This document shows positions 1 to 64,000 of a DNA stretch of 64,000 nt, one piece after another. This DNA comes from Amycolatopsis sp. NBC_01480 (lineage in GTDB: Bacteria; Actinomycetota; Actinomycetes; Mycobacteriales; Pseudonocardiaceae). Location of the stretch: positions 2,728,001 through 2,792,000 of the forward strand of contig NZ_CP109442.1 of assembly GCF_036227205.1 (NCBI RefSeq), given 5' to 3'. The position numbers and the translations under genes were made by a program. Position 1 is the first letter of the stretch; every line of letters begins with the position of its first letter. Below the pieces are notes generated by a model, which saw only the letters and a program-made list of their open reading frames with translations, had not been told where the DNA came from and searched no databases.

Positions 1-323
1 ACCTGACCGTCCACGGCGACGTCCGCGAAATCCCCGGCTCGCTCGACGTCGCGCTGTACCGGATCGCGCAGGAAGCACTGACCAACGCGCTGCGCCACGG
101 CACCGGGCCGGTCGAGATCGAGCTGGACCGGCGGCGCACCGAGATCGTCCTGGCCGTCACCAACAAGGTGAGCGCGGCCCGACCGGACCGCGAAGGCGCC
201 CACCGCGGGCTCGCCGGGATCCGGCAGCGCGTGACGCTGTTCGGCGGCAAAGTGGAATACGGCCAGCTGCCCGAGGGGCCGCGCTGGCGCGTCCGGGCGA
301 GTTTTCCGCTGGAGGTGGCATGA
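1..323 (+). CDS. Sensor histidine kinase, C-terminal part (NarL/DegS type)
   Basis: This is the 3' end of a two-component sensor kinase cut by the left window edge. The 106 visible residues carry the N-box of the HATPase_c domain (RIAQEALTNALRHG) and, further on, the HRGLAGIRQRV stretch that corresponds to the glycine-rich G-box of HisKA_3-type kinases. The protein ends with TGA at 321-323. The sensor and phospho-acceptor His regions lie outside the window. It would autophosphorylate and pass phosphate to the response regulator that begins 70 bp downstream in the same direction. The signal sensed cannot be told. Confidence 0.9.
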   Translation, partial: LTVHGDVREIPGSLDVALYRIAQEALTNALRHGTGPVEIELDRRRTEIVLAVTNKVSAARPDREGAHRGLAGIRQRVTLFGGKVEYGQLPEGPRWRVRASFPLEVA

Positions 324-335
324 CAGCACAAGCTC

Positions 336-375
336 GTGAGTGTTCATGCCGGTTAGAACCGTCATTGCCACTCAC
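336..375. repeat. Imperfect copy of a 46-bp intergenic palindrome
   Basis: An inverted repeat built on GTGAGTGTTCATG...CACTCAC with the core GGTTAGAACC. It lies in the gap between the kinase and response regulator genes. It matches the cleaner copies at 4412-4457 and 20129-20174 but has substitutions in the right arm. Here it sits inside a co-directional operon, so a strong transcription stop is unlikely. Confidence 0.8.
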
Positions 376-393
376 AAGGCGAAGGGAGGCACC

Positions 394-1059
394 GTGATCC
401 GCGTCCTGCTCGCCGACGACCACGCGATGTTCCGCTCCGGCATGCGGGCCCTGCTGGACACCCAGCCGGACTTCGAGTGTGTGGGCGAGGCCGCCGACGG
501 GCGCGAAGCCGTCGCCGAAACCCAGCGCCTGCGCCCGGACGTCACAGTCCTCGACGTCCGCATGCCGCGCCTCGACGGGCTAGCCGCCACCGAAGCGATC
601 CTCAGCGCGCCCGGCAACGACACCCGCGTGCTCGTCCTGACCACCTACGACGCCGACGAGTACGTCTACCGCGCCCTTCGCGCCGGGGCGAGCGGCTTCC
701 TGCTGAAGAGCCTCTCGCCGGAGGAGCTGGTCGCCGCGATGCGCGTCGCGGCCAGGGGTGACGCGCTGATCGACCCTTCGGTGACGCGCCGGCTCGTCGA
801 GCACTTCGCCACCAGCCTCGAACCCCGCGCCGCCGAGCCGCCGGAGCTGACGCGGCTGACCTCACGGGAGCGCGAGGTGCTCCTGCTCATCGCGGACGCT
901 TGCAGCAACGCGGAGATCGCCCACCGGCTCCACGTCGGGGAGGAGACTGTGAAGACGCACGTCTCCCGCGTGCTCGCGAAGCTCGGCCTGCGCGACCGCG
1001 TGCACGCCGTCGTCTACGCGTACCAGAACGACCTCGTGACCCGCCCGAACCTGAAATGA
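394..1059 (+). CDS. LuxR/NarL-family response regulator
   Basis: A 221-residue response regulator. The receiver domain (about residues 1-120) has the acidic pair D8-D9, the phospho-acceptor D54 and the conserved Lys of the LLKSLSPEEL segment. A LuxR-type helix-turn-helix (about 155-215, with LTSREREVLLLIA and ETVKTHVSRVLAKL) binds DNA. I chose the GTG at 394 because GGGAGG lies 5 bases upstream. The upstream in-frame ATG falls inside the palindromic repeat and would add a tail unlike the family. It is the partner of the upstream kinase. The two small membrane protein genes that follow at once may be targets or co-transcribed partners. Confidence 0.93.
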   Translation: MIRVLLADDHAMFRSGMRALLDTQPDFECVGEAADGREAVAETQRLRPDVTVLDVRMPRLDGLAATEAILSAPGNDTRVLVLTTYDADEYVYRALRAGASGFLLKSLSPEELVAAMRVAARGDALIDPSVTRRLVEHFATSLEPRAAEPPELTRLTSREREVLLLIADACSNAEIAHRLHVGEETVKTHVSRVLAKLGLRDRVHAVVYAYQNDLVTRPNLK

Positions 1060-1066
1060 GGCACCG

Positions 1067-1273
1067 ATGAAGGCGCAACGCTGGATTTCGCTCGTCGCCG
1101 GGGTGATCCTGCTGCTGATCGGCGTTCTGTGGACGCTGCAGGGCTCCAACGTGATCACCGGCAGCGGCATGTCCGGGCAGAAGCTGTGGTTCCTGATCGG
1201 CTTGGTCGCGGCGGTCGTGGGGATCGTGCTCCTCGTGGCCGGCGCGCGACGGTCGCCGAAGAAGACGAGCTGA
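1067..1273 (+). CDS. Small two-helix membrane protein, first of a tandem pair
   Basis: A 68-residue protein with two hydrophobic helices (about residues 7-25 and 41-60) and a basic C-terminal tail. GAGG lies 5 bases before the ATG, 7 bp after the response regulator stop. It shares the pattern RWISL...LQG...GQKLWFLIGL with the next gene, so the two arose by tandem duplication. I do not recognise a named family. Its place in a two-component operon suggests an envelope-stress or sensing role, which is inference. Confidence 0.75.
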   Translation: MKAQRWISLVAGVILLLIGVLWTLQGSNVITGSGMSGQKLWFLIGLVAAVVGIVLLVAGARRSPKKTS

Positions 1274-1276
1274 CCC

Positions 1277-1480
1277 ATGGCCCGCTGGATCTCACTCGCC
1301 GTCGGGGTGGTCCTGCTGCTGGTGGGCGCCGTGTGGGTGCTGCAGGGCGCCGGCGTCGTCACCGGCAGCTTCATGACGGGCCAGAAGCTGTGGTTCCTGA
1401 TCGGGCTGGCCTCGTTCCTGGCCGGCGTGGTCGTGGTCGCGGCCACCACCCGGCGCTCGGCCAGGAAGAAGACCGACTGA
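1277..1480 (+). CDS. Small two-helix membrane protein, second of a tandem pair
   Basis: A 67-residue paralogue of the preceding protein with the same two-helix layout, the same central GQKLWFLIGL and a Lys/Arg-rich end. It starts 3 bp after the previous stop, so it is almost certainly co-transcribed. It ends just before the convergent DUF385 gene with a single base between stops, so there is no room for a separate terminator. Function unknown. Confidence 0.75.
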   Translation: MARWISLAVGVVLLLVGAVWVLQGAGVVTGSFMTGQKLWFLIGLASFLAGVVVVAATTRRSARKKTD

Positions 1481-1481
1481 T

Positions 1482-1928
1482 TCAGGCCGGCAGGATCTCG
1501 AACACCGGGTAGCCCGGGGCGATGTCACGCAGCTTCGCCTCGGGCGCGTCGGCGTCCACGCCGTCGAAGAAGACGCCGACCTCGAACTTCCAACGCTTCA
1601 GGTACGGGCGCAGCACGGCGGGCTTCTCGTCGTCGGGCAGCTCGCGGTAGGTGAACGCCTGCACCCGGTTCCCGACCCGCAGCTGCCCCTCGCCGGCCAC
1701 CCGCAGGTTGCGCACCCACTGCGTCTCCCCGCGCGGCGCGACCAGGAACTGCTTGCCCTCGAACGGCAGCAGGTTCACCGGCACCTCGCGGACCTCGCCG
1801 CTCTTGCGGCCGCGGACCATCAGCACGCGGCTGCCCCAGACGCTGACACCGAGCTTGGTCAGCTGCTGCACCAGCTTGTTGGACATCCGGGTCGCCAGTC
1901 CGGGTTCGAGGTAACGGGTCGCGGTCAT
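1482..1928 (-). CDS. DUF385 / deazaflavin-dependent nitroreductase-family protein
   Basis: A 148-residue protein of the DUF385 family (F420/FMN-binding split beta-barrel, Ddn-like). Supporting segments are VRGRKSGEVREVPVNLL, FLVAPRGETQWVRNLR and the C-terminal APGYPVFEI. Members are small F420H2-dependent reductases or related proteins; the substrate cannot be predicted. The start MTATRYLEPG has GGGAG about 6 bases upstream. A longer reading frame exists but runs through the operators and the neighbouring gene. It is transcribed away from the TetR gene at 2055. Confidence 0.85.
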   Translation of the reverse strand: MTATRYLEPGLATRMSNKLVQQLTKLGVSVWGSRVLMVRGRKSGEVREVPVNLLPFEGKQFLVAPRGETQWVRNLRVAGEGQLRVGNRVQAFTYRELPDDEKPAVLRPYLKRWKFEVGVFFDGVDADAPEAKLRDIAPGYPVFEILPA

Positions 1929-1949
1929 CGGGGACTCCCTCAGTTGGTG

Positions 1950-2014
1950 AGAGCAGTGCTCTCGGTTGAGATCAGTGAACACCGGCTCGTCGGCTGAGTC
2001 AAGAGCAGTGCTCT
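1950..2014. promoter_or_regulatory. Twin TetR-type operators
   Basis: Two identical 13-bp palindromes, AGAGCAGTGCTCT, lie at 1950-1962 and 2002-2014 in the gap between the divergent DUF385 and TetR genes. Their centres are 52 bp apart, about five helical turns. Identical dyads between a TetR gene and a divergent target are the classic layout of an autoregulated TetR switch. Confidence 0.8.
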
Positions 2015-2054
2015 CTATTTGGTGCATCGATCTCGTCCTGGCACACTGTGGACC

Positions 2055-2732
2055 ATGGCCGCCATCCGCAACGCCCGTGAACGGGCCCGTGCCGAGCTGA
2101 CCCAGGAGATCAAGGACGAGGCCCGCCGGCAGCTGGGCGAGGTCGGCCCGCACGGGCTGTCGCTCCGTGCCGTCGCACGGGAGCTGGGCATGGTTTCCTC
2201 GGCGCTGTACCGATATTTCCCGAGCCGCGACCGGCTGCTGACCGATCTGATCATCGACGCGTACAACGCCGTTGGCGAAGCTGCCGAGTCCGCCGACCCC
2301 GGCCACGGCGAGCACCGCGCGCGCTGGCGTTCGATCTGGCAGGCGACGCGCACGTGGGCTAAAGCACACCCGCACGAGTACACGTTGATCTACGGCTCAC
2401 CGGTCCCCGGTTACCAGGCGCCGCCGGACACCGTGGCGCCCGCGAGCCGCGTCGCGCTGGCGCTGGTCGCCGTGCTGGCCGACGCCGAGCCGCACGAGCC
2501 CGCGGTCACCTCCCCGATGCCCGCGGCGCTGCGGAAACAGGCGGAGACGCTGGGCACGGGACTGGGCGTGGACCTGTCGGCGGAGACCGGGACCCGGCTG
2601 GTGGCCGCGTGGACGCTGCTCTTCGGCGCGATCAGTTTCGAGCTGTTCGGCCACTACGTCGGCAGCGTCAGCCCGGCTGACGCCTACTTCGAGCACTTGA
2701 TCGGTCAGATGGCCGACTTCGTGGGGCTCTGA
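2055..2732 (+). CDS. TetR-family transcriptional regulator
   Basis: A 225-residue TetR regulator. The N-terminal helix-turn-helix spans about residues 18-60 (GLSLRAVARELGMVSSALYRYFPSR in pieces). The C-terminal ligand domain contains a TetR_C-like WTLLFGAISFELFGHYVG segment. I chose the ATG at 2055, which gives a normal N-terminus; an ATG 36 bp upstream is possible. It probably represses itself and the divergent DUF385 gene through the twin 13-bp sites. The ligand is unknown. Confidence 0.9.
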   Translation: MAAIRNARERARAELTQEIKDEARRQLGEVGPHGLSLRAVARELGMVSSALYRYFPSRDRLLTDLIIDAYNAVGEAAESADPGHGEHRARWRSIWQATRTWAKAHPHEYTLIYGSPVPGYQAPPDTVAPASRVALALVAVLADAEPHEPAVTSPMPAALRKQAETLGTGLGVDLSAETGTRLVAAWTLLFGAISFELFGHYVGSVSPADAYFEHLIGQMADFVGL

Positions 2733-2743
2733 GGAAAACCGGG

Positions 2744-2762
2744 TACGTTCGCCGGGAACGTA
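2744..2762. promoter_or_regulatory. Inverted repeat upstream of the acyl-CoA dehydrogenase gene
   Basis: TACGTTC, 5 bases, then GAACGTA form a perfect dyad in the 154-bp gap before the 3-hydroxyacyl-CoA dehydrogenase gene. Size and position fit an operator for a fatty-acid-responsive repressor. The arms are short for a terminator of the tetR gene. Confidence 0.45.
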
Positions 2763-2886
2763 ACTGTGCTGTTCGCTGCTAATCCGACTACAGTCACGGC
2801 GGAAACGGGTCCTTGCAAGCAGATCGGCTGCGGACCGTATCCGCCTACTTCCGGTCGGATCAGCAGCGCGGGAAGGCGGGTTCGAC

Positions 2887-4407
2887 GTGACGGGATGGGC
2901 CGGGCGGGTCGGCAGGATCCGGGTGATCGGGACCGGGGTGATGGGGCGCGGCATCGTCCAGCTGGCCGCGACCGGCGGGGTCACCGTCGAGCTGGCGGAC
3001 GTCCGGGCCGACGCCGTGCAGGCGGCGATCGAGTACGTCAGCGGGATGCTCGACCGGCTCGAGTCGAAGGGCAAGCTGACCGCCGAGCAAGCCAGTGCCG
3101 CCAAGGACCGGCTGGTGCCCGTGGACGCGCCGGCCGCCCCCGCCGAAGGCGTGGACCTGGTGATCGAAGCCGTCCGCGAAGACCTCGAGACCAAGCGCGC
3201 CCTGTTCGCCGAACTGGAGCGGGTCTGCGCGCCGGAGACGGTGTTCGCCACCAACACCAGTTCCCTGTCCGTCACCGAGATCGCGGCCGGACTGGCCGAG
3301 CCGGCGCGGATGATCGGGCTGCACTTCTTCAACCCGGTCCCGCTGATGCGGCTGGTCGAGGTCGTGCCGGGAGTGCGCACGCACGCGTGGCTGCCCGGCG
3401 AAGCGCTCGAGCTGGTCCGCGGCTGGGGTCACGAACCGGTGCTGGCCCGTGACGCGCCGGGCTTCCTGGTCAACCACGCCGGGCGCGGGCTGAACACCGA
3501 GGCGCTGCAGATCCTGTCGGAATCGCTCGCCGAGCCGGCGGACGTCGACCGCATCGCGCGGGACGTGCTGGGGCTGAAGCTGGGGCCGTTCGAGCTGCTG
3601 GACCTGACCGGGCTGGACGTCTCGCACGCCGTGCTGGAGAGCATCTGGAGCGGCTTCCACTCCGAGCCGCGGCTGCGGCCTTCGTGGCTGACGCGGCCGA
3701 GGGTGGCGGCCGGGCTGTTCGGCCGCAAGAACGGCGAGGGCTTTTACCGTTACGTGGACGGGAAACAGGAGGTCCCGGCGGAGCCCGCCGCGCCGCCGGT
3801 GCCGGACATCCCGGTGTTCACTTCGGACGAGCGATTGGGTCGGCTGCTGGCCGCGGCCGGGGTCCAGGTCGTCTCCGACGCCTACCCGGATGCCGTGCTG
3901 CTGCTGACCTTGCGCGGTGAGTCCACTGTGGAGGCTGCCGCGCGCGAGGGTCTTCCCGCCGACCGAGTGTGCGGTGTGGACGCACTCGGCGCGTACGAAC
4001 GCCGCTTCACCCTGTCCGTCCACCCCGGACTGGACCCGGCCGCGGGACGCGCCGCGTGGGGCGCACTGGCCGGGACCGGGCTGCCGGTGACCATCGTGCG
4101 TGACGGGCCCGCGCCCATCGCCCAGCGGCTGCTGGCCTCGATCGTCAACACCGCCTGCTACATCGCCGACCAGGGCCTCGCCGCGCCCGCGGACATCGAC
4201 ACCGCCGTCCGCCTCGGCCTCGGCTACCCGCGCGGCCCGCTGGAGTGGGGCGACCTGGTCGGCCCGGACAAGCTGCTGCGCGTCCTCACCGGACTCGCCG
4301 AGTCCACCGGGGACCCGCGCTACCGGCCGAGCGGGTGGCTGACCGAGCGGGTGGCCCTCGGCCTGCCGCTGACCGCCACCGGCACCCGGCCGGCCGACCT
4401 GCACTGA
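2887..4407 (+). CDS. 3-hydroxyacyl-CoA dehydrogenase
   Basis: A 506-residue NAD-dependent 3-hydroxyacyl-CoA dehydrogenase that oxidises 3-hydroxyacyl-CoA to 3-ketoacyl-CoA. The Rossmann domain has GTGVMG at residues 15-20. NTSSLSVTEIA and the catalytic GLHFFNPVPLMRLVEVV follow, then a first C-terminal 3HCDH domain with GFLVNHAGRGLNTEAL. A second, partly repeated 3HCDH domain ends the protein (LGLGYPRGPLEWGD). The double C-terminal layout and length match PaaH/PaaC-type enzymes (3-hydroxyadipyl-CoA or 3-hydroxybutyryl-CoA dehydrogenases). No other beta-oxidation gene is adjacent, so the physiological substrate is open. Start GTG 2887. Confidence 0.9.
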   Translation: MTGWAGRVGRIRVIGTGVMGRGIVQLAATGGVTVELADVRADAVQAAIEYVSGMLDRLESKGKLTAEQASAAKDRLVPVDAPAAPAEGVDLVIEAVREDLETKRALFAELERVCAPETVFATNTSSLSVTEIAAGLAEPARMIGLHFFNPVPLMRLVEVVPGVRTHAWLPGEALELVRGWGHEPVLARDAPGFLVNHAGRGLNTEALQILSESLAEPADVDRIARDVLGLKLGPFELLDLTGLDVSHAVLESIWSGFHSEPRLRPSWLTRPRVAAGLFGRKNGEGFYRYVDGKQEVPAEPAAPPVPDIPVFTSDERLGRLLAAAGVQVVSDAYPDAVLLLTLRGESTVEAAAREGLPADRVCGVDALGAYERRFTLSVHPGLDPAAGRAAWGALAGTGLPVTIVRDGPAPIAQRLLASIVNTACYIADQGLAAPADIDTAVRLGLGYPRGPLEWGDLVGPDKLLRVLTGLAESTGDPRYRPSGWLTERVALGLPLTATGTRPADLH

Positions 4408-4411
4408 AAAG

Positions 4412-4457
4412 CTCGTGAGTGTTCATGACGGTTAGAACCGTCATAAACACTCACGAG
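4412..4457. repeat. 46-bp intergenic palindrome
   Basis: Nearly perfect inverted repeat: arms begin CTCGTGAGTGTT and end AACACTCACGAG around the core ACGGTTAGAACCGT. It sits between the convergent dehydrogenase and L,D-transpeptidase genes, 5 bp from each stop, and could fold into a bidirectional terminator hairpin. It belongs to the same family as the elements at 336 and 20129. Confidence 0.85.
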
Positions 4458-4461
4458 TCCT

Positions 4462-5046
4462 CTACTTGACGACCTGAACCTCGTCGCCCTTCTCCAGCGT
4501 GTTAAAAAACTTCAGCGACGAGGTCTGGGAAAGGTGCACGCAGCCGTTCGAGTACTTGCTCAGCGAGCCCTCGTGGAACGCGACGCCCGGGTAGAAGAAC
4601 ACCGAGTTCGGCATCGGCGCGTTGTCGAACTCGCGGCTGAGGTGCATCTTCTCCTTGGACAGCACCTTCCACGTGCCGAGCGGGGTGGTGCTGCCTGCCT
4701 TGCCGGGCATGGTCTTCACCGGGCCGTAGGTGATCTGGCCGTTGTCGAGCAGCCAGGCCTGGTGGCTCGAAAGGTCCACACACGCCTTCGCGGTGATGGT
4801 GCACGGGACGCCCGGCGCCATCTCCTTCTTCTCCGCGACCGGCTTCTCCTTGACCGGGACGGAGGCCGGCGCGTCCGAAGCGGCCGGCGCGCTCCGGTCC
4901 GCCGGCTGCGCGGCCGGCGAGGTGACCGGAATGTCCAATGTGGAGGGGAGTGCGGTCCCCGTCGTCGCACCGGCCGCGGAGCAGGCGCTCATCAGCGCGG
5001 CAGCGGCCACAGTGGACAGACCGATCAGAATCTTCTTGACCCGCAC
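4462..5046 (-). CDS. L,D-transpeptidase lipoprotein (YkuD), Asn variant
   Basis: A 194-residue secreted lipoprotein with a signal peptide ending in the lipobox LMSAC, a low-complexity Ala/Pro linker and a C-terminal YkuD domain. Such enzymes form 3-3 cross-links in peptidoglycan. The catalytic region reads FHEGSLSKYSNGCVHLS, so Asn replaces the usual His before the Gly-Cys pair (SHGC in the family); the nucleophile Cys is kept. GTG start with GGGGG upstream. It is a paralogue of the lipoprotein at 8075-8707, which has the standard SHGC. Whether the Asn lowers activity is unknown. Confidence 0.88.
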   Translation of the reverse strand: MRVKKILIGLSTVAAAALMSACSAAGATTGTALPSTLDIPVTSPAAQPADRSAPAASDAPASVPVKEKPVAEKKEMAPGVPCTITAKACVDLSSHQAWLLDNGQITYGPVKTMPGKAGSTTPLGTWKVLSKEKMHLSREFDNAPMPNSVFFYPGVAFHEGSLSKYSNGCVHLSQTSSLKFFNTLEKGDEVQVVK

Positions 5047-5163
5047 GACTACCCCCGCAAGCTCGGTTTTGCTTTACGGGGAATGAGACGTGCCAGGCCG
5101 GGCGGAGGTTGACCTCGCGGAAGCGGCGAACATCACCGCAACCTCAGCCCGGCCCGCGCGTCT

Positions 5164-7974
5164 TCACCAGTGGCGGTCGACGGCCCCGCCGGCGAGCGTG
5201 TACACGATGTACCCGCCCTGGAAATCACTGCGGAATCCGCCGCCGGAGATCGCGTACTCGTCCGAGATCGGCAATCCCAGGTATGACCGCTCCCAGCCGA
5301 GCGCGGCCCAGCGGTTCCGGATCTCGCCCTGCACGTTGTGCGCGCCCGTGGCCGAGCTCCAGTAGATCGAGCCGTTCTTGGTGAAGTGGTTGTACCGCGC
5401 TCCGCCGCCCGGAGTCGCGAGCTCGTCCGTGGTCGGGTAGCCCATCCCGCGCTCGTAGCCGAACGCGGCCCACTTCCGCTTGATCTCGCCGCCGATCTGG
5501 TGCGCGCCGGTCGACGGCGTCCAGTAGATCGAGCTGCCACCGCTGAAGTGGTTGAACCGCCCGACGCCGTCGGGAGCCACGGTCTCGTCGGTGATCGGGT
5601 AGCCGAGGCCCCGTTCGTAGCCGAAGTCCGCCCACTTCTGCCGGATCGCGCCGCCGATCTGGTGCGCCCCGGTCGAGGACGTCCAATAGATCGAGCTGCC
5701 GCCGGCGAAGTGGTTGTAGCGCCCCACTCCGTCCGGCGTCGCCGTCTCGTCGATGAGCGGCGGCCCGAACTTCTGGTGCCCGCCGGTCGCCAGGTAATCG
5801 GCGAGGATCTGGCCGCCGACCTCGTGCACGCCGGTCTGCGCCGACCAGTAGAGCCGGCCGTTCGCGTACGGCCGCAGGTGCACGAGCCCGTCGACGACCT
5901 CAGGCCCGGTAGCGGCCCCGAGCGATGTGCGCAACGCGGGCTCGGCGGCGTACCGCTGGTCGATCGCGGACACGTAGTTCGCGGTCAGCGTCTGGTCAGT
6001 GGTGCCGACGGTGATCGACCACGACGTCGTCGTCGGACCGCCCTGCCAGCCGGCGAACTTCGACGCGCCGTCGCTGCCCAGGGTTGAAGCGGTCACGTCG
6101 AACTTCGCGCCCTCGGCGACCATCGCGGTGCTGACACCGCCCTCGCTCGGGATGCTCAACGCGGCCGGCTGCGTGCTCACGAGCGTGAGCCGGTGCTGCC
6201 GCGGCAACGCGACGTACGTACTGCTCGCCTGTACACCCGCGCTGTCGGTCACCGTCGCGGTGAACTCCATGCGCGAGTCGGTGTGGTCGGTGAACGGCAC
6301 GGTCAGCGACGGCCCGGTCGCGCCGTCGCCCGGATGCACGTGGCAGGCGCCGAGGTCCGGGCAGTGCCGGATCAGCGATGTCCACGTGACGGGCAGGGCG
6401 CCGTCCTCGGTGTCGGTGGCCGTCGCGGAGAGCGAGATGGGCTCGCCGACGGCGAAGTCCGCCTGGCCCGGAGGCGTCAGCGTGACCGTCGGCGAGTGGT
6501 TGCCCGGCGCGACCGCGACGGTGGTGGTTCCCTTGGCGCCCAACGGGTCCTGGACGGTGAGGGTCGCGGTGAACTGCGTGCCCGCGGCGTACTGGTGGCT
6601 CGCCTTCACGCCGGTCCCCGTGGTGCCGTCGCCGAAGTCCCAGGCGTAGCTGATCGGGTCGCTGTCGAAGTCGTACGAGCCGCTGCCGTCGAAGGTGACG
6701 GTGCGGGTGTCCGGGTCGGTCGACGAGGTCGCCACCGCGACCGGCGCGGAGTTGTTCGTCGAGTAGCTCAGCCTCCGCAGCAGGCCCGAGTTGAGGTCGC
6801 TGAACACGATGTCGCCGTTGGGGGCCGAGGAGATGCGCGTGACCCCGCCGATGTTCGAGAACGGCGGCGGGTTCTGCGGCGACTGCGTGAGCTTGCCCTG
6901 CGCGTCGTACTTCAGGGTCCACATCTTCTGGCCGGCGTAGTCGCCGAAGAAGTACGCGCCCTGGTACGCCGCCGGATACGTCGTTCCACTGTAGACAATC
7001 CCGCCGGTGACGCTGTTGCCCTGCGCCGGCCCGGTGCCGTGCTGGTGCTCCCACAGCGGCGGGGTGTTCACCACCGACGCGCACCGCGCGTCGACCGAGT
7101 AGCCGGGCGTCGGGTGGTTGCCCTCCCAGCACGGCCACGCCAGGTTAGCCCCGGGCTGCACGACGTCGACCTCTTCCCAGGTGTACCAGCCGACGTCGCC
7201 GACCACCGGCAGGCCGCTCTTCGGGTCGAGCGTGAAGCGGAACGGGTTGCGGAAGCCGCTCGCGAACACCTTGGAGCGCACGGAATCCGGCGCGGCGGCG
7301 TTGTAGTACGGGTTCCCGGGCACCGCCTTGCCGTCCGCGGTGAGGTGCAGGATCTTGCCGTACGGCGAGTCCAGGTCCTGCGCGGCGAAGGCGACCTCGT
7401 TGGTCTTGCCCGCGTCGCCGTTGTCGCCGATCGAGTACCAGAGCGTGCCGTCGGCCGCGGGGATCACGGTGTCGACGCCGTGGATGTACCACTGGCTGCC
7501 CGGCACGTCGAAGATCACCTGCTCCTCGGCGAGCCCGGCCGGGTGCCCGGCCTGGTCGAGGGTCACGGTGAAGCGGGCGGCGCGCTGGATGTAGGCGCCG
7601 TTGCCCGTGCTGACCGAGCGGTTCAGGTAGATGTGGTGCGTGGTGGCGTAGTCCGGGGCCAGCGCGATGCTGGTGAGCCCGATGTCGCCCTGCGATTCGA
7701 CGTTGAAGGTCGCGATCTGCACCGGCGTGCCGGTGCCGTTCGGCGGCACCCAGTTGACGATGCCGGACTTGCCGAGCGCCAGCACGCTGTCGTCCGGCAG
7801 CCAGGCGAAGTCGGTGAACTGGTAGGCCGCCAGCCCCGTCGGGATGTCCCGCAGGACGAACCCCGGTGGCAGCGTCGGCGCCCCCGCGGCGACGGCCGGC
7901 GTGGCCAGCACAGGCGCCAGCGCAACGGCCGTCATCGCGGCCACCAACAACGTACGAAACTTTGCCCAGGCCAT
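5164..7974 (-). CDS. Secreted GSDH/PQQ-type beta-propeller with PKD and LGFP repeats
   Basis: A 936-residue exported protein. Residues 1-29 are a Sec signal peptide ending AVAA. About 30-400 is a glucose/sorbosone-dehydrogenase-type beta-propeller (IHGVDTVIPAADGTLWYSIGDNG in pieces, RNPFRFTLDP, VGDVGWYTWEEVD). About 415-490 is a PKD domain (DFGDGTTGTG), followed by a further Ig-like region. The C-terminal 250 residues are at least four LGFP repeats (GAHQIGG...YNHF...GSIYWS units of about 50 residues). LGFP repeats are thought to bind the actinobacterial cell wall. PQQ dependence and substrate are family inferences. It lies between two L,D-transpeptidase genes on the same strand. ATG 7974 has AAGGGGG upstream. 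Confidence 0.88.
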   Translation of the reverse strand: MAWAKFRTLLVAAMTAVALAPVLATPAVAAGAPTLPPGFVLRDIPTGLAAYQFTDFAWLPDDSVLALGKSGIVNWVPPNGTGTPVQIATFNVESQGDIGLTSIALAPDYATTHHIYLNRSVSTGNGAYIQRAARFTVTLDQAGHPAGLAEEQVIFDVPGSQWYIHGVDTVIPAADGTLWYSIGDNGDAGKTNEVAFAAQDLDSPYGKILHLTADGKAVPGNPYYNAAAPDSVRSKVFASGFRNPFRFTLDPKSGLPVVGDVGWYTWEEVDVVQPGANLAWPCWEGNHPTPGYSVDARCASVVNTPPLWEHQHGTGPAQGNSVTGGIVYSGTTYPAAYQGAYFFGDYAGQKMWTLKYDAQGKLTQSPQNPPPFSNIGGVTRISSAPNGDIVFSDLNSGLLRRLSYSTNNSAPVAVATSSTDPDTRTVTFDGSGSYDFDSDPISYAWDFGDGTTGTGVKASHQYAAGTQFTATLTVQDPLGAKGTTTVAVAPGNHSPTVTLTPPGQADFAVGEPISLSATATDTEDGALPVTWTSLIRHCPDLGACHVHPGDGATGPSLTVPFTDHTDSRMEFTATVTDSAGVQASSTYVALPRQHRLTLVSTQPAALSIPSEGGVSTAMVAEGAKFDVTASTLGSDGASKFAGWQGGPTTTSWSITVGTTDQTLTANYVSAIDQRYAAEPALRTSLGAATGPEVVDGLVHLRPYANGRLYWSAQTGVHEVGGQILADYLATGGHQKFGPPLIDETATPDGVGRYNHFAGGSSIYWTSSTGAHQIGGAIRQKWADFGYERGLGYPITDETVAPDGVGRFNHFSGGSSIYWTPSTGAHQIGGEIKRKWAAFGYERGMGYPTTDELATPGGGARYNHFTKNGSIYWSSATGAHNVQGEIRNRWAALGWERSYLGLPISDEYAISGGGFRSDFQGGYIVYTLAGGAVDRHW

Positions 7975-8074
7975 CGATTGGCCCCCTTCCCCAAGTGATC
8001 GCTTGTCGCCTGGGGAAGGCCAACCGTTGCCACGATCGGGTGATATTTACCCGAACGTGACACTAAGCGTAGGT

Positions 8075-8707
8075 TTACGGCACCACCTGAACGACGTCAC
8101 CGACGGCCAGGGTGTTGAAGAATTTCAGCGAGGACGTCGCCGAGAGGTGCACGCAGCCGTGTGAGTACGCCTTCAGGCTGCCGGTGTGGAAGGCGTCGCC
8201 CGGGTAGAAGAAAACCGAGTTCGGCATCTTCGCGTTGTCGAACTCCCGGCTGTAGTGCATCTTCTCCTTCGACAGCACGTGGAACGTGCCCGTCGGAGTC
8301 GGGTTGGCCTTCTGGCCGGGCAGCATCGAGACCGGCCCGTAGACGACGTTGCCGTCCTCGAGCAGCCAAGCGCGGTGCGCGGACAGGTCGACGCAGGCGC
8401 TGGTGCCGCTGGCCGCCGCGGCCTTCGCGCACGGCACGTCCGCGGCGGTGGTCACCGGCGGCTTCGGCTTGGGTTTGGGCGGCGCCGGCTTGGGCGGGGT
8501 CGGCGTGGCCTTGGGGGTACTCGACGGCGTCGGCGTCGAACTGCTCGTGGTCGGCGCCGGGGTCGTGGTGGCCGGCGCGCTGCTGCTCGCCCCCGCGGCC
8601 ACCGCGCCGCCGCCGGTCGTGGACCCCGCGTCGGACGAGCCGCCGGAACACGCGGCCAGCGCGAACGCACTGGCCAGCCCCACCGCACCCACCAAAATCC
8701 TCTTCAC
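8075..8707 (-). CDS. L,D-transpeptidase lipoprotein (YkuD)
   Basis: A 210-residue exported lipoprotein starting at GTG 8707 with GGGGGTG 7 bases upstream; a longer open frame continues upstream but lacks a signal. The signal peptide ends LAAC. A Thr/Pro/Lys-rich wall-spanning linker (about residues 40-90) leads to the YkuD catalytic domain with FHTGSLKAYSHGCVHLS, the complete family motif. It should make 3-3 peptidoglycan cross-links outside the membrane. The catalytic domain closely resembles that of the 4462-5046 protein, including SREFDN..MPNSVFFYPG. Confidence 0.92.
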   Translation of the reverse strand: MKRILVGAVGLASAFALAACSGGSSDAGSTTGGGAVAAGASSSAPATTTPAPTTSSSTPTPSSTPKATPTPPKPAPPKPKPKPPVTTAADVPCAKAAAASGTSACVDLSAHRAWLLEDGNVVYGPVSMLPGQKANPTPTGTFHVLSKEKMHYSREFDNAKMPNSVFFYPGDAFHTGSLKAYSHGCVHLSATSSLKFFNTLAVGDVVQVVP

Positions 8708-8941
8708 GATCCGGCACCCCCACGAATGTTTTCCAGGTCGACCCTGTCTACCCGGGAAAGACGGGTTACACCCGCCGCCGGTTGCGATCGGAAGGTCACG
8801 ATCAGGTAGCTGACCACCCTTCCGAGTGACGGGTCCACCCGTGGATGGAGCCGCGGATCCACCTGGGCCCCGCCCGTGCGCCGACGAGATCCGGGCCCGT
8901 TTCGCCGAGTCTTGAAGGACCACGAAAACTGAGGAGTCCTG

Positions 8942-9448
8942 ATGAACCCGGCCACTGTCCTGCTGTACGTCGCGATCGCCGCGCTGGTCTTCTACCGCAT
9001 GATCTACCGCCAGCTGCGCGGCACGCTGCTCAGCCGGAGGGCGTTGCTGCTGATGCCGTTGATCCTGGTGGCCATCGGCTTCTTCACCGCGGTCCAGGCG
9101 CTGCCGCAGGCCGGCGCCGGCGAACTGGCGCTGCTCGGCGTCGACCTCGTCGTGCTGGGTGCCCTCGGGGCGCTGCGCAGCGCGACCACCACGCTCACCC
9201 GCAGCGGCAACACGACGTTCCAGAAGGGCTCGGCCCTCACGCTGGTGCTGTGGCTCGCGACGATCGCCGTCCGCGTCGGCTTCGGCTTCCTCGGCGGTAC
9301 GCTGGGCGTGAGCGGGACGCTGACGTCGTCGACGATCATGCTCACCCTCGGCGTCAGCATCGGCGTGCAGAACGCCCTGACCTACTACCGGATCCAGCGC
9401 CTCGGCCTGCCGCTGATCGACCGGGAACCGAGCGCCGTCCGCGCCTAG
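8942..9448 (+). CDS. Multi-pass membrane protein, DUF1453-like
   Basis: A 168-residue protein with about five hydrophobic helices and short loops. GAGGAG lies 6 bases before the ATG. Length and helix pattern recall the CcdC/DUF1453 family, but I see no diagnostic residues, so the assignment is loose. It stands alone between two divergent intergenic regions, with a strong hairpin after it. Confidence 0.7.
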   Translation: MNPATVLLYVAIAALVFYRMIYRQLRGTLLSRRALLLMPLILVAIGFFTAVQALPQAGAGELALLGVDLVVLGALGALRSATTTLTRSGNTTFQKGSALTLVLWLATIAVRVGFGFLGGTLGVSGTLTSSTIMLTLGVSIGVQNALTYYRIQRLGLPLIDREPSAVRA

Positions 9449-9483
9449 TCCCTGCCGATTCCGTCGCCGGACCCCGGCTCCTC

Positions 9484-9518
9484 AACACCGCGTGTGCCGA
9501 ATCCGGCGCACGCGGTGT
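9484..9518. terminator. Bidirectional terminator hairpin
   Basis: ACACCGCGTGTGCC and GGCGCACGCGGTGT form a 14-bp stem with a five-base loop between the convergent membrane protein and TetR genes. T-rich sequence follows on the plus strand. Confidence 0.75.
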
Positions 9519-9536
9519 TTCGGTTTTGGGGGCCGC

Positions 9537-10103
9537 TCAGGCGAGCGTGTCGACGACCTCGCGCAGGTCCGCAAAAGCCTGGTCGACCAGCTTGGCCAGC
9601 TTGATCGACCCGTCGGCCTGCCACCGGGCCGTGGCGCTCCGGAAGGTGTCCATCCCGATCTGCGCGCACAGGTGCGCGGTCCGCTGCTCGGTTCCGCGGG
9701 CCTGCAAGGCCTCGGCCATCGCGTTGACGAGCGAGGCGGTCTTGGCCAGCGAGCGTTCGTGGAGCGCCGGGGTCGTGGCGACCAGGCGCGCGCCGGGCTC
9801 GGAAACCGATCGGTTGCGTTCGAAGAGCGGCACGCTCGCGTGGAACGCGGCCTGGATCGTCGGGAGCGGCTTCGTGCCCTCCGGCACCGCCGCGATCGCG
9901 TTGGTCAGCGTCTCGCGAAGCTCGGCCTCGCCGCCGAACAGCACCTCGCGCTTGTCGGCGAAATGCCGGAAGAACGTGCGCTCGGTGACGCCGGCGCGGG
10001 TGGCGATGCGCTGGGCCGTGGTCTGTTCGTAGCCGTGCTCGAGGAACAGCTCGACGGCGGCCAGTTCCAGCCGCCGCCGGACCGGTTCTCCGCTTCGTGG
10101 CAC
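9537..10103 (-). CDS. TetR-family transcriptional regulator
   Basis: A 188-residue TetR regulator with a standard N-terminal helix-turn-helix (FLEHGYEQTTAQRIATRAGV in part, then FFRHFADKREVLF) and a helical C-terminal ligand domain. GTG start at 10103. It is divergent from the SDR gene at 10221. The gap holds three evenly spaced GTCAG-N3-CTGAC dyads, so it probably represses itself and the SDR/hydrolase operon. The ligand may be the substrate of those enzymes. Confidence 0.9.
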   Translation of the reverse strand: MPRSGEPVRRRLELAAVELFLEHGYEQTTAQRIATRAGVTERTFFRHFADKREVLFGGEAELRETLTNAIAAVPEGTKPLPTIQAAFHASVPLFERNRSVSEPGARLVATTPALHERSLAKTASLVNAMAEALQARGTEQRTAHLCAQIGMDTFRSATARWQADGSIKLAKLVDQAFADLREVVDTLA

Positions 10104-10135
10104 CCGTCGATGCTAGCACGAACGGCGGGGGTTGC

Positions 10136-10194
10136 GTCAGCAGCTGACATCTCTTAGTGTCAGTTACTGACGGAACTTTGCGTCAGCGGCTGAC
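10136..10194. promoter_or_regulatory. Triple operator for the adjacent TetR regulator
   Basis: Three dyads of the form GTCAG-N3-CTGAC lie at 10136-10148, 10159-10171 and 10182-10194. Their centres are exactly 23 bp apart. They fill the gap between the divergent TetR and SDR genes and would overlap both promoters. Confidence 0.8.
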
Positions 10195-10220
10195 GCAAAC
10201 TGCTCGGCTGAGGAGAACAC

Positions 10221-10988
10221 ATGGAACAGCGATTCGACGGGCGCACGGTCGTCGTCACCGGGGCGAGCTCCGGCATCGGCGTCGGCATCGCCCGGCGCTT
10301 CGCCGCGGAGGGCGCCAACCTGGTCATCGCGGCCCGGCGCAAGGACCGGCTAGACGACCTCGCGGCCGAACTCGGGCCGGACCGGGTCCTCGCCGTCGGC
10401 ACGGACGTCTCCCGGCAGGAGGACGTGCAGGCGATGGTCAGCGCGGGCGCGGACCGGTTCGGCGGGATCGACGTGCTGGTCTCGAACGCCGGCCTCGGCC
10501 TGGCCAAGCCCTTCGAGGAGACCACGCTCGAGGACTGGCGGCTGGTGCTGGGCACCGACCTGGACAGCTGCTTCTTCGGCGCGCAGGCCGCGCTGCCGCA
10601 CCTCAAGGCGAGCCGCGGCAGCATCGTCCACATCGCCTCGGCCTCCGGGCTCGGCGGCGACCGGCGGCTGACCGCGTACAACGCGGCGAAGGGCGCGGTC
10701 GTGAACTTCACCCGCGGGCTCGCCTTCGACCTCGGCGCGCACGGGATCCGCGTCAACGCCGTCACCCCGTCGCTCACCATCGGCCCGGAGCACCGGGACC
10801 ATCCCGGGCTCGAGCAGATGGTCGAGAAATTCAACCCGCGCCGGGCCCTGCCCGGCTACTCCACCCCGGACGACATCGGCGCCGCCGTCGCATTTCTGGC
10901 CAGTGCGGACGCGCGGTTCATCACCGGCGCGATCCTGCCGGTCGACGGCGGGATCACCGCCGGCAGCGGCCAGCCCAACCTGTTCTGA
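10221..10988 (+). CDS. Short-chain dehydrogenase/reductase (SDR)
   Basis: A 255-residue classical SDR, NAD(P)-dependent and cytosolic. The nucleotide-binding motif TGASSGIG covers residues 13-20, NAG 89-91, catalytic Ser about 140-142 and Y153-x3-K157 (YNAAK). R39-R40 after the second strand suggests a preference for NADPH. ATG with GAGGAG 7 bases upstream. It forms an operon with the alpha/beta hydrolase 14 bp downstream. The substrate is unknown. Confidence 0.9.
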   Translation: MEQRFDGRTVVVTGASSGIGVGIARRFAAEGANLVIAARRKDRLDDLAAELGPDRVLAVGTDVSRQEDVQAMVSAGADRFGGIDVLVSNAGLGLAKPFEETTLEDWRLVLGTDLDSCFFGAQAALPHLKASRGSIVHIASASGLGGDRRLTAYNAAKGAVVNFTRGLAFDLGAHGIRVNAVTPSLTIGPEHRDHPGLEQMVEKFNPRRALPGYSTPDDIGAAVAFLASADARFITGAILPVDGGITAGSGQPNLF

Positions 10989-11002
10989 CGAAGGGAAAAC
11001 CC

Positions 11003-11974
11003 ATGGCAGTCTCCGATTACGCGCTCGACCCCGAGCTGGCCCCGGTGCTCGAGGCGATGCTCCAAGCGGCGGGCGGGCCGCTGCTCGACTTCTCCGACGT
11101 GCCCGCCCTGCGCGCCCGGCTGCGCGCCGCCGCGGCCCAGGCCGGCACGGCGGGGCTGGACGACCCGCGGGTGAGCGTCGAAACCGTGCCGGTCGCGCGG
11201 GCCGACGGGTCGCCGCTCGACCTCGTGCTGTTCCGCCCGGCCGGTGACGACCGCCCGCGGCCCGCCCTGCTCTGGTTCCACGCCGGCGGCCAGGTTCTCG
11301 GCACCGCGCACGACGACGCGCCGTACCACGCCTCGCTCGCGCTGGCGCTCGACTGCGTGGTCGCCGCCGTCGACTACCGCCTCGCGCCGGAGACCGAGGC
11401 TCCCGGCGCCGCCGAGGACGGCTACCTGGCCTACACCTACGTGCGCGAGCACGCCGAGCAGCTCGGCGTCGTGCCCGAGCGGATCGGGCTCGCCGGGGCG
11501 AGCGGCGGTGGCGCGCCCGCCGCCGCGGCCGCGCTGATGGCCCGGGACCACCAGGACCCCGCGCCGTGCCTGCTGGCCCTGAACTACCCGATGCTCGACG
11601 ACCGCAACGAAACCCGGTCGAGCCACGAGATCGTCGACCTGGGCGTGGTGGACCGCGACCAGAACCTGCTGGCCTGGGCCGCCGTTCTCGGCGCGCGGGC
11701 CGGCTCGCCCGACCTGCACCCGTACTGCGCGCCGGGACGCGCCACCGACCTTTCCGGTCTGCCGCCCACCTTCATCGCCGCCGCCCAGTTCGACGTCTTC
11801 CGCGACGAGGACATCGACTTCGCGCAGCGCCTGATCGCCGCCGGGGTTCCGGTCGACCTGCACGTCTACTCCGGCGCGTTCCACGCTTGGGACCGCTTCA
11901 CCCCGAAGGCGGCCGTGACCGCGTCCTTCGAGCAGGCCTGGCACACGTTCCTGCGCCGCCGCCTGCACGGCTGA
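11003..11974 (+). CDS. Alpha/beta hydrolase, HSL-type esterase
   Basis: A 323-residue carboxylesterase-like enzyme of the hormone-sensitive lipase group. The oxyanion loop reads FHAGG where HGGG is usual. The nucleophile elbow is GASGG, the Asp lies in FDVFRDED and the His in GAFHAWD. DYRLAPE is the usual HSL landmark. Cytosolic. It starts 14 bp after the SDR stop (AAGGGAAAA upstream), so the two enzymes probably act on one compound, for instance reduction followed by ester cleavage. Its end is 4 bp from the convergent kinase gene. Confidence 0.88.
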   Translation: MAVSDYALDPELAPVLEAMLQAAGGPLLDFSDVPALRARLRAAAAQAGTAGLDDPRVSVETVPVARADGSPLDLVLFRPAGDDRPRPALLWFHAGGQVLGTAHDDAPYHASLALALDCVVAAVDYRLAPETEAPGAAEDGYLAYTYVREHAEQLGVVPERIGLAGASGGGAPAAAAALMARDHQDPAPCLLALNYPMLDDRNETRSSHEIVDLGVVDRDQNLLAWAAVLGARAGSPDLHPYCAPGRATDLSGLPPTFIAAAQFDVFRDEDIDFAQRLIAAGVPVDLHVYSGAFHAWDRFTPKAAVTASFEQAWHTFLRRRLHG

Positions 11975-11978
11975 CGGT

Positions 11979-12932
11979 CTAGGACGGCATCCGGCCGACC
12001 ATCCGCGCGTACATCCGGGCCGGGCTCGGCACCGACGCCGGGTGGAGGAATCCGGGCAGCGGCGGCAGATCGCGGACGAACGGCGTGAGGCGGGCGAACA
12101 GCGCGTCCGCGCCGGCCGGCCGTTGCTCGGGGTCCTTCGCCAGCGTCGAGGCGAGCACCGCGTTCAACGCGGGCGGCACCCCGAGCACGGCCGGCGGAGC
12201 GTCTTTCACCTGCTTGTCGAAGACCGCGTACGCGGTGGGGCCGGTGAAGAGTTGTTTGCCGGTAAGCATTTCGTGCAGCACACAGCCGAGCGCGTACAGG
12301 TCGCTTCGCGGCTCCGCGAGCCCGCGCTGGATCTGCTCCGGCGCCATGTACGACGGCGTGCCCAGCAGCTGTCCAGCGCGCGTGAAGCGGGCGACGTCGG
12401 CTTCCGCTGCCTCCTGGGGCCAAGCCCCAGACCCCGGCCGGGGGGCAAGCCCCCCTGGACCCCCCGAAGCGATGGAAGCCAAACCGAAATCCATCACCTT
12501 GACACTGCCGTCGGGACAGAGCATGAGGTTGGCCGGTTTGAGGTCGCGGTGGCACACCGAACGCGTGTGCGCCGCGACCAGCACGGCGGCGGCCTGGGGC
12601 GCGATCGCCGCCGCCCACGGGACCGGCAGCGGGCCGTGCTCGGCCAGCAGGTCGGCCACCGTCGCCCCTTCGACGAACTGCATGACCTGGAACAACCGGT
12701 CGTCGTGGGTGCCGAAGTCGTACAGCGCCGGGACGCCCGCGTGGTCGAGCGTCGCGAGGATCCGGGCTTCGCGCGCGAAGCGTTCTTCAAGCTCTTCGTC
12801 GCGCCCCGGCAGCCGAAGCAGCTTGATCGCGACGCGCCGGCCGAGCCGCCGGTCGTGCCCGCGGTGCACGGCCCCCATCCCGCCGCGGCCCAGCGGCAGC
12901 TCGTCGACCTCGTAACGATCGGCGATGAGCAT
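11979..12932 (-). CDS. Soluble Hanks-type Ser/Thr protein kinase with expanded activation loop
   Basis: A 317-residue kinase with no membrane segment. Landmarks are the Gly loop LGRGGMGAV (14-22), K37 in VAIKLL, HRDLKPANL with D130, DFG at 148-150 and APE at 197-199. The segment between DFG and APE is about 46 residues, well above the usual 20-25. Residues about 156-173 are encoded by a GC-rich double-hairpin repeat (12414-12466) lying in frame. The short C-terminal tail has no PASTA or other sensor domain. The start ATG 12932 has GAGGGGG upstream. It lies 25 bp after the DNA methyltransferase stop, same strand, and faces a PP2C phosphatase gene beyond the methyltransferase. Confidence 0.92.
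   Translation of the reverse strand: MLIADRYEVDELPLGRGGMGAVHRGHDRRLGRRVAIKLLRLPGRDEELEERFAREARILATLDHAGVPALYDFGTHDDRLFQVMQFVEGATVADLLAEHGPLPVPWAAAIAPQAAAVLVAAHTRSVCHRDLKPANLMLCPDGSVKVMDFGLASIASGGPGGLAPRPGSGAWPQEAAEADVARFTRAGQLLGTPSYMAPEQIQRGLAEPRSDLYALGCVLHEMLTGKQLFTGPTAYAVFDKQVKDAPPAVLGVPPALNAVLASTLAKDPEQRPAGADALFARLTPFVRDLPPLPGFLHPASVPSPARMYARMVGRMPS
12414..12466. repeat. GC-rich double-hairpin repeat inside the kinase gene
   Basis: CTGGGGC-CAA-GCCCCAG (12414-12430), then a CCCCGGCCGGGG dyad overlapping GGGGGG-CAAG-CCCCCC (12440-12455). I associate this kind of element with actinomycete intergenic DNA. Here it is in frame inside the kinase coding sequence and encodes a Gly/Pro-rich insert in the activation loop. 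Confidence 0.75.
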
Positions 12933-12957
12933 GGGCCCCCTCACAGCGTCGCGGCGC

Positions 12958-14724
12958 TCACCCGGCACCGGGCCGCAGCCGTCCTTCGGCGAGCGCGGCA
13001 AAGCCTAGCCGGACCAGGTCACGGCCGATTTCCGCCGTCGTCCGCAGGGCCCGGTCGAACTCCGCGAGCGCGCGGAACGCGGCCCCGTACGCCCGTTGTG
13101 TCTCCAGCGGGTATCGCGGCACCTTGAGCCGGCGCGCGTCGATGCGGGTGGAGGCGCTGTGCACGGGGAAGTCGGCGGCGCGCAGGCAGCCGGCCAGGAA
13201 CTCGGCGTCGAGCCGCCGGGGATCCACGCGGTAGAGCGAAAGCGACGGGCCGAGCCGGACCGGTGGTCCACTGTGGACACCGACGGCGCCGGTCACGGAC
13301 GCGACGACGTCACCCTCCTGCGCCGTCACGGCCGCCTCGTCGGGCGCCGCGCGGCCGGTGGGCGGGCCGCCGGCCAGCACGTCATCGGCGGTGAGCAGGG
13401 GCTCGTCCCCGTCGGCGGGGCGCGGCGGGGCGTGCCACACCTGGAGCGCGCCGGACTTCACCAGCTCCCCGACGGTGGTGTACGCCAGTTCTTCGGCGGC
13501 CGGCTCCAGCGGCGGGAGCCGTAGCCCGGCGTTGTCGAAAAGCTGTTGTGCGGCAAGGAAAGCCTGGCCCGAGTCCTCGCGTGCGGTACGGCGCAGGGCG
13601 GGGGTGAGGTCAACGTCGTCGTCGAGCAGGTCGATGATCCGCTCGCCGACGGCCTCCGGTCGCTCGACGTACGCGCGCCACAGCGGTTCGACCTCGGCGA
13701 CTTCGGCCTCGGCGATCAGCGCGGTGCCGGGCGGGCGCTCGCCGGGCACCGGGCGCGTGAGCAGCCACAGGTCGGGGCCGCCGGACGCGAGGGTGACCAC
13801 CGCGCGCAGTGCGCCGGCCCGCAGCAGGTTCGCGCGGATCCGCTTGCCGCTGCGTCGTCCCGCGGCGGCGCCCGGCATCAGGATCGCGACGGCGCCGCCC
13901 GGCTTCGCGTGCGCCAGGCAATGCTGGACCCACGCCAGCTCGGACTCGCCGCGCGGCGGCAGGCCGTACTCCCAGCGCGCGTCGCCGAGCAGCTCTTCCT
14001 GACCCCACGCGCGTTCGTTGAACGGCGGGTCGCACAGCACGACGTCGGCCTCCTGGCCGTCGAAGGCGTCCTCGCGAAGCGCGTCGGCGGCGTGGACCTC
14101 GGTGTCGATCTCTCGCAGCTTCAGCCGCAGCGCGGCGATCTTCGCGGTGGTGGCGTCGCTGTCCTGACCGCGCGCGCTCTTCGCGCCGCTGGCAAGCAGC
14201 AGGGAGCCGAAGCCGCACGCGGGGTCGAGCACAGTGGTCCCCCTCGCGCCGGTGAGCCGGACCATCAGGTCGGCGTACTCGGGCGGTGTCGGCGAGAGAC
14301 GGCGGGAGTGGGCCTCGAAGTAGCGCTCGCACAGCTGCTCGAACGTCCACGCCGCGCCCTTGTCCACGGCCAGCCGGGTCAGCATCGCGCGCAGATCGGG
14401 GTCGTCGCCGGCCCGCGGCACGGGGTGCGCCAGGTACGCTCCGGCAGCGGCGACCCGTGCCCCCAGTTCGAGGTCGTCGCCGAGGGCGCGCAGCTGCTGC
14501 CACGCGCGGTCGATCGGGGCCAGCTCGAACGGGCGGCCGCGGCCGCGTAACCAGGCCTGGATCTCGGGCAGGGAGAACAGCGGGCTGGAAGCGGTGCCGC
14601 CCACCGGGCGCGGGAAGTCGCCGTGGCGACGTCGCCAGTTGCTCACCGCGGCCCGGCGCACACCCGCCAGCCGGGCGATGTCAGCGGCGCTGACTGCCGC
14701 GTCGTCTTCCATGGCCAGCACCAT
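12958..14724 (-). CDS. N6-adenine DNA methyltransferase with N-terminal HTH and fused specificity-like domain
   Basis: A 588-residue protein. Residues about 10-65 form a helix-turn-helix resembling MerR or AlpA (VSAADIARLAG...VSNWRRRHGDFPRP). An HsdM-like N6 methylase core follows, with motif I VLDPACGFG (165-173) and motif IV DPPF (232-235). The last 200 residues (EGDVVASVTGAVGV..., ETQRAYGAAFRALAEFD) resemble a type I target-recognition half-domain. I see no restriction nuclease or helicase in the protein or nearby. It would methylate adenine in a specific site using S-adenosylmethionine. The alternative start ATG 14712 removes four residues. The kinase gene follows by 25 bp; a PP2C gene diverges from it. 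Confidence 0.88.
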   Translation of the reverse strand: MVLAMEDDAAVSAADIARLAGVRRAAVSNWRRRHGDFPRPVGGTASSPLFSLPEIQAWLRGRGRPFELAPIDRAWQQLRALGDDLELGARVAAAGAYLAHPVPRAGDDPDLRAMLTRLAVDKGAAWTFEQLCERYFEAHSRRLSPTPPEYADLMVRLTGARGTTVLDPACGFGSLLLASGAKSARGQDSDATTAKIAALRLKLREIDTEVHAADALREDAFDGQEADVVLCDPPFNERAWGQEELLGDARWEYGLPPRGESELAWVQHCLAHAKPGGAVAILMPGAAAGRRSGKRIRANLLRAGALRAVVTLASGGPDLWLLTRPVPGERPPGTALIAEAEVAEVEPLWRAYVERPEAVGERIIDLLDDDVDLTPALRRTAREDSGQAFLAAQQLFDNAGLRLPPLEPAAEELAYTTVGELVKSGALQVWHAPPRPADGDEPLLTADDVLAGGPPTGRAAPDEAAVTAQEGDVVASVTGAVGVHSGPPVRLGPSLSLYRVDPRRLDAEFLAGCLRAADFPVHSASTRIDARRLKVPRYPLETQRAYGAAFRALAEFDRALRTTAEIGRDLVRLGFAALAEGRLRPGAG

Positions 14725-14789
14725 AGCCGATGACTGAGGTTTCCATCATTTTGCTTGTTAACTCAATCAACCAATGGTTTCATGGAGCC

Positions 14790-15542
14790 ATGGTTAACGA
14801 GCAGTCCCGGTTCGCCCTGCGGTACGCCGCGGGCTCCGACACCGGGCGACGACGCCGGATCAACGAAGATTCCGTCTACGCCAGCGGCCGCCTGCTTGCC
14901 GTGGCCGACGGTATCGGTGGTCAGCCCCACGGTGAAGTGGCCAGTGCGACGGCGGTCGGGGTGCTCGCGAGCCTGGACACGGAACTGGACCCGCTCGACC
15001 TGGCCTCGCTCGACCTCGGCGCCACCCTCGCCGACGGCGTGCGGCGCATCAACCAGCGGCTCTCCGAGGTCGCGGAGGCCGACCCGGCCACCCACGGCAT
15101 GGGCACCACCCTGACCGCCCTGCTGTTCGACGGCACCCAGTTCGCCGCCGCCCACATCGGCGACTCCCGTGGCTACCTCCTGCGCGACGGCGACCTCCAC
15201 CGGCTGACCCACGACCACACCCTCGTCCAGGCCCTGGTCGAAGACGGCCGCATCTCGCAGGCCGACGCGGCCGACCACCCGCGCCGCTCGCTGCTCATGA
15301 AGGCCCTCCTGAGCACCGGCTCGGGCGAACCGGACGTCTGGACGTTCACCCCCCAGCCCGGCGACCGCTACCTGCTCTGCTCCGACGGCCTCACCGCCGG
15401 CGCCGACGAGCCGTCCATCCGAGACGTCCTGGAAGCCGGCGCCCCCGCCGAAGCAGTCCCGGCCCTGATCGCCCTGGCCAACGAAGGCGGCGGCCCGGAC
15501 AACATCACCATCGTCGTCGCGGACGTCCTCCCGGCCGAGTAG
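14790..15542 (+). CDS. PP2C-type Ser/Thr protein phosphatase
   Basis: A 250-residue cytosolic PP2C phosphatase. The metal-binding motifs are NEDS near the N-terminus, ADGIGG, GTTLTALL, HIGDSRGYLLRDG, CSDGLT and GGPDNITIVV. The Thr-His-Asp-His-Thr segment before LVQALVEDG is typical of the PrpC/PstP group. It has no membrane anchor. The start ATG 14790 was chosen because homologous PP2Cs begin shortly before the RYAAGSDTG segment; the ribosome site is weak. It is divergent from the methyltransferase/kinase operon and would reverse phosphorylation by that kinase. Confidence 0.9.
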   Translation: MVNEQSRFALRYAAGSDTGRRRRINEDSVYASGRLLAVADGIGGQPHGEVASATAVGVLASLDTELDPLDLASLDLGATLADGVRRINQRLSEVAEADPATHGMGTTLTALLFDGTQFAAAHIGDSRGYLLRDGDLHRLTHDHTLVQALVEDGRISQADAADHPRRSLLMKALLSTGSGEPDVWTFTPQPGDRYLLCSDGLTAGADEPSIRDVLEAGAPAEAVPALIALANEGGGPDNITIVVADVLPAE

Positions 15543-15568
15543 CCCCGCCCGGACCCGGCGGCCCGAAC

Positions 15569-15621
15569 GCAGTGGATGACGCTTCCGCTGCACTGAGCGT
15601 GGCGGAAGCGTCATCCGCTGC
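15569..15621. terminator. Long hairpin after the PP2C gene
   Basis: Two 20-base arms around GGATGACGCTTCCGC and GCGGAAGCGTCATCC with one wobble pair and a 13-base loop. It lies 27 bp after the PP2C stop and separates that gene from the tRNA. It lacks a long T run, as is common in high-G+C actinobacteria. Confidence 0.65.
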
Positions 15622-15685
15622 ATCAAGTCGCCCTGGGCTGGACCACCTTCCGAGCGTCAACACCCCATCCGGTACCCTTCTCCAC

Positions 15686-15770
15686 GGAGGATTGGCCGAG
15701 CGGCCTAAGGCGCACGCTTGGAAAGCGTGTTGGGTTCACGCCCTCGCAGGTTCGAATCCTGTATCCTCCG
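15686..15770 (+). tRNA. tRNA-Ser (anticodon GGA)
   Basis: An 85-base class II tRNA. Acceptor arms GGAGGAT/ATCCTCC with discriminator G, anticodon stem CACGC/GCGTG with loop TTGGAAA (anticodon GGA at 15720-15722), a long variable arm and a T-loop GGTTCGAATCC. CCA is not encoded. It reads UCC and UCU codons. Confidence 0.96.
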
Positions 15771-15783
15771 CCGCAGTAACCAG

Positions 15784-15826
15784 GCGAAACGCCGGGTGCC
15801 CCGTTTCGGGACGCCCGGCGTTTCGC
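15784..15826 (+). terminator. tRNA-Ser terminator
   Basis: GCGAAACGCCGGG and CCCGGCGTTTCGC form a perfect 13-bp stem 13 bp after the tRNA, followed by GTCTTGGTCTC. Confidence 0.8.
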
Positions 15827-15827
15827 G

Positions 15828-16332
15828 TCTTGGTCTCAGTTCTAGTCTCAATTCAGGTGAAGCCGGGCGGACTTGAACCTTGCGCGCGGACATTCAGGTC
15901 CAGCTTCAACGCCCGGTCGCCATATTCAGGTATGACAAGGCTTCCGGCGTCCGCTGCGGCAAGCAAGCAGAGCGACATGCCGACGCTCTGGTCGTTGCTC
16001 CGAGCAGTCGGATCACCGACCCGTCGACCAGGCCCCAGCACTCCTCCGCGGAGTCGACACATCGCGTCCCGCGCATGCGGAAAAGGGCGTTCGGAAAAGA
16101 TCGATAGCCGAATTCGTGGCGTCCGGACGGGCCAGGACTCGGCTATCCGCAGGCACCCGCTAGGCTTCGCGACAGACTTGTTCGTACCCGCTCGGAGAGG
16201 TTCTTCGGTGTCACGAATACCGGCTTGACCTGGGCGCGGCAGAGCGCGGACATCTCGATACACGCAGGTAGGCAGGCTGGCACGCGGGGTCGGGATGACC
16301 GTTTTCGGACCCGGTCCGCCGCCGCCCGCCGA
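15828..16332. other. Gene-free stretch after tRNA-Ser
   Basis: About 500 bp without a convincing gene. Open frames exist on both strands but lack recognisable domains and good start sites. Local G+C looks slightly below the surroundings. A segment on the minus strand near 15860-15880 resembles a tRNA T-arm (GGTTCAAGTCC), which could be an old attachment-site remnant. I find no integrase. Confidence 0.5.
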
Positions 16333-16360
16333 GGCCCCGGACGTCACCACGTCCGGGGCC
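16333..16360 (+). terminator. Strong hairpin before the FtsK cassette
   Basis: GGCCCCGGACGT-CACC-ACGTCCGGGGCC, a perfect 12-bp stem with a 4-base loop followed by TTGTCGATTC. It insulates the cassette that starts 100 bp further on. The AT-rich DNA between them, around 16380-16425, is the likely promoter region. Confidence 0.75.
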
Positions 16361-16461
16361 TTGTCGATTCTCCTGTTCTCACTTACTTACCGAAAACACC
16401 TGATCACGCTAAGTTTGTATGTGGTCGTTCCAGCCCCCGACGTCCCGAGGAGTCCGCCCAC

Positions 16462-16722
16462 ATGGCCGGAGTGGAAGAGATCCGCGCTGGTATCGCGCTC
16501 GCGAACGAGAAGGCTTCCGCGAGCATTGCCGCACTTCAGCAGGCCGCGCAAGCTCTCGAAGAAGCGCAGCTGTCGCTTTCGCAGGCGACCCAGGGCAGCA
16601 GTCAGCACGAGGTGAACCAGGCCCACGGCCTGCTGTCCGAAGCCCTGAACGGGATAAGCGGGATGCAAAGCACCATCCAGGCCGGGATCTCCTCGGCCGA
16701 CTCCTACTCGGCCCGCCTCTAG
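16462..16722 (+). CDS. Small helical protein, possible WXG100-like partner (first of pair)
   Basis: An 86-residue Ala/Gln/Ser-rich protein predicted to fold as two long helices with a turn around QGSSQHEVNQ (about residue 45). There is no Trp-x-Gly, no signal peptide and no membrane segment. AGGAG lies about 9 bases upstream of ATG 16462. It shares its N-terminal MxGxxEI pattern and its last residues (SYSARL versus GYQSRL) with the next gene, so the two look like divergent paralogues. Position directly before an FtsK/EccC-like ATPase suggests a substrate or adaptor of that motor, by analogy with WXG100 proteins. The family is not recognised. Confidence 0.75.
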   Translation: MAGVEEIRAGIALANEKASASIAALQQAAQALEEAQLSLSQATQGSSQHEVNQAHGLLSEALNGISGMQSTIQAGISSADSYSARL

Positions 16723-16728
16723 CCCACC

Positions 16729-16977
16729 ATGTCGGGACTCGCCGAGATTCACCAGCTGCTGACCGCCGTGCAAGCGGGCCTCACCGACGGGCGGGCCTAC
16801 GCCGAGCGGGCGAAGAACCTGCTCGGCGACGCCCGCCAGGCACTCGTCGACGCGCAGGCGAAAGCCGATCCGTGGCTGCCGCGGCAACTGGCGATGGCCG
16901 ACGAGGGAATCGACCACCTCCTCACCCGTTTAGCCGCCGCCGACGACCTGGTGAGCGGATACCAGTCACGCCTGTAG
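16729..16977 (+). CDS. Small helical protein, possible WXG100-like partner (second of pair)
   Basis: An 82-residue helical protein 6 bp after the previous stop. Two helices flank a break at KADPWLPRQL. It keeps the paralogue signature MSGLAEI at the start and GYQSRL at the end. It could form a heterodimer with the first protein, as EsxA and EsxB do; that is inference. The ATPase gene begins 26 bp downstream. Confidence 0.75.
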   Translation: MSGLAEIHQLLTAVQAGLTDGRAYAERAKNLLGDARQALVDAQAKADPWLPRQLAMADEGIDHLLTRLAAADDLVSGYQSRL

Positions 16978-17003
16978 GGACGACCGCGTCATGAGCGAAA
17001 CCG

Positions 17004-19757
17004 ATGGCTAACAAGGCAAGCGAGCAGCGCAACCGCGTGCAGACCGCGCTGGAGCGGGTCCGCCACCAGATCGGGCTCGTCCTCGGCGCGGCCGCGGGCG
17101 CGCGGGAGATGGCCGAGGCCGAGCTGTCCCGGCTGATGCTGGAGCAGGAGATCGTCCGGATCGGCATGAACCACGCCGACGCCGAGCAGCAGACCGAATG
17201 GGCGCGGCATCCGGCCGCGCACGAGGTGTTCGCGTCGCTCGGCGGGGTCCGCAACGCGTTCTACACCGACTGGAGCACGGGGCCCAACACCCTGCGCGAA
17301 CTGGTCGCCGCGAACGCGCCGGGCCCCGCCGGGCGCCCGCCCGGCGAATGGCTCGGCCGCGTGGGCACCAACCCCGGCGTGACCGGCCCCGGGCTCTGGC
17401 GGGTCGGCTCGGCGACGGCGGCGGGACGCGACATCTCCCGCACCTTCGACGTCGCCGTCCCGCTGCTGGACGAGTCGCACCTGGCCATCACGTCGGCGCC
17501 CAAGACGCGGCCGGTCGTCGACGGGATCGTGCAGAACCTGCTGATGCGGGTGCTGTCCGCGTTCGAGCCGGGCGCGGTCAAGGTGCACCTGTGGGACGTC
17601 GGGCAGCTCACCGCGATCCTGCCCGACCTGTACCCGCTCAGCCGCACCAGCGCGTTGTCGCTGTACGACCCGACGCGCCTGGAAGACCTGCTCGACGAGC
17701 TGGCCGGCCACATCCGCCGCATCCACGCGACGGGCATGCAGGCCGGGCACACGTCGTTGCGGGAGCTGCGAAAGGCGACCGGGCAGCGCGTGGAGCCGTA
17801 CCGGATCGCGGTGCTGTACGGCAACGGCGAGACGCTCGAGCCCGAGCGCGCGCGTGACCTCAAGCGCGTGGCCAGCGGTGCGCTCGCCGCCGGGATCTGC
17901 CTGATCCTGGTGGACGTGCCGACGGCCGTCAGCGCGTCGATCGAAACGCTGAGCCTGCTCGACGAACGGCGCGCGGTCAGCAGCATGACGGGCAGCGACC
18001 TGGTCGTGGACCTGGACCCGGCGCTCCCGTCAGGCCAGGTGATCCGCGCGGCGGGACGGATCGCGGAGGCGCTGATCGAGAAGCAGGGCGGACCGCGCGC
18101 GTTCGCGGACCTGCTGCCGACGGAGCTGGGCCAGGAGAGTTCGGCGCGGGAGCTGCGCGCGTCCGTCGGGTTCTACGAGGGCGAGAGCGTGGAGGTCGTG
18201 ATCGGCGACGCCAGCCCGCACGCCCTGATCGGCGGGCCGAGCGGGTCCGGCAAGACCAACTTCCTGTACGCGCTGCTGGGCAGCCTGGCCGCGCGCTACA
18301 CCCCCGACGAGCTGGCGCTGTACCTGCTGGACTTCAAGGAGGGCGTCTCGTTCGCGGGCCTGGCGCCCGGCCGCAAGGACGCCAGCTGGCTGCCGCACGC
18401 GAAGCTGGTCGGCGTCAACGTGAACACCGACCGCGAGTTCGGCCTGGCGCTGCTGCGCTTCCTGGCCGACGAGCTGCGCCGGCGCTCGGCCGCGGCCAAG
18501 GAGCACGAGGTGACCAACCTGGCCGACCTGCGCGAGCAGGACCCGGGCGGGCACTGGCCGCGGATCGTGGCCGTGATCGACGAGTTCCAGTACCTGTTCG
18601 CGGGCCGCGACCAGGTGACCGCGCAGGCCACGCAGCTGCTCGAGGACATCGCGCGGCGCGGCCGTTCGCAGGGCATCCACCTGGTGCTGGCGAGCCAGGA
18701 CGTCGCGGGCATCGAGGCGTTCTGGGGCAAGCCGGCCGTGTTCGAGCAGTGCACGCTGCGCATCGCGATGCCGAAGGCGCGGCGCGTGCTGGCAGAGACG
18801 AACAACGCGGCGGTTTCGGCGCCCAAGTGGCACGCGGTGATCAACCACGACTCCGGCGTCGCGCACGGCAACATGCTCGCGCACGTGCCGGATTCCAGCA
18901 GCCGCAACGTGTTCGTGAACCTGCAGCACCAGCTGTGGGAGCTGTACTCCGGGCGGTTCCCGCGCCCGCGCCTGTTCGACGGCGCGCACTCGCCGGTGCT
19001 GGAGCAGTTCCCGGCGTACACCGAGCTCAAGCCGGGTTCGAAGCCGCGCGCGCTGCTGGGCCAGTCCATCGACGTCACGGAGGCGGCCTGCGGAGTGGAG
19101 CTGCCGCGGGCGCCGGGCCGCAACGTCGCGGTACTGGGCGGCGCGACGGCGGAGGCACTGTCCATCATGGACTCGGCCGCGCGTTCGCTCGCCCGCCAGT
19201 TCGACGTCGGCGAGGTGGAGTTCGTGCTGAGCTGCCCCATCGACGCCTGCGCGCCCGCAGTGCTGGAGCTGACGGAGCGGCTACGCGCCGAAGGCCACGT
19301 CGCCACCCTCGCGGACGACCTGCCGGCCACACTGGCGTCGGTCACGGAGTCGATGTCCACTTCGGATGTCGCCACGAAAGTACTGCTGCTGTACGGAGTG
19401 GACGCTGCGCTCCCGGCCCTGGAGGCAAAGGCCGTCGGTCAGCCGAAGAGCGGCCTGGACCACCTGCGCGCGGTGCTGAAGCAAGGCCCCGGCCACGGCG
19501 TGCACACCATCGGCTGGTGGCGCAGCATCGCGCGGCTCAAGGACACCCTGGGCTTCGGCGGCACGGACGACATCGGCGCCTGGGCGGCCCTGGACGTGCA
19601 GGGCAACGAGCTTTCGCCGTTCGCCGCGGGCCTGGTCGTGCACTGGTCCCCGCGCCCGGGCCGCACCCTGTTCTTCGACCGCACGACGCACAGCGCGCCG
19701 GAGGTCATCATCCCGTTCCAGCGCCCCGACCTCGACCCCGCGGGAGGCACCCCATGA
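17004..19757 (+). CDS. FtsK/SpoIIIE (EccC-like) ATPase, soluble
   Basis: A 917-residue P-loop motor with no membrane segment. The central FtsK/SpoIIIE domain has Walker A GPSGSGKT at 411-418 and Walker B IVAVIDE at 521-527, followed by LEDIARRGRSQGIHLVLASQ, typical of the family. The N-terminal region (about 125-345) and the C-terminal region (about 705-900) look like further copies of the fold without a P-loop (HLAITSAPKTRP; RNVAVLGGATAEA). This gives a three-module layout like EccC of type VII secretion, but only the middle module keeps a P-loop. It could move protein or DNA. The cassette lacks membrane channel genes, so secretion would need parts encoded elsewhere. Confidence 0.9.
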   Translation: MANKASEQRNRVQTALERVRHQIGLVLGAAAGAREMAEAELSRLMLEQEIVRIGMNHADAEQQTEWARHPAAHEVFASLGGVRNAFYTDWSTGPNTLRELVAANAPGPAGRPPGEWLGRVGTNPGVTGPGLWRVGSATAAGRDISRTFDVAVPLLDESHLAITSAPKTRPVVDGIVQNLLMRVLSAFEPGAVKVHLWDVGQLTAILPDLYPLSRTSALSLYDPTRLEDLLDELAGHIRRIHATGMQAGHTSLRELRKATGQRVEPYRIAVLYGNGETLEPERARDLKRVASGALAAGICLILVDVPTAVSASIETLSLLDERRAVSSMTGSDLVVDLDPALPSGQVIRAAGRIAEALIEKQGGPRAFADLLPTELGQESSARELRASVGFYEGESVEVVIGDASPHALIGGPSGSGKTNFLYALLGSLAARYTPDELALYLLDFKEGVSFAGLAPGRKDASWLPHAKLVGVNVNTDREFGLALLRFLADELRRRSAAAKEHEVTNLADLREQDPGGHWPRIVAVIDEFQYLFAGRDQVTAQATQLLEDIARRGRSQGIHLVLASQDVAGIEAFWGKPAVFEQCTLRIAMPKARRVLAETNNAAVSAPKWHAVINHDSGVAHGNMLAHVPDSSSRNVFVNLQHQLWELYSGRFPRPRLFDGAHSPVLEQFPAYTELKPGSKPRALLGQSIDVTEAACGVELPRAPGRNVAVLGGATAEALSIMDSAARSLARQFDVGEVEFVLSCPIDACAPAVLELTERLRAEGHVATLADDLPATLASVTESMSTSDVATKVLLLYGVDAALPALEAKAVGQPKSGLDHLRAVLKQGPGHGVHTIGWWRSIARLKDTLGFGGTDDIGAWAALDVQGNELSPFAAGLVVHWSPRPGRTLFFDRTTHSAPEVIIPFQRPDLDPAGGTP

Positions 19758-20125
19758 CCGGCGAAAACCCCGGCGCGGCCATGCGTTACAAGGAGGTCGT
19801 GGGCATGGCCCGCGGCTCGGCGGAAAACCTGCGCGCCTGGGAACTCGCCCGCGCCGACGAGATCGAACGCCAGCTCGCCGAGGCCCACGCCGCCGTCGCC
19901 GCCGCCACCGAACGCGAGGAGAAGGCGGCGGAACGCGCTTCGCGGTGGTGGAAGATGGCCCTGCACAACGTTTCACGGCTGACCTTTGTGGACTCTTCGG
20001 AGGAGCCGCAGGCAGTTGCGACGGCTCGGCCGCAGTATTTGGAGCGGTACTTGGAAGAGGTCAAGCCGAGTTATCAGGAGTTGGTGCAGGCAGTGCTGGG
20101 GCTGGGGTGGCGGGCGAAGCGCTGA
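19754..20125 (+). CDS. Helical protein translationally coupled to the FtsK-like ATPase
   Basis: A 123-residue protein whose ATG overlaps the ATPase stop (ATGA). Residues about 20-65 are a charged coiled coil rich in Ala/Glu/Arg (ERQLAEAHAAVAAATEREEK), then RWWKMALHNVSRLTFVD and a second helical part. There is no signal peptide. The coupling implies equal production with the motor, so it is likely a stalk, adaptor or regulator. No known family seen. Confidence 0.75.
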   Translation: MTGENPGAAMRYKEVVGMARGSAENLRAWELARADEIERQLAEAHAAVAAATEREEKAAERASRWWKMALHNVSRLTFVDSSEEPQAVATARPQYLERYLEEVKPSYQELVQAVLGLGWRAKR

Positions 20126-20128
20126 GGG

Positions 20129-20174
20129 CTCGTGAGTGTTTATGACGGTTAGAACCGTCATAAACACTCACGAG
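20129..20174. repeat. 46-bp intergenic palindrome
   Basis: The most perfect copy in the window: 22-bp arms (CTCGTGAGTGTTTATGACGG and its complement, then TT/AA) around a central AG. It lies 3 bp after the FtsK cassette and 7 bp before the convergent nuclease gene, and probably ends both transcripts. Confidence 0.85.
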
Positions 20175-20181
20175 CCGTTCC

Positions 20182-22677
20182 CTACTTACGAGGTGCAGTC
20201 CGCCCCAGCAACTGGTCCAGATAATCCAGCAAGTCGTACCCGTAATCGGCCAGCTTGTTCCCCGTGGAAGGCCGGAACCGGACGACCTGCGGATCATGAT
20301 CGCTGGCCTGGTCCGCGAACTCCGCGTTGATGTGGACCACGTCGTAGTCCACCCCGCGCAAAGCGGCCGAAGCCAGGATGTGGTCCAGGACCTGAGACTG
20401 GCCCTCGAACACGTAGCTGTACCGCTCCGCGGCCGGCAGCGTCGAGATCAGGTCCTTCAGATACCCGCCCGAAGTCAGCTTCGCCAGCGCCGGTGAGAAC
20501 TGGTAGTCGTTCAGGTCGCCGGCCACCACGACGTTGGCGCCGGGGTCAGCGGTCAGCAGCTTGCCCACAAAAGCCTGCAGCACTGTGGCCTGCTTCTGGC
20601 GCTGGACTTCCGAACTGCGCGTCGGCGGCTGGTAACGGCCGTGCGTCGGCTGGTCGCCGCCCTTCGAGTTGAAGTGGTTGGCGATGATGAACACCGTGCG
20701 GCCCTGGAAGACGAACTCGCCGGCCAGCGGCTTGCGGCTGTCGGTCCAGGCCTCGTTGGTCGGGTCCACCCGGCCCGGGGACTGGGTCAGGTGCGCCTTG
20801 CCGTGGTCCTGCACGACGTCCACCGAGGACAGCGCGCTGCCGCCCGGCCGATCCACAAAGGACACCCGCGCCGGGTTGAACAGGAAGCCCACGCGGATGT
20901 TCCCGCCCGGCTGGCCGCCGTCGGCGTCGTTGACCGGGTCGATCTCACGCGCCTGGTAGGCCGGGCCGCCCGCCGCGACGATCGCGTCGGTGAACTTCTT
21001 GAGCGTCGCGTCGGAGGCGACCACGCCGTCGTCCGTCGCGCCGTCGTTGTCCTGGATCTCCTCCAGGTTCACCACGTCCGGCGCCGCCAGGTTGTCGACG
21101 ATGCCGTGCGCCAGCTGCGCGAACTTCGTGTCCGGGTCGGACGGCGCGAGGTTCTCCACGTTGTACGTCGCCACCGCGAGCTCACCCGGGCGCTGCCGCC
21201 GCGTGACCTCCTTCTGCAGCTTGTTGTCCTTCGCCGCGCCGAGCTGCGACGCGAACAGCGTGTAGCCGCCGAAGCTGCTGTACTCGACCGGGCCCGAGGT
21301 GACGCCGGTGAGCACGTCGCCGGTGTTGACCTTCGGGAACGGCTGCTGGCCGAACGGGATGATCGACTGGACCTTCAGCACGCCCGTGTTGATCTTGTCG
21401 TACGACGGGTAGACCGTGCCGCCGCGCGGCGTCGGGTTCTGCTGCGGCTTCGTGGTCACGTACAGCTCGTCGTAGCTGTTGCTCGGGCCGACGACCCGCG
21501 CGTCCGAGATGCTGACGATCTCGCTCTCGTGCGACTCCCAGAAGTCCAGCGAGTACTTGGCCGGTTCCAGCGGCAGCGGCTCGATGTTCCCGCCGGCGTT
21601 CGGCGCCAGCACGTCCGGCACCTGGTCCGGCGTGATGACGGTCGGGGCGGGCAGCGGGTTCGCGTGCGAGCCGACCGTCCACTGTGCACTGCTCAGCTCG
21701 GTCAGCGACTGGTAGGTCGACGTCGCCGGGGCGTCCGGGTAGAACTCCTTGACCGTGCCGGACGCGGTGATCGCGTCGCCGACCGCCACGGCGGGCGTGG
21801 TCGAGCCGGTGAACACGAACAGGCCCTCGCTGGTGCGTGGGTCGCTGTCCGGGTTCGGGTCGGTCATCCAGAAGCCGCGCGACGAGCCGAAGGCGCGGAC
21901 CGCCGTGACGATGCCGGTGACGTCGCCGACCTTCTTGTCCTTGAACGGTGAGATCCGCGTGAACCCCTGGATGTCGTGGATCTTCGCGGCCACCGGCGGC
22001 TGGCCCGGGTCGCCGCCGCCACCGGCGGTCTCGCCCTTGGAGTTGGTGGCCGTCGCGTCGCCGACGGTGAAGTCGGCGCTGTTGTCGTCGGTGTCGGCGA
22101 GCGAGGCGGCGCGCGAAGCGGACGTCCCGTTCGCCGGGGCCACCGTCGGGCTGCCCTCGCGGACGGTCGCGGCGCCGAAGCCCACCAGGTCCTTGACCCG
22201 CGGGTCGGCCGCGCAATCGGCGGAGGTCTTGCAGGTCAGCGCCGTGGTGCCGTTGACCAGCGCGACCGTGCCCGCGGTCGCGGACATCTGAATCGTGCCG
22301 GTGGCGTCCGGCGTCGGCAGCGCGACCGTGCCGCCGGCGCCCTTGCCCTCGGCGACCAGGTAACGCGCGCCGGCGCCGACACTGCCGGCCAGGTTGGTGA
22401 CCTGCCACGTGCTGGTCGGCGACGCCGAGCCGGGCAGGTACTGCACGCTGTAGCCATCGAGCGGGAACGCCGTGCCCCCACGGTTCCCGAGCTCGACGAA
22501 GTCGTTGGTGAGCGTGGCCCCCGAGTTGCCGCCACCGCCGTAGACCTCGGCGATGACCGCGTCCGCGCTGGGCGCGGCGAGCGCGGCCGGGGCGGCGACG
22601 CCGCCCAGCACAACACCCGTTACTACCGCCACGGACAACGTGGCTCTTCTGACGGCCGGGCGGCGGGATATGGTCAC
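20182..22677 (-). CDS. Secreted ExeM/NucH-type nuclease with lamin-tail domain
   Basis: An 831-residue exported protein. The signal peptide ends AALAAPSA. A lamin-tail (LTD) domain follows (IAEVYGGGGNSGATLTNDFVEL in part, then GYSVQYLPGS), then an OB-like region (DIQGFTRISPFKDKKVGDVTGIVTAVR in pieces). The last 320 residues are an endonuclease/exonuclease/phosphatase domain: VATYNVENL, VVNLEEIQDNDG, FIIANHFNSKGGD, VVAGDLNDY, DHDPQVVRF. Family members degrade extracellular DNA. I chose GTG 22677 because GAGGGG lies 8 bases upstream; a TTG 18 bp further out is possible. It is divergent from the capA-like gene. Confidence 0.9.
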   Translation of the reverse strand: MTISRRPAVRRATLSVAVVTGVVLGGVAAPAALAAPSADAVIAEVYGGGGNSGATLTNDFVELGNRGGTAFPLDGYSVQYLPGSASPTSTWQVTNLAGSVGAGARYLVAEGKGAGGTVALPTPDATGTIQMSATAGTVALVNGTTALTCKTSADCAADPRVKDLVGFGAATVREGSPTVAPANGTSASRAASLADTDDNSADFTVGDATATNSKGETAGGGGDPGQPPVAAKIHDIQGFTRISPFKDKKVGDVTGIVTAVRAFGSSRGFWMTDPNPDSDPRTSEGLFVFTGSTTPAVAVGDAITASGTVKEFYPDAPATSTYQSLTELSSAQWTVGSHANPLPAPTVITPDQVPDVLAPNAGGNIEPLPLEPAKYSLDFWESHESEIVSISDARVVGPSNSYDELYVTTKPQQNPTPRGGTVYPSYDKINTGVLKVQSIIPFGQQPFPKVNTGDVLTGVTSGPVEYSSFGGYTLFASQLGAAKDNKLQKEVTRRQRPGELAVATYNVENLAPSDPDTKFAQLAHGIVDNLAAPDVVNLEEIQDNDGATDDGVVASDATLKKFTDAIVAAGGPAYQAREIDPVNDADGGQPGGNIRVGFLFNPARVSFVDRPGGSALSSVDVVQDHGKAHLTQSPGRVDPTNEAWTDSRKPLAGEFVFQGRTVFIIANHFNSKGGDQPTHGRYQPPTRSSEVQRQKQATVLQAFVGKLLTADPGANVVVAGDLNDYQFSPALAKLTSGGYLKDLISTLPAAERYSYVFEGQSQVLDHILASAALRGVDYDVVHINAEFADQASDHDPQVVRFRPSTGNKLADYGYDLLDYLDQLLGRTAPRK

Positions 22678-22802
22678 CCTGAGTCCCCTCTGCAACTGAA
22701 CGGTCGAGGCATCGTCCCCCGAACAAGCGAAGAGGAGGAAGACGATAAGGCAACAATTCGTAACGAGCGTGAGGGAATTCCTCCTTTGGACGGGTTGACT
22801 CG

Positions 22803-23840
22803 GTGATCACTCTTGTTCTCGGCGGCGACGTCAACCTCCAGGGCCGAACCGAGCCGGCGCGAGCGTTCGACGCGCTTTCCCCGCTGCTCAAGGGGGCCGA
22901 CCTGCGCTTCGTCAACCTCGAAGGGCCGCTGTCCGGCTCGGCCGTCGGGCACGGCAGCCTGGACATCCCGCACAAGCCGAACTGGCGGCATTCACCCCCG
23001 GAAATGGCCGTCGCGCTGACCACTGCGGGAATCGACGTCGTTTCGTGCGCCAACAACGTGACTTTCCCACCGTCGGCCGCGCTGGCGAGCCTGGCCGTGC
23101 TCGACCAGGCCGGCATCGCGCACTGCGGCGCGGGCGTGAACCTGACCGGCGCGCACACGCCCGCGATCCTCGAACGGTCCGGCCGCAAGGTCGCGTTCCT
23201 GGCGTACACCTCGCTCTGCTGGCCGGTCGGGCAGGCGGCGAAGGCGGACTCGCCGGGCGTCGCGGTGGCGGGCGCGCTGACCTCGTACCAGCCGGACGAG
23301 CGGGTGCTGGACGTCCCGGGCCGGCCGCCGATCGTCCGCACCACCCCGGTGCCGGAGCACCTGGAGCGCGTGGTCGCCGACGTCCACCGCGGCAAGGCCG
23401 CGGCCGACCACGTGGTCGTCTCGATGCACTGGGGACTGCCCGGCGACGACCTCACCGAGTACCAGGTCGCGTACGCGCACGCGCTGATCGACGCGGGGGC
23501 CGACCTCGTCGTGGGCCACGGCCCGCACACCGTGCAGGCGGTCGAGGTGTACCGCGGCCGCGGAATCCTTTACAGCCTGGGAAATCTGGTCTTCGACTGG
23601 CCGGCCATGCGCGGCCGGCACCTCGACGGGCTGATGGCGGGCTGCGTGCTCGGCGCCGAGCCGCGGCTCGAGCTGATTCCGGTGCGCCGCGGCGAGGACA
23701 ACACGTGCGCGCCCCTGGCCGGTGAGGCGGCGGACGAGGCGCTGCGCCACGTCGTGACGCTGTCGGCTGCCCGGTCAACGCGGATCGTCGTGCGCGACGG
23801 GATCGGCTCGGTGGCGGGGTTGAGCGCGCCGAGACACTGA
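22803..23840 (+). CDS. CapA-family metallophosphatase-like protein
   Basis: A 345-residue protein of the CapA/PgsA family (calcineurin-like fold). Motifs: GGDVNLQGR, FVNLEGPLSG, VVSCANNVT, VSMHWG, DLVVGHGPHTVQ and GILYSLGNLVFD. The family includes poly-gamma-glutamate capsule proteins and many orphan actinobacterial members. No capB/capC or signal peptide is present, so capsule synthesis is not implied and the protein appears cytosolic. GTG start. The 125-bp gap to the nuclease gene holds both promoters and a GAGGGAATTCCTC dyad. Confidence 0.85.
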   Translation: MITLVLGGDVNLQGRTEPARAFDALSPLLKGADLRFVNLEGPLSGSAVGHGSLDIPHKPNWRHSPPEMAVALTTAGIDVVSCANNVTFPPSAALASLAVLDQAGIAHCGAGVNLTGAHTPAILERSGRKVAFLAYTSLCWPVGQAAKADSPGVAVAGALTSYQPDERVLDVPGRPPIVRTTPVPEHLERVVADVHRGKAAADHVVVSMHWGLPGDDLTEYQVAYAHALIDAGADLVVGHGPHTVQAVEVYRGRGILYSLGNLVFDWPAMRGRHLDGLMAGCVLGAEPRLELIPVRRGEDNTCAPLAGEAADEALRHVVTLSAARSTRIVVRDGIGSVAGLSAPRH

Positions 23841-24309
23841 AAGCCCCTGACCGACGGGCGACGACGGGTCCGTCGTGAACCCTGCTCGCGCACGCGCCGC
23901 GCCAAGCCAGCCGAGACCGTTCAACACCTGGTCCGCGGTCCGATCTTCGAGCGCTAAGCGGCGTTTCGCCGGTTCGTCACCCATCCGGCCCATCTGCCTT
24001 AAATGCAGGTCAAGCTTAGGCGCGGTCGGGTCACAGCGGAGGTACCTTACTTTCGAGCGGCCGGAAAGTGGCCCAGACCACTCTCGACCGGACCGCCCCG
24101 GCGCTCACCGGCCGCCCGGCACGGGGGGAGGCGACACGATCACATGGGGGTTGATCGTGCTCGGCTTGCGTGTCCGGGCGCCGGCTCGGGAAACGCCGCG
24201 GGCGCGGGAATTCCGGTTCCACCCCGCGACCGCGGCGCCTTGACTCGCCCCGGGGGCTCGGCCGTGCCCGGTCCGTCCACTTCGGACCGGCACGGCCGGC
24301 ATTTTGTTC
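23841..24309. other. Gene-free interval
   Basis: About 470 bp between capA-like and the convergent LEH-like gene. Several short frames read through on both strands, but none shows a domain or consistent start. The only clear structure is the hairpin at 24260-24297. Confidence 0.5.
24260..24297 (+). terminator. Terminator hairpin with T tract
   Basis: GGCCGTGCC-c-GGTCCG pairs with CGGACC-GGCACGGCC, a 15-bp stem with one bulged base and a 7-base loop. GGCATTTTGTT follows on the plus strand, giving an intrinsic-terminator look in that direction. Confidence 0.7.
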
Positions 24310-24756
24310 TCAGCTGCGGATTTCGTTCACCGGACGGTATTTCCCGATGAGCGTGCGCGCGCCGGCGATCGCCGCCTTGCCCGCGCCCTTCGCGCTGGCC
24401 GCGAGCACCGTCGTCCAGTCGAAGTAGTCGCGCCACAGCACAATGCGGCCGTCGCGGACCTCGAAGGTGCCGCACACCCAGAATTCCGCTTCCCACGAGC
24501 CCTTGCGCAGCACGTCGGTGCGCTCGGTGAGCACGACGTCGCCGTCCGCGGCGATGTGGTGGGTGCGCGCCTCGAAGCCCGAGCCGAACCGGGCCATCGT
24601 GCGCAGCTGCTTCTCCACGGCCGTCAGCCCGCGCGCGGGCGGGAGCGGCACGTTCTGGTACGTGATGTCGACGGCCGCGCAGCTCAGCGCGCGGTCGATG
24701 TCGAGTTCTTCGAGCGCCTGCAGGAAACCGCTGACCACGGCCTTCGGTTCAGTCAT
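24310..24756 (-). CDS. Limonene-1,2-epoxide hydrolase-like protein
   Basis: A 148-residue NTF2-fold protein. The residues that form the active site of limonene epoxide hydrolase have counterparts: Y33-x-N35, R79-x-D81, and an Asp in LWRDYFD (110-113). Length also matches the 149-residue enzyme. It may hydrolyse an epoxide by activating water, with the substrate unknown. It lies 23 bp after the TauD-like gene on the same strand, so the two are probably one operon. ATG 24756. Confidence 0.82.
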   Translation of the reverse strand: MTEPKAVVSGFLQALEELDIDRALSCAAVDITYQNVPLPPARGLTAVEKQLRTMARFGSGFEARTHHIAADGDVVLTERTDVLRKGSWEAEFWVCGTFEVRDGRIVLWRDYFDWTTVLAASAKGAGKAAIAGARTLIGKYRPVNEIRS

Positions 24757-24779
24757 GGGTCCAGGCTAGGCCGTCGGGC

Positions 24780-25706
24780 TCAGAACGGCTCGTCCCCGAC
24801 GATCGCGACGCGCTCGGCCACGCGGACGTGCGGGTGGTAATCGTTGACCGCGTAGTGCTGGGTGGCGCGGTTGTCCCAGAACGCCACCGAATCCCGTTCC
24901 CAGCGGAAGCGGACCTGGAACTCCGGCGTGTGCGCCTGGAGGAAGAGGTACCGCAGCAGCCGGTCGCTCTCCGCCCGGTCCAGGCCGACGATGTGCGTGG
25001 TGAAGGACTGGTTCACGAACAGCGTGCGCCGCCCGGTCTCCGGGTGGGTGCGGACCACCGGGTGCTCGACCGGCGGGAACCGCTCCTGCCACCGGGCCAG
25101 CAGGTCGGGGTCGGTGAAGCGGTCGAAGCCGGGGATGAAGTCGTGCACGGCGGTGAGGCCGTCCACGCGCTCGCGGACGTCGGCCGGCAGGTTGTCGTAG
25201 GCCGCGCCCATGTCGGCCCACATCGTGTCGCCGCCGACCGGCGGGACCTCGACCAGGCGAAGCACGGAGCCCAGCGCCGGGTTCGGGCGCCACGTGACGT
25301 CGGTGTGCCAGATGTTCTCGTAACCCGGCATGCCGGCGCTGCGGGTGAACCGGACGACCTCGTCGGTCTCGCCGCGTTCGATGAACGGGTTGGTCTCCAG
25401 CTCGCCCCAGTTCGCGGCGAACGCACGCTGCTGCGCGGACGTGATGCGCTGGTCGCGGAAGAACAGCACCTTCCACTCCAGCAGCGCGCGGTTCAGCTCG
25501 GCGCGCAGCGCGGGGGTCAATGACGCTCCGAGGTCGACACCCGCGATTTCCGCCCCGATCACCCGGCCGAGTGGCCGCAGCCGGAACAGCTCGTACGGCC
25601 GGTCCCCGACCCCTTCGGGCCGGCGGCGCAGGGTGCGCGGACCCTCGACGATGCCGTCGTCGGGCACCGTGACGGAACGGAGGCGGGCGGGCAGGTCGAT
25701 CGACAC
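24780..25706 (-). CDS. TauD/TfdA-family Fe(II)/2-oxoglutarate dioxygenase
   Basis: A 308-residue dioxygenase. The iron ligands are H134-x-D136 (WHTDVTW) and the distal H284 (NRATQHYA); the 2-oxoglutarate-binding Arg lies in HVRVAERVAI. Other landmarks are LFFRDQ, GGDTMWADM and HPETGRRTLFVN. The family hydroxylates taurine, alkylsulfonates, 2,4-D and other acids. GTG 25706 was chosen because GGGGG lies 6 bases upstream; an open frame extends further but has no family similarity. No sulfonate ABC transporter is adjacent, so taurine is not assured. It is followed by the LEH-like gene. Confidence 0.9.
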   Translation of the reverse strand: MSIDLPARLRSVTVPDDGIVEGPRTLRRRPEGVGDRPYELFRLRPLGRVIGAEIAGVDLGASLTPALRAELNRALLEWKVLFFRDQRITSAQQRAFAANWGELETNPFIERGETDEVVRFTRSAGMPGYENIWHTDVTWRPNPALGSVLRLVEVPPVGGDTMWADMGAAYDNLPADVRERVDGLTAVHDFIPGFDRFTDPDLLARWQERFPPVEHPVVRTHPETGRRTLFVNQSFTTHIVGLDRAESDRLLRYLFLQAHTPEFQVRFRWERDSVAFWDNRATQHYAVNDYHPHVRVAERVAIVGDEPF

Positions 25707-26055
25707 GTGACGCCCCCGGGGTAGGAGAATTCGGCTTGGCTGAGCGGAAATTCGCCTACGCGGGCGGGGAGCCGAGGCGGCCGCGGCGCAGCAGCAGGGC
25801 CGTGACGCCCTCGCCGGCCGACCGGGCCGGGGCCCGACCGGCGAGCGGGTGGTCCCGGGTCGCTGGCATGACCCGATGATCGTCACGCGCCGGTCACAGG
25901 GTCAAGCTGCCTCACGATGTGGAATCGGCCATCGCCTGGCCGGGTGACCACACAGGATGTGATGGGGTTAGATCTCCCCCTACGGGGTGACGGATGGGGG
26001 CCCGCCCCTCGTGACCGGCCGCTCGTCGGGAGCGGCGCCCAGGGAGGGGAGTCCC
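25707..26055. other. Divergent intergenic region
   Basis: A 349-bp gap between the divergent dioxygenase and EspC-like genes. A 37-codon frame on the minus strand (25756-25869) ends 49 bp before the dioxygenase start. It could be a leader peptide but has no strong ribosome site. The right part, around 25950-26000, contains short dyads and is the likely promoter of the plus-strand gene. Confidence 0.45.
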
Positions 26056-26355
26056 ATGCCAGGTTCGACGAGCGAACGGCTGACCTCGGCAGCCGACGCA
26101 CTGGACAAGGCCGCGGCCGACGCCGACCAGGCCGCCGGCCGCTTCGCCGAAGCCCGCCTCGAGTCGACGCCCTTCGGCATCTCCGCGCCGGCCCGCGAGC
26201 TCGCCGCCCGCTGGGAAGCCGCCCTCGCCGCCCGCGACGTGGACGCCCGCGTCCTCGGCGACGCGACCTCCGACCTGGCCGGCCTGCTCCGCATGGCCGC
26301 GGGCGGCCACGCCGACCGCATCCGGCCGATCGTGGCCACGGCCCTGTTCAGCTGA
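26056..26355 (+). CDS. EspC-like / WXG100-superfamily small helical protein
   Basis: A 99-residue helical protein (SERLTSAADALDKAAADADQ in part, GISAPARELAARWEAAL, DLAGLLRMAAGGHADRI). It resembles ESX-secretion-associated EspC-type and type VII toxin N-terminal proteins: two helices, a central Trp and no signal peptide. AGGGAGGGG precedes ATG 26056. It is separated by a repeat-rich 670-bp region from a second helical protein at 27024, with which it probably works. No ESX core gene is nearby. Confidence 0.65.
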   Translation: MPGSTSERLTSAADALDKAAADADQAAGRFAEARLESTPFGISAPARELAARWEAALAARDVDARVLGDATSDLAGLLRMAAGGHADRIRPIVATALFS

Positions 26356-26470
26356 GCCTGGTGACCCGAGCCCGTTCCCTTGAGGGGTCCTGATGCCGTT
26401 CCCGCGCTCGGCGCTGCTTGTGCCGGTCGACCTGTCGCCAGGCCTCTTCGCCCGTCCCCGACCTGGTGGG

Positions 26471-26560
26471 TCCAAGCGCCCCAATGTGGCGTTCGGTGCG
26501 CTCAACGCAACCAACGCCACATTGGGTGCGCTCAACGCACCCAATGTGGCATTGGGGCGC
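26471..26560. repeat. 90-bp nested inverted repeat, copy 1
   Basis: Outer arms GCGCCCCAAT and ATTGGGGCGC enclose an inner 14-bp stem CCCAATGTGGCGTT/AACGCCACATTGGG and a third CCCAATGTGGC. It differs from copy 2 by a single base. Confidence 0.85.
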
Positions 26561-26882
26561 CTCGAGCAGGCTCTCGGCAGCGGATCCTCGACGCGCTCGG
26601 CGAAGGGGGCCTGATGCCAGTCCCGCACTCCGCGCCACTCGCGCCTGCCGCGCCCTCGCCCGTCCCCGACACGGCGACTCCCCGCAGCGGATCCTCGATG
26701 CCGTCAGCGGGGATTCTGATGCGACTCCCGCACTTCCCACCGATTGCGCCTCCCGGCCGCCCCCGACGCGGCGGCGCCAAGCGGCGGCCCCACGACGCGC
26801 TCGGCGGAGGGGTCCTGATGTCACTCCCGCACTTCGCGCCACTTGCGCCTGCCGCACCCTCGCCCGCCCTGGGCGTGGCAAT

Positions 26883-26972
26883 TCCAAGCGCCCCAATGTG
26901 GCGTTCGGTGCGTTCAACGCAACCAACGCCACATTGGGTGCGCTCAACGCACCCAATGTGGCATTGGGGCGC
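26883..26972. repeat. 90-bp nested inverted repeat, copy 2
   Basis: Same nested structure as the copy at 26471, 412 bp away in the same orientation. The one substitution is T for C in GTGCGTTCAACGC. The near identity implies recent duplication or gene conversion. Confidence 0.85.
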
Positions 26973-27023
26973 TTCAAGCAGGCCGTCGGCGGCGCTCCCG
27001 ACGCGCACGGCGGAGGGGTTCTG

Positions 27024-27593
27024 ATGCCGTTCCTGCATCCGGTGCTGGAGCAGGCCGCCATGGTGTTGGAGCCGTTGCGGGTTGCGGGGGCGCGGCTCGG
27101 GGCGCCCAATCCCGTTGCGGCGTTGCGGCAGATCGACTGTTCACCGCAGGCCATCCGTGAGTCCGCGCGCAAGCTTTCCAGTGGACGCGACGTGCTCGTC
27201 ACCGCGCGGCTGCAGTTCGAGGGCGGGGCGCACCGCGCGGAACGGCGCTGGGGCGGCGAGCCGGCCGCGCTCTTCCGCAGCCGCGCCGACGAGCTGGACG
27301 CGCACTACCGCCAAGCCGCGGAAGCCGCCGCGCGGACCGCGGCCGTCGGGCTGGACCTTGCCGATCTTCTGGACCGGCTGGCCGTCCAGACCGCCGAGCA
27401 GGTCACGTCGATTGCGGCGGCCGCGCAGTCGGCGGCGGAAGCCGTGCTGGCCGGTGACCGTTCGACGGACGTCGTCTACCCCGTGACGTCGGCCTGCCAC
27501 TCGGTCGCGAAGGCCGTCGCGGCGGGCGTTTCGACGATCGTCGAGACTATTCCCGTCCTGGAACCCTTCAGCACTCCGGTGACCCCGGGCTGA
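27024..27593 (+). CDS. WXG-like helical protein (ESX-substrate type)
   Basis: A 189-residue Ala-rich helical protein with RRWGGEPAALFRSRADEL at its centre, which includes a W-G-G turn like the WXG motif. No signal peptide or membrane helix is certain. The ribosome site CGGAGGGG precedes ATG 27024, which also overlaps the stop of the upstream repeat-coded frame (TGATG). It is likely the partner of the EspC-like protein at 26056. Other type VII-like genes lie at 16462-20125 and 50347-53576. Confidence 0.7.
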   Translation: MPFLHPVLEQAAMVLEPLRVAGARLGAPNPVAALRQIDCSPQAIRESARKLSSGRDVLVTARLQFEGGAHRAERRWGGEPAALFRSRADELDAHYRQAAEAAARTAAVGLDLADLLDRLAVQTAEQVTSIAAAAQSAAEAVLAGDRSTDVVYPVTSACHSVAKAVAAGVSTIVETIPVLEPFSTPVTPG

Positions 27594-27602
27594 CAGAGTC
27601 CA

Positions 27603-28424
27603 CTAAGGACGATCAGTTTTCACGCCGGTGACGAACCCGCCGCTCGCCGGGTCCTCGGACGGCCGCCCGTACCCCGCGGCGAGTTCGGCGCGCGAGAACG
27701 TCTCGGGCCGCCAACCGTGTTCGGCCAGCCATTCCGGCGCGGTGCCGCCGAGACCGCCCTTCCACAGACTGGTGACGGACTCGCCGTTCGCCACCGCGCG
27801 GGCCCGCTGAAGAAGACCGTCCCGATCCGCCTGCGGCCGGTGCTCGAAGGAGATCCGGCTGCCGGGCGCGGACAGCGCGGTGACGTCCGCGAGCAAGCGC
27901 GCGGCATCGTCGTAGTCGAGGTAAACGAGCAGCCCCTCGGCGAGCCACGCGGTCGGCCGTCCGGGCGCGAAACCGGCTTCGCGCAACGCCGCGGGCCAAT
28001 CGTCGCGCAGGTCGACCGGGACCACCACGCGCTCGCACCGCGGTTCGGCGGACCGCGCGGCCAGCACGGAATCCTTGAACTCCAGCACATCCGGCAGGTC
28101 CAGCTCGAACAGCCGGGTGCCCTCGGGCCAGTCCAGCCGGAACGCCCGCGCGTCGAGCCCCGCCGCGAGCAGCACGACCTGGTCCGCGCCGGCGAGGAAG
28201 TCGTCGAAGAACCGGGTCCGGATCGCCACCTGCTCGGCGAACACCCGGCCGACACCGTCGCCTCGCTCTTCCGCCGAGAACAACGCCTGCCCCGCCCGGA
28301 AAAACGCGCCCGCGTAAGGATCCTCGAACAACCGATCCGGCCGCCCGCTCTCCAACGCCCGCAACCCGGCCACCCCGACCGCAGTCCGGCTGACCGGAGG
28401 CAGCGCTTCCGCAGAGCTACTCAC
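27603..28424 (-). CDS. S-adenosylmethionine-dependent methyltransferase (TIGR00027/LCMT type)
   Basis: A 273-residue methyltransferase of the leucine carboxyl methyltransferase-like family common in actinobacteria. Landmarks: SRTAVGVAGLRALES, LFEDPYAGAFF, VVLLAAGLDARAFRLDWPEG in part, LFELDLPDVLEFK, TAWLAEGLLVYLD. These form the SAM site and the family signature. The methyl acceptor is unknown; many relatives modify polyketides or small acids. GTG start 28424. It stands alone, convergent with the WXG-like gene 9 bp away. Confidence 0.88.
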   Translation of the reverse strand: MSSSAEALPPVSRTAVGVAGLRALESGRPDRLFEDPYAGAFFRAGQALFSAEERGDGVGRVFAEQVAIRTRFFDDFLAGADQVVLLAAGLDARAFRLDWPEGTRLFELDLPDVLEFKDSVLAARSAEPRCERVVVPVDLRDDWPAALREAGFAPGRPTAWLAEGLLVYLDYDDAARLLADVTALSAPGSRISFEHRPQADRDGLLQRARAVANGESVTSLWKGGLGGTAPEWLAEHGWRPETFSRAELAAGYGRPSEDPASGGFVTGVKTDRP

Positions 28425-28526
28425 TACCCCACCCTAAAACCGCACGACCAACGCGATGGTGACCACCACCGGGGGTCCGGGGCTAGCCGCCGGGCGGGCC
28501 CGGGGTTGCACCCCGGAAAAAACGCC

Positions 28527-28567
28527 AGGCGAGGTGCGCCCGCGCTTTTTGCGGGCACACCTCGCCT
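28527..28567 (-). terminator. Intrinsic terminator of tRNA-Ser(CGA)
   Basis: AGGCGAGGTG...CACCTCGCCT with inner GCCCGC/GCGGGC form a long hairpin 8 bp past the tRNA on the minus strand. It is followed on that strand by GGCG and six Ts. This is a textbook intrinsic terminator, rare in this G+C range. Confidence 0.88.
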
Positions 28568-28575
28568 GAGAATGG

Positions 28576-28663
28576 CGGTGGCGGTGGGATTTGAACCCAC
28601 GGACGGGGATTAGCCGTCACACGATTTCGAGTCGTGCTCCTTCGGCCGCTCGGACACGCCACC
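28576..28663 (-). tRNA. tRNA-Ser (anticodon CGA)
   Basis: An 88-base class II tRNA on the minus strand. Acceptor GGTGGCG/CGCCACC with discriminator G, anticodon stem CACGA/TCGTG around CTCGAAA (anticodon CGA at 28627-28629), a long variable arm and T-loop GGGTTCAAATCCC. No encoded CCA. It reads UCG codons. Confidence 0.96.
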
Positions 28664-28707
28664 GCCGAGAAATATACCGGACCCCTCTCGGACACCCGGA
28701 GCGGGGT

Positions 28708-29148
28708 TCAGGAGAGCTGGGCGCGGCGGGTGGCGAAGTAGGTCTCGAGCAGGCCGGCGCATTCGTCGGCCAGCACGCCGCCGTGGACTTCCGGGCGGTG
28801 GTTGAGCCGGCGGTCGCGCACGACGTCCCACAGGGACGACACGGCGCCGGTCTTCGGTTCCCACGCGCCGAACACCAGGCGGGAGATCCGGGCGAGCACC
28901 AGGGCGCCCGCGCACATCGTGCAGGGCTCCAGCGTCACGGCGAGGGTGCAGCCCTCCAGGCGCCAGCCGTCGCCGTGGACGCGGGCGGCGGCGCGCAGGG
29001 CGAGGATCTCCGCATGGGCAGTGGGGTCGCCCAGTTCGACGCGGGCGTTGCGGGCCGCCGCGAGGGGGCGGCCGTCAGGGCCGAACACCACGGCGCCGAT
29101 GGGCACATCGGCGCCTGGGCCGCGGGCCGCCTCGAGGGCGGCCTGCAC
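28708..29148 (-). CDS. tadA: tRNA adenosine(34) deaminase
   Basis: A 146-residue zinc-dependent deaminase that converts A34 to inosine in tRNA-Arg(ACG). The zinc/catalytic motifs are HAE (THAEILALR) and PCTMC (TLEPCTMCAGAL). The start is uncertain: GTG 29148 gives a normal-length protein, while an ATG at 29217 would overlap the upstream gene by 46 bp. It is directly downstream of the tadA-associated gene, a pairing conserved in actinobacteria. Essential in most bacteria. Confidence 0.92.
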   Translation of the reverse strand: MQAALEAARGPGADVPIGAVVFGPDGRPLAAARNARVELGDPTAHAEILALRAAARVHGDGWRLEGCTLAVTLEPCTMCAGALVLARISRLVFGAWEPKTGAVSSLWDVVRDRRLNHRPEVHGGVLADECAGLLETYFATRRAQLS

Positions 29149-29171
29149 GGCCTCGGTGTCGGCCGGGCGTC

Positions 29172-29654
29172 TCAGAGCTCGTCCAGCAGCTTGGTGAACT
29201 CGGGCGCGAACCCGCATCTCTGGGCCACCATCTGCAACTGCTCATCCGGGTAGAGATCCACCTCTCCGACGATAACTTCCAGCTCGACGCCCGGCAGCCC
29301 GAGATCGGTCAGGATCTCGAGGTCGCCCTCCGGCCAGACGGCTTCGTCGTCCTCGTCGGGCGGGTCGACGCGCAGGACGTCCAGCACGTCGGCGGCGATG
29401 TCGTAGTCCAGTGCCGCGGCCGCGTCCGAAAGCAGCAGCGACGGCCCCCGCGGGCTCGGCCGGACGATCACGAAGAACTCGTCGTCCACGGCCAGCAGCC
29501 CGAACGCCGCCCCGGTCGAGCGGAGTTTCCCCAGCTCGGTGATCGCCGCGTCCAGCTCTGTGAGCGCCGCGGGATCGAGCGCACTGCACCGCCACCGACC
29601 GTCTTCTCGGACCACAGCCATCGCGAAGCCCGTGACCGGCTCTTGCACCGCCAT
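29172..29654 (-). CDS. tRNA adenosine deaminase-associated protein
   Basis: A 160-residue acidic protein of the family annotated as tRNA adenosine deaminase-associated, found next to tadA in actinobacteria. Landmarks: GFAMAVVREDGRWRCSAL, FGLLAVDDEFFVIVRP, LLSDAAAALDYDIAADVLD in pieces, and an Asp/Glu-rich stretch near residue 105. No enzymatic motif. ATG 29654 was chosen; GTG 29693 is a longer option. It lies 23 bp before tadA. Confidence 0.85.
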   Translation of the reverse strand: MAVQEPVTGFAMAVVREDGRWRCSALDPAALTELDAAITELGKLRSTGAAFGLLAVDDEFFVIVRPSPRGPSLLLSDAAAALDYDIAADVLDVLRVDPPDEDDEAVWPEGDLEILTDLGLPGVELEVIVGEVDLYPDEQLQMVAQRCGFAPEFTKLLDEL

Positions 29655-29730
29655 GCGCACACCGTATTCCGCCGGGGAAACGAGCGCACGCACGGTGCAC
29701 CCGAAGGGGCCGGGGTGCCACTATCGAATC

Positions 29731-30963
29731 ATGACCGGACCCACCGACCTGCCCACTCTCCCCGGCACCCCGTTCGCCGGGCTGCTCGCCGAAGCGCGGG
29801 CGCTGCAGGACCGCACCGTCGACCTCCGCCGGGCCCTGCACCGCCGTCCGGAGCAGGGCCTGCGGCTGCCGAGGACGCAGCAGGCGATCCGCGCGACGCT
29901 CGCCGACCTGCCGATCGAGTTCACCGAGGGCCGTTCGACGACGTCGCTCACCGGCGTCCTGCGCGGCGCCCGCCCGGGCCCGGCCGTGCTGCTGCGCGGC
30001 GACATGGACGCGCTGCCGCTGCACGAGGACACCGGCCTGGAGTTCGCCTCCGAGGTCGACGATTCGATGCACGCCTGCGGGCACGACACGCACGTGGCGA
30101 TGCTGGCGTCGGCCGCACGGCTGCTCGCCGGGCGCGTCGACGAGCTGGCCGGCTCGGTGGTGTTCATGTTCCAGCCCGGTGAAGAGGGTGACCACGGCGC
30201 GCGGCACATGATCCACGAGGGCGTGCTGGACGCCGCGGGCCCGCGGGTTTCGCGCGCCTTCGCCCTGCACTCGATGGCGACGATGCCCAGCGGCGTCCTG
30301 CGGGTGCGCGGCGGGACGATCATGGCGTCGGCGGACACGTTCCGGGTCGAGGTGACCGGCCGCGGCGGGCACGGCTCGATGCCGCACGAGGCGATCGACC
30401 CGGTGCCGGCGGCAGCCGCGATGGTCGGCGCCCTGCAGACGATGGTGACGCGCCGCATCCCGGTGTTCGACCCGGCGGTGATCTCGGTGACCCGCATCGA
30501 GGCCGGCACGACCACGAACATCATCCCCGAGACGGCGGTGCTCCAGGGGACCATTCGCGCCCTGTCGGAGCACACGCGCGCGCTGATCCGCGAGGAGCTG
30601 CCGAAGGTCTGCACGTCCATCGGCGAGGCCCACGGCTGCCGCGTGCTGGCCGACGTCGACCCGGGCTACCCGGTGACGGTGAACGACGACGCCGTCGCCG
30701 CCCACGTGCTGGCCCTCGCCGCCGAAGTGCTCGGCCCGGAGAACGCCGAGGAGATCGGGGTCCCCAGTATGGCGGCCGAGGACTTTTCCTATGTGCTGCA
30801 ACGGGTTCCGGGTGCGTTTGCGTTCCTCGGCGCCTGCCCGCCCGGGGTGGATGCCAAGACCGCCCCGAACAACCACTCCAACCGCGTGGTGTTCGACGAG
30901 GACGCGATGCCCAGCGGCGTGGCGATGCACGCGGCCTTCGCCCTGGCCGCCTTGCGGGATTAA
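29731..30963 (+). CDS. M20-family amidohydrolase (hippurate/N-acyl-amino-acid hydrolase type)
   Basis: A 410-residue cytosolic metalloenzyme of subfamily M20D. The metal ligands are seen in GDMDALPL, MHACGHDTH, PGEEGDHGARHM and HSNRVVFDED. The lid domain is intact (GRGGHGSMPHEAIDPV). Members split N-acyl amino acids, hippurate or IAA conjugates. ATG 29731, weak ribosome site. The HbpS-like gene follows after 25 bp. Confidence 0.9.
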   Translation: MTGPTDLPTLPGTPFAGLLAEARALQDRTVDLRRALHRRPEQGLRLPRTQQAIRATLADLPIEFTEGRSTTSLTGVLRGARPGPAVLLRGDMDALPLHEDTGLEFASEVDDSMHACGHDTHVAMLASAARLLAGRVDELAGSVVFMFQPGEEGDHGARHMIHEGVLDAAGPRVSRAFALHSMATMPSGVLRVRGGTIMASADTFRVEVTGRGGHGSMPHEAIDPVPAAAAMVGALQTMVTRRIPVFDPAVISVTRIEAGTTTNIIPETAVLQGTIRALSEHTRALIREELPKVCTSIGEAHGCRVLADVDPGYPVTVNDDAVAAHVLALAAEVLGPENAEEIGVPSMAAEDFSYVLQRVPGAFAFLGACPPGVDAKTAPNNHSNRVVFDEDAMPSGVAMHAAFALAALRD

Positions 30964-30964
30964 A

Positions 30965-30975
30965 CAACAGTGTTG
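30965..30975. promoter_or_regulatory. Short dyad between amidohydrolase and UPF0303 genes
   Basis: CAACA-G-TGTTG, a perfect 11-bp dyad in an AT-rich 25-bp gap just before the ATG at 30989. It could be an operator or part of the promoter of the downstream gene. Confidence 0.35.
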
Positions 30976-30988
30976 ATTTAATAGCGGC

Positions 30989-31447
30989 ATGACGACCGTT
31001 ACCGAGCTTCTCGAGCAAGAGGACCGGCTCACCTTCACCCGGTTCGACAACGAGACCGCGCTGGCGCTCGGCGAGCACCTGCTGGCCGAAGCGCGGGCGC
31101 GGGCTCTGCCGGTGACGATCTCGGTCCGACGGAACGGCCAGCGCCTGTTCCACGCCGCGCTGCCGGGCACGTCCGCCGACAACGACGCGTGGATCGAGCG
31201 CAAGAGCCGCGTCGTCGACCGCTACGGGCACAGCTCGTTCCTGGTCGGCACGCAGTTCCGCGAGAAGGGCAGCTCGTTCGAGGCCGACTCACGCCTCGAC
31301 CCAGACCTGTACGCGGCGCACGGCGGCGTGTTCCCGGTGATCGTCGCGGGCGTCGGGCCGGTCGGCACCGTCGGCGTCTCGGGCCTGCCGCAGGCCGACG
31401 ACCACGCGTTTGTCGTCGAGCAGCTGACGTCTTTCCTGGCTCGCTGA
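30989..31447 (+). CDS. UPF0303 / HbpS-GlcG-like protein
   Basis: A 152-residue protein of the UPF0303 group within the GlcG/HbpS (DUF336) fold. Landmarks: LLEQEDRLTF, FDNETALALGEHLLAEA, GHSSFLVG, AAHGGVFPV and GVGPVGTVGVSGLPQADDH in part. Relatives bind heme or act with oxidoreductases; annotation as heme-degrading is by family only. It is downstream of the amidohydrolase gene. Confidence 0.85.
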   Translation: MTTVTELLEQEDRLTFTRFDNETALALGEHLLAEARARALPVTISVRRNGQRLFHAALPGTSADNDAWIERKSRVVDRYGHSSFLVGTQFREKGSSFEADSRLDPDLYAAHGGVFPVIVAGVGPVGTVGVSGLPQADDHAFVVEQLTSFLAR

Positions 31448-31557
31448 TCCCGGCACGGCCAGAACCCGCCGTCGATCAGGCCACCTGACCCAAGACCCAG
31501 GACGCCCGCCCCGTGCTAGTCTCCTCGGGTCGGTGCACATCATATATCAGATCGGAC

Positions 31558-32466
31558 ATGCCAGTGGTGTTCGAAACACAGCGGCGGCGGCTGGCCGGCG
31601 TGGTCGCGATCCCCGTGACGCCCTTCCTCGGCGACGGCGAGATCGACGAGGAGACGTACTGCCGGCTGGTCGAGCGGCTGACCACCAGCGGCATCGAGGT
31701 GGTCACGCCCAACGGGAACACCGGGGAGTTCTACGCGCTCGACGGGCCCGAGACGCGGCTGTGCCTCGAGCTGGCCGTCAAGCGGGCGCACGGCGCGAGC
31801 GTGCTGGCGGGCGTCGGGCACGATCTGCGCTCCGCGGTCAAGGCCGCGCGGCACGCCCGGGACACCGGCGCGGACATGATCATGATCCACCAGCCGGTGC
31901 ATCCCTATGTTTCGCGCGACGGCTGGGTCGAGTACCACCGGACGATCGCCGAGGCGGTGCCCGAGCTCGGCGTGGTCCTCTACATCCGCAACCCCGCCAT
32001 CTCCGGGGAAGAGCTGGCCCGCCTCGGCGACGCCGCGCCGAACGTGATCGGCGTCAAGTACGCGGTGCCGGACCCGGTGCACTTCGCGACCGTCGCGCGC
32101 GAAGCGGGTTACGAGCGCTTCGTGTGGATCGCCGGCCTGGCCGAACTGTCCGCGCCTGGTTACTTCGCCGTCGGCGCGACCGGCTTCACCTCCGGACTGG
32201 TGAACGTCGACCCGAGGATTTCGCTGGACCTGTACGCCAAGCTCAGCACCCGCGACTTCGCGGGCGCGATGAAGATCTGGGAGCGCATCCGGCCGTTCGA
32301 ACAGATGCGTGCGGCCGAAGGGAACGCCAACAACGTCAGCGTCGTCAAGGACGCGCTCTCGCAATTGGGCCTGTGCCGTCCGGACGTCCGCCCGCCGAGC
32401 CGTCTGCTCACCGCGCCGGAGCGGGAACGGCTGTTCGGACTGCTGTCCTCATGGGGACTTTCGTAG
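31558..32466 (+). CDS. DHDPS/N-acetylneuraminate lyase-family aldolase or dehydratase
   Basis: A 302-residue class I aldolase. The Schiff-base lysine is K167 (GVKYAV) and the catalytic Tyr is Y142 (YIRNP). The GTTGE signature is varied to GNTGE (residues 52-56). The non-canonical residues and C-terminal length argue against lysine-pathway dapA and toward a sugar-acid dehydratase/aldolase such as 5-dehydro-4-deoxyglucarate dehydratase. No ribosome site precedes ATG 31558. A TATATC element about 10 bases before the ATG suggests a leaderless transcript. Confidence 0.85.
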   Translation: MPVVFETQRRRLAGVVAIPVTPFLGDGEIDEETYCRLVERLTTSGIEVVTPNGNTGEFYALDGPETRLCLELAVKRAHGASVLAGVGHDLRSAVKAARHARDTGADMIMIHQPVHPYVSRDGWVEYHRTIAEAVPELGVVLYIRNPAISGEELARLGDAAPNVIGVKYAVPDPVHFATVAREAGYERFVWIAGLAELSAPGYFAVGATGFTSGLVNVDPRISLDLYAKLSTRDFAGAMKIWERIRPFEQMRAAEGNANNVSVVKDALSQLGLCRPDVRPPSRLLTAPERERLFGLLSSWGLS

Positions 32467-32581
32467 GCGGCCGAACGGGCCGCTCGCGCCGACGCCGCCG
32501 GTGATGTCCGCGTAATACCGTTGACCATACGCCTGTTTCGGTTCCGCCAGGGGAATTGCCATCGCCGCGCAGGAGTGAGAG

Positions 32582-32622
32582 GCTGGGCGCAGGCCGCGAT
32601 GCCATCGCGGCCAGGCCCCAGC
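32582..32622 (+). promoter_or_regulatory. Stable hairpin in the desaturase upstream region
   Basis: GGCCGCGAT-gcc-ATCGCGGCC with outer GCTGGG/CCCAGC arms lies between the lyase and desaturase genes, ending 88 bp before the desaturase ATG. It could be a terminator for the lyase gene or an mRNA leader structure of the desaturase. Confidence 0.5.
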
Positions 32623-32709
32623 GCCCTTCTCCCGGACTGGACCCGGACCCGTCGTGGCCGGAAAACCGTCGCTGGACAAGCATCTCGCCTGAACCAGAGC
32701 GGTGTCGTC

Positions 32710-33759
32710 ATGACCTCGTCCCGTACTTCTGATGCCCTCGATCCGTTGCCCCCCAAGGGTAGTGAGTTCGCGGAGCTGTCCCGTCTGATCAAGGCGGCGG
32801 GCCTGCTGGAGCGCCGTCGCAAGAGCTACGGCATCCGGATCGGGCTCAACTTGTTCGCCTTCGCGGCCGGCTGGGTCGCCTTCGTCTACCTCGGCGATTC
32901 CTGGTGGCAGCTGTTCCTCGCCGCCTTCTTCGCGATGATGTTCGCGCAGCTCGCCTTCATCGGCCACGACGCCGGGCACCGCCAGATCTTCGGTACCCAC
33001 AAGGCAAACGACGCCACCGGATTGGTCCACGGTGGACTGACCGGGCTGAGTTACGGCTGGTGGATCGGCACGCACAACCGGCACCACGCCAACCCGAACC
33101 ACGAGGACGAGGACCCGGACGTCGACATCGCCGCCCTCGCCTTCAGCCGCGCGCAGAGCAGTGAGAAGCGCGGTTTTCTCCGCTGGGTGGCCAAATACCA
33201 GGCCTTCCTGTTCTTCCCGCTGCTGTTGCTGGAAGGCCTGAACCTGCACGTGTCCAGTGTGAAGGCGGTCTGGGCCGGTGACGTCCGCCGGCACAAACTG
33301 GAGTCCGCGCTCCTGATCGGCCACCTGGTGGCCTACCTGGCCGCGGTGTTCATCGTGCTGTCACCGCTGACCGGTCTGGTGTTCATCGCCGTGCACCAGT
33401 GTCTTTGGGGCCTGTACATGGGCTCTTCGTTCGCGCCCAACCACAAGGGCATGGAGATGCTGACCAGCGGGCACAAGCTCGACTTCCTGCGCAAGCAGGT
33501 GCTGACCTCGCGCAACATCCGCGGCGGCCCGGTCGTCGACTTCGTCCTCGGCGGCCTGAACTACCAGATCGAGCACCACCTGTTCCCGAGCATGGCCCGG
33601 TCCAACCTCAAGCACGCGCAGGTGATCGTGCGGGAGTTCTGTGCCGAGCGCGGGATTTCCTACGCCGAGTGCGGCTGGGCCCGGTCCTACGGTTACGTGC
33701 TGGAGCACCTGCACTCCGTCGGCGAACCGCTGCGAACACCCGCCCGGGTCTCGGCATGA
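32710..33759 (+). CDS. Membrane fatty-acid (acyl-lipid) desaturase
   Basis: A 349-residue integral membrane di-iron desaturase. The three histidine boxes are HDAGH (86-90), HNRHH (122-126) and QIEHH (near 290); the Gln-led third box is found in acyl-lipid and front-end type desaturases. Hydrophobic segments surround about 45-85 and 205-265. No cytochrome b5 domain, so electrons must come from a separate ferredoxin or similar carrier. ATG 32710. Its stop overlaps the start of a tiny Cys-rich protein (ATGA). Confidence 0.9.
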   Translation: MTSSRTSDALDPLPPKGSEFAELSRLIKAAGLLERRRKSYGIRIGLNLFAFAAGWVAFVYLGDSWWQLFLAAFFAMMFAQLAFIGHDAGHRQIFGTHKANDATGLVHGGLTGLSYGWWIGTHNRHHANPNHEDEDPDVDIAALAFSRAQSSEKRGFLRWVAKYQAFLFFPLLLLEGLNLHVSSVKAVWAGDVRRHKLESALLIGHLVAYLAAVFIVLSPLTGLVFIAVHQCLWGLYMGSSFAPNHKGMEMLTSGHKLDFLRKQVLTSRNIRGGPVVDFVLGGLNYQIEHHLFPSMARSNLKHAQVIVREFCAERGISYAECGWARSYGYVLEHLHSVGEPLRTPARVSA

Positions 33760-33962
33760 CCGCGGCGGACGCACCGGCCGAGACCCTGTCGGAGACACCC
33801 GTCGAGCCGCTGGCGGAGAACGCCTGCCCCAGCTGCCCGCACCCGCTCGATTCCCACGACGTGATCGCGCGCCGCTTCTGCACCGCGACGTCCGCCGGCC
33901 ACCTCGATCGCGGCTGCGTCTGCGGCGCGGCCGTCAACCCCCACGTCAGGAAGAAGCCATGA
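33756..33962 (+). CDS. Small Cys-rich protein coupled to the desaturase
   Basis: A 68-residue protein starting inside the desaturase stop codon. Five cysteines are arranged CPSC, FC, then RGCVCG, enough for a zinc or iron site. It has no signal peptide. The overlap on both ends (ATGA with the desaturase and with the next gene) implies tight co-translation. It could be an electron carrier, chaperone or zinc-binding adaptor for the desaturase; none of these is shown. RGCVC-type tiny proteins are, to my knowledge, uncharacterised. Confidence 0.8.
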   Translation: MTAADAPAETLSETPVEPLAENACPSCPHPLDSHDVIARRFCTATSAGHLDRGCVCGAAVNPHVRKKP

Positions 33963-34114
33963 CCGCACCCGCGCCCGTCACCCGTTATCAGCAACGGATC
34001 GACCGAGTACAGAAAATCGTCCAGGTCCACACCAAGCTCGACGACACCAAGGCCCGCGCCCTCGCGACGGACATGGTGCACGTGCTCGACACCACGCCGG
34101 AGACCGTTCGCTGA
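33959..34114 (+). CDS. 51-residue helical protein, third in the desaturase operon
   Basis: A 51-residue basic/helical protein (RYQQRIDRVQKIVQVHTKLD in part, ALATDMVHVLDTTPE) whose ATG overlaps the preceding stop. No known domain. Too small for automatic gene finders to rank highly, but the ATGA coupling and terminator just after it support it as real. Confidence 0.7.
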   Translation: MTAPAPVTRYQQRIDRVQKIVQVHTKLDDTKARALATDMVHVLDTTPETVR

Positions 34115-34121
34115 AACCCGG

Positions 34122-34152
34122 GCGGCCACCGGTGAGAGCACCTGGTGGCCGC
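34122..34152. terminator. Terminator between desaturase operon and sigma factor gene
   Basis: GCGGCCACC and GGTGGCCGC form a 9-bp stem with a 13-base loop between convergent genes. Confidence 0.7.
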
Positions 34153-34179
34153 TTGGCCATTTCCGTGACGGCAGCCGTC

Positions 34180-35157
34180 TCACGACGGCAAGTCCGGCCA
34201 GGTCTCGGCGAGGCCGAACGCGGGGAACGCCGCGGTGCTGAAGGTGATCACCTCGGCGACCTTGCCTTCCGAAATCCGTAGCGCGTTGATCCCGAAAGCG
34301 CGGAAAACCCCGTCCACGCGGACGTAAGTGGCCAGCGCGGGCAGGCCGTTCGCGGAGATCGGCAGCACGCGGAACGGCGCGGCGTACTCGCCCCGGAACG
34401 CCGGCTCCCAGGCCTTCTGCACCGTCGACAGGCCTGAATACCAGGTGGGCTCCGGTCCGGAGTGACCGCCGGCCCCCGACGCATGGCTACAGCGGACGTC
34501 TTCGCGCAGCAGTTCCGCGAAGGTCGCTTCGTCGTGCTCCACCAACGCCGTCATGTAGCGCGCGACGACAGCGCGTTCCGCTTCGCTCGCTTCGCCGGCC
34601 TGCCACTCCGTACGCCGTGCGGGCAGATGCTCCTTCAGCGCAGCACGGCTGCGTTGAACGGTGCTGTTCACCGAAGCCGGCGTGGTCCCCAGCGTCGCCG
34701 CGGTCTCCCGCGCGGACCAGCCGAGCACGTCACGCAGCAACAACGCCGCCCGTCCGCGCGGCGAAAGGTGCTGGATCGCCGCCAGGAAAGCCAGCTCCAC
34801 GGTCTCGCGCGCGACGACCACGGCGTCCGGCTCCAGCAGGCGGTCCGGGAACGGCTGCAGCCACGGCACCGCCACCGCCGGCTGCGGCGTGAGGTCCGAA
34901 TCGCGCGTCGACGGCAGGTCCAGCACCGGCAGCTCGCGCGGGTGTGCGTCGAGGAAGTCGAGGCACGCGTTCGTCGCGATGCGGTACAGCCACGCCCGCA
35001 CGCTCGCGCGTCCCTCGTACGTCGAACGGCCGCGCCACGCGCGCAGCATCGTCTCCTGGACCAGGTCGTCGGCCTCGTCGAACGAGCCGAGCATCCGGTA
35101 GCAGTGCACCCGCAGCTCCCGCCGGTGCGTCTCGATTTCCGTCGCGAAGTCCGTCAT
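34180..35157 (-). CDS. ECF sigma factor with SnoaL-like C-terminal domain
   Basis: A 325-residue ECF sigma factor. Region 2 (HRRELRVHCYRMLGSFDEADDLVQETMLRAWR in pieces) and region 4 (LSPRGRAALLLRDVLGWSARETA in part, SVNSTVQRSRAALKEHL) are intact. A C-terminal NTF2/SnoaL-like domain (about 200-325) replaces a separate anti-sigma factor, as in SigJ-like and TIGR02960 proteins. Such factors are often self-regulated by that domain. ATG 35157; ATG 35169 is an alternative. The target genes are not visible. Confidence 0.9.
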   Translation of the reverse strand: MTDFATEIETHRRELRVHCYRMLGSFDEADDLVQETMLRAWRGRSTYEGRASVRAWLYRIATNACLDFLDAHPRELPVLDLPSTRDSDLTPQPAVAVPWLQPFPDRLLEPDAVVVARETVELAFLAAIQHLSPRGRAALLLRDVLGWSARETAATLGTTPASVNSTVQRSRAALKEHLPARRTEWQAGEASEAERAVVARYMTALVEHDEATFAELLREDVRCSHASGAGGHSGPEPTWYSGLSTVQKAWEPAFRGEYAAPFRVLPISANGLPALATYVRVDGVFRAFGINALRISEGKVAEVITFSTAAFPAFGLAETWPDLPS

Positions 35158-35364
35158 CGGTTCAACCATGTCCCTTGTGACGGCGGTCCGCGCGAGAACT
35201 GAGCACAGCGCAGGTCAGGAGCGCGTGTGGCGCAAGTTACCCGCACGTAAATAACGCGTCAGCGAGGAGCGCGGGACCGTCAGCGTGGTGTTCACGGCGC
35301 AGGCGGAACGCCGGGCCCGGCAGTCTGCTGGAGGGGTCCGAATGACCCACTCACGGAGGTAACC

Positions 35365-36702
35365 GTGACGCTCAGCGAGCTACTGCCCAGCCTCGGTTGT
35401 GAGGCCGCCGACCACCTCGAACCGGGGCTCTGGCCGCGGAGCACATCCCTGGGCGAAGGCGGTGAGCTGATCTTCGCGGGTGCCCCGGTGAGTCACCTGG
35501 CCGCCCGGTTCGGCACCCCCGCGTACCTCCTCGACGAAGCGCAGGTGCGCGACACGGCCCGCGCGTACCGCCGTGCCCTTCCGGAGGCCGAAGTCGCCTT
35601 CGCGAGCAAGGCGCTGTGTACCCGCGCCGTGCTGCGTTGGGTCGCCGAAGAGGGGCTGTCGCTCGACACCTGCTCCGCGGGCGAGATCGCCGTCGCGCGT
35701 TCCATCGGCTTTCCCGCCGAGCGGATTCTGTTGCACGGCAACGCGAAGACGCCCGAAGACCTGAAGGCCGCGCTCGAGTACGGCGTCCGCCGCATCGTGC
35801 TGGACTCGCTCGACGAGGTCGAGCAGCTCGGCGCCCTCGCCCACGGCGCGCAGGAGGTGATGATCCGCGTGACGCCCGGCGTCACCGGCGACACCCACGC
35901 CGCGATCACCACCGGCACCGAGGGGCAGAAGTTCGGCTTCTCGCTTCGCGACGACGTCCGCGACAACGTGGACCGCGCTGTCGCCGCCGTGCTCGCGCAA
36001 CCCGGGTTGCGGCTGGTCGGGCTGCACTGCCACATCGGCTCGCAGGTCTCGCGCGTGGACCGGTACGAGGAGGCCGCGCGGCGGATGGTCGAGGTGCTCG
36101 TGCGCATCCGCGACACCTACGGCGTCACCCTGCGTGAGCTGGACCTGGGCGGCGGGCACGCCGTGCCTTACCTGGACCGCGAGGCGGCGTTCGACCTCGA
36201 CGGTTACGCGCGCCGGCTCCGGGTGGCGCTGGGGTACGAATGCTCGTCGCACGGATTTCCCTTGCCCCGCTTGACGATCGAGCCCGGCCGCGCGATCGTC
36301 GGGCCGTCCGGGATCACGGTGTACCGGGTGTGCGCGGTCAAGCGCGGCAGCCGCACGTTCGTCGCGGTCGACGGCGGCATGAGCGACAACGCGCGCCCCG
36401 CGCTGTACGGCGCGCGCTACACAGCGCGGCTCGTCGGACGGCACACGAAGGCGGCGCGGCAGCCGGTGACCGTGGTCGGACGGCACTGCGAGTCCGGCGA
36501 CGTGCTGGCCACCGACGTCTGCCTACCGGGCGACATCCACGCGGGCGACCTGCTGGCCGTGCCGTGCACCGGCGCGTACCACCACGCGCTGGCCTCGAAC
36601 TACAACCTCGTGGGGCGCCCGCCGCTGGTCGGCGTCCGCGACGGCCTCGCGACGCTGCTGGTCCCGCGCGAGACCGAGGAAGACCTGCTCCGCCGCTGTT
36701 AG
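35365..36702 (+). CDS. lysA: Diaminopimelate decarboxylase (LysA-type)
   Basis: A 445-residue PLP-dependent group IV decarboxylase that converts meso-diaminopimelate to lysine. PLP lysine K82 (FASKAL), HIGSQ, the glycine-rich LDLGGGHAVPY, EPGRAIVGPSG, and the active-site GRHCESGDVL, then ALASNYN are all present. GTG start with GGAGG 6 bases upstream. It is not beside argS or thrA as many actinobacterial lysA genes are, so it may be a second copy or serve a related substrate. Its stop overlaps the convergent permease stop by 4 bp. Confidence 0.88.
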   Translation: MTLSELLPSLGCEAADHLEPGLWPRSTSLGEGGELIFAGAPVSHLAARFGTPAYLLDEAQVRDTARAYRRALPEAEVAFASKALCTRAVLRWVAEEGLSLDTCSAGEIAVARSIGFPAERILLHGNAKTPEDLKAALEYGVRRIVLDSLDEVEQLGALAHGAQEVMIRVTPGVTGDTHAAITTGTEGQKFGFSLRDDVRDNVDRAVAAVLAQPGLRLVGLHCHIGSQVSRVDRYEEAARRMVEVLVRIRDTYGVTLRELDLGGGHAVPYLDREAAFDLDGYARRLRVALGYECSSHGFPLPRLTIEPGRAIVGPSGITVYRVCAVKRGSRTFVAVDGGMSDNARPALYGARYTARLVGRHTKAARQPVTVVGRHCESGDVLATDVCLPGDIHAGDLLAVPCTGAYHHALASNYNLVGRPPLVGVRDGLATLLVPRETEEDLLRRC

Positions 36703-38240
36703 GCCTCGATGACGTCGCCGCCGCGCGGTACCGAACCGCGCGGCAGGCGGCGGCCGGCGAAGAACTCGCGGCACCAGTGGCGCACGGCGAACATCAGCGG
36801 GAGCCCGATCACGATCGACACCACGCCGATCACCGCCACGCCGCCGATGCCGAAGACCGTGGTCTCCCCGGCGTCCGGCTTCGCGTACTCGCGCACCGCG
36901 AGCACCAGCACGGCCAGGAAGAACAGGCCCCCGACGAGCGGAAGCAGGCCTCGTAAGAAAAAGTGACGCACGCTCGTCAGCAGCGTCCGGCGGAACACCC
37001 AGACGCACGCGAGCGCCGTCATCGTGTACTCGATCGCGATCGTGAGCCCGACGGCGTCCACGGAGTCCGACAGCACGTTGTCGCTCCACACCGCCAGCAA
37101 CACGAACAACGCGAGTGACACGAGCCCGAACGTCCAGGTCGCGACTGTCGGCGTCCGGTATTTCGGGTGCACGCGGCCGAACACCTTCGGCAGCGCGCCG
37201 TGGCTCGCCATCGACAACGTGGTGCGGGCGGCGGGCATGATCGTCGCCTGGCTGGTCGCGGCGCCGCTGGTCAGCACCGAGACGATCAGCAGCAGCCCGA
37301 ACACCCGGCCCAGCCCGGACGAGCCGAACACCGCGCCGCCGAGGCCGGCCAGCACGTCCCCGGAGTTGGCCTCGTTGCCCAGCCCGATGCCGTGTTCGCC
37401 GACTCCCGCGAAGGCGAGCGCGGCGACCGTGACGAGCAGGTAGTTCAGCACCAGCAGCACGGTCGACAACACGGCGGCGCGGCCCGGCGCGTGCCGCGGG
37501 TCGGCGGACTCCTCGTTCACCGACAGCGAGCTTTCCCAGCCCCAGTAGATGAACACGGCCAGCAGCACGGCGGACACGGCCGTCCCGACGCTCACGCCGT
37601 TCGGCCACAGCCAGCTCCACTGCGGCAGGCTCGCCTGCGCGCCCGCGCTGCCGCCGTACACGCGCACGAGCGCGACCACGGAGAACACCACCAGCACGGC
37701 CAGCTCGATGCCGAGCAGGATCCACTGCACCCGCGCGGACACCTCGATGCCGCGGTAGCAGAGCCAGCACAGCGCGAGCAGCCAGACGCCGCCGATCGCG
37801 GTCGTGACGGCGCGGTTGCCCGCGAGGCCGTCGGCGCCGAAGAGCAGCAGCGTGTACCGGCCGGTGAGCGCCGACTGGCTGCTCATCACCAGCAGCTGCG
37901 CGACGGTGACCACCCAGCCCGTCAGCCAGCCGGCGCGGCTGCCGAACGCGCGCGTCGCCCAGGTGAAGTTGGTGCCGCAGTCCGGCTCCGCGGCATTCAG
38001 CTCACGGAACGCAAAAGCCACGAACAGCACCGGCACGAACGAAAGCAGGATGAACGCGGCGGCCTTGAATCCCGTGCCTGCGAGCACGATGAAGCCGAGC
38101 GTTGCCGCAATGGAATATGCGGGCGCCGTCGACGACATCCCGATCACCATCGACGACACCATGCCGAGCGCGCCGCCGCGCAGGCCTTTGGCTTGGACCA
38201 CGGGAGCGATCCCGGGGCCGGGCACGACGGCTTCCGACAT
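36699..38240 (-). CDS. APC-family amino acid permease
   Basis: A 513-residue transporter with about 12 membrane helices. The APC signature appears early (LGMVSSMVIGMSSTAPAYSI in part) with GTNFTWATRAFG, FIYWGWESSLSVNEE and HPKYRTPTVATW. It should import an amino acid or polyamine in symport with protons. ATG 38240 with GGAGG 8 bases upstream. It is divergent from an Lrp/AsnC regulator gene, the usual arrangement for a permease controlled by its substrate. The convergent lysA suggests, weakly, lysine or a related amino acid. Confidence 0.9.
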   Translation of the reverse strand: MSEAVVPGPGIAPVVQAKGLRGGALGMVSSMVIGMSSTAPAYSIAATLGFIVLAGTGFKAAAFILLSFVPVLFVAFAFRELNAAEPDCGTNFTWATRAFGSRAGWLTGWVVTVAQLLVMSSQSALTGRYTLLLFGADGLAGNRAVTTAIGGVWLLALCWLCYRGIEVSARVQWILLGIELAVLVVFSVVALVRVYGGSAGAQASLPQWSWLWPNGVSVGTAVSAVLLAVFIYWGWESSLSVNEESADPRHAPGRAAVLSTVLLVLNYLLVTVAALAFAGVGEHGIGLGNEANSGDVLAGLGGAVFGSSGLGRVFGLLLIVSVLTSGAATSQATIMPAARTTLSMASHGALPKVFGRVHPKYRTPTVATWTFGLVSLALFVLLAVWSDNVLSDSVDAVGLTIAIEYTMTALACVWVFRRTLLTSVRHFFLRGLLPLVGGLFFLAVLVLAVREYAKPDAGETTVFGIGGVAVIGVVSIVIGLPLMFAVRHWCREFFAGRRLPRGSVPRGGDVIEA

Positions 38241-38350
38241 GGCTTTTCCTCCCTTTTTCCGGGGCGAACGCTGCGGCGACGGGCCGGCAAACGTTACCCG
38301 GAGCGCCCGGCGCGACGAGAGCGGCTGTGCCCGGACGCACACCGCGGGCC

Positions 38351-38368
38351 CCGGTGAAAGTTCACCGG
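38351..38368. promoter_or_regulatory. Candidate Lrp/AsnC operator
   Basis: CCGGTGAA-AG-TTCACCGG is a perfect dyad in the 237-bp gap between the permease and Lrp genes. Location and symmetry suit autoregulation plus permease control. Confidence 0.6.
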
Positions 38369-38477
38369 ACCAGCGGCTTGACCACGGTTTGCTGCCGAAC
38401 AGCCCTCCTGCTCGGGCGTCATGGCCGATACGCTGCGCGCTTAAGGAATCACATGCCGAAACACAGGGAGGGACGGC

Positions 38478-38975
38478 ATGGGTGACGAAAACCGCACGAA
38501 GGTCGATGACCAGCGTGCGCCGAAGGCGTTGGACAGCACCGACAGAACCTTGATCGCCTTGCTCCAGCATGACGGGAGGGCGTCGTTCACGGCGCTGGCC
38601 AAGGCGGTCGGGTTATCGGAGGGCGCCGTGCGACAACGGGTCCAGCGGCTGCTGCGCGACGACATGATGCAGATCGTCGCGGTGACCGCACCGGAGAACG
38701 TGGACCTGACCCGGCAGGCGATGATCGGCATCACGGTGAACGGCGACCCGCGTGAAATCGCGACGCGGCTGTCCACACTGGCGCACGTCCACCAGGTGGT
38801 GCTCTGTGCCGGCCGTTTCGATCTGCTGGCCGAACTGATCTGCCGGGACGACGAGCACCTGCTCGAAGTGCTGGGCGAGGAGGTCCGGCCCATCCCCGGG
38901 GTGACGTCGACGGAGCTGTTCGTGTATTTGAAGCTCGCGAAGCAGAACTACGCTTGGGGAAAGCTCACGGCGTGA
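38478..38975 (+). CDS. Lrp/AsnC-family transcriptional regulator
   Basis: A 165-residue regulator: N-terminal winged helix (LDSTDRTLIALLQHDGRASF in part, LSEGAVRQRVQRLL) and C-terminal RAM/AsnC ligand domain (VNGDPREIATRL, VHQVVLCAGRFDLLAELIC in part). It likely binds the 18-bp dyad upstream and controls the divergent permease in response to an amino acid. A clear terminator follows. Confidence 0.9.
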   Translation: MGDENRTKVDDQRAPKALDSTDRTLIALLQHDGRASFTALAKAVGLSEGAVRQRVQRLLRDDMMQIVAVTAPENVDLTRQAMIGITVNGDPREIATRLSTLAHVHQVVLCAGRFDLLAELICRDDEHLLEVLGEEVRPIPGVTSTELFVYLKLAKQNYAWGKLTA

Positions 38976-38981
38976 CCTGTT

Positions 38982-39018
38982 CTCGGAGGCCGCCGATGGG
39001 TTTTCGGTGGCCTCCGAG
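38982..39018. terminator. Bidirectional terminator
   Basis: CTCGGAGGCC and GGCCTCCGAG arms with an inner loop of GCCGATGGGTTTTCGGT lie between the convergent lrp-like and DUF6328 genes. Confidence 0.78.
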
Positions 39019-39036
39019 ACTTGTTTCCGGAGCGGC

Positions 39037-39513
39037 TCAGTCGTGGTCTTGGTCCTGCCGCATCCGGTACGGGATCAGTCCCCAGAGCACCCCGAACAGC
39101 AGCAACGCGACCACCGCGACGATCACCATCGCGACCAGCCCGTAGACGACTTCCGCGATGAGCGCGACCGTCACCGTCATCGCCCCGGCCAGGCAGCCCA
39201 GCCCGACCAGCACGAACCGGTTGCCGACGCGCAGGATCTCGTCGCGCCGCCCGGTCCGGAACAGCACCCGGTGCCAGGCCGCGGGAGCGGTCAGCAGGGC
39301 CGTCGCCGCCACCGTGAGCAGGACGGCGCACAGGTGCAGCGCCTTTTCGAGCCCGCTCGCGCTGTGGAACCGGTCCGTGAACACCACCGTCAGCAGGAAC
39401 CCGAACAGGATCTGCACCCCGGCCTGCGCCACCCGCAACTCCTGGAGCAGCTCGCCGATGTTGCGCTGCAACTTCTGGTTGCGGGTCTCGCCGGTGTCCT
39501 CAGCATCGGTCAT
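39037..39513 (-). CDS. DUF6328-family membrane protein
   Basis: A 158-residue protein with four membrane helices. The family signature ELLQELRVAQAGVQILFGFL and LLTAPAAWHRVLFR places it in DUF6328, an actinobacterial family of unknown role. Ends in an acidic tail (RQDQDHD). ATG 39513. Confidence 0.85.
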   Translation of the reverse strand: MTDAEDTGETRNQKLQRNIGELLQELRVAQAGVQILFGFLLTVVFTDRFHSASGLEKALHLCAVLLTVAATALLTAPAAWHRVLFRTGRRDEILRVGNRFVLVGLGCLAGAMTVTVALIAEVVYGLVAMVIVAVVALLLFGVLWGLIPYRMRQDQDHD

Positions 39514-39615
39514 CTGCAGTCTCCAGCACTAGTGCCCGGCTCCGCGTCACCCCCAGGGACGCCGAGGAAACACTAGGCGGCCTGCCGCACCGGCCGCGAC
39601 TCCAGATTCTGCCGG

Positions 39616-40008
39616 TCAGCCCGCGAGCCAGTCCTCGACGAGCTTTCCCCAGTGGCGGTCGTCCGTGGTCTCCATGAACTCCTTGCGGTCGATCAGCAGG
39701 TACAGCTCGGCGTCGGCGACCTCGAGGATCAACGGTTTCCCAGCGTTCAGCAGCCCGCCGATGAACCGCCCGTACAGGCCGGTGAACTCGACTCGCACGC
39801 TCTTGACGTCCTCGCGGCGCAAGACGAGATCGTCATTGTCGCCCCAATTGCCCAGCACCAGGCGATCGTCGTACAGAGTGATTTCGCCGCGGCGCTGGAA
39901 AATCGCCTTCTGACTGACGCCGGCGGCGATCGAGTCGGCGCCCGTGCGACGGGCGAGGACATCGGCGGTCTGTCCGACATAAGTGGCGTTGGCCAGCACG
40001 TTTCCCAT
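39616..40008 (-). CDS. PH-like domain protein of unknown function
   Basis: A 130-residue protein. The middle (ITLYDDRLVLGNWG, LVLRREDVKSVRVEFTG, PLILEVADAELYLLID) has the beta-strand rhythm of a bacterial PH-like domain. No membrane segment or catalytic motif. ATG 40008. Neighbours give no functional hint. Confidence 0.65.
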   Translation of the reverse strand: MGNVLANATYVGQTADVLARRTGADSIAAGVSQKAIFQRRGEITLYDDRLVLGNWGDNDDLVLRREDVKSVRVEFTGLYGRFIGGLLNAGKPLILEVADAELYLLIDRKEFMETTDDRHWGKLVEDWLAG

Positions 40009-40098
40009 CTGGCCAACGTGTCAGCCGGCGGCGTCGCGGCGCATCGCTCGAAGGGAGCCGATCGATCGACTTTCGGCTAAACCGGCCTGGTCGAACGG

Positions 40099-42276
40099 CT
40101 AACGCGACGCCACGAGCCTCGCGTAACGTGCGCCCGCGACCATCAGCACCAGCCCGGCGCCGAGGAACGCGGCGACGCGCGCGAGGCCGTCCAGCGCGGC
40201 GAGGTCGAACAGCACGAGCTTCAGCACCGCTGCCCCCACCAGCACCAGCCCGACCACTCGCAGCGCGACGACGTTGATGCCGCGTAACAGCAGGACCAGC
40301 GCGGTGATCGTCCAGGACACGGTGATCAGCGCGTGCCCGGTCAGGAACCCGGGCCGGTCCGGGATCGCCAGCAGCGACGCGCAGAGCACGAGGCCGGCGG
40401 CGCCGTGCAGCGCGGCCGGGCCGGCGGGCAGCCAGGGCCCGAGTTTGGCGGGCTTGAGCACCTCCAGCCGGACCGCGGCCCACGGCACCGCGACCGCCGC
40501 GGCCAGCAGCAGGACGGCGGCGGCGAGACCGGTCAGCAAGTGCGTCGTGGTGCGGGGTTGGGCGACGAACAGCAGTGCCGGCGTGAGGTCCTTGACGAGC
40601 GCGATCAGCCAGCCGATCAAGCCGAACGCGAACGAGCCGCCGAGCACGAACCGGTTGCGCGTCCACCGCGCGGCGAAGGCGAGCGCAAGGGCCTCCCCGA
40701 GCAGCACCGCGCCGCCGTCGAACTCCGTGACGGTGGCCTGCAGCGCGGCGACGAGCCCGGCGACCACCGCGACGTTCCCGGCCTGACCCCGCACGAGAAG
40801 CCCAGTCGTGACAAGCAGAACGGCCGCGCCACCCGCCAGAAGCGCCGATTGGGTCTTCGGCAACAACGCCGCGGCGACCAGGACGGGCAGCACGGCGGAC
40901 GCGAGCACGGTCAGCGCGAACGGATCGTTTTCCGTACGCCGCAACGTGATCAGCGCGAGCGCGGCGCTCACGGCGCCGGCGGCCACGGCGACCGGAACGT
41001 TCTGCGTCTGCAGCGCGCTGCCGATCACCGACGTTGTCAAGGGCGGCAAGGCCGCGGTGAGCGAAAGGGACCACCACTCCCGCCGGAACTGGACAGGCGC
41101 CGTCGCGATCTGGAGCATGAGCAGGAACGTCACCAGTTCCGGAGTGAAGCCCCAAGTGATCAGGGGCGCGCACACTCCGCACCCGACCACAACCGCGCCG
41201 GCGAGCAGAGAGGAGTCCCATTTGACCGCAAGGAGCAGCCCGCCCACCGCGATGACAAGCCCGGCGCCGAGCCCTGCCGGAACGGGCAAGAAGTCGTAGA
41301 GCGAAGTCGCGGCGACGGCGTCGAGGTAAAGCGCCGCGATACCGGTCGCGGCCAGCGCGAACGCGCCCGTGCGCGCGGCGGGTTTGCGATGCAGCCACGC
41401 GCCCACCCCGACGAGCACAGCCCCGAACGCCGCCCCCACCAGCACCCGCGGCAACGGCCCAAGCCACCCACGCTGCACGGCGAGCACGAGCAGCAGCACC
41501 ACGCCCAGCAACGTGACCGCCCCGCCAACCCACGCGAGGAGGCGCGCCCCGGCGCCTTCTTTCCGCAGCCGTTCCCCGAGGGTGGGCGGCGGGATGTAGG
41601 GCTGTTGGGGCGGCACCGCGAAGTACTGCGGGACGGGTTGGGTGTATTGGTTTTGCCCGTAGTGGTTTTGCGCGTACTGCGGTTGCGGTCCTGCGGGATA
41701 AGGCGTGCCGTGGCTGTAACCCGGCGCATCGTAGGGGTAGGCACCGCCGTAAACGGGCGTGGACGGCCCGGCTGACGGCGCGAACGCGTCCGCCCTGACG
41801 GCCCGCGAATCCCCTTGCGCGCCAACCGATTCCGGCGACCGTGGCTGAGGTGCGCCCGCCACCACAGGCGACGGCTGCGGCTGCGCGCGCGAACTCTCTG
41901 GCGCCACCGCCGATTCCCCCGGCACCGTGCCCGAGTCGCTCGGCGCCACGGCCGCTTCCTCCGACACCGTGCGCGAATCGCCCGGCGCCGCCGCCGATTC
42001 CCCCGGCACCGTGCGCGAATCGTCCGGCGCCGCCGCCGGTTCCGGCGACAACGCAGGCGGGCCATCTTGTGCTGCCACCGATTCCGGCGGCCGGGCGCCC
42101 GCAACCGTCGGCGGCGTCTGCGGAGCGGCCCCAGCCGTCGACAAACCGGCCCGTGGCTCAGCTCCAGTGACCGAAACCTCGACGTCGCGCAGCTCGGCCC
42201 CGACCACGGCCAGGCGCCGGCCGAGGTCGTTGATCTCGTCGGCCAGGCGGTGGAGGGTTTCGCCTTCGGTTGTCAT
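40099..42276 (-). CDS. DUF2339-family polytopic membrane protein
   Basis: A 725-residue protein. Residues 1-40 form a helical head (LHRLADEINDLGRRLAVVGAEL in part). About 45-160 are degenerate Ala/Pro/Glu repeats with units such as DSRTVPGESA. About 160-215 is Tyr/Pro/Gln-rich. From about 225 to the end the protein has some 20 hydrophobic helices typical of DUF2339 (ARLLAWVGGAVTLLGVVLLL in part). ATG 42276. Function unknown in the family. Confidence 0.85.
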   Translation of the reverse strand: MTTEGETLHRLADEINDLGRRLAVVGAELRDVEVSVTGAEPRAGLSTAGAAPQTPPTVAGARPPESVAAQDGPPALSPEPAAAPDDSRTVPGESAAAPGDSRTVSEEAAVAPSDSGTVPGESAVAPESSRAQPQPSPVVAGAPQPRSPESVGAQGDSRAVRADAFAPSAGPSTPVYGGAYPYDAPGYSHGTPYPAGPQPQYAQNHYGQNQYTQPVPQYFAVPPQQPYIPPPTLGERLRKEGAGARLLAWVGGAVTLLGVVLLLVLAVQRGWLGPLPRVLVGAAFGAVLVGVGAWLHRKPAARTGAFALAATGIAALYLDAVAATSLYDFLPVPAGLGAGLVIAVGGLLLAVKWDSSLLAGAVVVGCGVCAPLITWGFTPELVTFLLMLQIATAPVQFRREWWSLSLTAALPPLTTSVIGSALQTQNVPVAVAAGAVSAALALITLRRTENDPFALTVLASAVLPVLVAAALLPKTQSALLAGGAAVLLVTTGLLVRGQAGNVAVVAGLVAALQATVTEFDGGAVLLGEALALAFAARWTRNRFVLGGSFAFGLIGWLIALVKDLTPALLFVAQPRTTTHLLTGLAAAVLLLAAAVAVPWAAVRLEVLKPAKLGPWLPAGPAALHGAAGLVLCASLLAIPDRPGFLTGHALITVSWTITALVLLLRGINVVALRVVGLVLVGAAVLKLVLFDLAALDGLARVAAFLGAGLVLMVAGARYARLVASR

Positions 42277-42390
42277 GCGGCCAGATTCGGGCATAAGGGC
42301 CGTTGATCGGATCCGTAGCACTACTCAACCCCGGACACGGGACGGTTGCGGTCGGCGTCCCGGCCCCGCCCCCCGAGCCGAATCCCAGCG

Positions 42391-43365
42391 TCACCCGGCG
42401 CTGGCGGCGGCCTGCGCGAGCACCTCGTCCATGGTCTCCATGATCGAGACGGTCTCGTCCAACGGCATGAGCGGGCTCTCGATCTCCCCCGCACGCAGGC
42501 GCAACGCGACCTCGTCCGCCTCGTGGCGCAGGCCGCGGCCCTCGTCGGTGTACTCGAACCGGGTCCGCTCGCCGCGGCGCGGGATCACCGTGAACGAGGC
42601 GGGGGCGTAGAACGCGCCCTCGATCTCGATGCGGGCGTCGGTGCCCACGATCGTCGCCGTGGTGGGGCCGACCGCGCGCAGCGTGCAGCTGAGTACCGCC
42701 TGCGCGCTGCTCGCGTGGCCGAGCAGGATCGACGTCTGCGCGTCCACGCCGGTGAACGCCGGGTCGGACAGGCTGACCACCCGGTTCGGCGCGCCGAGGA
42801 CCATCGACGCGAACGACACCGGGTAGATCCCGAGGTCCAGCAGCGCGCCGCCACCCAGTTCCGGCGCGAACAGCCGGAACGCGGGATCCTCGGCGAACCA
42901 CTGCCCGTGGTCCGCGATGACGGTCACGAGGTCGCCGAGGTCACCGAGCAGCTCGCGGATGCGCCGGACGTGCGGCAGGAACCGCGTCCACATCGCCTCC
43001 ATCAGGAACAGCCCCCGCTCCCGCGCGACCGCGACCAGCTCACGAGCCTCCGCGGCGTTCATCGTGAACGGCTTCTCCACCAGCACGGGCTTGCCCGCCT
43101 CGAGCGCCAGCAGGGCGTTCGCGTGGTGCAGGGGATGCGGGGTGGCGACGTAGACGACGTCAATATCGGGATCGTTCGCCAATTCCTCGTAACTGCCGTG
43201 CCGCTTGCTGATGCCGAGCCGGTCCGCAAACCGGTCCGCACTGTCCCGGCTCCGCGAGCCGACGGCCGCGACCGTGCCGGAGTCCGTGAGTCTGAGGTCT
43301 TCGGCGAAGGACCCGGCAATGCCGCCCGTGCCCATAATCCCCCACCGCACCGGCTTCTCGACCAC
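42391..43365 (-). CDS. Gfo/Idh/MocA-family oxidoreductase
   Basis: A 324-residue NAD(P)-dependent oxidoreductase. The N-terminal Rossmann fold has GIMGTGGIAG, and EKPFTMN carries the conserved Lys-Pro that contacts the cofactor. LFLMEAMWTRFLPH and GGGALLDLGIYPV are typical of the trans-1,2-dihydrobenzene-1,2-diol dehydrogenase/xylose dehydrogenase subgroup. GTG 43365 has GAGGAG 6 bases upstream. No sugar pathway neighbours, so the substrate is open. Confidence 0.9.
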   Translation of the reverse strand: MVEKPVRWGIMGTGGIAGSFAEDLRLTDSGTVAAVGSRSRDSADRFADRLGISKRHGSYEELANDPDIDVVYVATPHPLHHANALLALEAGKPVLVEKPFTMNAAEARELVAVARERGLFLMEAMWTRFLPHVRRIRELLGDLGDLVTVIADHGQWFAEDPAFRLFAPELGGGALLDLGIYPVSFASMVLGAPNRVVSLSDPAFTGVDAQTSILLGHASSAQAVLSCTLRAVGPTTATIVGTDARIEIEGAFYAPASFTVIPRRGERTRFEYTDEGRGLRHEADEVALRLRAGEIESPLMPLDETVSIMETMDEVLAQAAASAG

Positions 43366-43475
43366 GTCAAGCTCCTCGACTCTCGGCTGTGTCCTGCCCA
43401 TCATGCCGCGACCCGAATTGGCTAGTCTTCGACGCCACCGGGCCAGGCCCGTGGTCACTGCCCACTTCTGTCGCC

Positions 43476-43496
43476 CTGTCGCCGACACGGCGACAG
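43476..43496. promoter_or_regulatory. Dyad upstream of hicA
   Basis: CTGTCGCC-GACAC-GGCGACAG, 8-bp perfect arms, in the gap between the divergent oxidoreductase and hicA. It could be an operator for either gene. Confidence 0.4.
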
Positions 43497-43517
43497 CCCC
43501 ACTCCATCGAGTCAAAC

Positions 43518-43567
43518 GTCTAGTCCACCATTGACGGTTGCGTCTAGCCCTGGCTAGACATAGAATC
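43518..43567 (+). promoter_or_regulatory. hicAB promoter and operator
   Basis: A -35-like TTGACG (43531-43536) and a -10-like TAGACA (43555-43560) lie directly before the GTG at 43568. The dyad GTCTAGC-CCTG-GCTAGAC (43542-43559) overlaps the -10, with another GTCTAG at 43518. HicB, which has a C-terminal HTH, would bind here. Spacing suggests a leaderless or near-leaderless transcript. Confidence 0.6.
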
Positions 43568-43783
43568 GTGAAGAGACGTGAGGTCATCAAGAAGATCGCA
43601 GCTAGGGCCAGAAAACACGGAGCGGAGTGGAGCTTGGCACGAGAAGGCGCCAACCACACCGTTTACACGTTGAACGGCGTGCTGGTCCCCATCCCGCGCC
43701 ACACCGAGCTGGGCGAGGTCTTCGCGGTTGACATCTTCAAGGAGTGCGAGGGAGTCCTGGGAAAGGGATGGTGGAAGCAGTGA
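43568..43783 (+). CDS. hicA: HicA-family toxin (mRNA interferase)
   Basis: A 71-residue HicA protein with a double-stranded-RNA-binding-like fold. KRREVIKKIAARARKHGAEW in part, REGANHTVY and PIPRHTELGE carry the family pattern, including the catalytic His in the GANHTVY region. It would cleave mRNA when free of HicB. GTG 43568 chosen; upstream starts fall within the operator. The stop overlaps the hicB start (GTGA). Confidence 0.85.
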   Translation: MKRREVIKKIAARARKHGAEWSLAREGANHTVYTLNGVLVPIPRHTELGEVFAVDIFKECEGVLGKGWWKQ

Positions 43784-44157
43784 AGACTTACCACGCCGAC
43801 GTCACCCGTGACGGAAAGTTCTGGCTCATCAGAGTCCGCGAGATCGACCGATCCACCCAGGCTCTCCGTTACAAGGACGTCGCAGCGATGGCCGGCGACC
43901 TCATCGAGATCATGGAAGATCTCCGCAGCGACGAGTATGACCTGCACCTCACGGTGCAGTTGCCGAACTCGGTGAAGGATCACCAGGCTCGCGCCGAAGT
44001 TCTCCGCGAACAAGCCCAGCGCAAGCAGGCGGAGGCGGCGGCCGAAAGCCGCGCCGCGGTGCAAGAACTGCTCGCACTGGGGCTCTCCCAGCGCGAGGCC
44101 GGAGACATACTCGGCGTGTCGTTCCAGCGCGTCAGCCAGTTGGCAAAGTCATCATGA
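43780..44157 (+). CDS. hicB: HicB-family antitoxin with C-terminal HTH
   Basis: A 125-residue antitoxin. The N-terminal half (YHADVTRDGKFWLIRVREID in part, DLIEIMEDL) is the HicB fold that caps HicA. The C-terminal LSQREAGDILGVSFQRVSQL is a helix-turn-helix that should repress the operon. Start GTG 43780 overlaps the hicA stop; ATG 43768 is possible. It ends shortly before dusB on the same strand. Confidence 0.82.
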   Translation: MKTYHADVTRDGKFWLIRVREIDRSTQALRYKDVAAMAGDLIEIMEDLRSDEYDLHLTVQLPNSVKDHQARAEVLREQAQRKQAEAAAESRAAVQELLALGLSQREAGDILGVSFQRVSQLAKSS

Positions 44158-44203
44158 AGCCACCCAGTCGCTCGTGATGGAAATCCTCAGCGACAATGGA
44201 GGC

Positions 44204-45340
44204 GTGACCGCGACCCTGAGCAAGCCCGCCCTGAAGATCGGCCCCTACGAGGTCGATCCGCCGGTCGTGCTCGCGCCCATGGCCGGGATCACCAACGTCG
44301 CCTTCCGGCAGCTGTGCGCGGAGTACGGCGCCGGCATCTACGTGTGCGAGATGATCACCGCGCGCGCGGTCGTCGAGCGGCACCCCGGGACCATGCACAT
44401 GATGACCTTCGGCGAGCATGAAAAGCCCAGGTCCATGCAGCTTTACGGGGTCGACCCGAAGACGATGCGCGAGGCCGTGAAGATCATCGTCGGCGAGGGG
44501 CTCGCCGACCACATCGACTCCAACTTCGGCTGCCCCGTCGCCAAGGTGACGCGAAAGGGCGGGGGCGCGGCGCTGCCGTTCAAGCGGCGGCTGTTCGCCG
44601 ACATCGTGCGCGAGTCCGCCTCCGCCGCGGCGGAGGCCGGGGTGCCGTTCACGGTGAAGTTCCGCGTCGGGATCGACGACGACCACCAGACGTTCCTCGA
44701 CGCCGGGCGCATCGCCGAGGCCGAGGGCGCAGCCGCCGTCAGCCTGCACGCCCGCACGGCCGCCCAGCGCTACTCCGGCCAGGCGGACTGGACGAAGGTC
44801 GCGGCGCTCAAGGAGGCCGTGACCAGCATCCCCGTCCTCGGCAACGGTGACATCTTCTCCGCCGCCGACGCGCTGCGGATGGTCGCCGAGACCGGTTGCG
44901 ACGGCGTGGTCGTCGGCCGCGGCTGCCTCGGCCGGCCGTGGCTGTTCGGCGAACTTGAGGCCGCCTTCGCGGGTCGCGAGGTGCCGCAGGGGCCGAACCT
45001 GGGCGAGGTGGCGCGGGTGCTTCGGCGGCACGCGGAACTGCTCGTCGCCCACGACGGCCCGGTCAAGGCGATGCGCGACCTGCGCAAGCACATGGCCTGG
45101 TACTTCATGGGCTTCCCGGTCGGCTCCGAGCTGCGCCGCGGCTTCGCGATGGTGTCCAGCATGGACGAGCTGGACGACCTCCTCACCCGCCTCGACCACG
45201 ACGCCCCGTTCCCGGCCAACGCCGACGGCCCCCGCGGCCGCCAGGGCTCCCCCGGCAAGGTCACCCTCCCGCACGGCTGGCTCGACGACCCGGACGACGA
45301 CTGCGTCCCCGAGGCCGAGGACATGCACTCCGGCGGCTGA
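44204..45340 (+). CDS. dusB: tRNA-dihydrouridine synthase (DusB type)
   Basis: A 378-residue FMN-dependent enzyme that reduces uridine to dihydrouridine in the tRNA D-loop. Landmarks: VVLAPMAGITNVAFR, MQLYGVDP, HIDSNFGCPVAKVTRKGGG in pieces, SLHARTAAQRYSG, VLGNGDIF and GVVVGRGCLGRPWLF. The conserved Cys is in FGCP. GTG 44204 gives the usual N-terminus; starts further upstream are open. Confidence 0.93.
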   Translation: MTATLSKPALKIGPYEVDPPVVLAPMAGITNVAFRQLCAEYGAGIYVCEMITARAVVERHPGTMHMMTFGEHEKPRSMQLYGVDPKTMREAVKIIVGEGLADHIDSNFGCPVAKVTRKGGGAALPFKRRLFADIVRESASAAAEAGVPFTVKFRVGIDDDHQTFLDAGRIAEAEGAAAVSLHARTAAQRYSGQADWTKVAALKEAVTSIPVLGNGDIFSAADALRMVAETGCDGVVVGRGCLGRPWLFGELEAAFAGREVPQGPNLGEVARVLRRHAELLVAHDGPVKAMRDLRKHMAWYFMGFPVGSELRRGFAMVSSMDELDDLLTRLDHDAPFPANADGPRGRQGSPGKVTLPHGWLDDPDDDCVPEAEDMHSGG

Positions 45341-45350
45341 TCCACCGGAG

Positions 45351-45962
45351 TTGTCCACAGACCGTTCAAGTCCGGTACGCCCGATTGTGGGCAGCCGATG
45401 AAGACCCTCTGAGACAACGGCGCTCGCGGGATGGGCCGAGGTAGGCCGCCTCGGCGTGCCGGTCTTTCCGACGTTCTCGGGTGACGGCCCGGACTTCGCC
45501 CCACGGACGTCGGCACCAGCCTCAGCGACGGCGGTTGAGCTGCGGAAACTGCTCGAGTTGCTCGGGCTGGCGCTGCCTGGCGCGACGCGGAGGGCCTCGT
45601 CGCCGATGGTGCCGTCGGCAGGCGATTTTCCCTCTGCTGAAGGGTTTTCTCCCTGATCGCGATGGCGATCGAGAGCTGCCGCGCGGTGCGTCCGCCTCCT
45701 ACGGTCACCTTCGAGCACCTGTGGACACCGAAGCCGCTATCCACACCGATCGCTCGTCAGAGACGGCGCTGAACACCCCCCTCCGTCGTGTGTCCACAGG
45801 TGCACCCGCCGATGTGGGTGACGGCGGTTCAGCGCCCGGCAAGTTATCCACCTACCCACCCGTCCCCACCTGTGGATACTCGAACGAGTGGTGATTCTCC
45901 ACAACTTGTCCCCAGGTTGTCCACAGGGTCTTGTGGATAACTCGGATGGAGGATGTGGACGA
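45351..45962. other. Cluster of DnaA-box-like sites
   Basis: Eleven matches to TTGTCCACA or TTATCCACA with at most one mismatch, on both strands: 45351, 45720, 45737, 45790, 45844, 45871, 45895, 45906, 45917, 45932 and 45954. Those at 45351, 45917 and 45932 are exact. Ten fall within 45720-45962. No dnaA, dnaN or other replication gene is present. The region has no convincing gene. It may titrate DnaA or be a secondary binding locus. Confidence 0.8.
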
Positions 45963-46036
45963 CTGGGATGGGCCGCCGGAGCAGCGTCAGAGGCCCAGCA
46001 CAGCCGGGCGACTCGCGACGGATGCACCACGACGCG

Positions 46037-46180
46037 GTTCACTCGCAGCCAGCGGGCACAAGGTGATCCGTTCACTCGCAACAGCGAGCACGAAATGCCC
46101 CCGTTCACCCGTGCAGCGGGCGCGAGAGACCCCGTCCGCCCCTGCAGCGGACGCGAAACGGCCCCGTTCACCCGTTGCAG
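46037..46180. repeat. Degenerate 31-33-bp tandem repeat array
   Basis: Five direct units start at 46037, 46070, 46103, 46134 and 46166 (last partial). The consensus begins GTTCACYCG, has GCAGCGGGC in the middle and ends in CCCC. Units differ from each other throughout, so this is not a CRISPR array. It lies 75 bp from the DnaA-box cluster and 50 bp from the hsp20 stop. Confidence 0.75.
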
Positions 46181-46231
46181 ACTGACCATAATGGACAGAC
46201 CACAGTGGACGGACGGGGCCGGGAAACCGGG

Positions 46232-46657
46232 TCAGGCGTCGAGTTGCTTCGGGTCGCCGTTCACGGTGATCTTGCGGGGCTGGGCCTTCTCGGCGAACGG
46301 GATGCGCAGGGTCAGCACGCCGTCGACGTACTCCGCGGCGACGTTGGTGGTGTCGAGGGTGTCGCCGAGGAAGAGCTGGCGCGAGAACTTGCCGCGCGAG
46401 CGCTCGGAGACCTGCACCTTGTCGTCCTCGGCGTAGCCGGCTTCGCGAGCCGCCTTGACGGTCAGGACGTTGCGCTCGACGCTCACGTCGATCGAGTCCC
46501 TGGCCACACCCGGGACGTCGAACTGCAGCACGTACTCGTCGCCCGAGCGGTAGGCGTCCATCGGCATCGCGGCGGAACGGGCGGAAGTGCCCTGGCCGCG
46601 GAAGGCCTGCTGGGTCAGCCGGTCGAACTGGGCGAACGGGTCGGTCCGGATCAACAT
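46232..46657 (-). CDS. Hsp20/alpha-crystallin small heat-shock protein
   Basis: A 141-residue chaperone. The alpha-crystallin domain (about 35-130) has YVLQFDVPGVARDSIDV in part, ERNVLTVKAAREAGY, and the C-terminal GVLTLRIPFAE. The N-terminal MLIRTDPFAQFDRLTQQAF is typical of actinobacterial Hsp18. GGAGGAACC precedes ATG 46657. Upstream are GTTGCCAAC and CAACTTAGTTG dyads that could serve a heat-shock regulator, though neither matches the HAIR or CIRCE consensus. Confidence 0.92.
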   Translation of the reverse strand: MLIRTDPFAQFDRLTQQAFRGQGTSARSAAMPMDAYRSGDEYVLQFDVPGVARDSIDVSVERNVLTVKAAREAGYAEDDKVQVSERSRGKFSRQLFLGDTLDTTNVAAEYVDGVLTLRIPFAEKAQPRKITVNGDPKQLDA

Positions 46658-46840
46658 GTCTGGTTCCTCCTTCGAAGGGTCCTGACCTGCCGTGGTCGGA
46701 CCTTACAAAGTTGCCAACGACAGACTCAACTTAGTTGTTCCCGTACGACGCAGATCACATTTGGAGTATCGACGACCTGGTCTTTGACGGCACCATGAAC
46801 GCAGCCGGAGTTTCAGGACGGGTTCGGATAGGCGGTCGGC

Positions 46841-47308
46841 ATGGTCAGGACCGGGCAGGAGCCGCCCGAGGGCGGCGACCCCGAGCGCAGCGCCCACGGA
46901 CGCCGGTCTCGACACCGGTCAAGAAGCGGTGGCGGCCAAGAGCACAGCGGCAGCGGCAGCACCAGCGGCAACCAAGAACACAGCCACCCTCGCCATCAGC
47001 TCGAGGGCAGCAGCCGCGGTCGGCTGAAGGTCGAAACCCACGGCATCAACGTCATCGGCGACGCGGACCGGCGGGGGTGGCCGCGGCAGTTGTTCTGGCC
47101 GTGGTTCGGGGCGAATGTGTCGATCCTGGGGCTCAGTTACGGGTCGTTCGCGCTGGGGTTCGGTATCTCGTTCTGGCAGGCGGTGGTCGCCGGGGTGATC
47201 GGGATCGTTTTCTCGTTCCTGCTCTGCGGGTTCATCGCGGTGGCGGGCAAACGCGGCTCAGCGCCGACGATGACGCTCTCGCGCGCGGCGTTCGGTGTAT
47301 GTCGCTAA
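46841..47308 (+). pseudogene. Truncated NCS1-family cytosine/purine permease
   Basis: From about codon 65 the frame encodes an NCS1 permease N-terminus (VETHGINVIGDADRRGW, then two membrane helices and SAPTMTLSRAAFGV). It stops after about 90 recognisable residues where a full protein has about 450. The first 60 codons are Ser/Arg/His-rich and unlike the family. A possible tail-like piece (TVLFVLAGAWFSAYSPTVW) follows near 47340. Most of the gene has been deleted. Confidence 0.75.
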
Positions 47309-47505
47309 GGTGCCACTTATCGGTGCCCCGGACCATGATCACGGTGACCGTGCTGTTCGTGCTCGCTGGCGCGTGGTTCTCCGCGTACTCACCGACGGTC
47401 TGGGACCACGCGATCTAGGGCGACCGGCTCGCAGGTGCTGTAACGCGGCAGTCGCCCACGGCGACGGAAGATGTTGACCACCTGGACAGAAGGGCGCGCT
47501 CCTCG

Positions 47506-47787
47506 ATGGGCATCATCCGCAAGTCACTCATGATCGGCACCGGCGGTGTCGTCCGCGGCTCCTCGAAGAAGCAGCGCGTCGCCAAGGCGCAGCTGAAGGA
47601 GTTGCGCACGCAGACGCAAATGCAGTCGGCGGCGCTTCAGCAGCAGTTGTACGAGCAGCGGCAACAGCAGTACGTGGCGCCGGCTCCTCCTCCGCCGGGC
47701 TGGTACCCAGCACCGCAGCAGCCCGGCTCGATGCAGTGGTGGGATGGCATGCAATGGACACCCCACTTCGCAGGGCCGCCCCGGTAA
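47506..47787 (+). CDS. Small Gln-rich protein with DUF2510-like motif
   Basis: A 93-residue protein. Its N-terminal 55 residues are charged and Gln-rich helix (KAQLKELRTQTQMQSAALQQ). The end has GWYPAPQQPGSMQWWDG...WT, the DUF2510 signature seen at the ends of many actinobacterial membrane proteins. It carries no membrane helix itself. ATG 47506. Confidence 0.75.
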   Translation: MGIIRKSLMIGTGGVVRGSSKKQRVAKAQLKELRTQTQMQSAALQQQLYEQRQQQYVAPAPPPPGWYPAPQQPGSMQWWDGMQWTPHFAGPPR

Positions 47788-47845
47788 CAGCGACGAGAAA
47801 CAGGCCCCGGCAGCCCTCACGGGCGGCCAGGGCCTTCTCGTGCGG

Positions 47846-48997
47846 TCACGCGGTCTTGAGCAGGCCCATCCGGTCGGCCAACCCTCGAACGTCGCGGGCG
47901 ACGCTCTCGCGGCGGACACGGTCCAGCAGAGTAGTGACGATGTCGCGCACGAACGAGTTGGTTCGGGTCCGGATGTGGCCGAGCTTCTCGGCTTGGAGCA
48001 GCAGGGCCACGACTTCTTCGTCCGGACGGCGGATCCCGTAGAGCGCGCGGGCGTGCTCGATCAGGAACGTCGTGCGGCGCGAGTCGATCGTCAGGTCAGC
48101 GGGGTTCATCGTGGCGGCCAGCTGCGCAGCTCGGCCGTGATCACCGTTCTCCAGCTCCACCGAGATCTGCCAGAGCAAGACGTTGGCCGGGCCGAACAGC
48201 AGGAAGTTCTTGTTCCCGAATTCGACGTACCGAGCTAGACCGGCAGCTTCCTCAAGCGCTGCACTGGAGTCGCCGCCGAGCACGGATTCCGTGTAGCCGG
48301 TCGTCAAGGTCAGCGCACCGCGTACGTCGATGGCGTCGGCCGGGACAATTTCGAGCGCCCGTTCCGCCAGTTTCCCGGCGCGTTTGTGGGCGCCGAGCCC
48401 GGACAGCGCTTGCGTCCGCGCGAACTCCGCGAGCGCGATCCACCCGGGCTCGCCGAGCTTGATCGCGGCGTCGTGCCCGCGGTCCGCCGCGATCCATGCC
48501 AGCTCGAACGCGCCGAGCCCCTTGGTCAGTAGCGCCGTCGTGTGGGTGGCAGTGACGAGCGAGCGCAGCGCCTCCGGCTTCTCGACGTGGGTGTGGAGCG
48601 CGAGCAGCAGCTCGGGCAGCCGCTCGCCCACTTCGGCATCTTGGTTGGCCTGCCGGAGCGCGGCCACCAGCTGCGTCTCGGACAGCAGCTCGGCGAGGTC
48701 GCCGGACTGCGCCTCGGTGCCGTCGAGATCGGTCGAGAGCAGCGCGTCCCGGATGGCCGGGATGGCGGTGTCCGCCTGCGGATCTCGGATTTCCAACCCG
48801 TCGCCGGTGATGTCGGACAGGCTCACCCGAAGCGCGCCCGCGATCTTGATCAGAGTCGAGCGCTTGTCGATGGCGACCTTCTCGTTCTCGATCTGCGAGA
48901 GGTAGCCCTTGGTAAAGCCGGAAAGGCCGGCCAACTCGTCGAGGGTCAGGTCACGCCACCGGCGGAGGCGTCGGATAGTGCGGCCGATCGAGTCCAT
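47846..48997 (-). CDS. XRE-family regulator with TPR-like C-terminal region
   Basis: A 383-residue regulator. Residues 5-60 are an XRE helix-turn-helix (LDELAGLSGFTKGYLSQIEN). The rest is alpha-helical with TPR-like spacing. This layout is common for peptide- or signal-responsive regulators in actinobacteria. It is divergent from a three-gene operon starting at 49064 and probably controls it. ATG 48997. Confidence 0.85.
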   Translation of the reverse strand: MDSIGRTIRRLRRWRDLTLDELAGLSGFTKGYLSQIENEKVAIDKRSTLIKIAGALRVSLSDITGDGLEIRDPQADTAIPAIRDALLSTDLDGTEAQSGDLAELLSETQLVAALRQANQDAEVGERLPELLLALHTHVEKPEALRSLVTATHTTALLTKGLGAFELAWIAADRGHDAAIKLGEPGWIALAEFARTQALSGLGAHKRAGKLAERALEIVPADAIDVRGALTLTTGYTESVLGGDSSAALEEAAGLARYVEFGNKNFLLFGPANVLLWQISVELENGDHGRAAQLAATMNPADLTIDSRRTTFLIEHARALYGIRRPDEEVVALLLQAEKLGHIRTRTNSFVRDIVTTLLDRVRRESVARDVRGLADRMGLLKTA

Positions 48998-49063
48998 GCT
49001 GACCAGCGTACAGACCGGGTTTGATAGCAGTAAACTTTCTTGACCTGTGAGTTTGTACGGTCC

Positions 49064-49297
49064 ATGACCATGGGTAACGGTCCACGTACAGAATTCGTGA
49101 CGGAGTGCCGAACACGCGACGGCGGGGCCTCCGCGGTCACGGTCGCCGTATGCGCCGATGGCCGGTTCGAGCTGCTGGCCGCCGCGGACCTGGTCGTTCT
49201 CACCGCCGAACAGGTCGCCCGCCTGCGCACCCAGCTCGGCGACGCGCTCACCATCGGCTTACGCGACGCCCGCACATGCCGGGGGCGGTCGGTATGA
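49064..49297 (+). CDS. Small protein, first in operon divergent from XRE-TPR regulator
   Basis: A 77-residue protein (TMGNGPRTEFVTECRTRD in part, AVTVAVCADGRFELLAAADL in part, ALTIGLRDA). No known domain; it looks like a small beta/alpha protein. ATG 49064 or 49070. TTGACC at 49040 and AT-rich DNA before it suggest the promoter; GTAAACT...AGTTTGTAC there may bind the XRE protein. The stop overlaps the next start (ATGA). Confidence 0.65.
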   Translation: MTMGNGPRTEFVTECRTRDGGASAVTVAVCADGRFELLAAADLVVLTAEQVARLRTQLGDALTIGLRDARTCRGRSV

Positions 49298-49575
49298 CGG
49301 CGCTGATCTACATCGATCCGCTGGCGATCCACCCCGTGATCGACGGGACGTGGCATCGCGCCAGGCTGACCGCGATCCCGGAGCCCGGCCAGGGGATCAC
49401 GATGCTGTGCGGCGCGACCGGCGCGGCGGCGTTCGAGCCGCTAGAGCGCCGCCGGGACCACGGCGCCCCGACGACGTGCTTCGAGTGCGAGGCCGTCTAC
49501 ATGCGCGAGCACGGCATGCCCGTGCCGACGAGCCACCCGGGCTTCAAGGCTCGGCCGATCAGGCGGCGGCCATGA
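49294..49575 (+). CDS. Small protein with CxxC and conserved WHR segment
   Basis: A 93-residue protein overlapping its neighbours at both ends. It contains IDGTWHRARLTAIPEPG, MLCGATGAAAFEPL and TTCFECEAVYMREHG; Cys-x2-Cys plus an upstream Cys and His could bind zinc. No family recognised. Confidence 0.65.
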   Translation: MTALIYIDPLAIHPVIDGTWHRARLTAIPEPGQGITMLCGATGAAAFEPLERRRDHGAPTTCFECEAVYMREHGMPVPTSHPGFKARPIRRRP

Positions 49576-50213
49576 TGGGCCCCGTGGCGACGGCCGCCAG
49601 CCCCGTTCTCGGCCAGCTCGACGCTGTCGTTATGCAACTTCGCGAGATCCACTACGCACGTGGCTGGGGTGTTCGGGAGATAGGGCGCATGCTCGGCGTC
49701 CACCCCGGACACATCACTCGGTGGCGGGACCGGGCATCCACGACCACCACGCTCCCCACCCTTGACGCCTACGCCCGCGAGCTGGGGCACACCATCCGGC
49801 TACGGCTGGTCGAGGACCGGCCCGGCGAACCGCCCCGCCCTTGGAGGGAGCGCATGCCCCACGGAGAAGATCCCCTCGACACACACGCGATGGGCGCGGT
49901 CTGGCGTCTCCAGCAACAGCTGCACCAACTCCGCTACGTCACCGGCCGCAGCACCGAAGACCTCGCCGCCGCGCTCGGCCTCCGCCCGTTCGACTTCTGG
50001 CAGCTGGAGAACAGCCCCCGCGCCACGGACGCGGCATTGATCAACGTCATGCTCTACGCCCGCTTCTTCAGCTGCCGGATCGTGTTCCAGCTCACCCCGC
50101 TCGACAACGGGGAGGTGACGGGCATGGGCAAGGTGGTTCGCGAGGACGGCACCGTGGTCTACGACGGCAACACCGAGACCGGCGACGACGAGCAGCATAC
50201 GGAAGGCGAGTAG
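49572..50213 (+). CDS. Double helix-turn-helix protein
   Basis: A 213-residue protein with two HTH-like segments: WGVREIGRMLGVHPGHITRW (about 32-51) and STEDLAAALGLRPFDFWQLE (about 125-144). Its ATG overlaps the previous stop. It is the third and last gene of the operon, before a strong hairpin. It may be a regulator or a DNA-binding partner of the two small proteins. Confidence 0.7.
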   Translation: MMGPVATAASPVLGQLDAVVMQLREIHYARGWGVREIGRMLGVHPGHITRWRDRASTTTTLPTLDAYARELGHTIRLRLVEDRPGEPPRPWRERMPHGEDPLDTHAMGAVWRLQQQLHQLRYVTGRSTEDLAAALGLRPFDFWQLENSPRATDAALINVMLYARFFSCRIVFQLTPLDNGEVTGMGKVVREDGTVVYDGNTETGDDEQHTEGE

Positions 50214-50291
50214 GCGTGGCCGCCGGCCCGTGGTGAGTCTTGGTCGTTCCGTTGTCGCCCTTCGCGACTGTCCGAACGGGACGGCCGGGCC

Positions 50292-50327
50292 GTTCCGGCA
50301 GGCGCAGGCTCCTGCGCCTGCCGGAAC
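50292..50327. terminator. Perfect 36-bp palindromic terminator
   Basis: 17-bp perfect arms (GTTCCGGCAGGCGCAGG and complement) with a two-base centre, between convergent genes. Confidence 0.8.
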
Positions 50328-50346
50328 CGGTTCACCGGCATCTAGT

Positions 50347-51087
50347 TCAGTTCAGCGCGTCGAGAGTGAGGTTGAGCGCGTCGATCAGGTACGCGCGGGT
50401 ACCGGGGTAGACGCTGATCCGCTCGGAGCCGTCCGGGTTGATGTTCAGGAAGCTGAGGATCCGGCCGCGCCCAGTGAGGTCGATCGCCGAGAGCGGGGTG
50501 CTGTGCGTGCGGTCGCCGTGATTGTCGCGGATCGCGGCGTGCAGCTCGTGCACCGCGTCCCGCGGCGCGCGCATCAGGAAACGCAGTTCATCGGCCGCGC
50601 CGCCCTCTTCGGCCAGCGGGTCGACGCTCTCACCGTCGTAGTAGTCCTTCGGCACGTGCAGCGGCCGAACCTGGGCAGCCGGGCATGCGGGCATCGCGAG
50701 GACCAGGCAGTCGGCCAGCTCCTGCGGCGATACCGGGTCCAGCTGCACTGCCTCGCCGTCGGTGATCAGCCGGACCGCGTCGCGTCCGGATGCGGCGACG
50801 AGGATCGCGCCATTGTCGTCCTGATGGGTGCCGAAGTCGGTCCAGGCATACACCTCACGCCGAGCACTGGCGAGCAGCTCCAGCGTGGCCCGCAGCGCCG
50901 CCGCCGCAGGCGCCCCCAGCTCTGTCAGCAGGTCCCGGGTCCGCTTCGCCCGCTCGGCGGCGCCGTCGGCGGACAGGTACATCGGGGTCTGCTCGACCAC
51001 CACCGGCACCTCGCCCAGAGCCTCAGCGTGCCAGAGCGCGAGGAACACCGGCCGCGGCATCCGCAGCGGCCTGTCGATGATCGTCAT
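50347..51087 (-). CDS. EspG-like ESX-associated chaperone
   Basis: A 246-residue protein resembling EspG, the cytosolic chaperone that binds PE/PPE-type ESX substrates. Landmarks: RPVFLALWHAEALGEVPVV in part, ASARREVYAWTDFG, and the C-terminal SVYPGTRAYLIDALN. It is the last gene of a four-gene operon with the PPE-like protein directly before it, the usual chaperone-substrate order. ATG 51087. Confidence 0.75.
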   Translation of the reverse strand: MTIIDRPLRMPRPVFLALWHAEALGEVPVVVEQTPMYLSADGAAERAKRTRDLLTELGAPAAAALRATLELLASARREVYAWTDFGTHQDDNGAILVAASGRDAVRLITDGEAVQLDPVSPQELADCLVLAMPACPAAQVRPLHVPKDYYDGESVDPLAEEGGAADELRFLMRAPRDAVHELHAAIRDNHGDRTHSTPLSAIDLTGRGRILSFLNINPDGSERISVYPGTRAYLIDALNLTLDALN

Positions 51088-51096
51088 CCGCGTGCC

Positions 51097-52482
51097 TCAG
51101 CCACCGATAGTCGGCGGAGCCGGCGGCATTCCGGTGCGCGGATCGCGCAGCCGGCCGTCCTCGTCGTCGGTGACATCGAAGGCGGAATCGTCATCCAGCC
51201 CGTACTTGCGCTGGTGCTCCTTGTCCTCTTCGCCTTTGCCGCCCTTGCCCGCGGCACCCATGCCGCCCATCCCGGACGAGCCACGAGCACCGGCCGCACC
51301 GCGCGCCGCCGCGCCGGTCTGGCCACGGCCCACCGCTTCCTCCCCAGCACCCGCACCGGGACCAGCACCCAGCCGGCCCGCGCCACTCCCGCGGCCACCT
51401 GTGCCCGCGCCGGAGCCACCGCTCGCGCCGCCCGGTTCACCGCCAGCGAGGCCACCATTCGGGCCGAACCCGCCAACCATGCCGGGTGACCAGCCGCTGC
51501 CGCCACCAGTCCCACCTCCGACCGGCTGAGACGACGGCGGCACCCAGCCCGGACCACTGCCCGGGCCGCCGACCGGATTGACCGACGGAGGTGTCCACCC
51601 GGAAGTTGTCGTGCCATCCCCCGGCCCGCTCCCGGGCTGGTGGCTCGGCGGTGCCGTCGCACCACCGCCCGAACCGACGGGAGCCGTGCCACCCGGCTGC
51701 GTCGGCGAGAACGTCGATGACGGGTCACCTGTCGCGGTCTGCCGACCGGAGTCCCCGCTCTGACTGCCCCGGCTCGTGTTGTGGGACACCGTGCTCTGCT
51801 GTGTGCCGGTGCCGGGCTGCCCCGAGCCGATGGTGATGTCTCCATTACCGAGACCGGACACCTGGCCGTAATTACTGTTCAAGCCCTGCCCGTTGGATTG
51901 CGCTTGCTGCGCATACACGTTGTAGCGGTCGACGTTCTGTTGCGCGACCGCGTTGTAATCCTTGATCTTCTGCTCGGTGTCGGTCGTCCACGGCACCGAC
52001 TCGTCGTACAAATTCCGGTGCGGCGGAGTCGCCGGCATCGGCTGCATCGCGGTCTTCATTTCGTTATACCCGTGCGTGGTGTCGACCAGTTTCTGACCGT
52101 TCACCGAATACGCCTGTGCGGCCGTAGTAGAGGCCTCGGACAACGGCCGAATACGGGACTGTGCGGCATCCGCGCCGCCACCAGTCCACACGGATTCCAG
52201 TGCGGTACTGATCTGCTGTACGTCGTCGCTGTTCTGGTTGTGCTGCTGGGCGATCTTCTGCACCGTGGCGCTGCCCGTGTCCCACGAGGTCGTACCCGGC
52301 CCCTGCTGCACCTGCTGCACGATCACCGGCGCCGGCACAGCCTGCTCACCCAGATTGCCGTGATAGAGGTCCGAAAACCAACCCCCGGCATCGTTCAACC
52401 GCTGATTCACCCAGTTGTCCGCGTCGCCGAGGCGATCACCGACCCATTTCGCGCCCTCGCCGACGAAATCAAAAAATCCCAT
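51097..52482 (-). CDS. PPE-like ESX substrate with Gly/Pro-rich tail
   Basis: A 461-residue protein. The first 190 residues are helical with WFSDLYHGN, VWTGGGADAAQSRIRPLSEA in pieces (a W-x-G turn) and a long second helix, as in PPE or WXG100 proteins. From about 210 it is Gly/Ser/Pro-rich with SGWTPPSVNPVGGPGSGPG-type units, then a short acidic end. Probably exported by a type VII system encoded elsewhere. ATG 52482. Confidence 0.7.
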   Translation of the reverse strand: MGFFDFVGEGAKWVGDRLGDADNWVNQRLNDAGGWFSDLYHGNLGEQAVPAPVIVQQVQQGPGTTSWDTGSATVQKIAQQHNQNSDDVQQISTALESVWTGGGADAAQSRIRPLSEASTTAAQAYSVNGQKLVDTTHGYNEMKTAMQPMPATPPHRNLYDESVPWTTDTEQKIKDYNAVAQQNVDRYNVYAQQAQSNGQGLNSNYGQVSGLGNGDITIGSGQPGTGTQQSTVSHNTSRGSQSGDSGRQTATGDPSSTFSPTQPGGTAPVGSGGGATAPPSHQPGSGPGDGTTTSGWTPPSVNPVGGPGSGPGWVPPSSQPVGGGTGGGSGWSPGMVGGFGPNGGLAGGEPGGASGGSGAGTGGRGSGAGRLGAGPGAGAGEEAVGRGQTGAAARGAAGARGSSGMGGMGAAGKGGKGEEDKEHQRKYGLDDDSAFDVTDDEDGRLRDPRTGMPPAPPTIGG

Positions 52483-52485
52483 CGC

Positions 52486-53124
52486 TCACGAACCCGCCTT
52501 CTGCCGCAGGTTCGTGACAACCATGCCCGCCACCGTCGTGGTGACATCACACGGGTCCTTCTTACCGACCGCCGTCTCACCTAAGCCAACTGATACGTCG
52601 ACCGTGGTCTGGTCACTAATGCCAACACTGACCTGACAGAACGATTTCGACCCTTGCTGGCTAAAGGTCGAATGAGCAACTGCGGGGAATCCTTGAATGA
52701 GCGGAAGCGGGCGCCACACCGTGGCTTTCGGCTTGGTGTTCGCGTAGAGCGTGCTCAATCCGTCGGTCACCTTCGTCGTGTAGGCAACCGTCACCAGAGC
52801 GCCCGTCTCGCTGTTGGGCCATTGGCACGCTGGGCCTAGCGAGGGGTCGTCGTTGTGCTTTCCTGGCGGCTGTTGGTTCAGGATCTCGGTCAGCTGCGCC
52901 GGCGTGAGAGCACCGTCGCAGGGATCACCCGCCAGCACCGACGCAGGGAGCGGGTTCTCGACCTTGGGTGCGCCGGCGTAAGGAAGCGCCTTCGCTGGCT
53001 GTGATGACGACGGCGCGGCTCCGGTGCTAGGCGACGGATTCGGAGCAGGACTTCCGGAACATGCAGCGACGAATGTGGCTGCCGCCAATGAACCAGCGAC
53101 CGCGAGCAGGGATCGTGTCTTCAT
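52486..53124 (-). CDS. DUF3558-family lipoprotein
   Basis: A 212-residue exported lipoprotein. Signal peptide with lipobox FVAAC, a Pro/Ser linker and a DUF3558 domain (GDPCDGALTPAQLTEIL, LGPACQWPNSETG, FCQVSVGISDQ, and the final DPCDVTTTVAGMVVTNL). These proteins recur in Pseudonocardiaceae ESX-like loci. Its ATG overlaps the stop of the preceding gene. Confidence 0.85.
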   Translation of the reverse strand: MKTRSLLAVAGSLAAATFVAACSGSPAPNPSPSTGAAPSSSQPAKALPYAGAPKVENPLPASVLAGDPCDGALTPAQLTEILNQQPPGKHNDDPSLGPACQWPNSETGALVTVAYTTKVTDGLSTLYANTKPKATVWRPLPLIQGFPAVAHSTFSQQGSKSFCQVSVGISDQTTVDVSVGLGETAVGKKDPCDVTTTVAGMVVTNLRQKAGS

Positions 53125-53576
53125 CCGGCGAGCCCCTTGCCCTGGTCGCTGTTACCCACGGTCTTCACACCAGCTGCCGCCTGATCGTCCGACTCGCCCA
53201 CGATGCCGAGCGCCTTCTCCAGGCGGCCGACCAGGTCCGACATGTACTGATACGTGGTGTCGAGCGCTTGCTGCCCTGCTGTAAACGAGCCGACGGCCTG
53301 CTGGTTGAACCCCGTACTACCAGGGTCGGCAGCCGGCGGCGTAAGCCGAGTCAGCTGCTCCGCAGCCGGGCGCATCGCCTGTGTGTTGTCCCGGACCCGT
53401 TTCGCCTTCGTGAGCAGGCTGTGCGCCTCATCGCGGTTCATGGTGAACCCGGGTCCCGATGGTGCGGGCGCCCCACCTCCGGAGGCAGCGCCTCCGCCTC
53501 CGCTGCCGTCCATGATGGTGAGATTCAGACCGGTCAGCCAGCTCGACGAGGCAGCATTCGGCGCAGGTTGAGTCAT
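53121..53576 (-). CDS. Small helical protein, first gene of ESX-associated operon
   Basis: A 151-residue protein. A Gly/Ser/Pro-rich N-terminus leads to a helical C-terminal part (DEAHSLLTKAKRVRDNTQAM, QQALDTTYQYMSDLVGRLEK) like WXG-type or EspC-like substrates. No signal peptide. ATG 53576 with GGAGGGTAAGGAC upstream. It starts the operon that ends with the EspG-like chaperone. Confidence 0.7.
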   Translation of the reverse strand: MTQPAPNAASSSWLTGLNLTIMDGSGGGGAASGGGAPAPSGPGFTMNRDEAHSLLTKAKRVRDNTQAMRPAAEQLTRLTPPAADPGSTGFNQQAVGSFTAGQQALDTTYQYMSDLVGRLEKALGIVGESDDQAAAGVKTVGNSDQGKGLAG

Positions 53577-53941
53577 GTCCTTACCCTCCGTAAGACACGT
53601 CAAACGTCCGCGAGCCGACCTGTCCGGGGCCTGCTCACGCCTGCCACGGTAACCGATCACTCACAGCGAGGTGACCGAAACGAGTCAACTCCGCGGCCCG
53701 ACCTGCTCAAACTGCATGTCGGCACGCTCGATCCGGCTACGGTGGGGTTGCGGGCCCGGCGCCCACCCTCCCCCTCGGGTCGCCGGGCCCGTCTCGGCGG
53801 GCGCGAATCGCTACGTGGCGTCGTGTTCGGGGTCCGTGTATCGCGGGCCGTAAACGAGGCTGGTACGCACTCACAGACCTCGGCCGTCACGAGCTGTCAA
53901 GAAGTAGCCGCGCCCATCAACATCAGGGACAACGAAACCCG
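53577..53941. other. Interval without a convincing gene
   Basis: About 365 bp. It holds the ESX-operon promoter at the left side. Frames on the plus strand read on without recognised domains and may be remnants; I cannot assign them. Confidence 0.45.
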
Positions 53942-54256
53942 TCACCCGCGCGATGCAGGCTTCGGGGGCTTCGTCGTGCCGGGCCGCCGGCGCGTCTGGC
54001 GCAGCTGTGCCTGCCCGGCGGTCTCATAGATCGGCGTGTCGCCGACGCGTCCGTCTGGGCCAGGCAACACCGCAGCGTTGAGCTTCCATGCGGGATTGTG
54101 GCTATCACTGAGGATGTCCCAGTCAGTGAGGGTGTCGTGCTTGATGAGCCAGGCTTCCGCCCGGTCGTAGGTGGTCCAGCCGCGGACCTCGCCGGTGACG
54201 AGGTGGACACAGCGAACAGCACCGTAGCGATCAACGCCGGGCGGCAGGTTCGACAC
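53942..54256 (-). CDS. Small hypothetical protein
   Basis: A 104-residue protein (MSNLPPGVDRYGAVRCVHLV in part, GWTTYDRAEAWLIKHDTLTD, ETAGQAQLRQTRRRPG). Sequence composition looks like a real actinobacterial gene with a basic tail. No family recognised. Ribosome site AGGAGG lies 5 bases before ATG 54256. Confidence 0.65.
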   Translation of the reverse strand: MSNLPPGVDRYGAVRCVHLVTGEVRGWTTYDRAEAWLIKHDTLTDWDILSDSHNPAWKLNAAVLPGPDGRVGDTPIYETAGQAQLRQTRRRPGTTKPPKPASRG

Positions 54257-54277
54257 GGTGCACCTCCTGTAGCTGGC

Positions 54278-54419
54278 TTCGGCGGGGCCGACACTTCCCC
54301 TGCCGGCCCCGCCGAAGGCACGCTAGAACAGGTGTTCGGAGCGCGCAAGGTGACAGGCATCGCTCTACGATGATCGTCGCGGGCCTGGCGGCCTCCCCAG
54401 GCAACGACGCCAGGCCCGC
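54278..54419. terminator. Two tandem hairpins
   Basis: TTCGGCGGGGCCG pairs with CGGCCCCGCCGAA (54278-54316). GCGGGCCTGGC pairs with GCCAGGCCCGC (54379-54419). They lie between divergent genes and may mark a boundary to the phage-like segment. Confidence 0.6.
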
Positions 54420-54463
54420 GCTCTCGTTGAAACGATCCTCGTCCGACCCGCGACTGAAGAACC

Positions 54464-55180
54464 ATGAGAGCCGTCGTCGAGCTAGCGGCCGATGCACCCA
54501 CAGCGGCCGACTGGCTGTCCGGCTGGGGAGCAGTCGGCAGCGGAGCAATCGCGCTTGCCGCCCTTGTGGCAGCAGTATTTGCCGTTAGGGCCGCTAATAG
54601 AACCAACAAATTGCAGACCGCACAGCTTGACCGGCTCGAACAGGGTCAGAGGCGAGCATTAGCTGCAGAATTTGGCGTATGGGCTAGTCAGCGAAAGCCT
54701 TACAAGTTGGAGATTCTGTACAACAACACCGGAACCCAGCCCATGTATCGGGCGTTGGTCCAACTGCAGGTCCCGGGACTGCCTTCCGTAATTATACCTT
54801 CCCGATCCCTGGCTCCCACAGCAGGTCCTACAGTCCTTGGGGACGCTACCGAGGCAGCTGCGGATCTAATAGAAGGTGCGATCACCGAAAGACTCGGGCC
54901 GCAAACCTCAAAATTTGACGAATTCGGGGACGAGATCGAAGATTTGAATGTGCACGAAACTCGCCAGAAATTTATGTTTGAATTGGATGTATCGACAAGA
55001 TTTCAAGACGCCAATGGCATTAGCTGGGAAAGACGTGCAGACGGTAGGCTTTACGAAACTGGAACAACAGTCGACGTTGAAGCGACACTTCAAGCTCAAG
55101 CGACGTTTACGGCAACAGCTGAAGTCGTCAAGCATTCGACGCGACGACTTCCTCTCATTCTCCGAAAACTCTTCCACTGA
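54464..55180 (+). CDS. Low-G+C single-helix membrane protein, cargo-like
   Basis: A 238-residue protein with an N-terminal membrane helix (about 25-43, GSGAIALAALVAAVFAVRA) and a soluble domain rich in Glu/Lys/Thr. Its G+C is near 50 percent, far below all neighbours, with codons such as AAA, TTT and ATT. This suggests recent transfer. It is transcribed toward the prophage tail cluster, whose genes run the other way, a typical place for a phage cargo gene. Function unknown. Confidence 0.75.
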   Translation: MRAVVELAADAPTAADWLSGWGAVGSGAIALAALVAAVFAVRAANRTNKLQTAQLDRLEQGQRRALAAEFGVWASQRKPYKLEILYNNTGTQPMYRALVQLQVPGLPSVIIPSRSLAPTAGPTVLGDATEAAADLIEGAITERLGPQTSKFDEFGDEIEDLNVHETRQKFMFELDVSTRFQDANGISWERRADGRLYETGTTVDVEATLQAQATFTATAEVVKHSTRRLPLILRKLFH

Positions 55181-55243
55181 ATAATGAGATCCCCCGGCCC
55201 CTTGCGCGGCAAGAAACCGAGGGACAGTCGAGGACGAGCTAGT

Positions 55244-56239
55244 TCACCGGAATCCGATGGTGGCGCGGGCGTCCGGCTTGTCGGCCGAGGCCGGGGCAAG
55301 CGCGTAGGTCAGCTCAACCGTCAGCGGCTCACCCTCCCGGCGGGCGGCGTCGAGCGGGATTCGCCATGGTCGGCCGCCGTCGAGCCGCTTGGGGGCCGTG
55401 GCGTAGTCCTCGACGTAGAGGGTGTTCGTGCCGGCCGCCGGCGACGGGCCGAAGACGGCCAGCTTGGTGACCCACATCGAGACCCACCCGAGTGACACGA
55501 TCACCTCGGCCGCGGTCTTGGGCACGGTCAGCGTGACCGCGCGCGTGCGCTTGCCGCCGCCGTCGGTGGGCAGCAACTCCCTGTCTGGCATGTCGTCCTC
55601 CTGCGGTTCGGGTGTTTCGGCGCCGGTTTTCCGGGCGCCGAGGTGCGCGGTGGTGTAGGACTCGTCGAGGTCGACGCCACGCGCGCTGATGCCGGGCACG
55701 GCGCCGGTGGAGCTGTACTGGTGCAGGTCGTAGCGGCCGGCCGCGGCGTCGGGGCGTGCGCCGTAGCGGGCGATCCAGATGACCAGGCCGGGCACGCTCC
55801 AGCGGTCGGGGCGCAGGCGCTTAGCGAGCGCGTTGTTCAGGTAGACGCCGGGCCGGAAACCCTTGGCATCGAGCCGGTTCAGGAAGGCCTCGGCGAACCT
55901 CTGTTTCTCGGCGTCAGGGATGTTCGGCAGCCGGCTGCCGGGTGGGTTGTCCTCCAGGTCGAGCATGGGCACGCACCCGGTGGCGTCGAGCCGGATCACC
56001 TCGCCGAGCAGGACATCGGCCTGGCGCTCAGGCGCGGGGTTGGTCTGCACGAAGTGGTAGCCGCCGACCGGGATGCCGACCGACTTGGCGCCGGCGACCT
56101 CGGCGTCGCCCCGGCCGCCGAGGGGCGTGCTGGCGCCGTCGGACAGCTTGACGTAGACGTAGCCGACGCCGTGGCGTTTCACGGCCGGCCAGTCGTGGAT
56201 GGTCTGGAACGAGCGGTAGATGTCGATCCCGAGTGCCAT
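55244..56239 (-). CDS. GH25-family endolysin
   Basis: A 331-residue lysin. Residues about 1-195 are a GH25 muramidase: GIDIYRSFQTIHDW, VGYVYVKLSDG, GGYHFVQ, and the catalytic-acid region PMLDLEDN. It ends with YDLHQYSSTGAVPG. The C-terminal 110 residues are a separate beta-rich domain, likely wall-binding or structural. It cleaves peptidoglycan between MurNAc and GlcNAc. It is the last gene of the tail/lysis cluster, after the collagen-like and holin-like genes. Confidence 0.9.
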   Translation of the reverse strand: MALGIDIYRSFQTIHDWPAVKRHGVGYVYVKLSDGASTPLGGRGDAEVAGAKSVGIPVGGYHFVQTNPAPERQADVLLGEVIRLDATGCVPMLDLEDNPPGSRLPNIPDAEKQRFAEAFLNRLDAKGFRPGVYLNNALAKRLRPDRWSVPGLVIWIARYGARPDAAAGRYDLHQYSSTGAVPGISARGVDLDESYTTAHLGARKTGAETPEPQEDDMPDRELLPTDGGGKRTRAVTLTVPKTAAEVIVSLGWVSMWVTKLAVFGPSPAAGTNTLYVEDYATAPKRLDGGRPWRIPLDAARREGEPLTVELTYALAPASADKPDARATIGFR

Positions 56240-56242
56240 GGG

Positions 56243-56974
56243 TCAGCCTCCGGTGGTGGGCGGGTCGGTGGTCGGAGTGTCGGGCGGCGAGCTGCCCGGC
56301 GGCGGGGTGCCGGTGTGGGGGTCGATGCACGCTTTGCCGCGGTAGGTGGCGCCGGCGGGGCTGGTGATCACGGCGTCCCGCAGTTCGTACCCGTCGGGAC
56401 AGGCCGGCCCCGGCTTGCCGTCCGCGCCCGGTGCCCCGGCGGCGCCGGGCGGTCCGGCCGGTCCGCGGCACTCGTCGTGTGCGGCGCAGTAGAGCGCGAC
56501 CAACGCGGCATAGTCCGGCGGTGGCGCGTCACGCCCGTCCCTGCCGTCGGTGCCGGCGGTGCCGTCCTTGGGGGCGGGGATTCGGGCGAGCACGGCCGCG
56601 GTGAGTGAGTCGAGGTCCGGCCCGGCGCCGTTCGGACCGCGGCACTCCTGGTGTGCGGCGCAGTACTGCCCGACGGCGGCGCGGGCGGCGGCGCGCAGCT
56701 CGGCCAGGTCGGGTGTGGGCCCGGCGGTGACAGGCGGCTGGTCGGCGACCTCGGCGGCTTTCGCGCACGCCGCGCCGAGTTCGGCCGCGACCGGCCCGCC
56801 CTTCGCGCAGGCGTCGGCCACCTGCTCGGCCAGGCTCTTCGCTTGAGTCTGCACCGCGGCCGCGTCCTGGCGCACGGTGTAGGGCTCGACCGTGGCCCAC
56901 GTCGAGGCGCCGACCGCGAGCAGCGCCAGCACGATCGCGATCACGGAGGTTCGGCTACGACGCATCTCCTTCAC
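56243..56974 (-). CDS. Membrane-anchored collagen-like phage protein
   Basis: A 243-residue protein with an N-terminal membrane helix (SVIAIVLALLAVGASTW), a helical part with paired cysteines, and two blocks ending in the same YCAAH(Q/D)ECRGP pattern, followed by Gly-x-y collagen-like runs (GPAGPPGAAGAPGADGKPGP) and a Pro/Thr tail. GTG 56974 was chosen because GGAAAG precedes it; ATG 56965 has its ribosome site with no spacing. A spanin-like or lysis accessory role is possible by position. Confidence 0.75.
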   Translation of the reverse strand: MKEMRRSRTSVIAIVLALLAVGASTWATVEPYTVRQDAAAVQTQAKSLAEQVADACAKGGPVAAELGAACAKAAEVADQPPVTAGPTPDLAELRAAARAAVGQYCAAHQECRGPNGAGPDLDSLTAAVLARIPAPKDGTAGTDGRDGRDAPPPDYAALVALYCAAHDECRGPAGPPGAAGAPGADGKPGPACPDGYELRDAVITSPAGATYRGKACIDPHTGTPPPGSSPPDTPTTDPPTTGG

Positions 56975-57191
56975 CTGCTTTCCGTCGTGCGCGGGCCGCG
57001 GAGTCCTCGGCGCGCCACCGCCAGCGCCGTTCGGCGTCGAGCTGATCGGATAAGGCATCGGCGCGTTTCTCCGCCCGGTTCGCACGGCCCTCGGCGCGCA
57101 GCCACAACCTGACCAGAACCGTGACGACGACAAGCAGCGCCGCCGACGGCCCAGCCGACTGAAGTAGCTGCCCCACATCGAGAGCACCCAC
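56955..57191 (-). CDS. Holin-like small membrane protein
   Basis: A 78-residue protein with one membrane helix (about 14-31, PSAALLVVVTVLVRLWL) and a charged coiled C-terminal tail (RANRAEKRADALSDQLDAER). Size, single helix and charged tail next to a lysin gene are typical of phage holins. GTG 57191 with GAAGGGG upstream. It overlaps the next gene. Confidence 0.7.
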   Translation of the reverse strand: MGALDVGQLLQSAGPSAALLVVVTVLVRLWLRAEGRANRAEKRADALSDQLDAERRWRWRAEDSAARARRKAGEGDAS

Positions 57192-57219
57192 CGTCACCCC
57201 TTCCGTACACAGTGGACTT

Positions 57220-57471
57220 TCACGAACCGGTCTCCGCCGGGGGTGCGGCGTCACGCGTGTAAGCGGCCTCGAACGTGGTGCGGTCGAGGAAGAACGCTTG
57301 TGCGGGGCCGTCGACCATGCCCCCGCCGATCTCGACCGGGCCGACGGTCGGCCCGAACCACAACTTGCCATCCTCGACCCACGCCGAGCCCCAGCGGGCT
57401 TGCCAGTCGTCGAGGTTGTTCCCGGTCCATTCCAAGAAACGCCACTTCGGGGTGACAGAGGTCCAGCCCAT
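57220..57471 (-). CDS. Small phage protein, tail-fibre associated
   Basis: An 83-residue protein (WTSVTPKWRFLEWTGNNLDD in part, AWVEDGKLWFGPTVGPVEIG in part). Such short Trp/Gly-rich proteins occur downstream of tail fibre genes in actinophages. GGAGG lies 5 bases before ATG 57471. Its start overlaps the preceding stop. Confidence 0.65.
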   Translation of the reverse strand: MGWTSVTPKWRFLEWTGNNLDDWQARWGSAWVEDGKLWFGPTVGPVEIGGGMVDGPAQAFFLDRTTFEAAYTRDAAPPAETGS

Positions 57472-57989
57472 CATTTCCTCCAGATCTTGAACATCGGGGG
57501 GCGTATGGCGAACGCCGTTTTGGCCGCGGTGCCGGTGTAGATCCACGCGCGGACCTGAGTGCCGGCCGTGAGGTACACAGTCCCGCTGGTGGACACGTCG
57601 CCGTACCCGCTGCTGGTCGACAGTCCGGGAAGGATGAAAGTCCCGTCCGAGTAGGTGGTTCCGGCGAAGTGGATGGCCGGCGACCCGGTCACATTGTCGA
57701 TCCGCGCGTTCGCGAACAACGAGTACGGCGCGCTCTGCTGCACCGTCCACGTGGTCGAGCCGTCCCACGCGACACCAGCCGGGGAAACGACCACCGTCGG
57801 GAAGCTGAGCGCGTTGCCGCCCGGGGAAAGGTTTTGCAATGCGTTCGCGCGCACCTCCCCGCCGACGAACGCCGTCGCCGCGGACAGCGCGGCGTCGGTG
57901 GCCGTCGCAAGTGCCTGCAAATCGGCCGGCACGTTCGGCACCTGAGTGCCCGCAGGGTAGGGCAGCGCCCACGTGGAGGTCTGCGGCAT
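57471..57989 (-). CDS. Putative minor tail or receptor-binding protein
   Basis: A 172-residue protein starting MPQTSTWALPYPAGTQVPNV, the N-terminal pattern of many siphovirus tail-tip proteins, then VPADLQALATATDAALSA and a beta-rich C-terminal domain (SGTVYLTAGTQVRAWIYTGT). Probably exposed on the virion. Confidence 0.7.
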   Translation of the reverse strand: MPQTSTWALPYPAGTQVPNVPADLQALATATDAALSAATAFVGGEVRANALQNLSPGGNALSFPTVVVSPAGVAWDGSTTWTVQQSAPYSLFANARIDNVTGSPAIHFAGTTYSDGTFILPGLSTSSGYGDVSTSGTVYLTAGTQVRAWIYTGTAAKTAFAIRPPMFKIWRK

Positions 57990-58003
57990 GGCGTTGTCCT
58001 TTC

Positions 58004-58684
58004 CTAGAACGGGATTACGGTGAGGTTGCGGGCGCCGATCCGGACACCGTCGGCGGTCTCGGCGCGGTACTTCATCGTGAAGGTGTTGGACCCGACGTTC
58101 AGGCCGTCGGTGGCGGTGAACATCATCGCCCGGCTGCCGGTCGCCTGGATTCCGGTGTTCAACGCCAGCCCCGAAATCGTGCGGCTTGGGGCGATGCTGC
58201 TAGCCCCGGAAACCTGGACTCCGGAGCGGCCGCCCGTGTACGCGGACGCGTTCCAGGCGAGCGAAGTGAACGTGGCCGACACGAGAACCAGCACACGACG
58301 CGAGGACCCGACGTAGACCGTCACCGACGGGCCGAACGTGGGAAGGTCGACGAACGACGTGGACGTTGTGTCCTCGTTCGCGGTGAGATCCTGCGACTGA
58401 ATTTGCCCGGACGCACCGGCGCCGGGGGCAGCCACCTTGCCCATGATGAAGTACTGCGTTCCCTTGCGCTGCACTATGACCGTGTCGTTCGGCTGGTACA
58501 CCAGGCCAATGCCGGACTGGATCACGCGAAGGTTCGACATCGGAACCCCGTTGATATTCACGGTGTTCACGCCCGAGGACTCATCCCACGTCAGGATCAC
58601 GCCCGTGTAGAGCCCGGTGTCGTCCGAGCCGGTAGGCTGGGCGAGCCCGGCGGCCATCAGGCGCGCGATCGTCTGGGCGTCCAT
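58004..58684 (-). CDS. Phage tail protein with OB-like domain
   Basis: A 226-residue protein. The N-terminal half (YTGVILTWDESSGVNTVNIN in part, NDTVIVQRKGTQYFIMGKVA in part) resembles the OB-fold hub domains of tail proteins. The C-terminal half is a beta-sandwich. ATG 58684 overlaps the stop of the DUF5047 gene. Structural role inferred. Confidence 0.7.
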   Translation of the reverse strand: MDAQTIARLMAAGLAQPTGSDDTGLYTGVILTWDESSGVNTVNINGVPMSNLRVIQSGIGLVYQPNDTVIVQRKGTQYFIMGKVAAPGAGASGQIQSQDLTANEDTTSTSFVDLPTFGPSVTVYVGSSRRVLVLVSATFTSLAWNASAYTGGRSGVQVSGASSIAPSRTISGLALNTGIQATGSRAMMFTATDGLNVGSNTFTMKYRAETADGVRIGARNLTVIPF

Positions 58685-59823
58685 CACAGCACCTGCTTTC
58701 GGGTGTCCGCGGCCATCGCGCCGTCCGGCGTCAGGGCGTAGGTGATGCGGTCCAGGATGTGGTTCTCGGCGCCCTCGGCGTCGGAGTAGAGCAGCGACAC
58801 CACGTCGCCGGTCTCCAGCGCCGGGTTCGGCACCGTCTCGAACGACACCGTGTACGGCAGACCGCTGGACTGCGCGAGGATCGATGCCGCCGCGGAGCCG
58901 GCCTGCGCGGTGGTGGTGATGAAGCTCGACGCGTAGAAGCGGGGCACCAGCCCGAACGGGCCGTCCCAATAGGTCGGCGAACTCGGGTTGTTGTCGTAGG
59001 CGATGCCCTGCACCGGCGGTAGCTCCCCGGTGGCGTCGCCGCGGGCCACGACGGCGTTGTAGACGCCGTCGCGGTCGATCTTGCGGTTCACCGACACCAG
59101 CACGCCGCCGGCGCCGCGGTTGACCGTCCACACGGGAGCGCCCGAGGTGGTGGGGGCGTTCTTCACTTGCAGGCGCCCGGCATAGTCCCAGTAGGCGACC
59201 TTGCCGCGGGAGGCGACCACGTCTTGCAGGAACGCCAACCGGTCCTCGTCGAGGATCTGGACGGTGCCGATCGTGTCGGTGTAGGCGGGCCAGTCGTAGA
59301 CCGACACGAGCGTCTGGCCGGTCGGCAGGGCGTCCTGCACCACCTGGTCGATCAGCGCGCCCACCGAGGTGCCGGCGCCGAATTGGGCGGGCTGCCAGGC
59401 GCGCGCGTCCCGGACCTTCGCCATCCGGTCCGAGCCCGCGATCCGGATCGACCCGTCCGGGCGCCCGGACTGCTCGGCCGAGTCGATGCGGAAGTACCCG
59501 AGTCCCACCCACTCGGTGGTCCCGAGCCCGTATTCCACGCCGCGTTCGACGTAGATCTCTTGCCCGTACGGGGTTCCCGGGTCGGCCGGATGGGTCGGCC
59601 ACGGGTAGATCGTGGTGAGGTCCAGCGTCGCCTGGACATCGGCGGTGGCGTCCACGGTCACGTCGCCGCCGAGGATCGGGAGCCGGCCGAGATCCGAGAC
59701 GCCGGGAATCGGGATGCCGATGGGGGTGACGCCGACCTGCCCAGGTGTGACGAGGGTGGCGCGGGCGACCATCTTGTGCGCGCCGCGCAACGTCGCCAGG
59801 AACGCGTCGGTGACCGGCCTCAT
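58684..59823 (-). CDS. DUF5047 phage tail protein
   Basis: A 379-residue protein of the DUF5047 family found in actinophage tail clusters. Landmarks: DAFLATLRGAHKMVARATL, YGQEIYVERGVEYG, GYFRIDSAEQ, RLAFLQDVVASRGKVAYWD and GDVVSLLYSDAEGAENHILD in pieces. It is the counterpart of distal-tail or hub-type proteins. ATG 59823 overlaps the previous stop. Confidence 0.82.
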   Translation of the reverse strand: MRPVTDAFLATLRGAHKMVARATLVTPGQVGVTPIGIPIPGVSDLGRLPILGGDVTVDATADVQATLDLTTIYPWPTHPADPGTPYGQEIYVERGVEYGLGTTEWVGLGYFRIDSAEQSGRPDGSIRIAGSDRMAKVRDARAWQPAQFGAGTSVGALIDQVVQDALPTGQTLVSVYDWPAYTDTIGTVQILDEDRLAFLQDVVASRGKVAYWDYAGRLQVKNAPTTSGAPVWTVNRGAGGVLVSVNRKIDRDGVYNAVVARGDATGELPPVQGIAYDNNPSSPTYWDGPFGLVPRFYASSFITTTAQAGSAAASILAQSSGLPYTVSFETVPNPALETGDVVSLLYSDAEGAENHILDRITYALTPDGAMAADTRKQVL

Positions 59824-61214
59824 GGGACGATCACCGAGGTGGTGGCCACCAGGTCCATCAGGTTGAAGTAGGACGAGACCGCGGCGGCCATCGCGTCGTA
59901 GGTGGCGTAGAGGCCGGGCAGGTCGGCGTAGGTGATGGTGGCGCCGTACACGGTGGACGCGGGCGCGGCGACCTCGGTCAGGTCGAGCGCGTAGAAGCGC
60001 CGCCGGCCGCGGTGGCTCGACTTCGAGGCGGTGAGCTGGCGGACGGTGGCGTACAACGTGGGCACCGCGGAGGCGGCTTCGGGTGCCTGGAGGAACACGG
60101 GATCACCGGCGGCGAGGCGGGTTTCCAGCTCGTCGGCGGCGTCGAGGTCGCCTGCCATGATCGTGATCGGCAGCGACCGCGAGGACATCACGTCCGACAC
60201 CACCACCGGCATGGTGCGGCCGATCACGTCGAACGTGCCGGAGCGGGCCTGGCGGGTGATGTCGCCGACCTCGGTGATCGTGACCGGCGTGTTCAGGCTC
60301 GGGCGGCGCGGGTTCTTCAGCCACGCCTGGTCGAGCACCGGCGTGATGGTGGCGCTCTGGCGGGTCACGTAGGGCGCGGCGGAGAACGCGAGCGACATGC
60401 CGGTGGACACCGCGGCCGAGCCGCCCGCGACGGTGAGCGTGCGCGGCGTGAAGTCGATCTGTGTGGTGCCTTGCACGGTGTAGGTCCACCACAGTCCGGC
60501 CCCGGTACCGGCCGCCGAGCTGGTGGAGCCGATGACGGCGAACCCCGCGGGATCGGTCACGCTGGTCCAGCCAGCCTGCTTCCACGCCAGCCACAGGTTG
60601 AGCATGTTCGTGCCTGGCACCGTCAGGGACGGGAGGCCGATGTTCTGGGCCGCGGCGTTGGCGACGGTGTTCGTGGTGACCGGGGAGATGTCGAGGTTCT
60701 TCCACGCGTTGATCTGCGCGATGGTGTCCGCGCCGGCCGCCCCGCCGGCGAACGCCACCATCGGCGCGGTCTCGGCCGCGGTGGCGCGCTTGCCGAACAG
60801 CACGACGTTCCCGCGGTCCAGGACCCGGGTCCAGCCGGCCGGCGTGGCGATCGTCGCCGCGGTCGCACGGATCGACGCCGCGAGCAGCAGCCCATCCCCC
60901 TCGGCCCAGCCGGACGGCAACGCCGGGGTGAGCGAGGTGTTATCGCCCGTGGCCGCCGCGCCCGGGGCCACCGCGGACACGATCGGGCCGGAGTCCACGA
61001 AGGACACCCGGTAGGTGTTGGGCACGCCGGCGGCGAACTCGTAGTCGTCGAGGAAACCCGGCGTGAGCGGGACCACGTCGCCGCCGCGGATCGTGGTCCA
61101 GTTCAGACCGTCGGTGGACCGCTCGATGGTCGCGAAGTCGGCGATCACCGGGGCGCCGGTGAAGGCCACACGGACCCGGGACAGGTCGCCCATGTACGTC
61201 GCGGTCACGGTCAC
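59820..61214 (-). CDS. Phage tail protein (distal tail type)
   Basis: A 464-residue protein following the tape measure gene. It contains an Ig-like start (TVTATYMGDLSRVRVAFTGA in part, IERSTDGLNWTTIRGG), a jelly-roll-like middle and a C-terminal domain with MPVVVSDVMSSRSLPITIMA. Position suggests the distal tail protein or an associated adhesin. GTG 61214. Confidence 0.75.
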   Translation of the reverse strand: MTVTATYMGDLSRVRVAFTGAPVIADFATIERSTDGLNWTTIRGGDVVPLTPGFLDDYEFAAGVPNTYRVSFVDSGPIVSAVAPGAAATGDNTSLTPALPSGWAEGDGLLLAASIRATAATIATPAGWTRVLDRGNVVLFGKRATAAETAPMVAFAGGAAGADTIAQINAWKNLDISPVTTNTVANAAAQNIGLPSLTVPGTNMLNLWLAWKQAGWTSVTDPAGFAVIGSTSSAAGTGAGLWWTYTVQGTTQIDFTPRTLTVAGGSAAVSTGMSLAFSAAPYVTRQSATITPVLDQAWLKNPRRPSLNTPVTITEVGDITRQARSGTFDVIGRTMPVVVSDVMSSRSLPITIMAGDLDAADELETRLAAGDPVFLQAPEAASAVPTLYATVRQLTASKSSHRGRRRFYALDLTEVAAPASTVYGATITYADLPGLYATYDAMAAAVSSYFNLMDLVATTSVIVP

Positions 61215-63715
61215 CGGGTGCCCCCGATCCCCGCGACCACGTTGCGCGCGGTCTGTCGGCCGTGCTCGTCGATCTCGATCTGTACGCGCTGCTGGATTCC
61301 GGCGCCGAGGTCGAACGTCGCGTTGATGATCTGCGGACCGCTGCTGTTCACGGTGCTGCCGGCCGGGCGGGGCAGTCCGGTGGCGGCCGTCGCGCCCGCG
61401 ACGGTGCGTACGGCGGGGGCGAGGGTGACCGCCATTCCGCTGCCCAGTCCGGAGGACAGCATCGCGTCGTGGATCTGGCCGGCGACCGTGCCGGCGTAGG
61501 CGAGTACCGGTGTGAGCCCGGTCCGCAGCCCCGCGTGCAACCCGGACATCAAGGCTTGCCCGGCCGGGGTGAGCACGACCTTGTCGTAGGACAGCGGGCC
61601 TTTGTGCGCGGCGATCTGCCCGGCGATGGTGCCGACGAACCCGAGCAGCGAGCCCATGGCCCCGGACATGCCCGCTTTCAGGCCGCTGATGATCGAGTTG
61701 CCGATCCCTCGCAGCAGGGAGTCCGAGCTACCGAAGATGCTCTGAATCCGGCTCGGGAGCCCGCCGAGGGTCCCGGTCACCTGCGAGCTGCCCGAGTCGG
61801 TGGCGCCGGCGATCTGGCCCATGGCGCTGCCCCAGCTCGAACTGGCGTTGGTGCCGGCGGAGGCGACCGCGTTCGCGCCGTTGCCGAAGTACTTCGTAGC
61901 GTTGCCCGCGATGCTGGCGCCCTCGCTGATCGTCTGGTCCCCCATGACGTTCAGGCCAGCGCCCCACGCGGTTTGCAGCCGCAGGGCAGCACCCTCACCG
62001 CCCCCGGCCGCCTGGTCCAGCGCGAACCTGGCGGCACCGGCAAGGCTGCCGATCTGCGTGGTGCCCGCGACGTTCATCGCCGAGAACGCGTCGCCCACCG
62101 TGGACTGCATCCCGGACATCGTGGTGGCGGTGTTGGTGCCCATCACGGTCAGGCCGCTGGTCCACGCGGTCGAGGTGCCGGCGCCGTAGGTCTGGGCGTC
62201 GGACTGCATACCCGACATTGCGTTGAACGTGTCGGTGGCCATCTGGCCCCAGTCGGTTTGCGTGATCGTCTTGAGCGTGCCGAGTTCCGCGGCGCCGCCG
62301 TCCTTGAGCGTCTGGAATGCGCCGGTCACGTCACCGCTGAGCGCCTGCGCCATCGCCAGCAGCCCGTACGTCAAGCCCTGCACGGGAATCATCAGGGCGA
62401 GGAACGCCGGCGTGGCCAGGATGATCGCCGCCACGAACGGCGCCGCGAGCTTGACCAGCAACGGCAGCAACGGTTTCAGCGTGTCCGCGAGAATCTTGAT
62501 CACCGGGTTGAGCGCGTCGAACAGCGGGCCCAGGGCCTGGCCGAGGCCGGTGAGCGCCGGGCCGAGGCCGTCCGCGGCGGCCTGCGCGACGTAGGCCAGC
62601 GCGTCGGCGAACGGCGTGATCAGCGGCTTCACCGCGTCCAGCGCCGGGCCGAGGATCCGGGACACGGCGTCGCCGACCTCGGCGAGTACGTGGCCGAGGG
62701 TGCGGAACGTCTCCTGTCCCTCGGGCGACTGGACGAAGTCCTTCACCGTCTTGATCGCCGGGCCGAGGATCGGCTGCACACCGCCGGCGCCGTCGGTCAG
62801 CGCCTTGAACGCGCTGCCCACGATCGTCGCGAGATCCTTGATGGTGCCGAAAAACTGCTTGAACCCGGCGATGCCGTCCTCAATCCAGCCCTTCAGCCGG
62901 CCGTCGGAGGCCGCGGCCTGGATGAATGCATTGAAGCGGTCGCCGACCTTGCCGAGGTTCCCGGTCAGCTGAACCAGCACCGGCATGGCGACCTGTCCAA
63001 TGCGGACGAACGCCTGGATCACCGGGTCCAGGAACTTCCCGACGTTCTGCACCACCTTCGCGGTGCCCGAGAGGATGTCGTTGACTTCCTTGGTGCCCTT
63101 GGTGGTGCGCAGGAAGCTCGTCGCCTTGACGACCACGCCGCTCAGCGCGGACGCGATCTGTTGGAATCCCGAAGTCAGCTTCGGCAGGGTGGCCCGCAGG
63201 TTGTCCGCGGCAGGCGCGAGCGAGTGTTCGAACGCGTCGGACACCGATTTCTTGAGCGGGTCGAACACGCCCTTGAACGCGGCCTTCATGCCGTCCGCGC
63301 CGAGCTTGAGCGTGGTCATCACGCCGACCATCGCGAACAGGCCGGCCACCGCGAGCGGCGCGACGCCGGCGACCGCCTTCACCGCGGTCACTGCGGCGGC
63401 ACCGAAGTTCGCCGCCAGCTGGATCGCGCCGCCGAGTGCGGCGGCGCCGGTGATCGCCGTGGTGGCGAACGACCCCACCGCTTTCGCGGCCGAGGCGAGG
63501 TCGCCGCGCAGCTTCGCGAACCGTTTGCTGCGCTCGTCCTGGAACGCCTGCCCGGCGGCGTCCACCTCGGCCTGTGCCTTGACGATGGCCTTCTGGTGGT
63601 CCTCGGCGGCGCGCTGCACGGCGCGCAGCTGTCGTTTCGCCTCGGCCGCCGCGGCGCGGACCCCCTTGGCGTCACCGTCGAACTTGATCTTCGCGGTGCG
63701 TTCGGAGTTGGCCAT
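61211..63715 (-). CDS. Phage tail tape-measure protein
   Basis: An 834-residue protein. N-terminal coiled coil (FDGDAKGVRAAAAEAKRQLR, then AQAEVDAAGQAFQDERSKRF), hydrophobic segments near 85-140, and a long Ala/Gly/Thr region with repeated SGMQS..., TSTAWTSGLTVMG-type units. Length would set a tail near 120-130 nm at about 1.5 angstrom per residue. No peptidase domain. ATG 63715 overlaps the upstream stop (TGATG). Confidence 0.9.
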   Translation of the reverse strand: MANSERTAKIKFDGDAKGVRAAAAEAKRQLRAVQRAAEDHQKAIVKAQAEVDAAGQAFQDERSKRFAKLRGDLASAAKAVGSFATTAITGAAALGGAIQLAANFGAAAVTAVKAVAGVAPLAVAGLFAMVGVMTTLKLGADGMKAAFKGVFDPLKKSVSDAFEHSLAPAADNLRATLPKLTSGFQQIASALSGVVVKATSFLRTTKGTKEVNDILSGTAKVVQNVGKFLDPVIQAFVRIGQVAMPVLVQLTGNLGKVGDRFNAFIQAAASDGRLKGWIEDGIAGFKQFFGTIKDLATIVGSAFKALTDGAGGVQPILGPAIKTVKDFVQSPEGQETFRTLGHVLAEVGDAVSRILGPALDAVKPLITPFADALAYVAQAAADGLGPALTGLGQALGPLFDALNPVIKILADTLKPLLPLLVKLAAPFVAAIILATPAFLALMIPVQGLTYGLLAMAQALSGDVTGAFQTLKDGGAAELGTLKTITQTDWGQMATDTFNAMSGMQSDAQTYGAGTSTAWTSGLTVMGTNTATTMSGMQSTVGDAFSAMNVAGTTQIGSLAGAARFALDQAAGGGEGAALRLQTAWGAGLNVMGDQTISEGASIAGNATKYFGNGANAVASAGTNASSSWGSAMGQIAGATDSGSSQVTGTLGGLPSRIQSIFGSSDSLLRGIGNSIISGLKAGMSGAMGSLLGFVGTIAGQIAAHKGPLSYDKVVLTPAGQALMSGLHAGLRTGLTPVLAYAGTVAGQIHDAMLSSGLGSGMAVTLAPAVRTVAGATAATGLPRPAGSTVNSSGPQIINATFDLGAGIQQRVQIEIDEHGRQTARNVVAGIGGTR

Positions 63716-64000
63716 CAGGCGCCGCCCTGGCCGAACTTGCGCACGATCTCGTCGGCGGCGGCGTTCCACTCGCGACTGATCGTGGTCGCCTCGCGGTCGG
63801 CGACCGGGAAGAACGCGTAGGCGTTCGTGCCGCGGTGCGGCCGATACTGGCGGCCGGGCGACATGCCGTAGCGGGGACTCGCGTACCAGCCGGACCGCCG
63901 CGACATGCCGAAGATGGAGCCGAACAAGATCCCGTACGCCGGGGCACGGTGCCGGCCGAGGCGACGCGATCCGCCCACCTGGATCGCCGGCACCCGGTCG
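63715..64000 (-). CDS. Phage structural protein, C-terminal part (HK97 gp10-like?)
   Basis: The last 94 residues of a gene cut by the right edge. The visible part (VPAIQVGGSRRLGRHRAPAY in part, WYASPRYGMSPGRQYRPHRG, NAYAFFPVADREATTISREW in part, EIVRKFGQGG) suggests an HK97 gp10 or head-tail joining type protein. The frame is open to the window end, so the GTG at 63993 is probably internal. Confidence 0.65.
   Translation of the reverse strand, partial: DRVPAIQVGGSRRLGRHRAPAYGILFGSIFGMSRRSGWYASPRYGMSPGRQYRPHRGTNAYAFFPVADREATTISREWNAAADEIVRKFGQGGA

Follow-up and report, generated by a model that had tools for sequence, protein, structure and literature searches.

A DnaA-box cluster of the actinobacterium Streptomyces coelicolor was reportedly described in 2006 by Smulczyk-Krawczyszyn et al. 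under the name D78. The cluster of this species is cited as repressing untimely initiations (PMC10950094). In B. subtilis, several oriC-proximal DnaA-box clusters (DBCs; Okumura et al. 2012) are found besides the origin, as summarized in a review (PMC5295017). In E. coli, the datA locus has a conserved relative distance to oriC, with conserved sites in variable spacers (PMC4585315), and one of its DnaA boxes is described as overlapping the terminator of the adjacent tRNA operon, where DnaA binding dampens transcription through the terminator (PMC10950094). A ChIP-seq study of E. coli reports that DnaA in vivo favours pairs of tandem boxes with 2 or 3 bp between them (PMC11317965). As stated in a 2025 paper, DnaA titration in E. 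coli had, up to that point, lacked experimental evidence (PMC12371093).

The locus analysed here is an array of DnaA boxes in the gap between dusB and hsp20 of an Amycolatopsis genome, located in the window, which is the whole stretch of 64,000 nucleotides that was analysed. Like D78, it is a non-origin cluster, here of predicted DnaA boxes, in an actinobacterium. As with the B. subtilis DBCs, several box groups lie near oriC besides the origin, whereas here one cluster is denser than oriC. The features shared with datA are a non-coding box cluster near oriC, a conserved relative distance, and conserved sites in variable spacers; the array, however, lies beside protein genes and datA, which speeds DnaA-ATP hydrolysis in an IHF-dependent way, beside a tRNA operon. 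With the roadblock terminator described at E. coli asnC (PMC10950094), the array shares DnaA boxes at a gene end, although hsp20 of the window has a separate hairpin. Tandem boxes 2-3 bp apart are common to the array and the E. coli double DnaA box, but the array contains a triple, and two facing doubles are found in 9 of the 16 genomes with an hsp20 orthologue.

The array represents a single compact titration candidate in an actinomycete, present in some related species and absent from others, with 2 to 11 boxes. Because it is compact, patchy and variable in box number, an effect on initiation would be testable by natural variation combined with one deletion. Additionally, a terminator-like hairpin overlapping double DnaA boxes brings to mind the tRNA-operon terminator at datA, and through such an overlap a connection of transcription with DnaA sequestration could be tested in a second phylum. 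No published report of the locus was found in searches on Streptomyces DnaA-box clusters, Amycolatopsis DnaA boxes, and hsp20 together with DnaA boxes, whose coverage mostly excluded subscription journals.

The DnaA-Box Array between dusB and hsp20

A recount of sites with at most one mismatch to TTRTCCACA gave 11 between 45351 and 45962 (Table 1), agreeing site by site with the original prediction, and ten of them are packed into 45720-45962 (243 bp), as had also been claimed. In the motif scan of the window, three sites are exact (45351 and 45917 on the plus strand, 45932 on the minus strand) and the other eight have one mismatch. Boxes 7-9 start at 45895, 45906 and 45917, in 11-bp steps with 2-bp spacers, and form two overlapping double DnaA boxes. 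Boxes 9 and 10 form the inner dyad, TTGTCCACA-N6-TGTGGATAA.

Table 1. Features of the dusB-hsp20 gap and its flanks (positions within the window, except for the window itself)
Feature	Position	Strand	Sequence or annotation	Remarks
Window	G000:C1:2728001-2792000			Genome of 10.11 Mb in two contigs
dusB, tRNA-dihydrouridine synthase	44174..45340	+	Pfam PF01207, 302 bits	Convergent neighbour
DnaA box 1	45351..45359	+	TTGTCCACA, exact	Directly past dusB stop; kept in nearest relative
DnaA box 2	45720..45728	-	GTGTCCACA, 1 mismatch	Second mismatch in nearest relative
DnaA box 3	45737..45745	+	CTATCCACA	Kept in nearest relative
DnaA box 4	45790..45798	+	GTGTCCACA	Lost in nearest relative (alignment)
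DnaA box 5	45844..45852	+	TTATCCACC	TTGTCCACC in nearest relative
DnaA box 6	45871..45879	-	GTATCCACA	Kept in nearest relative
Tandem triple box (boxes 7-9)	45895..45925	+	TTCTCCACA-AC-TTGTCCCCA-GG-TTGTCCACA	Kept in nearest relative
DnaA box 10	45932..45940	-	TTATCCACA, exact	Faces the 45917 box across 6 bp
DnaA box 11	45954..45962	-	TCGTCCACA	Lies 22 bp from box 10; nearest relative has CCATCCACA (2 mismatches)
Hairpin, separate from array	46159..46221	-	GGCCCCGTCC...	Directly past hsp20 stop; from fold, coordinates counted from bracket string
hsp20, small heat-shock protein	46232..46657	-	Pfam PF00011, 83 bits	Convergent neighbour

The description of the gap as gene-free was borne out. Three ORFs in it that were examined do not show the codon-position GC pattern seen in dusB and hsp20 and gave no Pfam match above the cut-off, with one sub-threshold match (E 0.022), and Pfam assigns the flanking genes to the Dus and Hsp20 families. 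The hairpin next to hsp20 is probably the hsp20 terminator in the lineage of the window. Between the array and this hairpin, at 46020-46185, imperfect repeats around GTTCACYCG were noticed by eye; they are mostly missing in the alignment with the nearest relative and were not called by Tandem Repeats Finder.

Box Density and Distribution in the Genome

The whole window contains 19 sites with at most one mismatch against 7.5 expected, a number reached in none of 100 shuffles (largest 17). For the 891-bp gap, 1000 dinucleotide shuffles gave a mean of 0.2 sites and a maximum of 2, compared with the 11 observed. Clusters of one-mismatch sites were scanned over 2.4 Mb, comprising 2.0 Mb around oriC and 0.4 Mb sampled elsewhere. 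Around oriC, the array ranks first with 10 sites within 300 bp, followed by oriC with 8 and a group upstream of dnaB with 6, all others having at most 5. In the 20 further 20-kb stretches sampled elsewhere, no 300-bp group exceeds two one-mismatch sites. The array thus stands far above the background outside oriC, as an oriC-proximal DnaA-box cluster would. Its distance from dnaA, from which it had been described as lying far, is 489 kb, or 4.8% of the genome, which places it near oriC.

DnaA boxes in general are concentrated in this part of the chromosome. The 2 Mb around oriC contain 448 one-mismatch sites, compared with 213 matches to the reversed pattern, and the far sample contains 59 and 56, respectively; exact boxes number 61 in the former and 2 in the latter. 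Genome-wide, there are 135 exact boxes against 33 for the reversed pattern, the positions considered being the first 100 places, up to 5.1 Mb, among the matches listed. E. coli is likewise reported to concentrate DnaA boxes around oriC (PMC12371093). The dnaA-dnaN gap (DnaN assigned by Pfam) holds 12 one-mismatch site calls, including one palindrome that enters the count once per strand. None of the 12 is exact, compared with three of the 11 sites in the array; an exact box is found some 0.13 kb ahead of the dnaA reading frame. For Kutzneria albida, a relative in the Pseudonocardiaceae, an oriC without classic boxes has been reported (PMC4210621), and the dnaA-dnaN gap here is similar in having no exact box.

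Spacing of Double Boxes and Other Box Groups

A double box was defined as two tandem boxes with starts separated by 11 or 12 bp. The 2 Mb around oriC gave 16 such doubles against 2 in the reversed control, compared with 0 against 1 in the 0.4 Mb elsewhere. When the focal locus and oriC were left aside, 6 of the 33 same-strand pairs had the 11/12-bp spacing against 1.3 expected (p 0.0015). For the strict double with a 2-bp spacer, allowing at most one mismatch, the whole genome yields two matches, namely the array and the site upstream of dnaB. Across the 80 genomes of the genus, it has 138 matches against 5 in the control, spread over 64 genomes, and 9 of the 20 examined loci with a strict double lie upstream of dnaB (DnaB by Pfam), several with identical box positions. 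The dnaB-upstream site therefore serves as a positive control for the double-box motif.

The group upstream of dnaB in the genome of the window (G000:C1:3202597-3202809) comprises six boxes, including two 11-bp doubles, and is likely to be bound by DnaA. A further arrangement consists of inverted box pairs with 12 bp between the boxes (starts 21 bp apart); 5 one-mismatch pairs of this kind occur in the 2 Mb around oriC and none in the reversed control. One such pair lies at G000:C1:2719734-2719763, 8 kb before the window, and others, among the matches listed, are at 2462018, 3630150, 1439762, 1558377 and 4549442; one inverted pair of this kind is located about 200 bp upstream of dnaX (Pfam).

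Conservation in the Nearest Relative

DusB relatives place the window in Amycolatopsis, the nearest being A. saalfeldensis (L005; probably the same as genome G047), with 97% DusB identity and a sister position on the DusB tree. In the alignment of the two gaps, 93 of 99 box columns are identical, compared with 500 of 658 other aligned columns (94% vs 76%; Fisher p 7e-6), and a slid box mask equals or beats the real placement in only 2 of 890 shifts. Deletions relative to this genome amount to 134 bases outside the boxes and none inside. The last 271 bp alone give 84/90 identical columns for boxes and 136/180 for spacers (p 1.7e-4). Eight of the 11 sites still satisfy the one-mismatch rule in this relative. 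The boxes of this oriC-proximal cluster are thus more conserved than its spacers in the one genome pair on which this selection test was performed, a pair whose oriC, at 97% identity, is too similar to serve as a control.

The Facing-Box Dyad across Amycolatopsis

Some hsp20 relative is present in 75 of the 80 Amycolatopsis genomes, and 16 carry an orthologue with at least 76% identity, the next match having 68%. All 16 have two facing boxes 3' of hsp20. The inner boxes are perfect in 30 of 32 cases, and the loop between them measures 6 bp in 14 genomes, 5 in G022 and 0 in G009. A double box is present in 15 of these genomes and two facing doubles in nine; the number of one-mismatch boxes per locus ranges from 2 to 11, with only 2 to 5 at the dyad in 14 of the 16.

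The dyad occurs in two forms. In 11 genomes, the hsp20 stop is followed after 10-25 nt by a long palindrome with the sequence TTGTCCCCAGGTTRTCCACA-loop-TGTGGACAACCTGGGGACAA or some variant, whose nearly perfect 20-bp arms (0-3 differences) form a strong hairpin. In the hsp20 transcript, the arms pair fully, G-U pairs counted, in 9 of the 11, three of these nine having identical arms; the bias towards G-U (about 6 of 8) is not significant, the roughly eight independent changes (our count) being few and related. The palindrome symmetry is kept in L270, because both arms carry the same 10-bp insertion. The other five genomes (window, G047, G010, G056 and G060) retain just the inner dyad and the left outer box; this dyad is 0.17-1 kb away from hsp20, and hsp20 has a strong hairpin of its own near the stop. 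The outer right arm is lost in these five, and their inner boxes are perfect in 10 of 10 cases. In G010, G056 and G060, an ORF between the dyad and hsp20 appears by eye to encode a secreted-looking protein.

Among 390 genomes of 46 genera, the long dyad with at most two mismatches was found once each in 13 Amycolatopsis genomes and in four genomes of one other genus. A dispersed repeat or mobile element was considered and is unlikely, given this single occurrence per Amycolatopsis genome. With at most three mismatches, the dyad is found in 16 of the 80 genomes of the genus, a pattern that misses the variant dyads of G009, G022 and G056; it lies away from hsp20 and dusB in G003, G004 and G032, and G021 has a second copy. 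The element is dispensable or replaceable, because 64 of the 80 genomes do not have this hsp20 orthologue and only 3 of these 64 have a dyad (at most three mismatches), located elsewhere.

On the DusB tree, the dyad-bearing rows need 4 changes, compared with a shuffled mean of 13.2, the dyad label of L030 being inferred from G046, whose dyad and hsp20 are located about 17 kb away from dusB. One early gain followed by three losses would fit this tree, which is that of a single gene. In the nine of the 16 genomes with dyad and dnaA on one contig, the two are 373-489 kb apart, or 3.9-5.0% of the genome (some sizes rounded), with the dyad always on the 5' side of dnaA (9/9); this constant distance may be plain synteny.

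Linkage of the array to dusB in all relatives was also considered and was rejected, only 6 of 80 dusB loci (L005-L009 and L011) having at least 3 boxes per 300 bp within 1 kb, in a count in which some loci (e.g. L080, L081, L083 and L084) cover less than 0.7 kb downstream. These six are the same loci that have hsp20 in the stretch examined. The dusB-locus counts and the genome counts are not independent, because some loci recur among the genomes. In three of the 16 genomes with the hsp20 orthologue, dusB lies beyond the few kilobases examined. A three-box group occurs about 4.6 kb downstream of dusB in A. pithecellobii (L045), and five scattered boxes lie within 1 kb of dusB in L065.

Boxes at other gene ends were also observed. 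In four genomes of another genus of the family (L284-L287), an N-acetylmuramoyl-L-alanine amidase-like gene (Pfam for L284) is followed, about 20 nt after its stop, by a similar dyad and a further box, and in L285 and L287 this gene and a GNAT-like gene are convergent; this is a parallel case of a gene-end dyad. In three Amycolatopsis genomes without the hsp20 orthologue (L288, L291 and L296; G002, G007 and G013), a double box with an inverted partner is located past a CDP-alcohol phosphatidyltransferase-like gene (Pfam for L291), and these gene-end boxes are possibly a substitute site.

Proposed Titration of the Initiator and Alternative Readings

What the sequence itself shows is the array with its density, spacing, conservation and position. 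It is somewhat probable that the gap is an oriC-proximal DnaA-binding locus that titrates the initiator, of the D78, DBC or datA kind. This is the leading reading because the array is dense, its boxes are more conserved than its spacers, the boxes have the preferred spacing, and the locus is oriC-proximal and flanked by two gene ends; neither promoter is at hand, because dusB and hsp20 both end in the gap. Between the two functions suggested in the original prediction, a datA-like titration locus is thus the one that density, box conservation, spacing and place point to, and an unexpected origin is disfavoured by skew and AT content.

DnaA is expected to bind at the array, and an effect on initiation is a further expectation built on this binding. 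In the proposed mechanism, DnaA would nucleate on the tandem boxes, whether double or triple, as well as on the facing box, and would then spread across the remaining weaker boxes, so that it is kept from oriC. Newly made copies of the locus would absorb DnaA and delay re-initiation, because the locus replicates soon after initiation. Several points count against titration: the hsp20 orthologue, and with it the element, is missing from most Amycolatopsis genomes, the constant distance from dnaA may be plain synteny, the selection test covers one genome pair, the 2 to 5 boxes of 14 of the 16 genomes are few for a DnaA sink, and the palindromic hairpin 10-25 nt past the hsp20 stop in 11 of the 16 suggests a transcriptional role there. 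For B. subtilis, the review cited above describes a strong effect only when all six clusters are deleted and doubts a large role (PMC5295017). The array is a real, conserved element; as a non-origin box cluster it would belong to a known kind, and the palindromic form in relatives is unusual.

A role as a DnaA-dependent roadblock terminator, in which the facing boxes halt RNA polymerase from both sides between the convergent dusB and hsp20, is unlikely but deserves consideration. The gap is convergent, two facing double boxes occur in nine of the 16 genomes, the dyad follows the hsp20 stop closely in 11, and DnaA is described as blocking transcription at E. coli asnC, with a DnaA box overlapping the glyV-X-Y terminator at datA (PMC10950094). 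Nevertheless, the window and four relatives keep their boxes even though hsp20 has its own hairpin and the inner dyad is 0.17-1 kb away, 11 boxes are more than a terminator needs, and dusB is not within the few kilobases examined in 3 of the 16 genomes.

The titration and terminator readings are compatible, because at E. coli datA a box overlaps the tRNA-operon terminator and DnaA dampens transcription through it. A tentative scenario, to which we assign a low probability, is that in ancestral Amycolatopsis the facing double boxes at the shared 3' end served both as the hsp20 hairpin terminator and as a DnaA dock, and that the lineage of the window later separated these jobs. If this is true, read-through would depend on DnaA occupancy and would in turn displace DnaA, so that heat-shock transcription would be coupled to the pool of free initiator; the lineage of the window would have given hsp20 its own terminator, and its dock would have grown to 11 boxes.

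It is improbable that the element is just an intrinsic terminator hairpin of hsp20 with arms that only resemble DnaA boxes. Near-perfect 20-bp arms in 11 of the 16 genomes, the symmetric insertion in L270 and the full pairing of the transcript arms in 9 of 11 are what such a terminator would display, and a stable hairpin right after the stop is found in 11 of the 15 genomes other than that of the window. In the window itself, however, about 270 bp separate the end of the array from the hsp20 stop, which has a hairpin of its own. Furthermore, the boxes outside the hairpin are also conserved in the nearest-relative alignment, the arms constitute a double DnaA box at the preferred spacing, and the G-U bias falls short of significance. 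The reading of a plain hairpin terminator as the only function was rejected, since perfect inner boxes persist in five genomes that have lost the outer right arm.

A DnaA-regulated promoter region is very improbable: other box groups of the genome do lie upstream of dnaB and dnaX, but dusB and hsp20 both end here and have their promoters at the far ends.

That the array is another replication origin, or what remains of one, is the least credible reading, because the skew minimum is at dnaA with only a minor dip near the array and the gap has no AT-rich stretch, even though the array has more boxes per length than oriC. The AT-richest 50 bp of the gap reach 50% AT, as do 25% of random segments, compared with 70% at oriC, so that an AT-rich unwinding region beside the boxes was not found in the gap; neither dnaA nor dnaN adjoins the array. 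The dnaA-dnaN gap, by comparison, combines an AT-rich stretch, its 12 site calls and the global skew minimum. The position of the GC skew, proposed in the original prediction as a check, was determined in 5-kb bins: the minimum falls in the bin of the dnaA-dnaN gap (ending at 3.268 Mb) with a prominence of 1.55, and the main switch is thus not at the array. The local minimum that ranks second within the 2 Mb, with a prominence of 0.32, lies some 9 kb from the array, its bin ending at 2.783 Mb; three other dips of 0.17 indicate that such dips occur without arrays, and the one near G000:C1 2783000 may result from local gene orientation. In 20-kb bins, the lowest cumulative GC skew is at 3.18-3.20 Mb, with a nearly equal point at 3.24-3.26 Mb.
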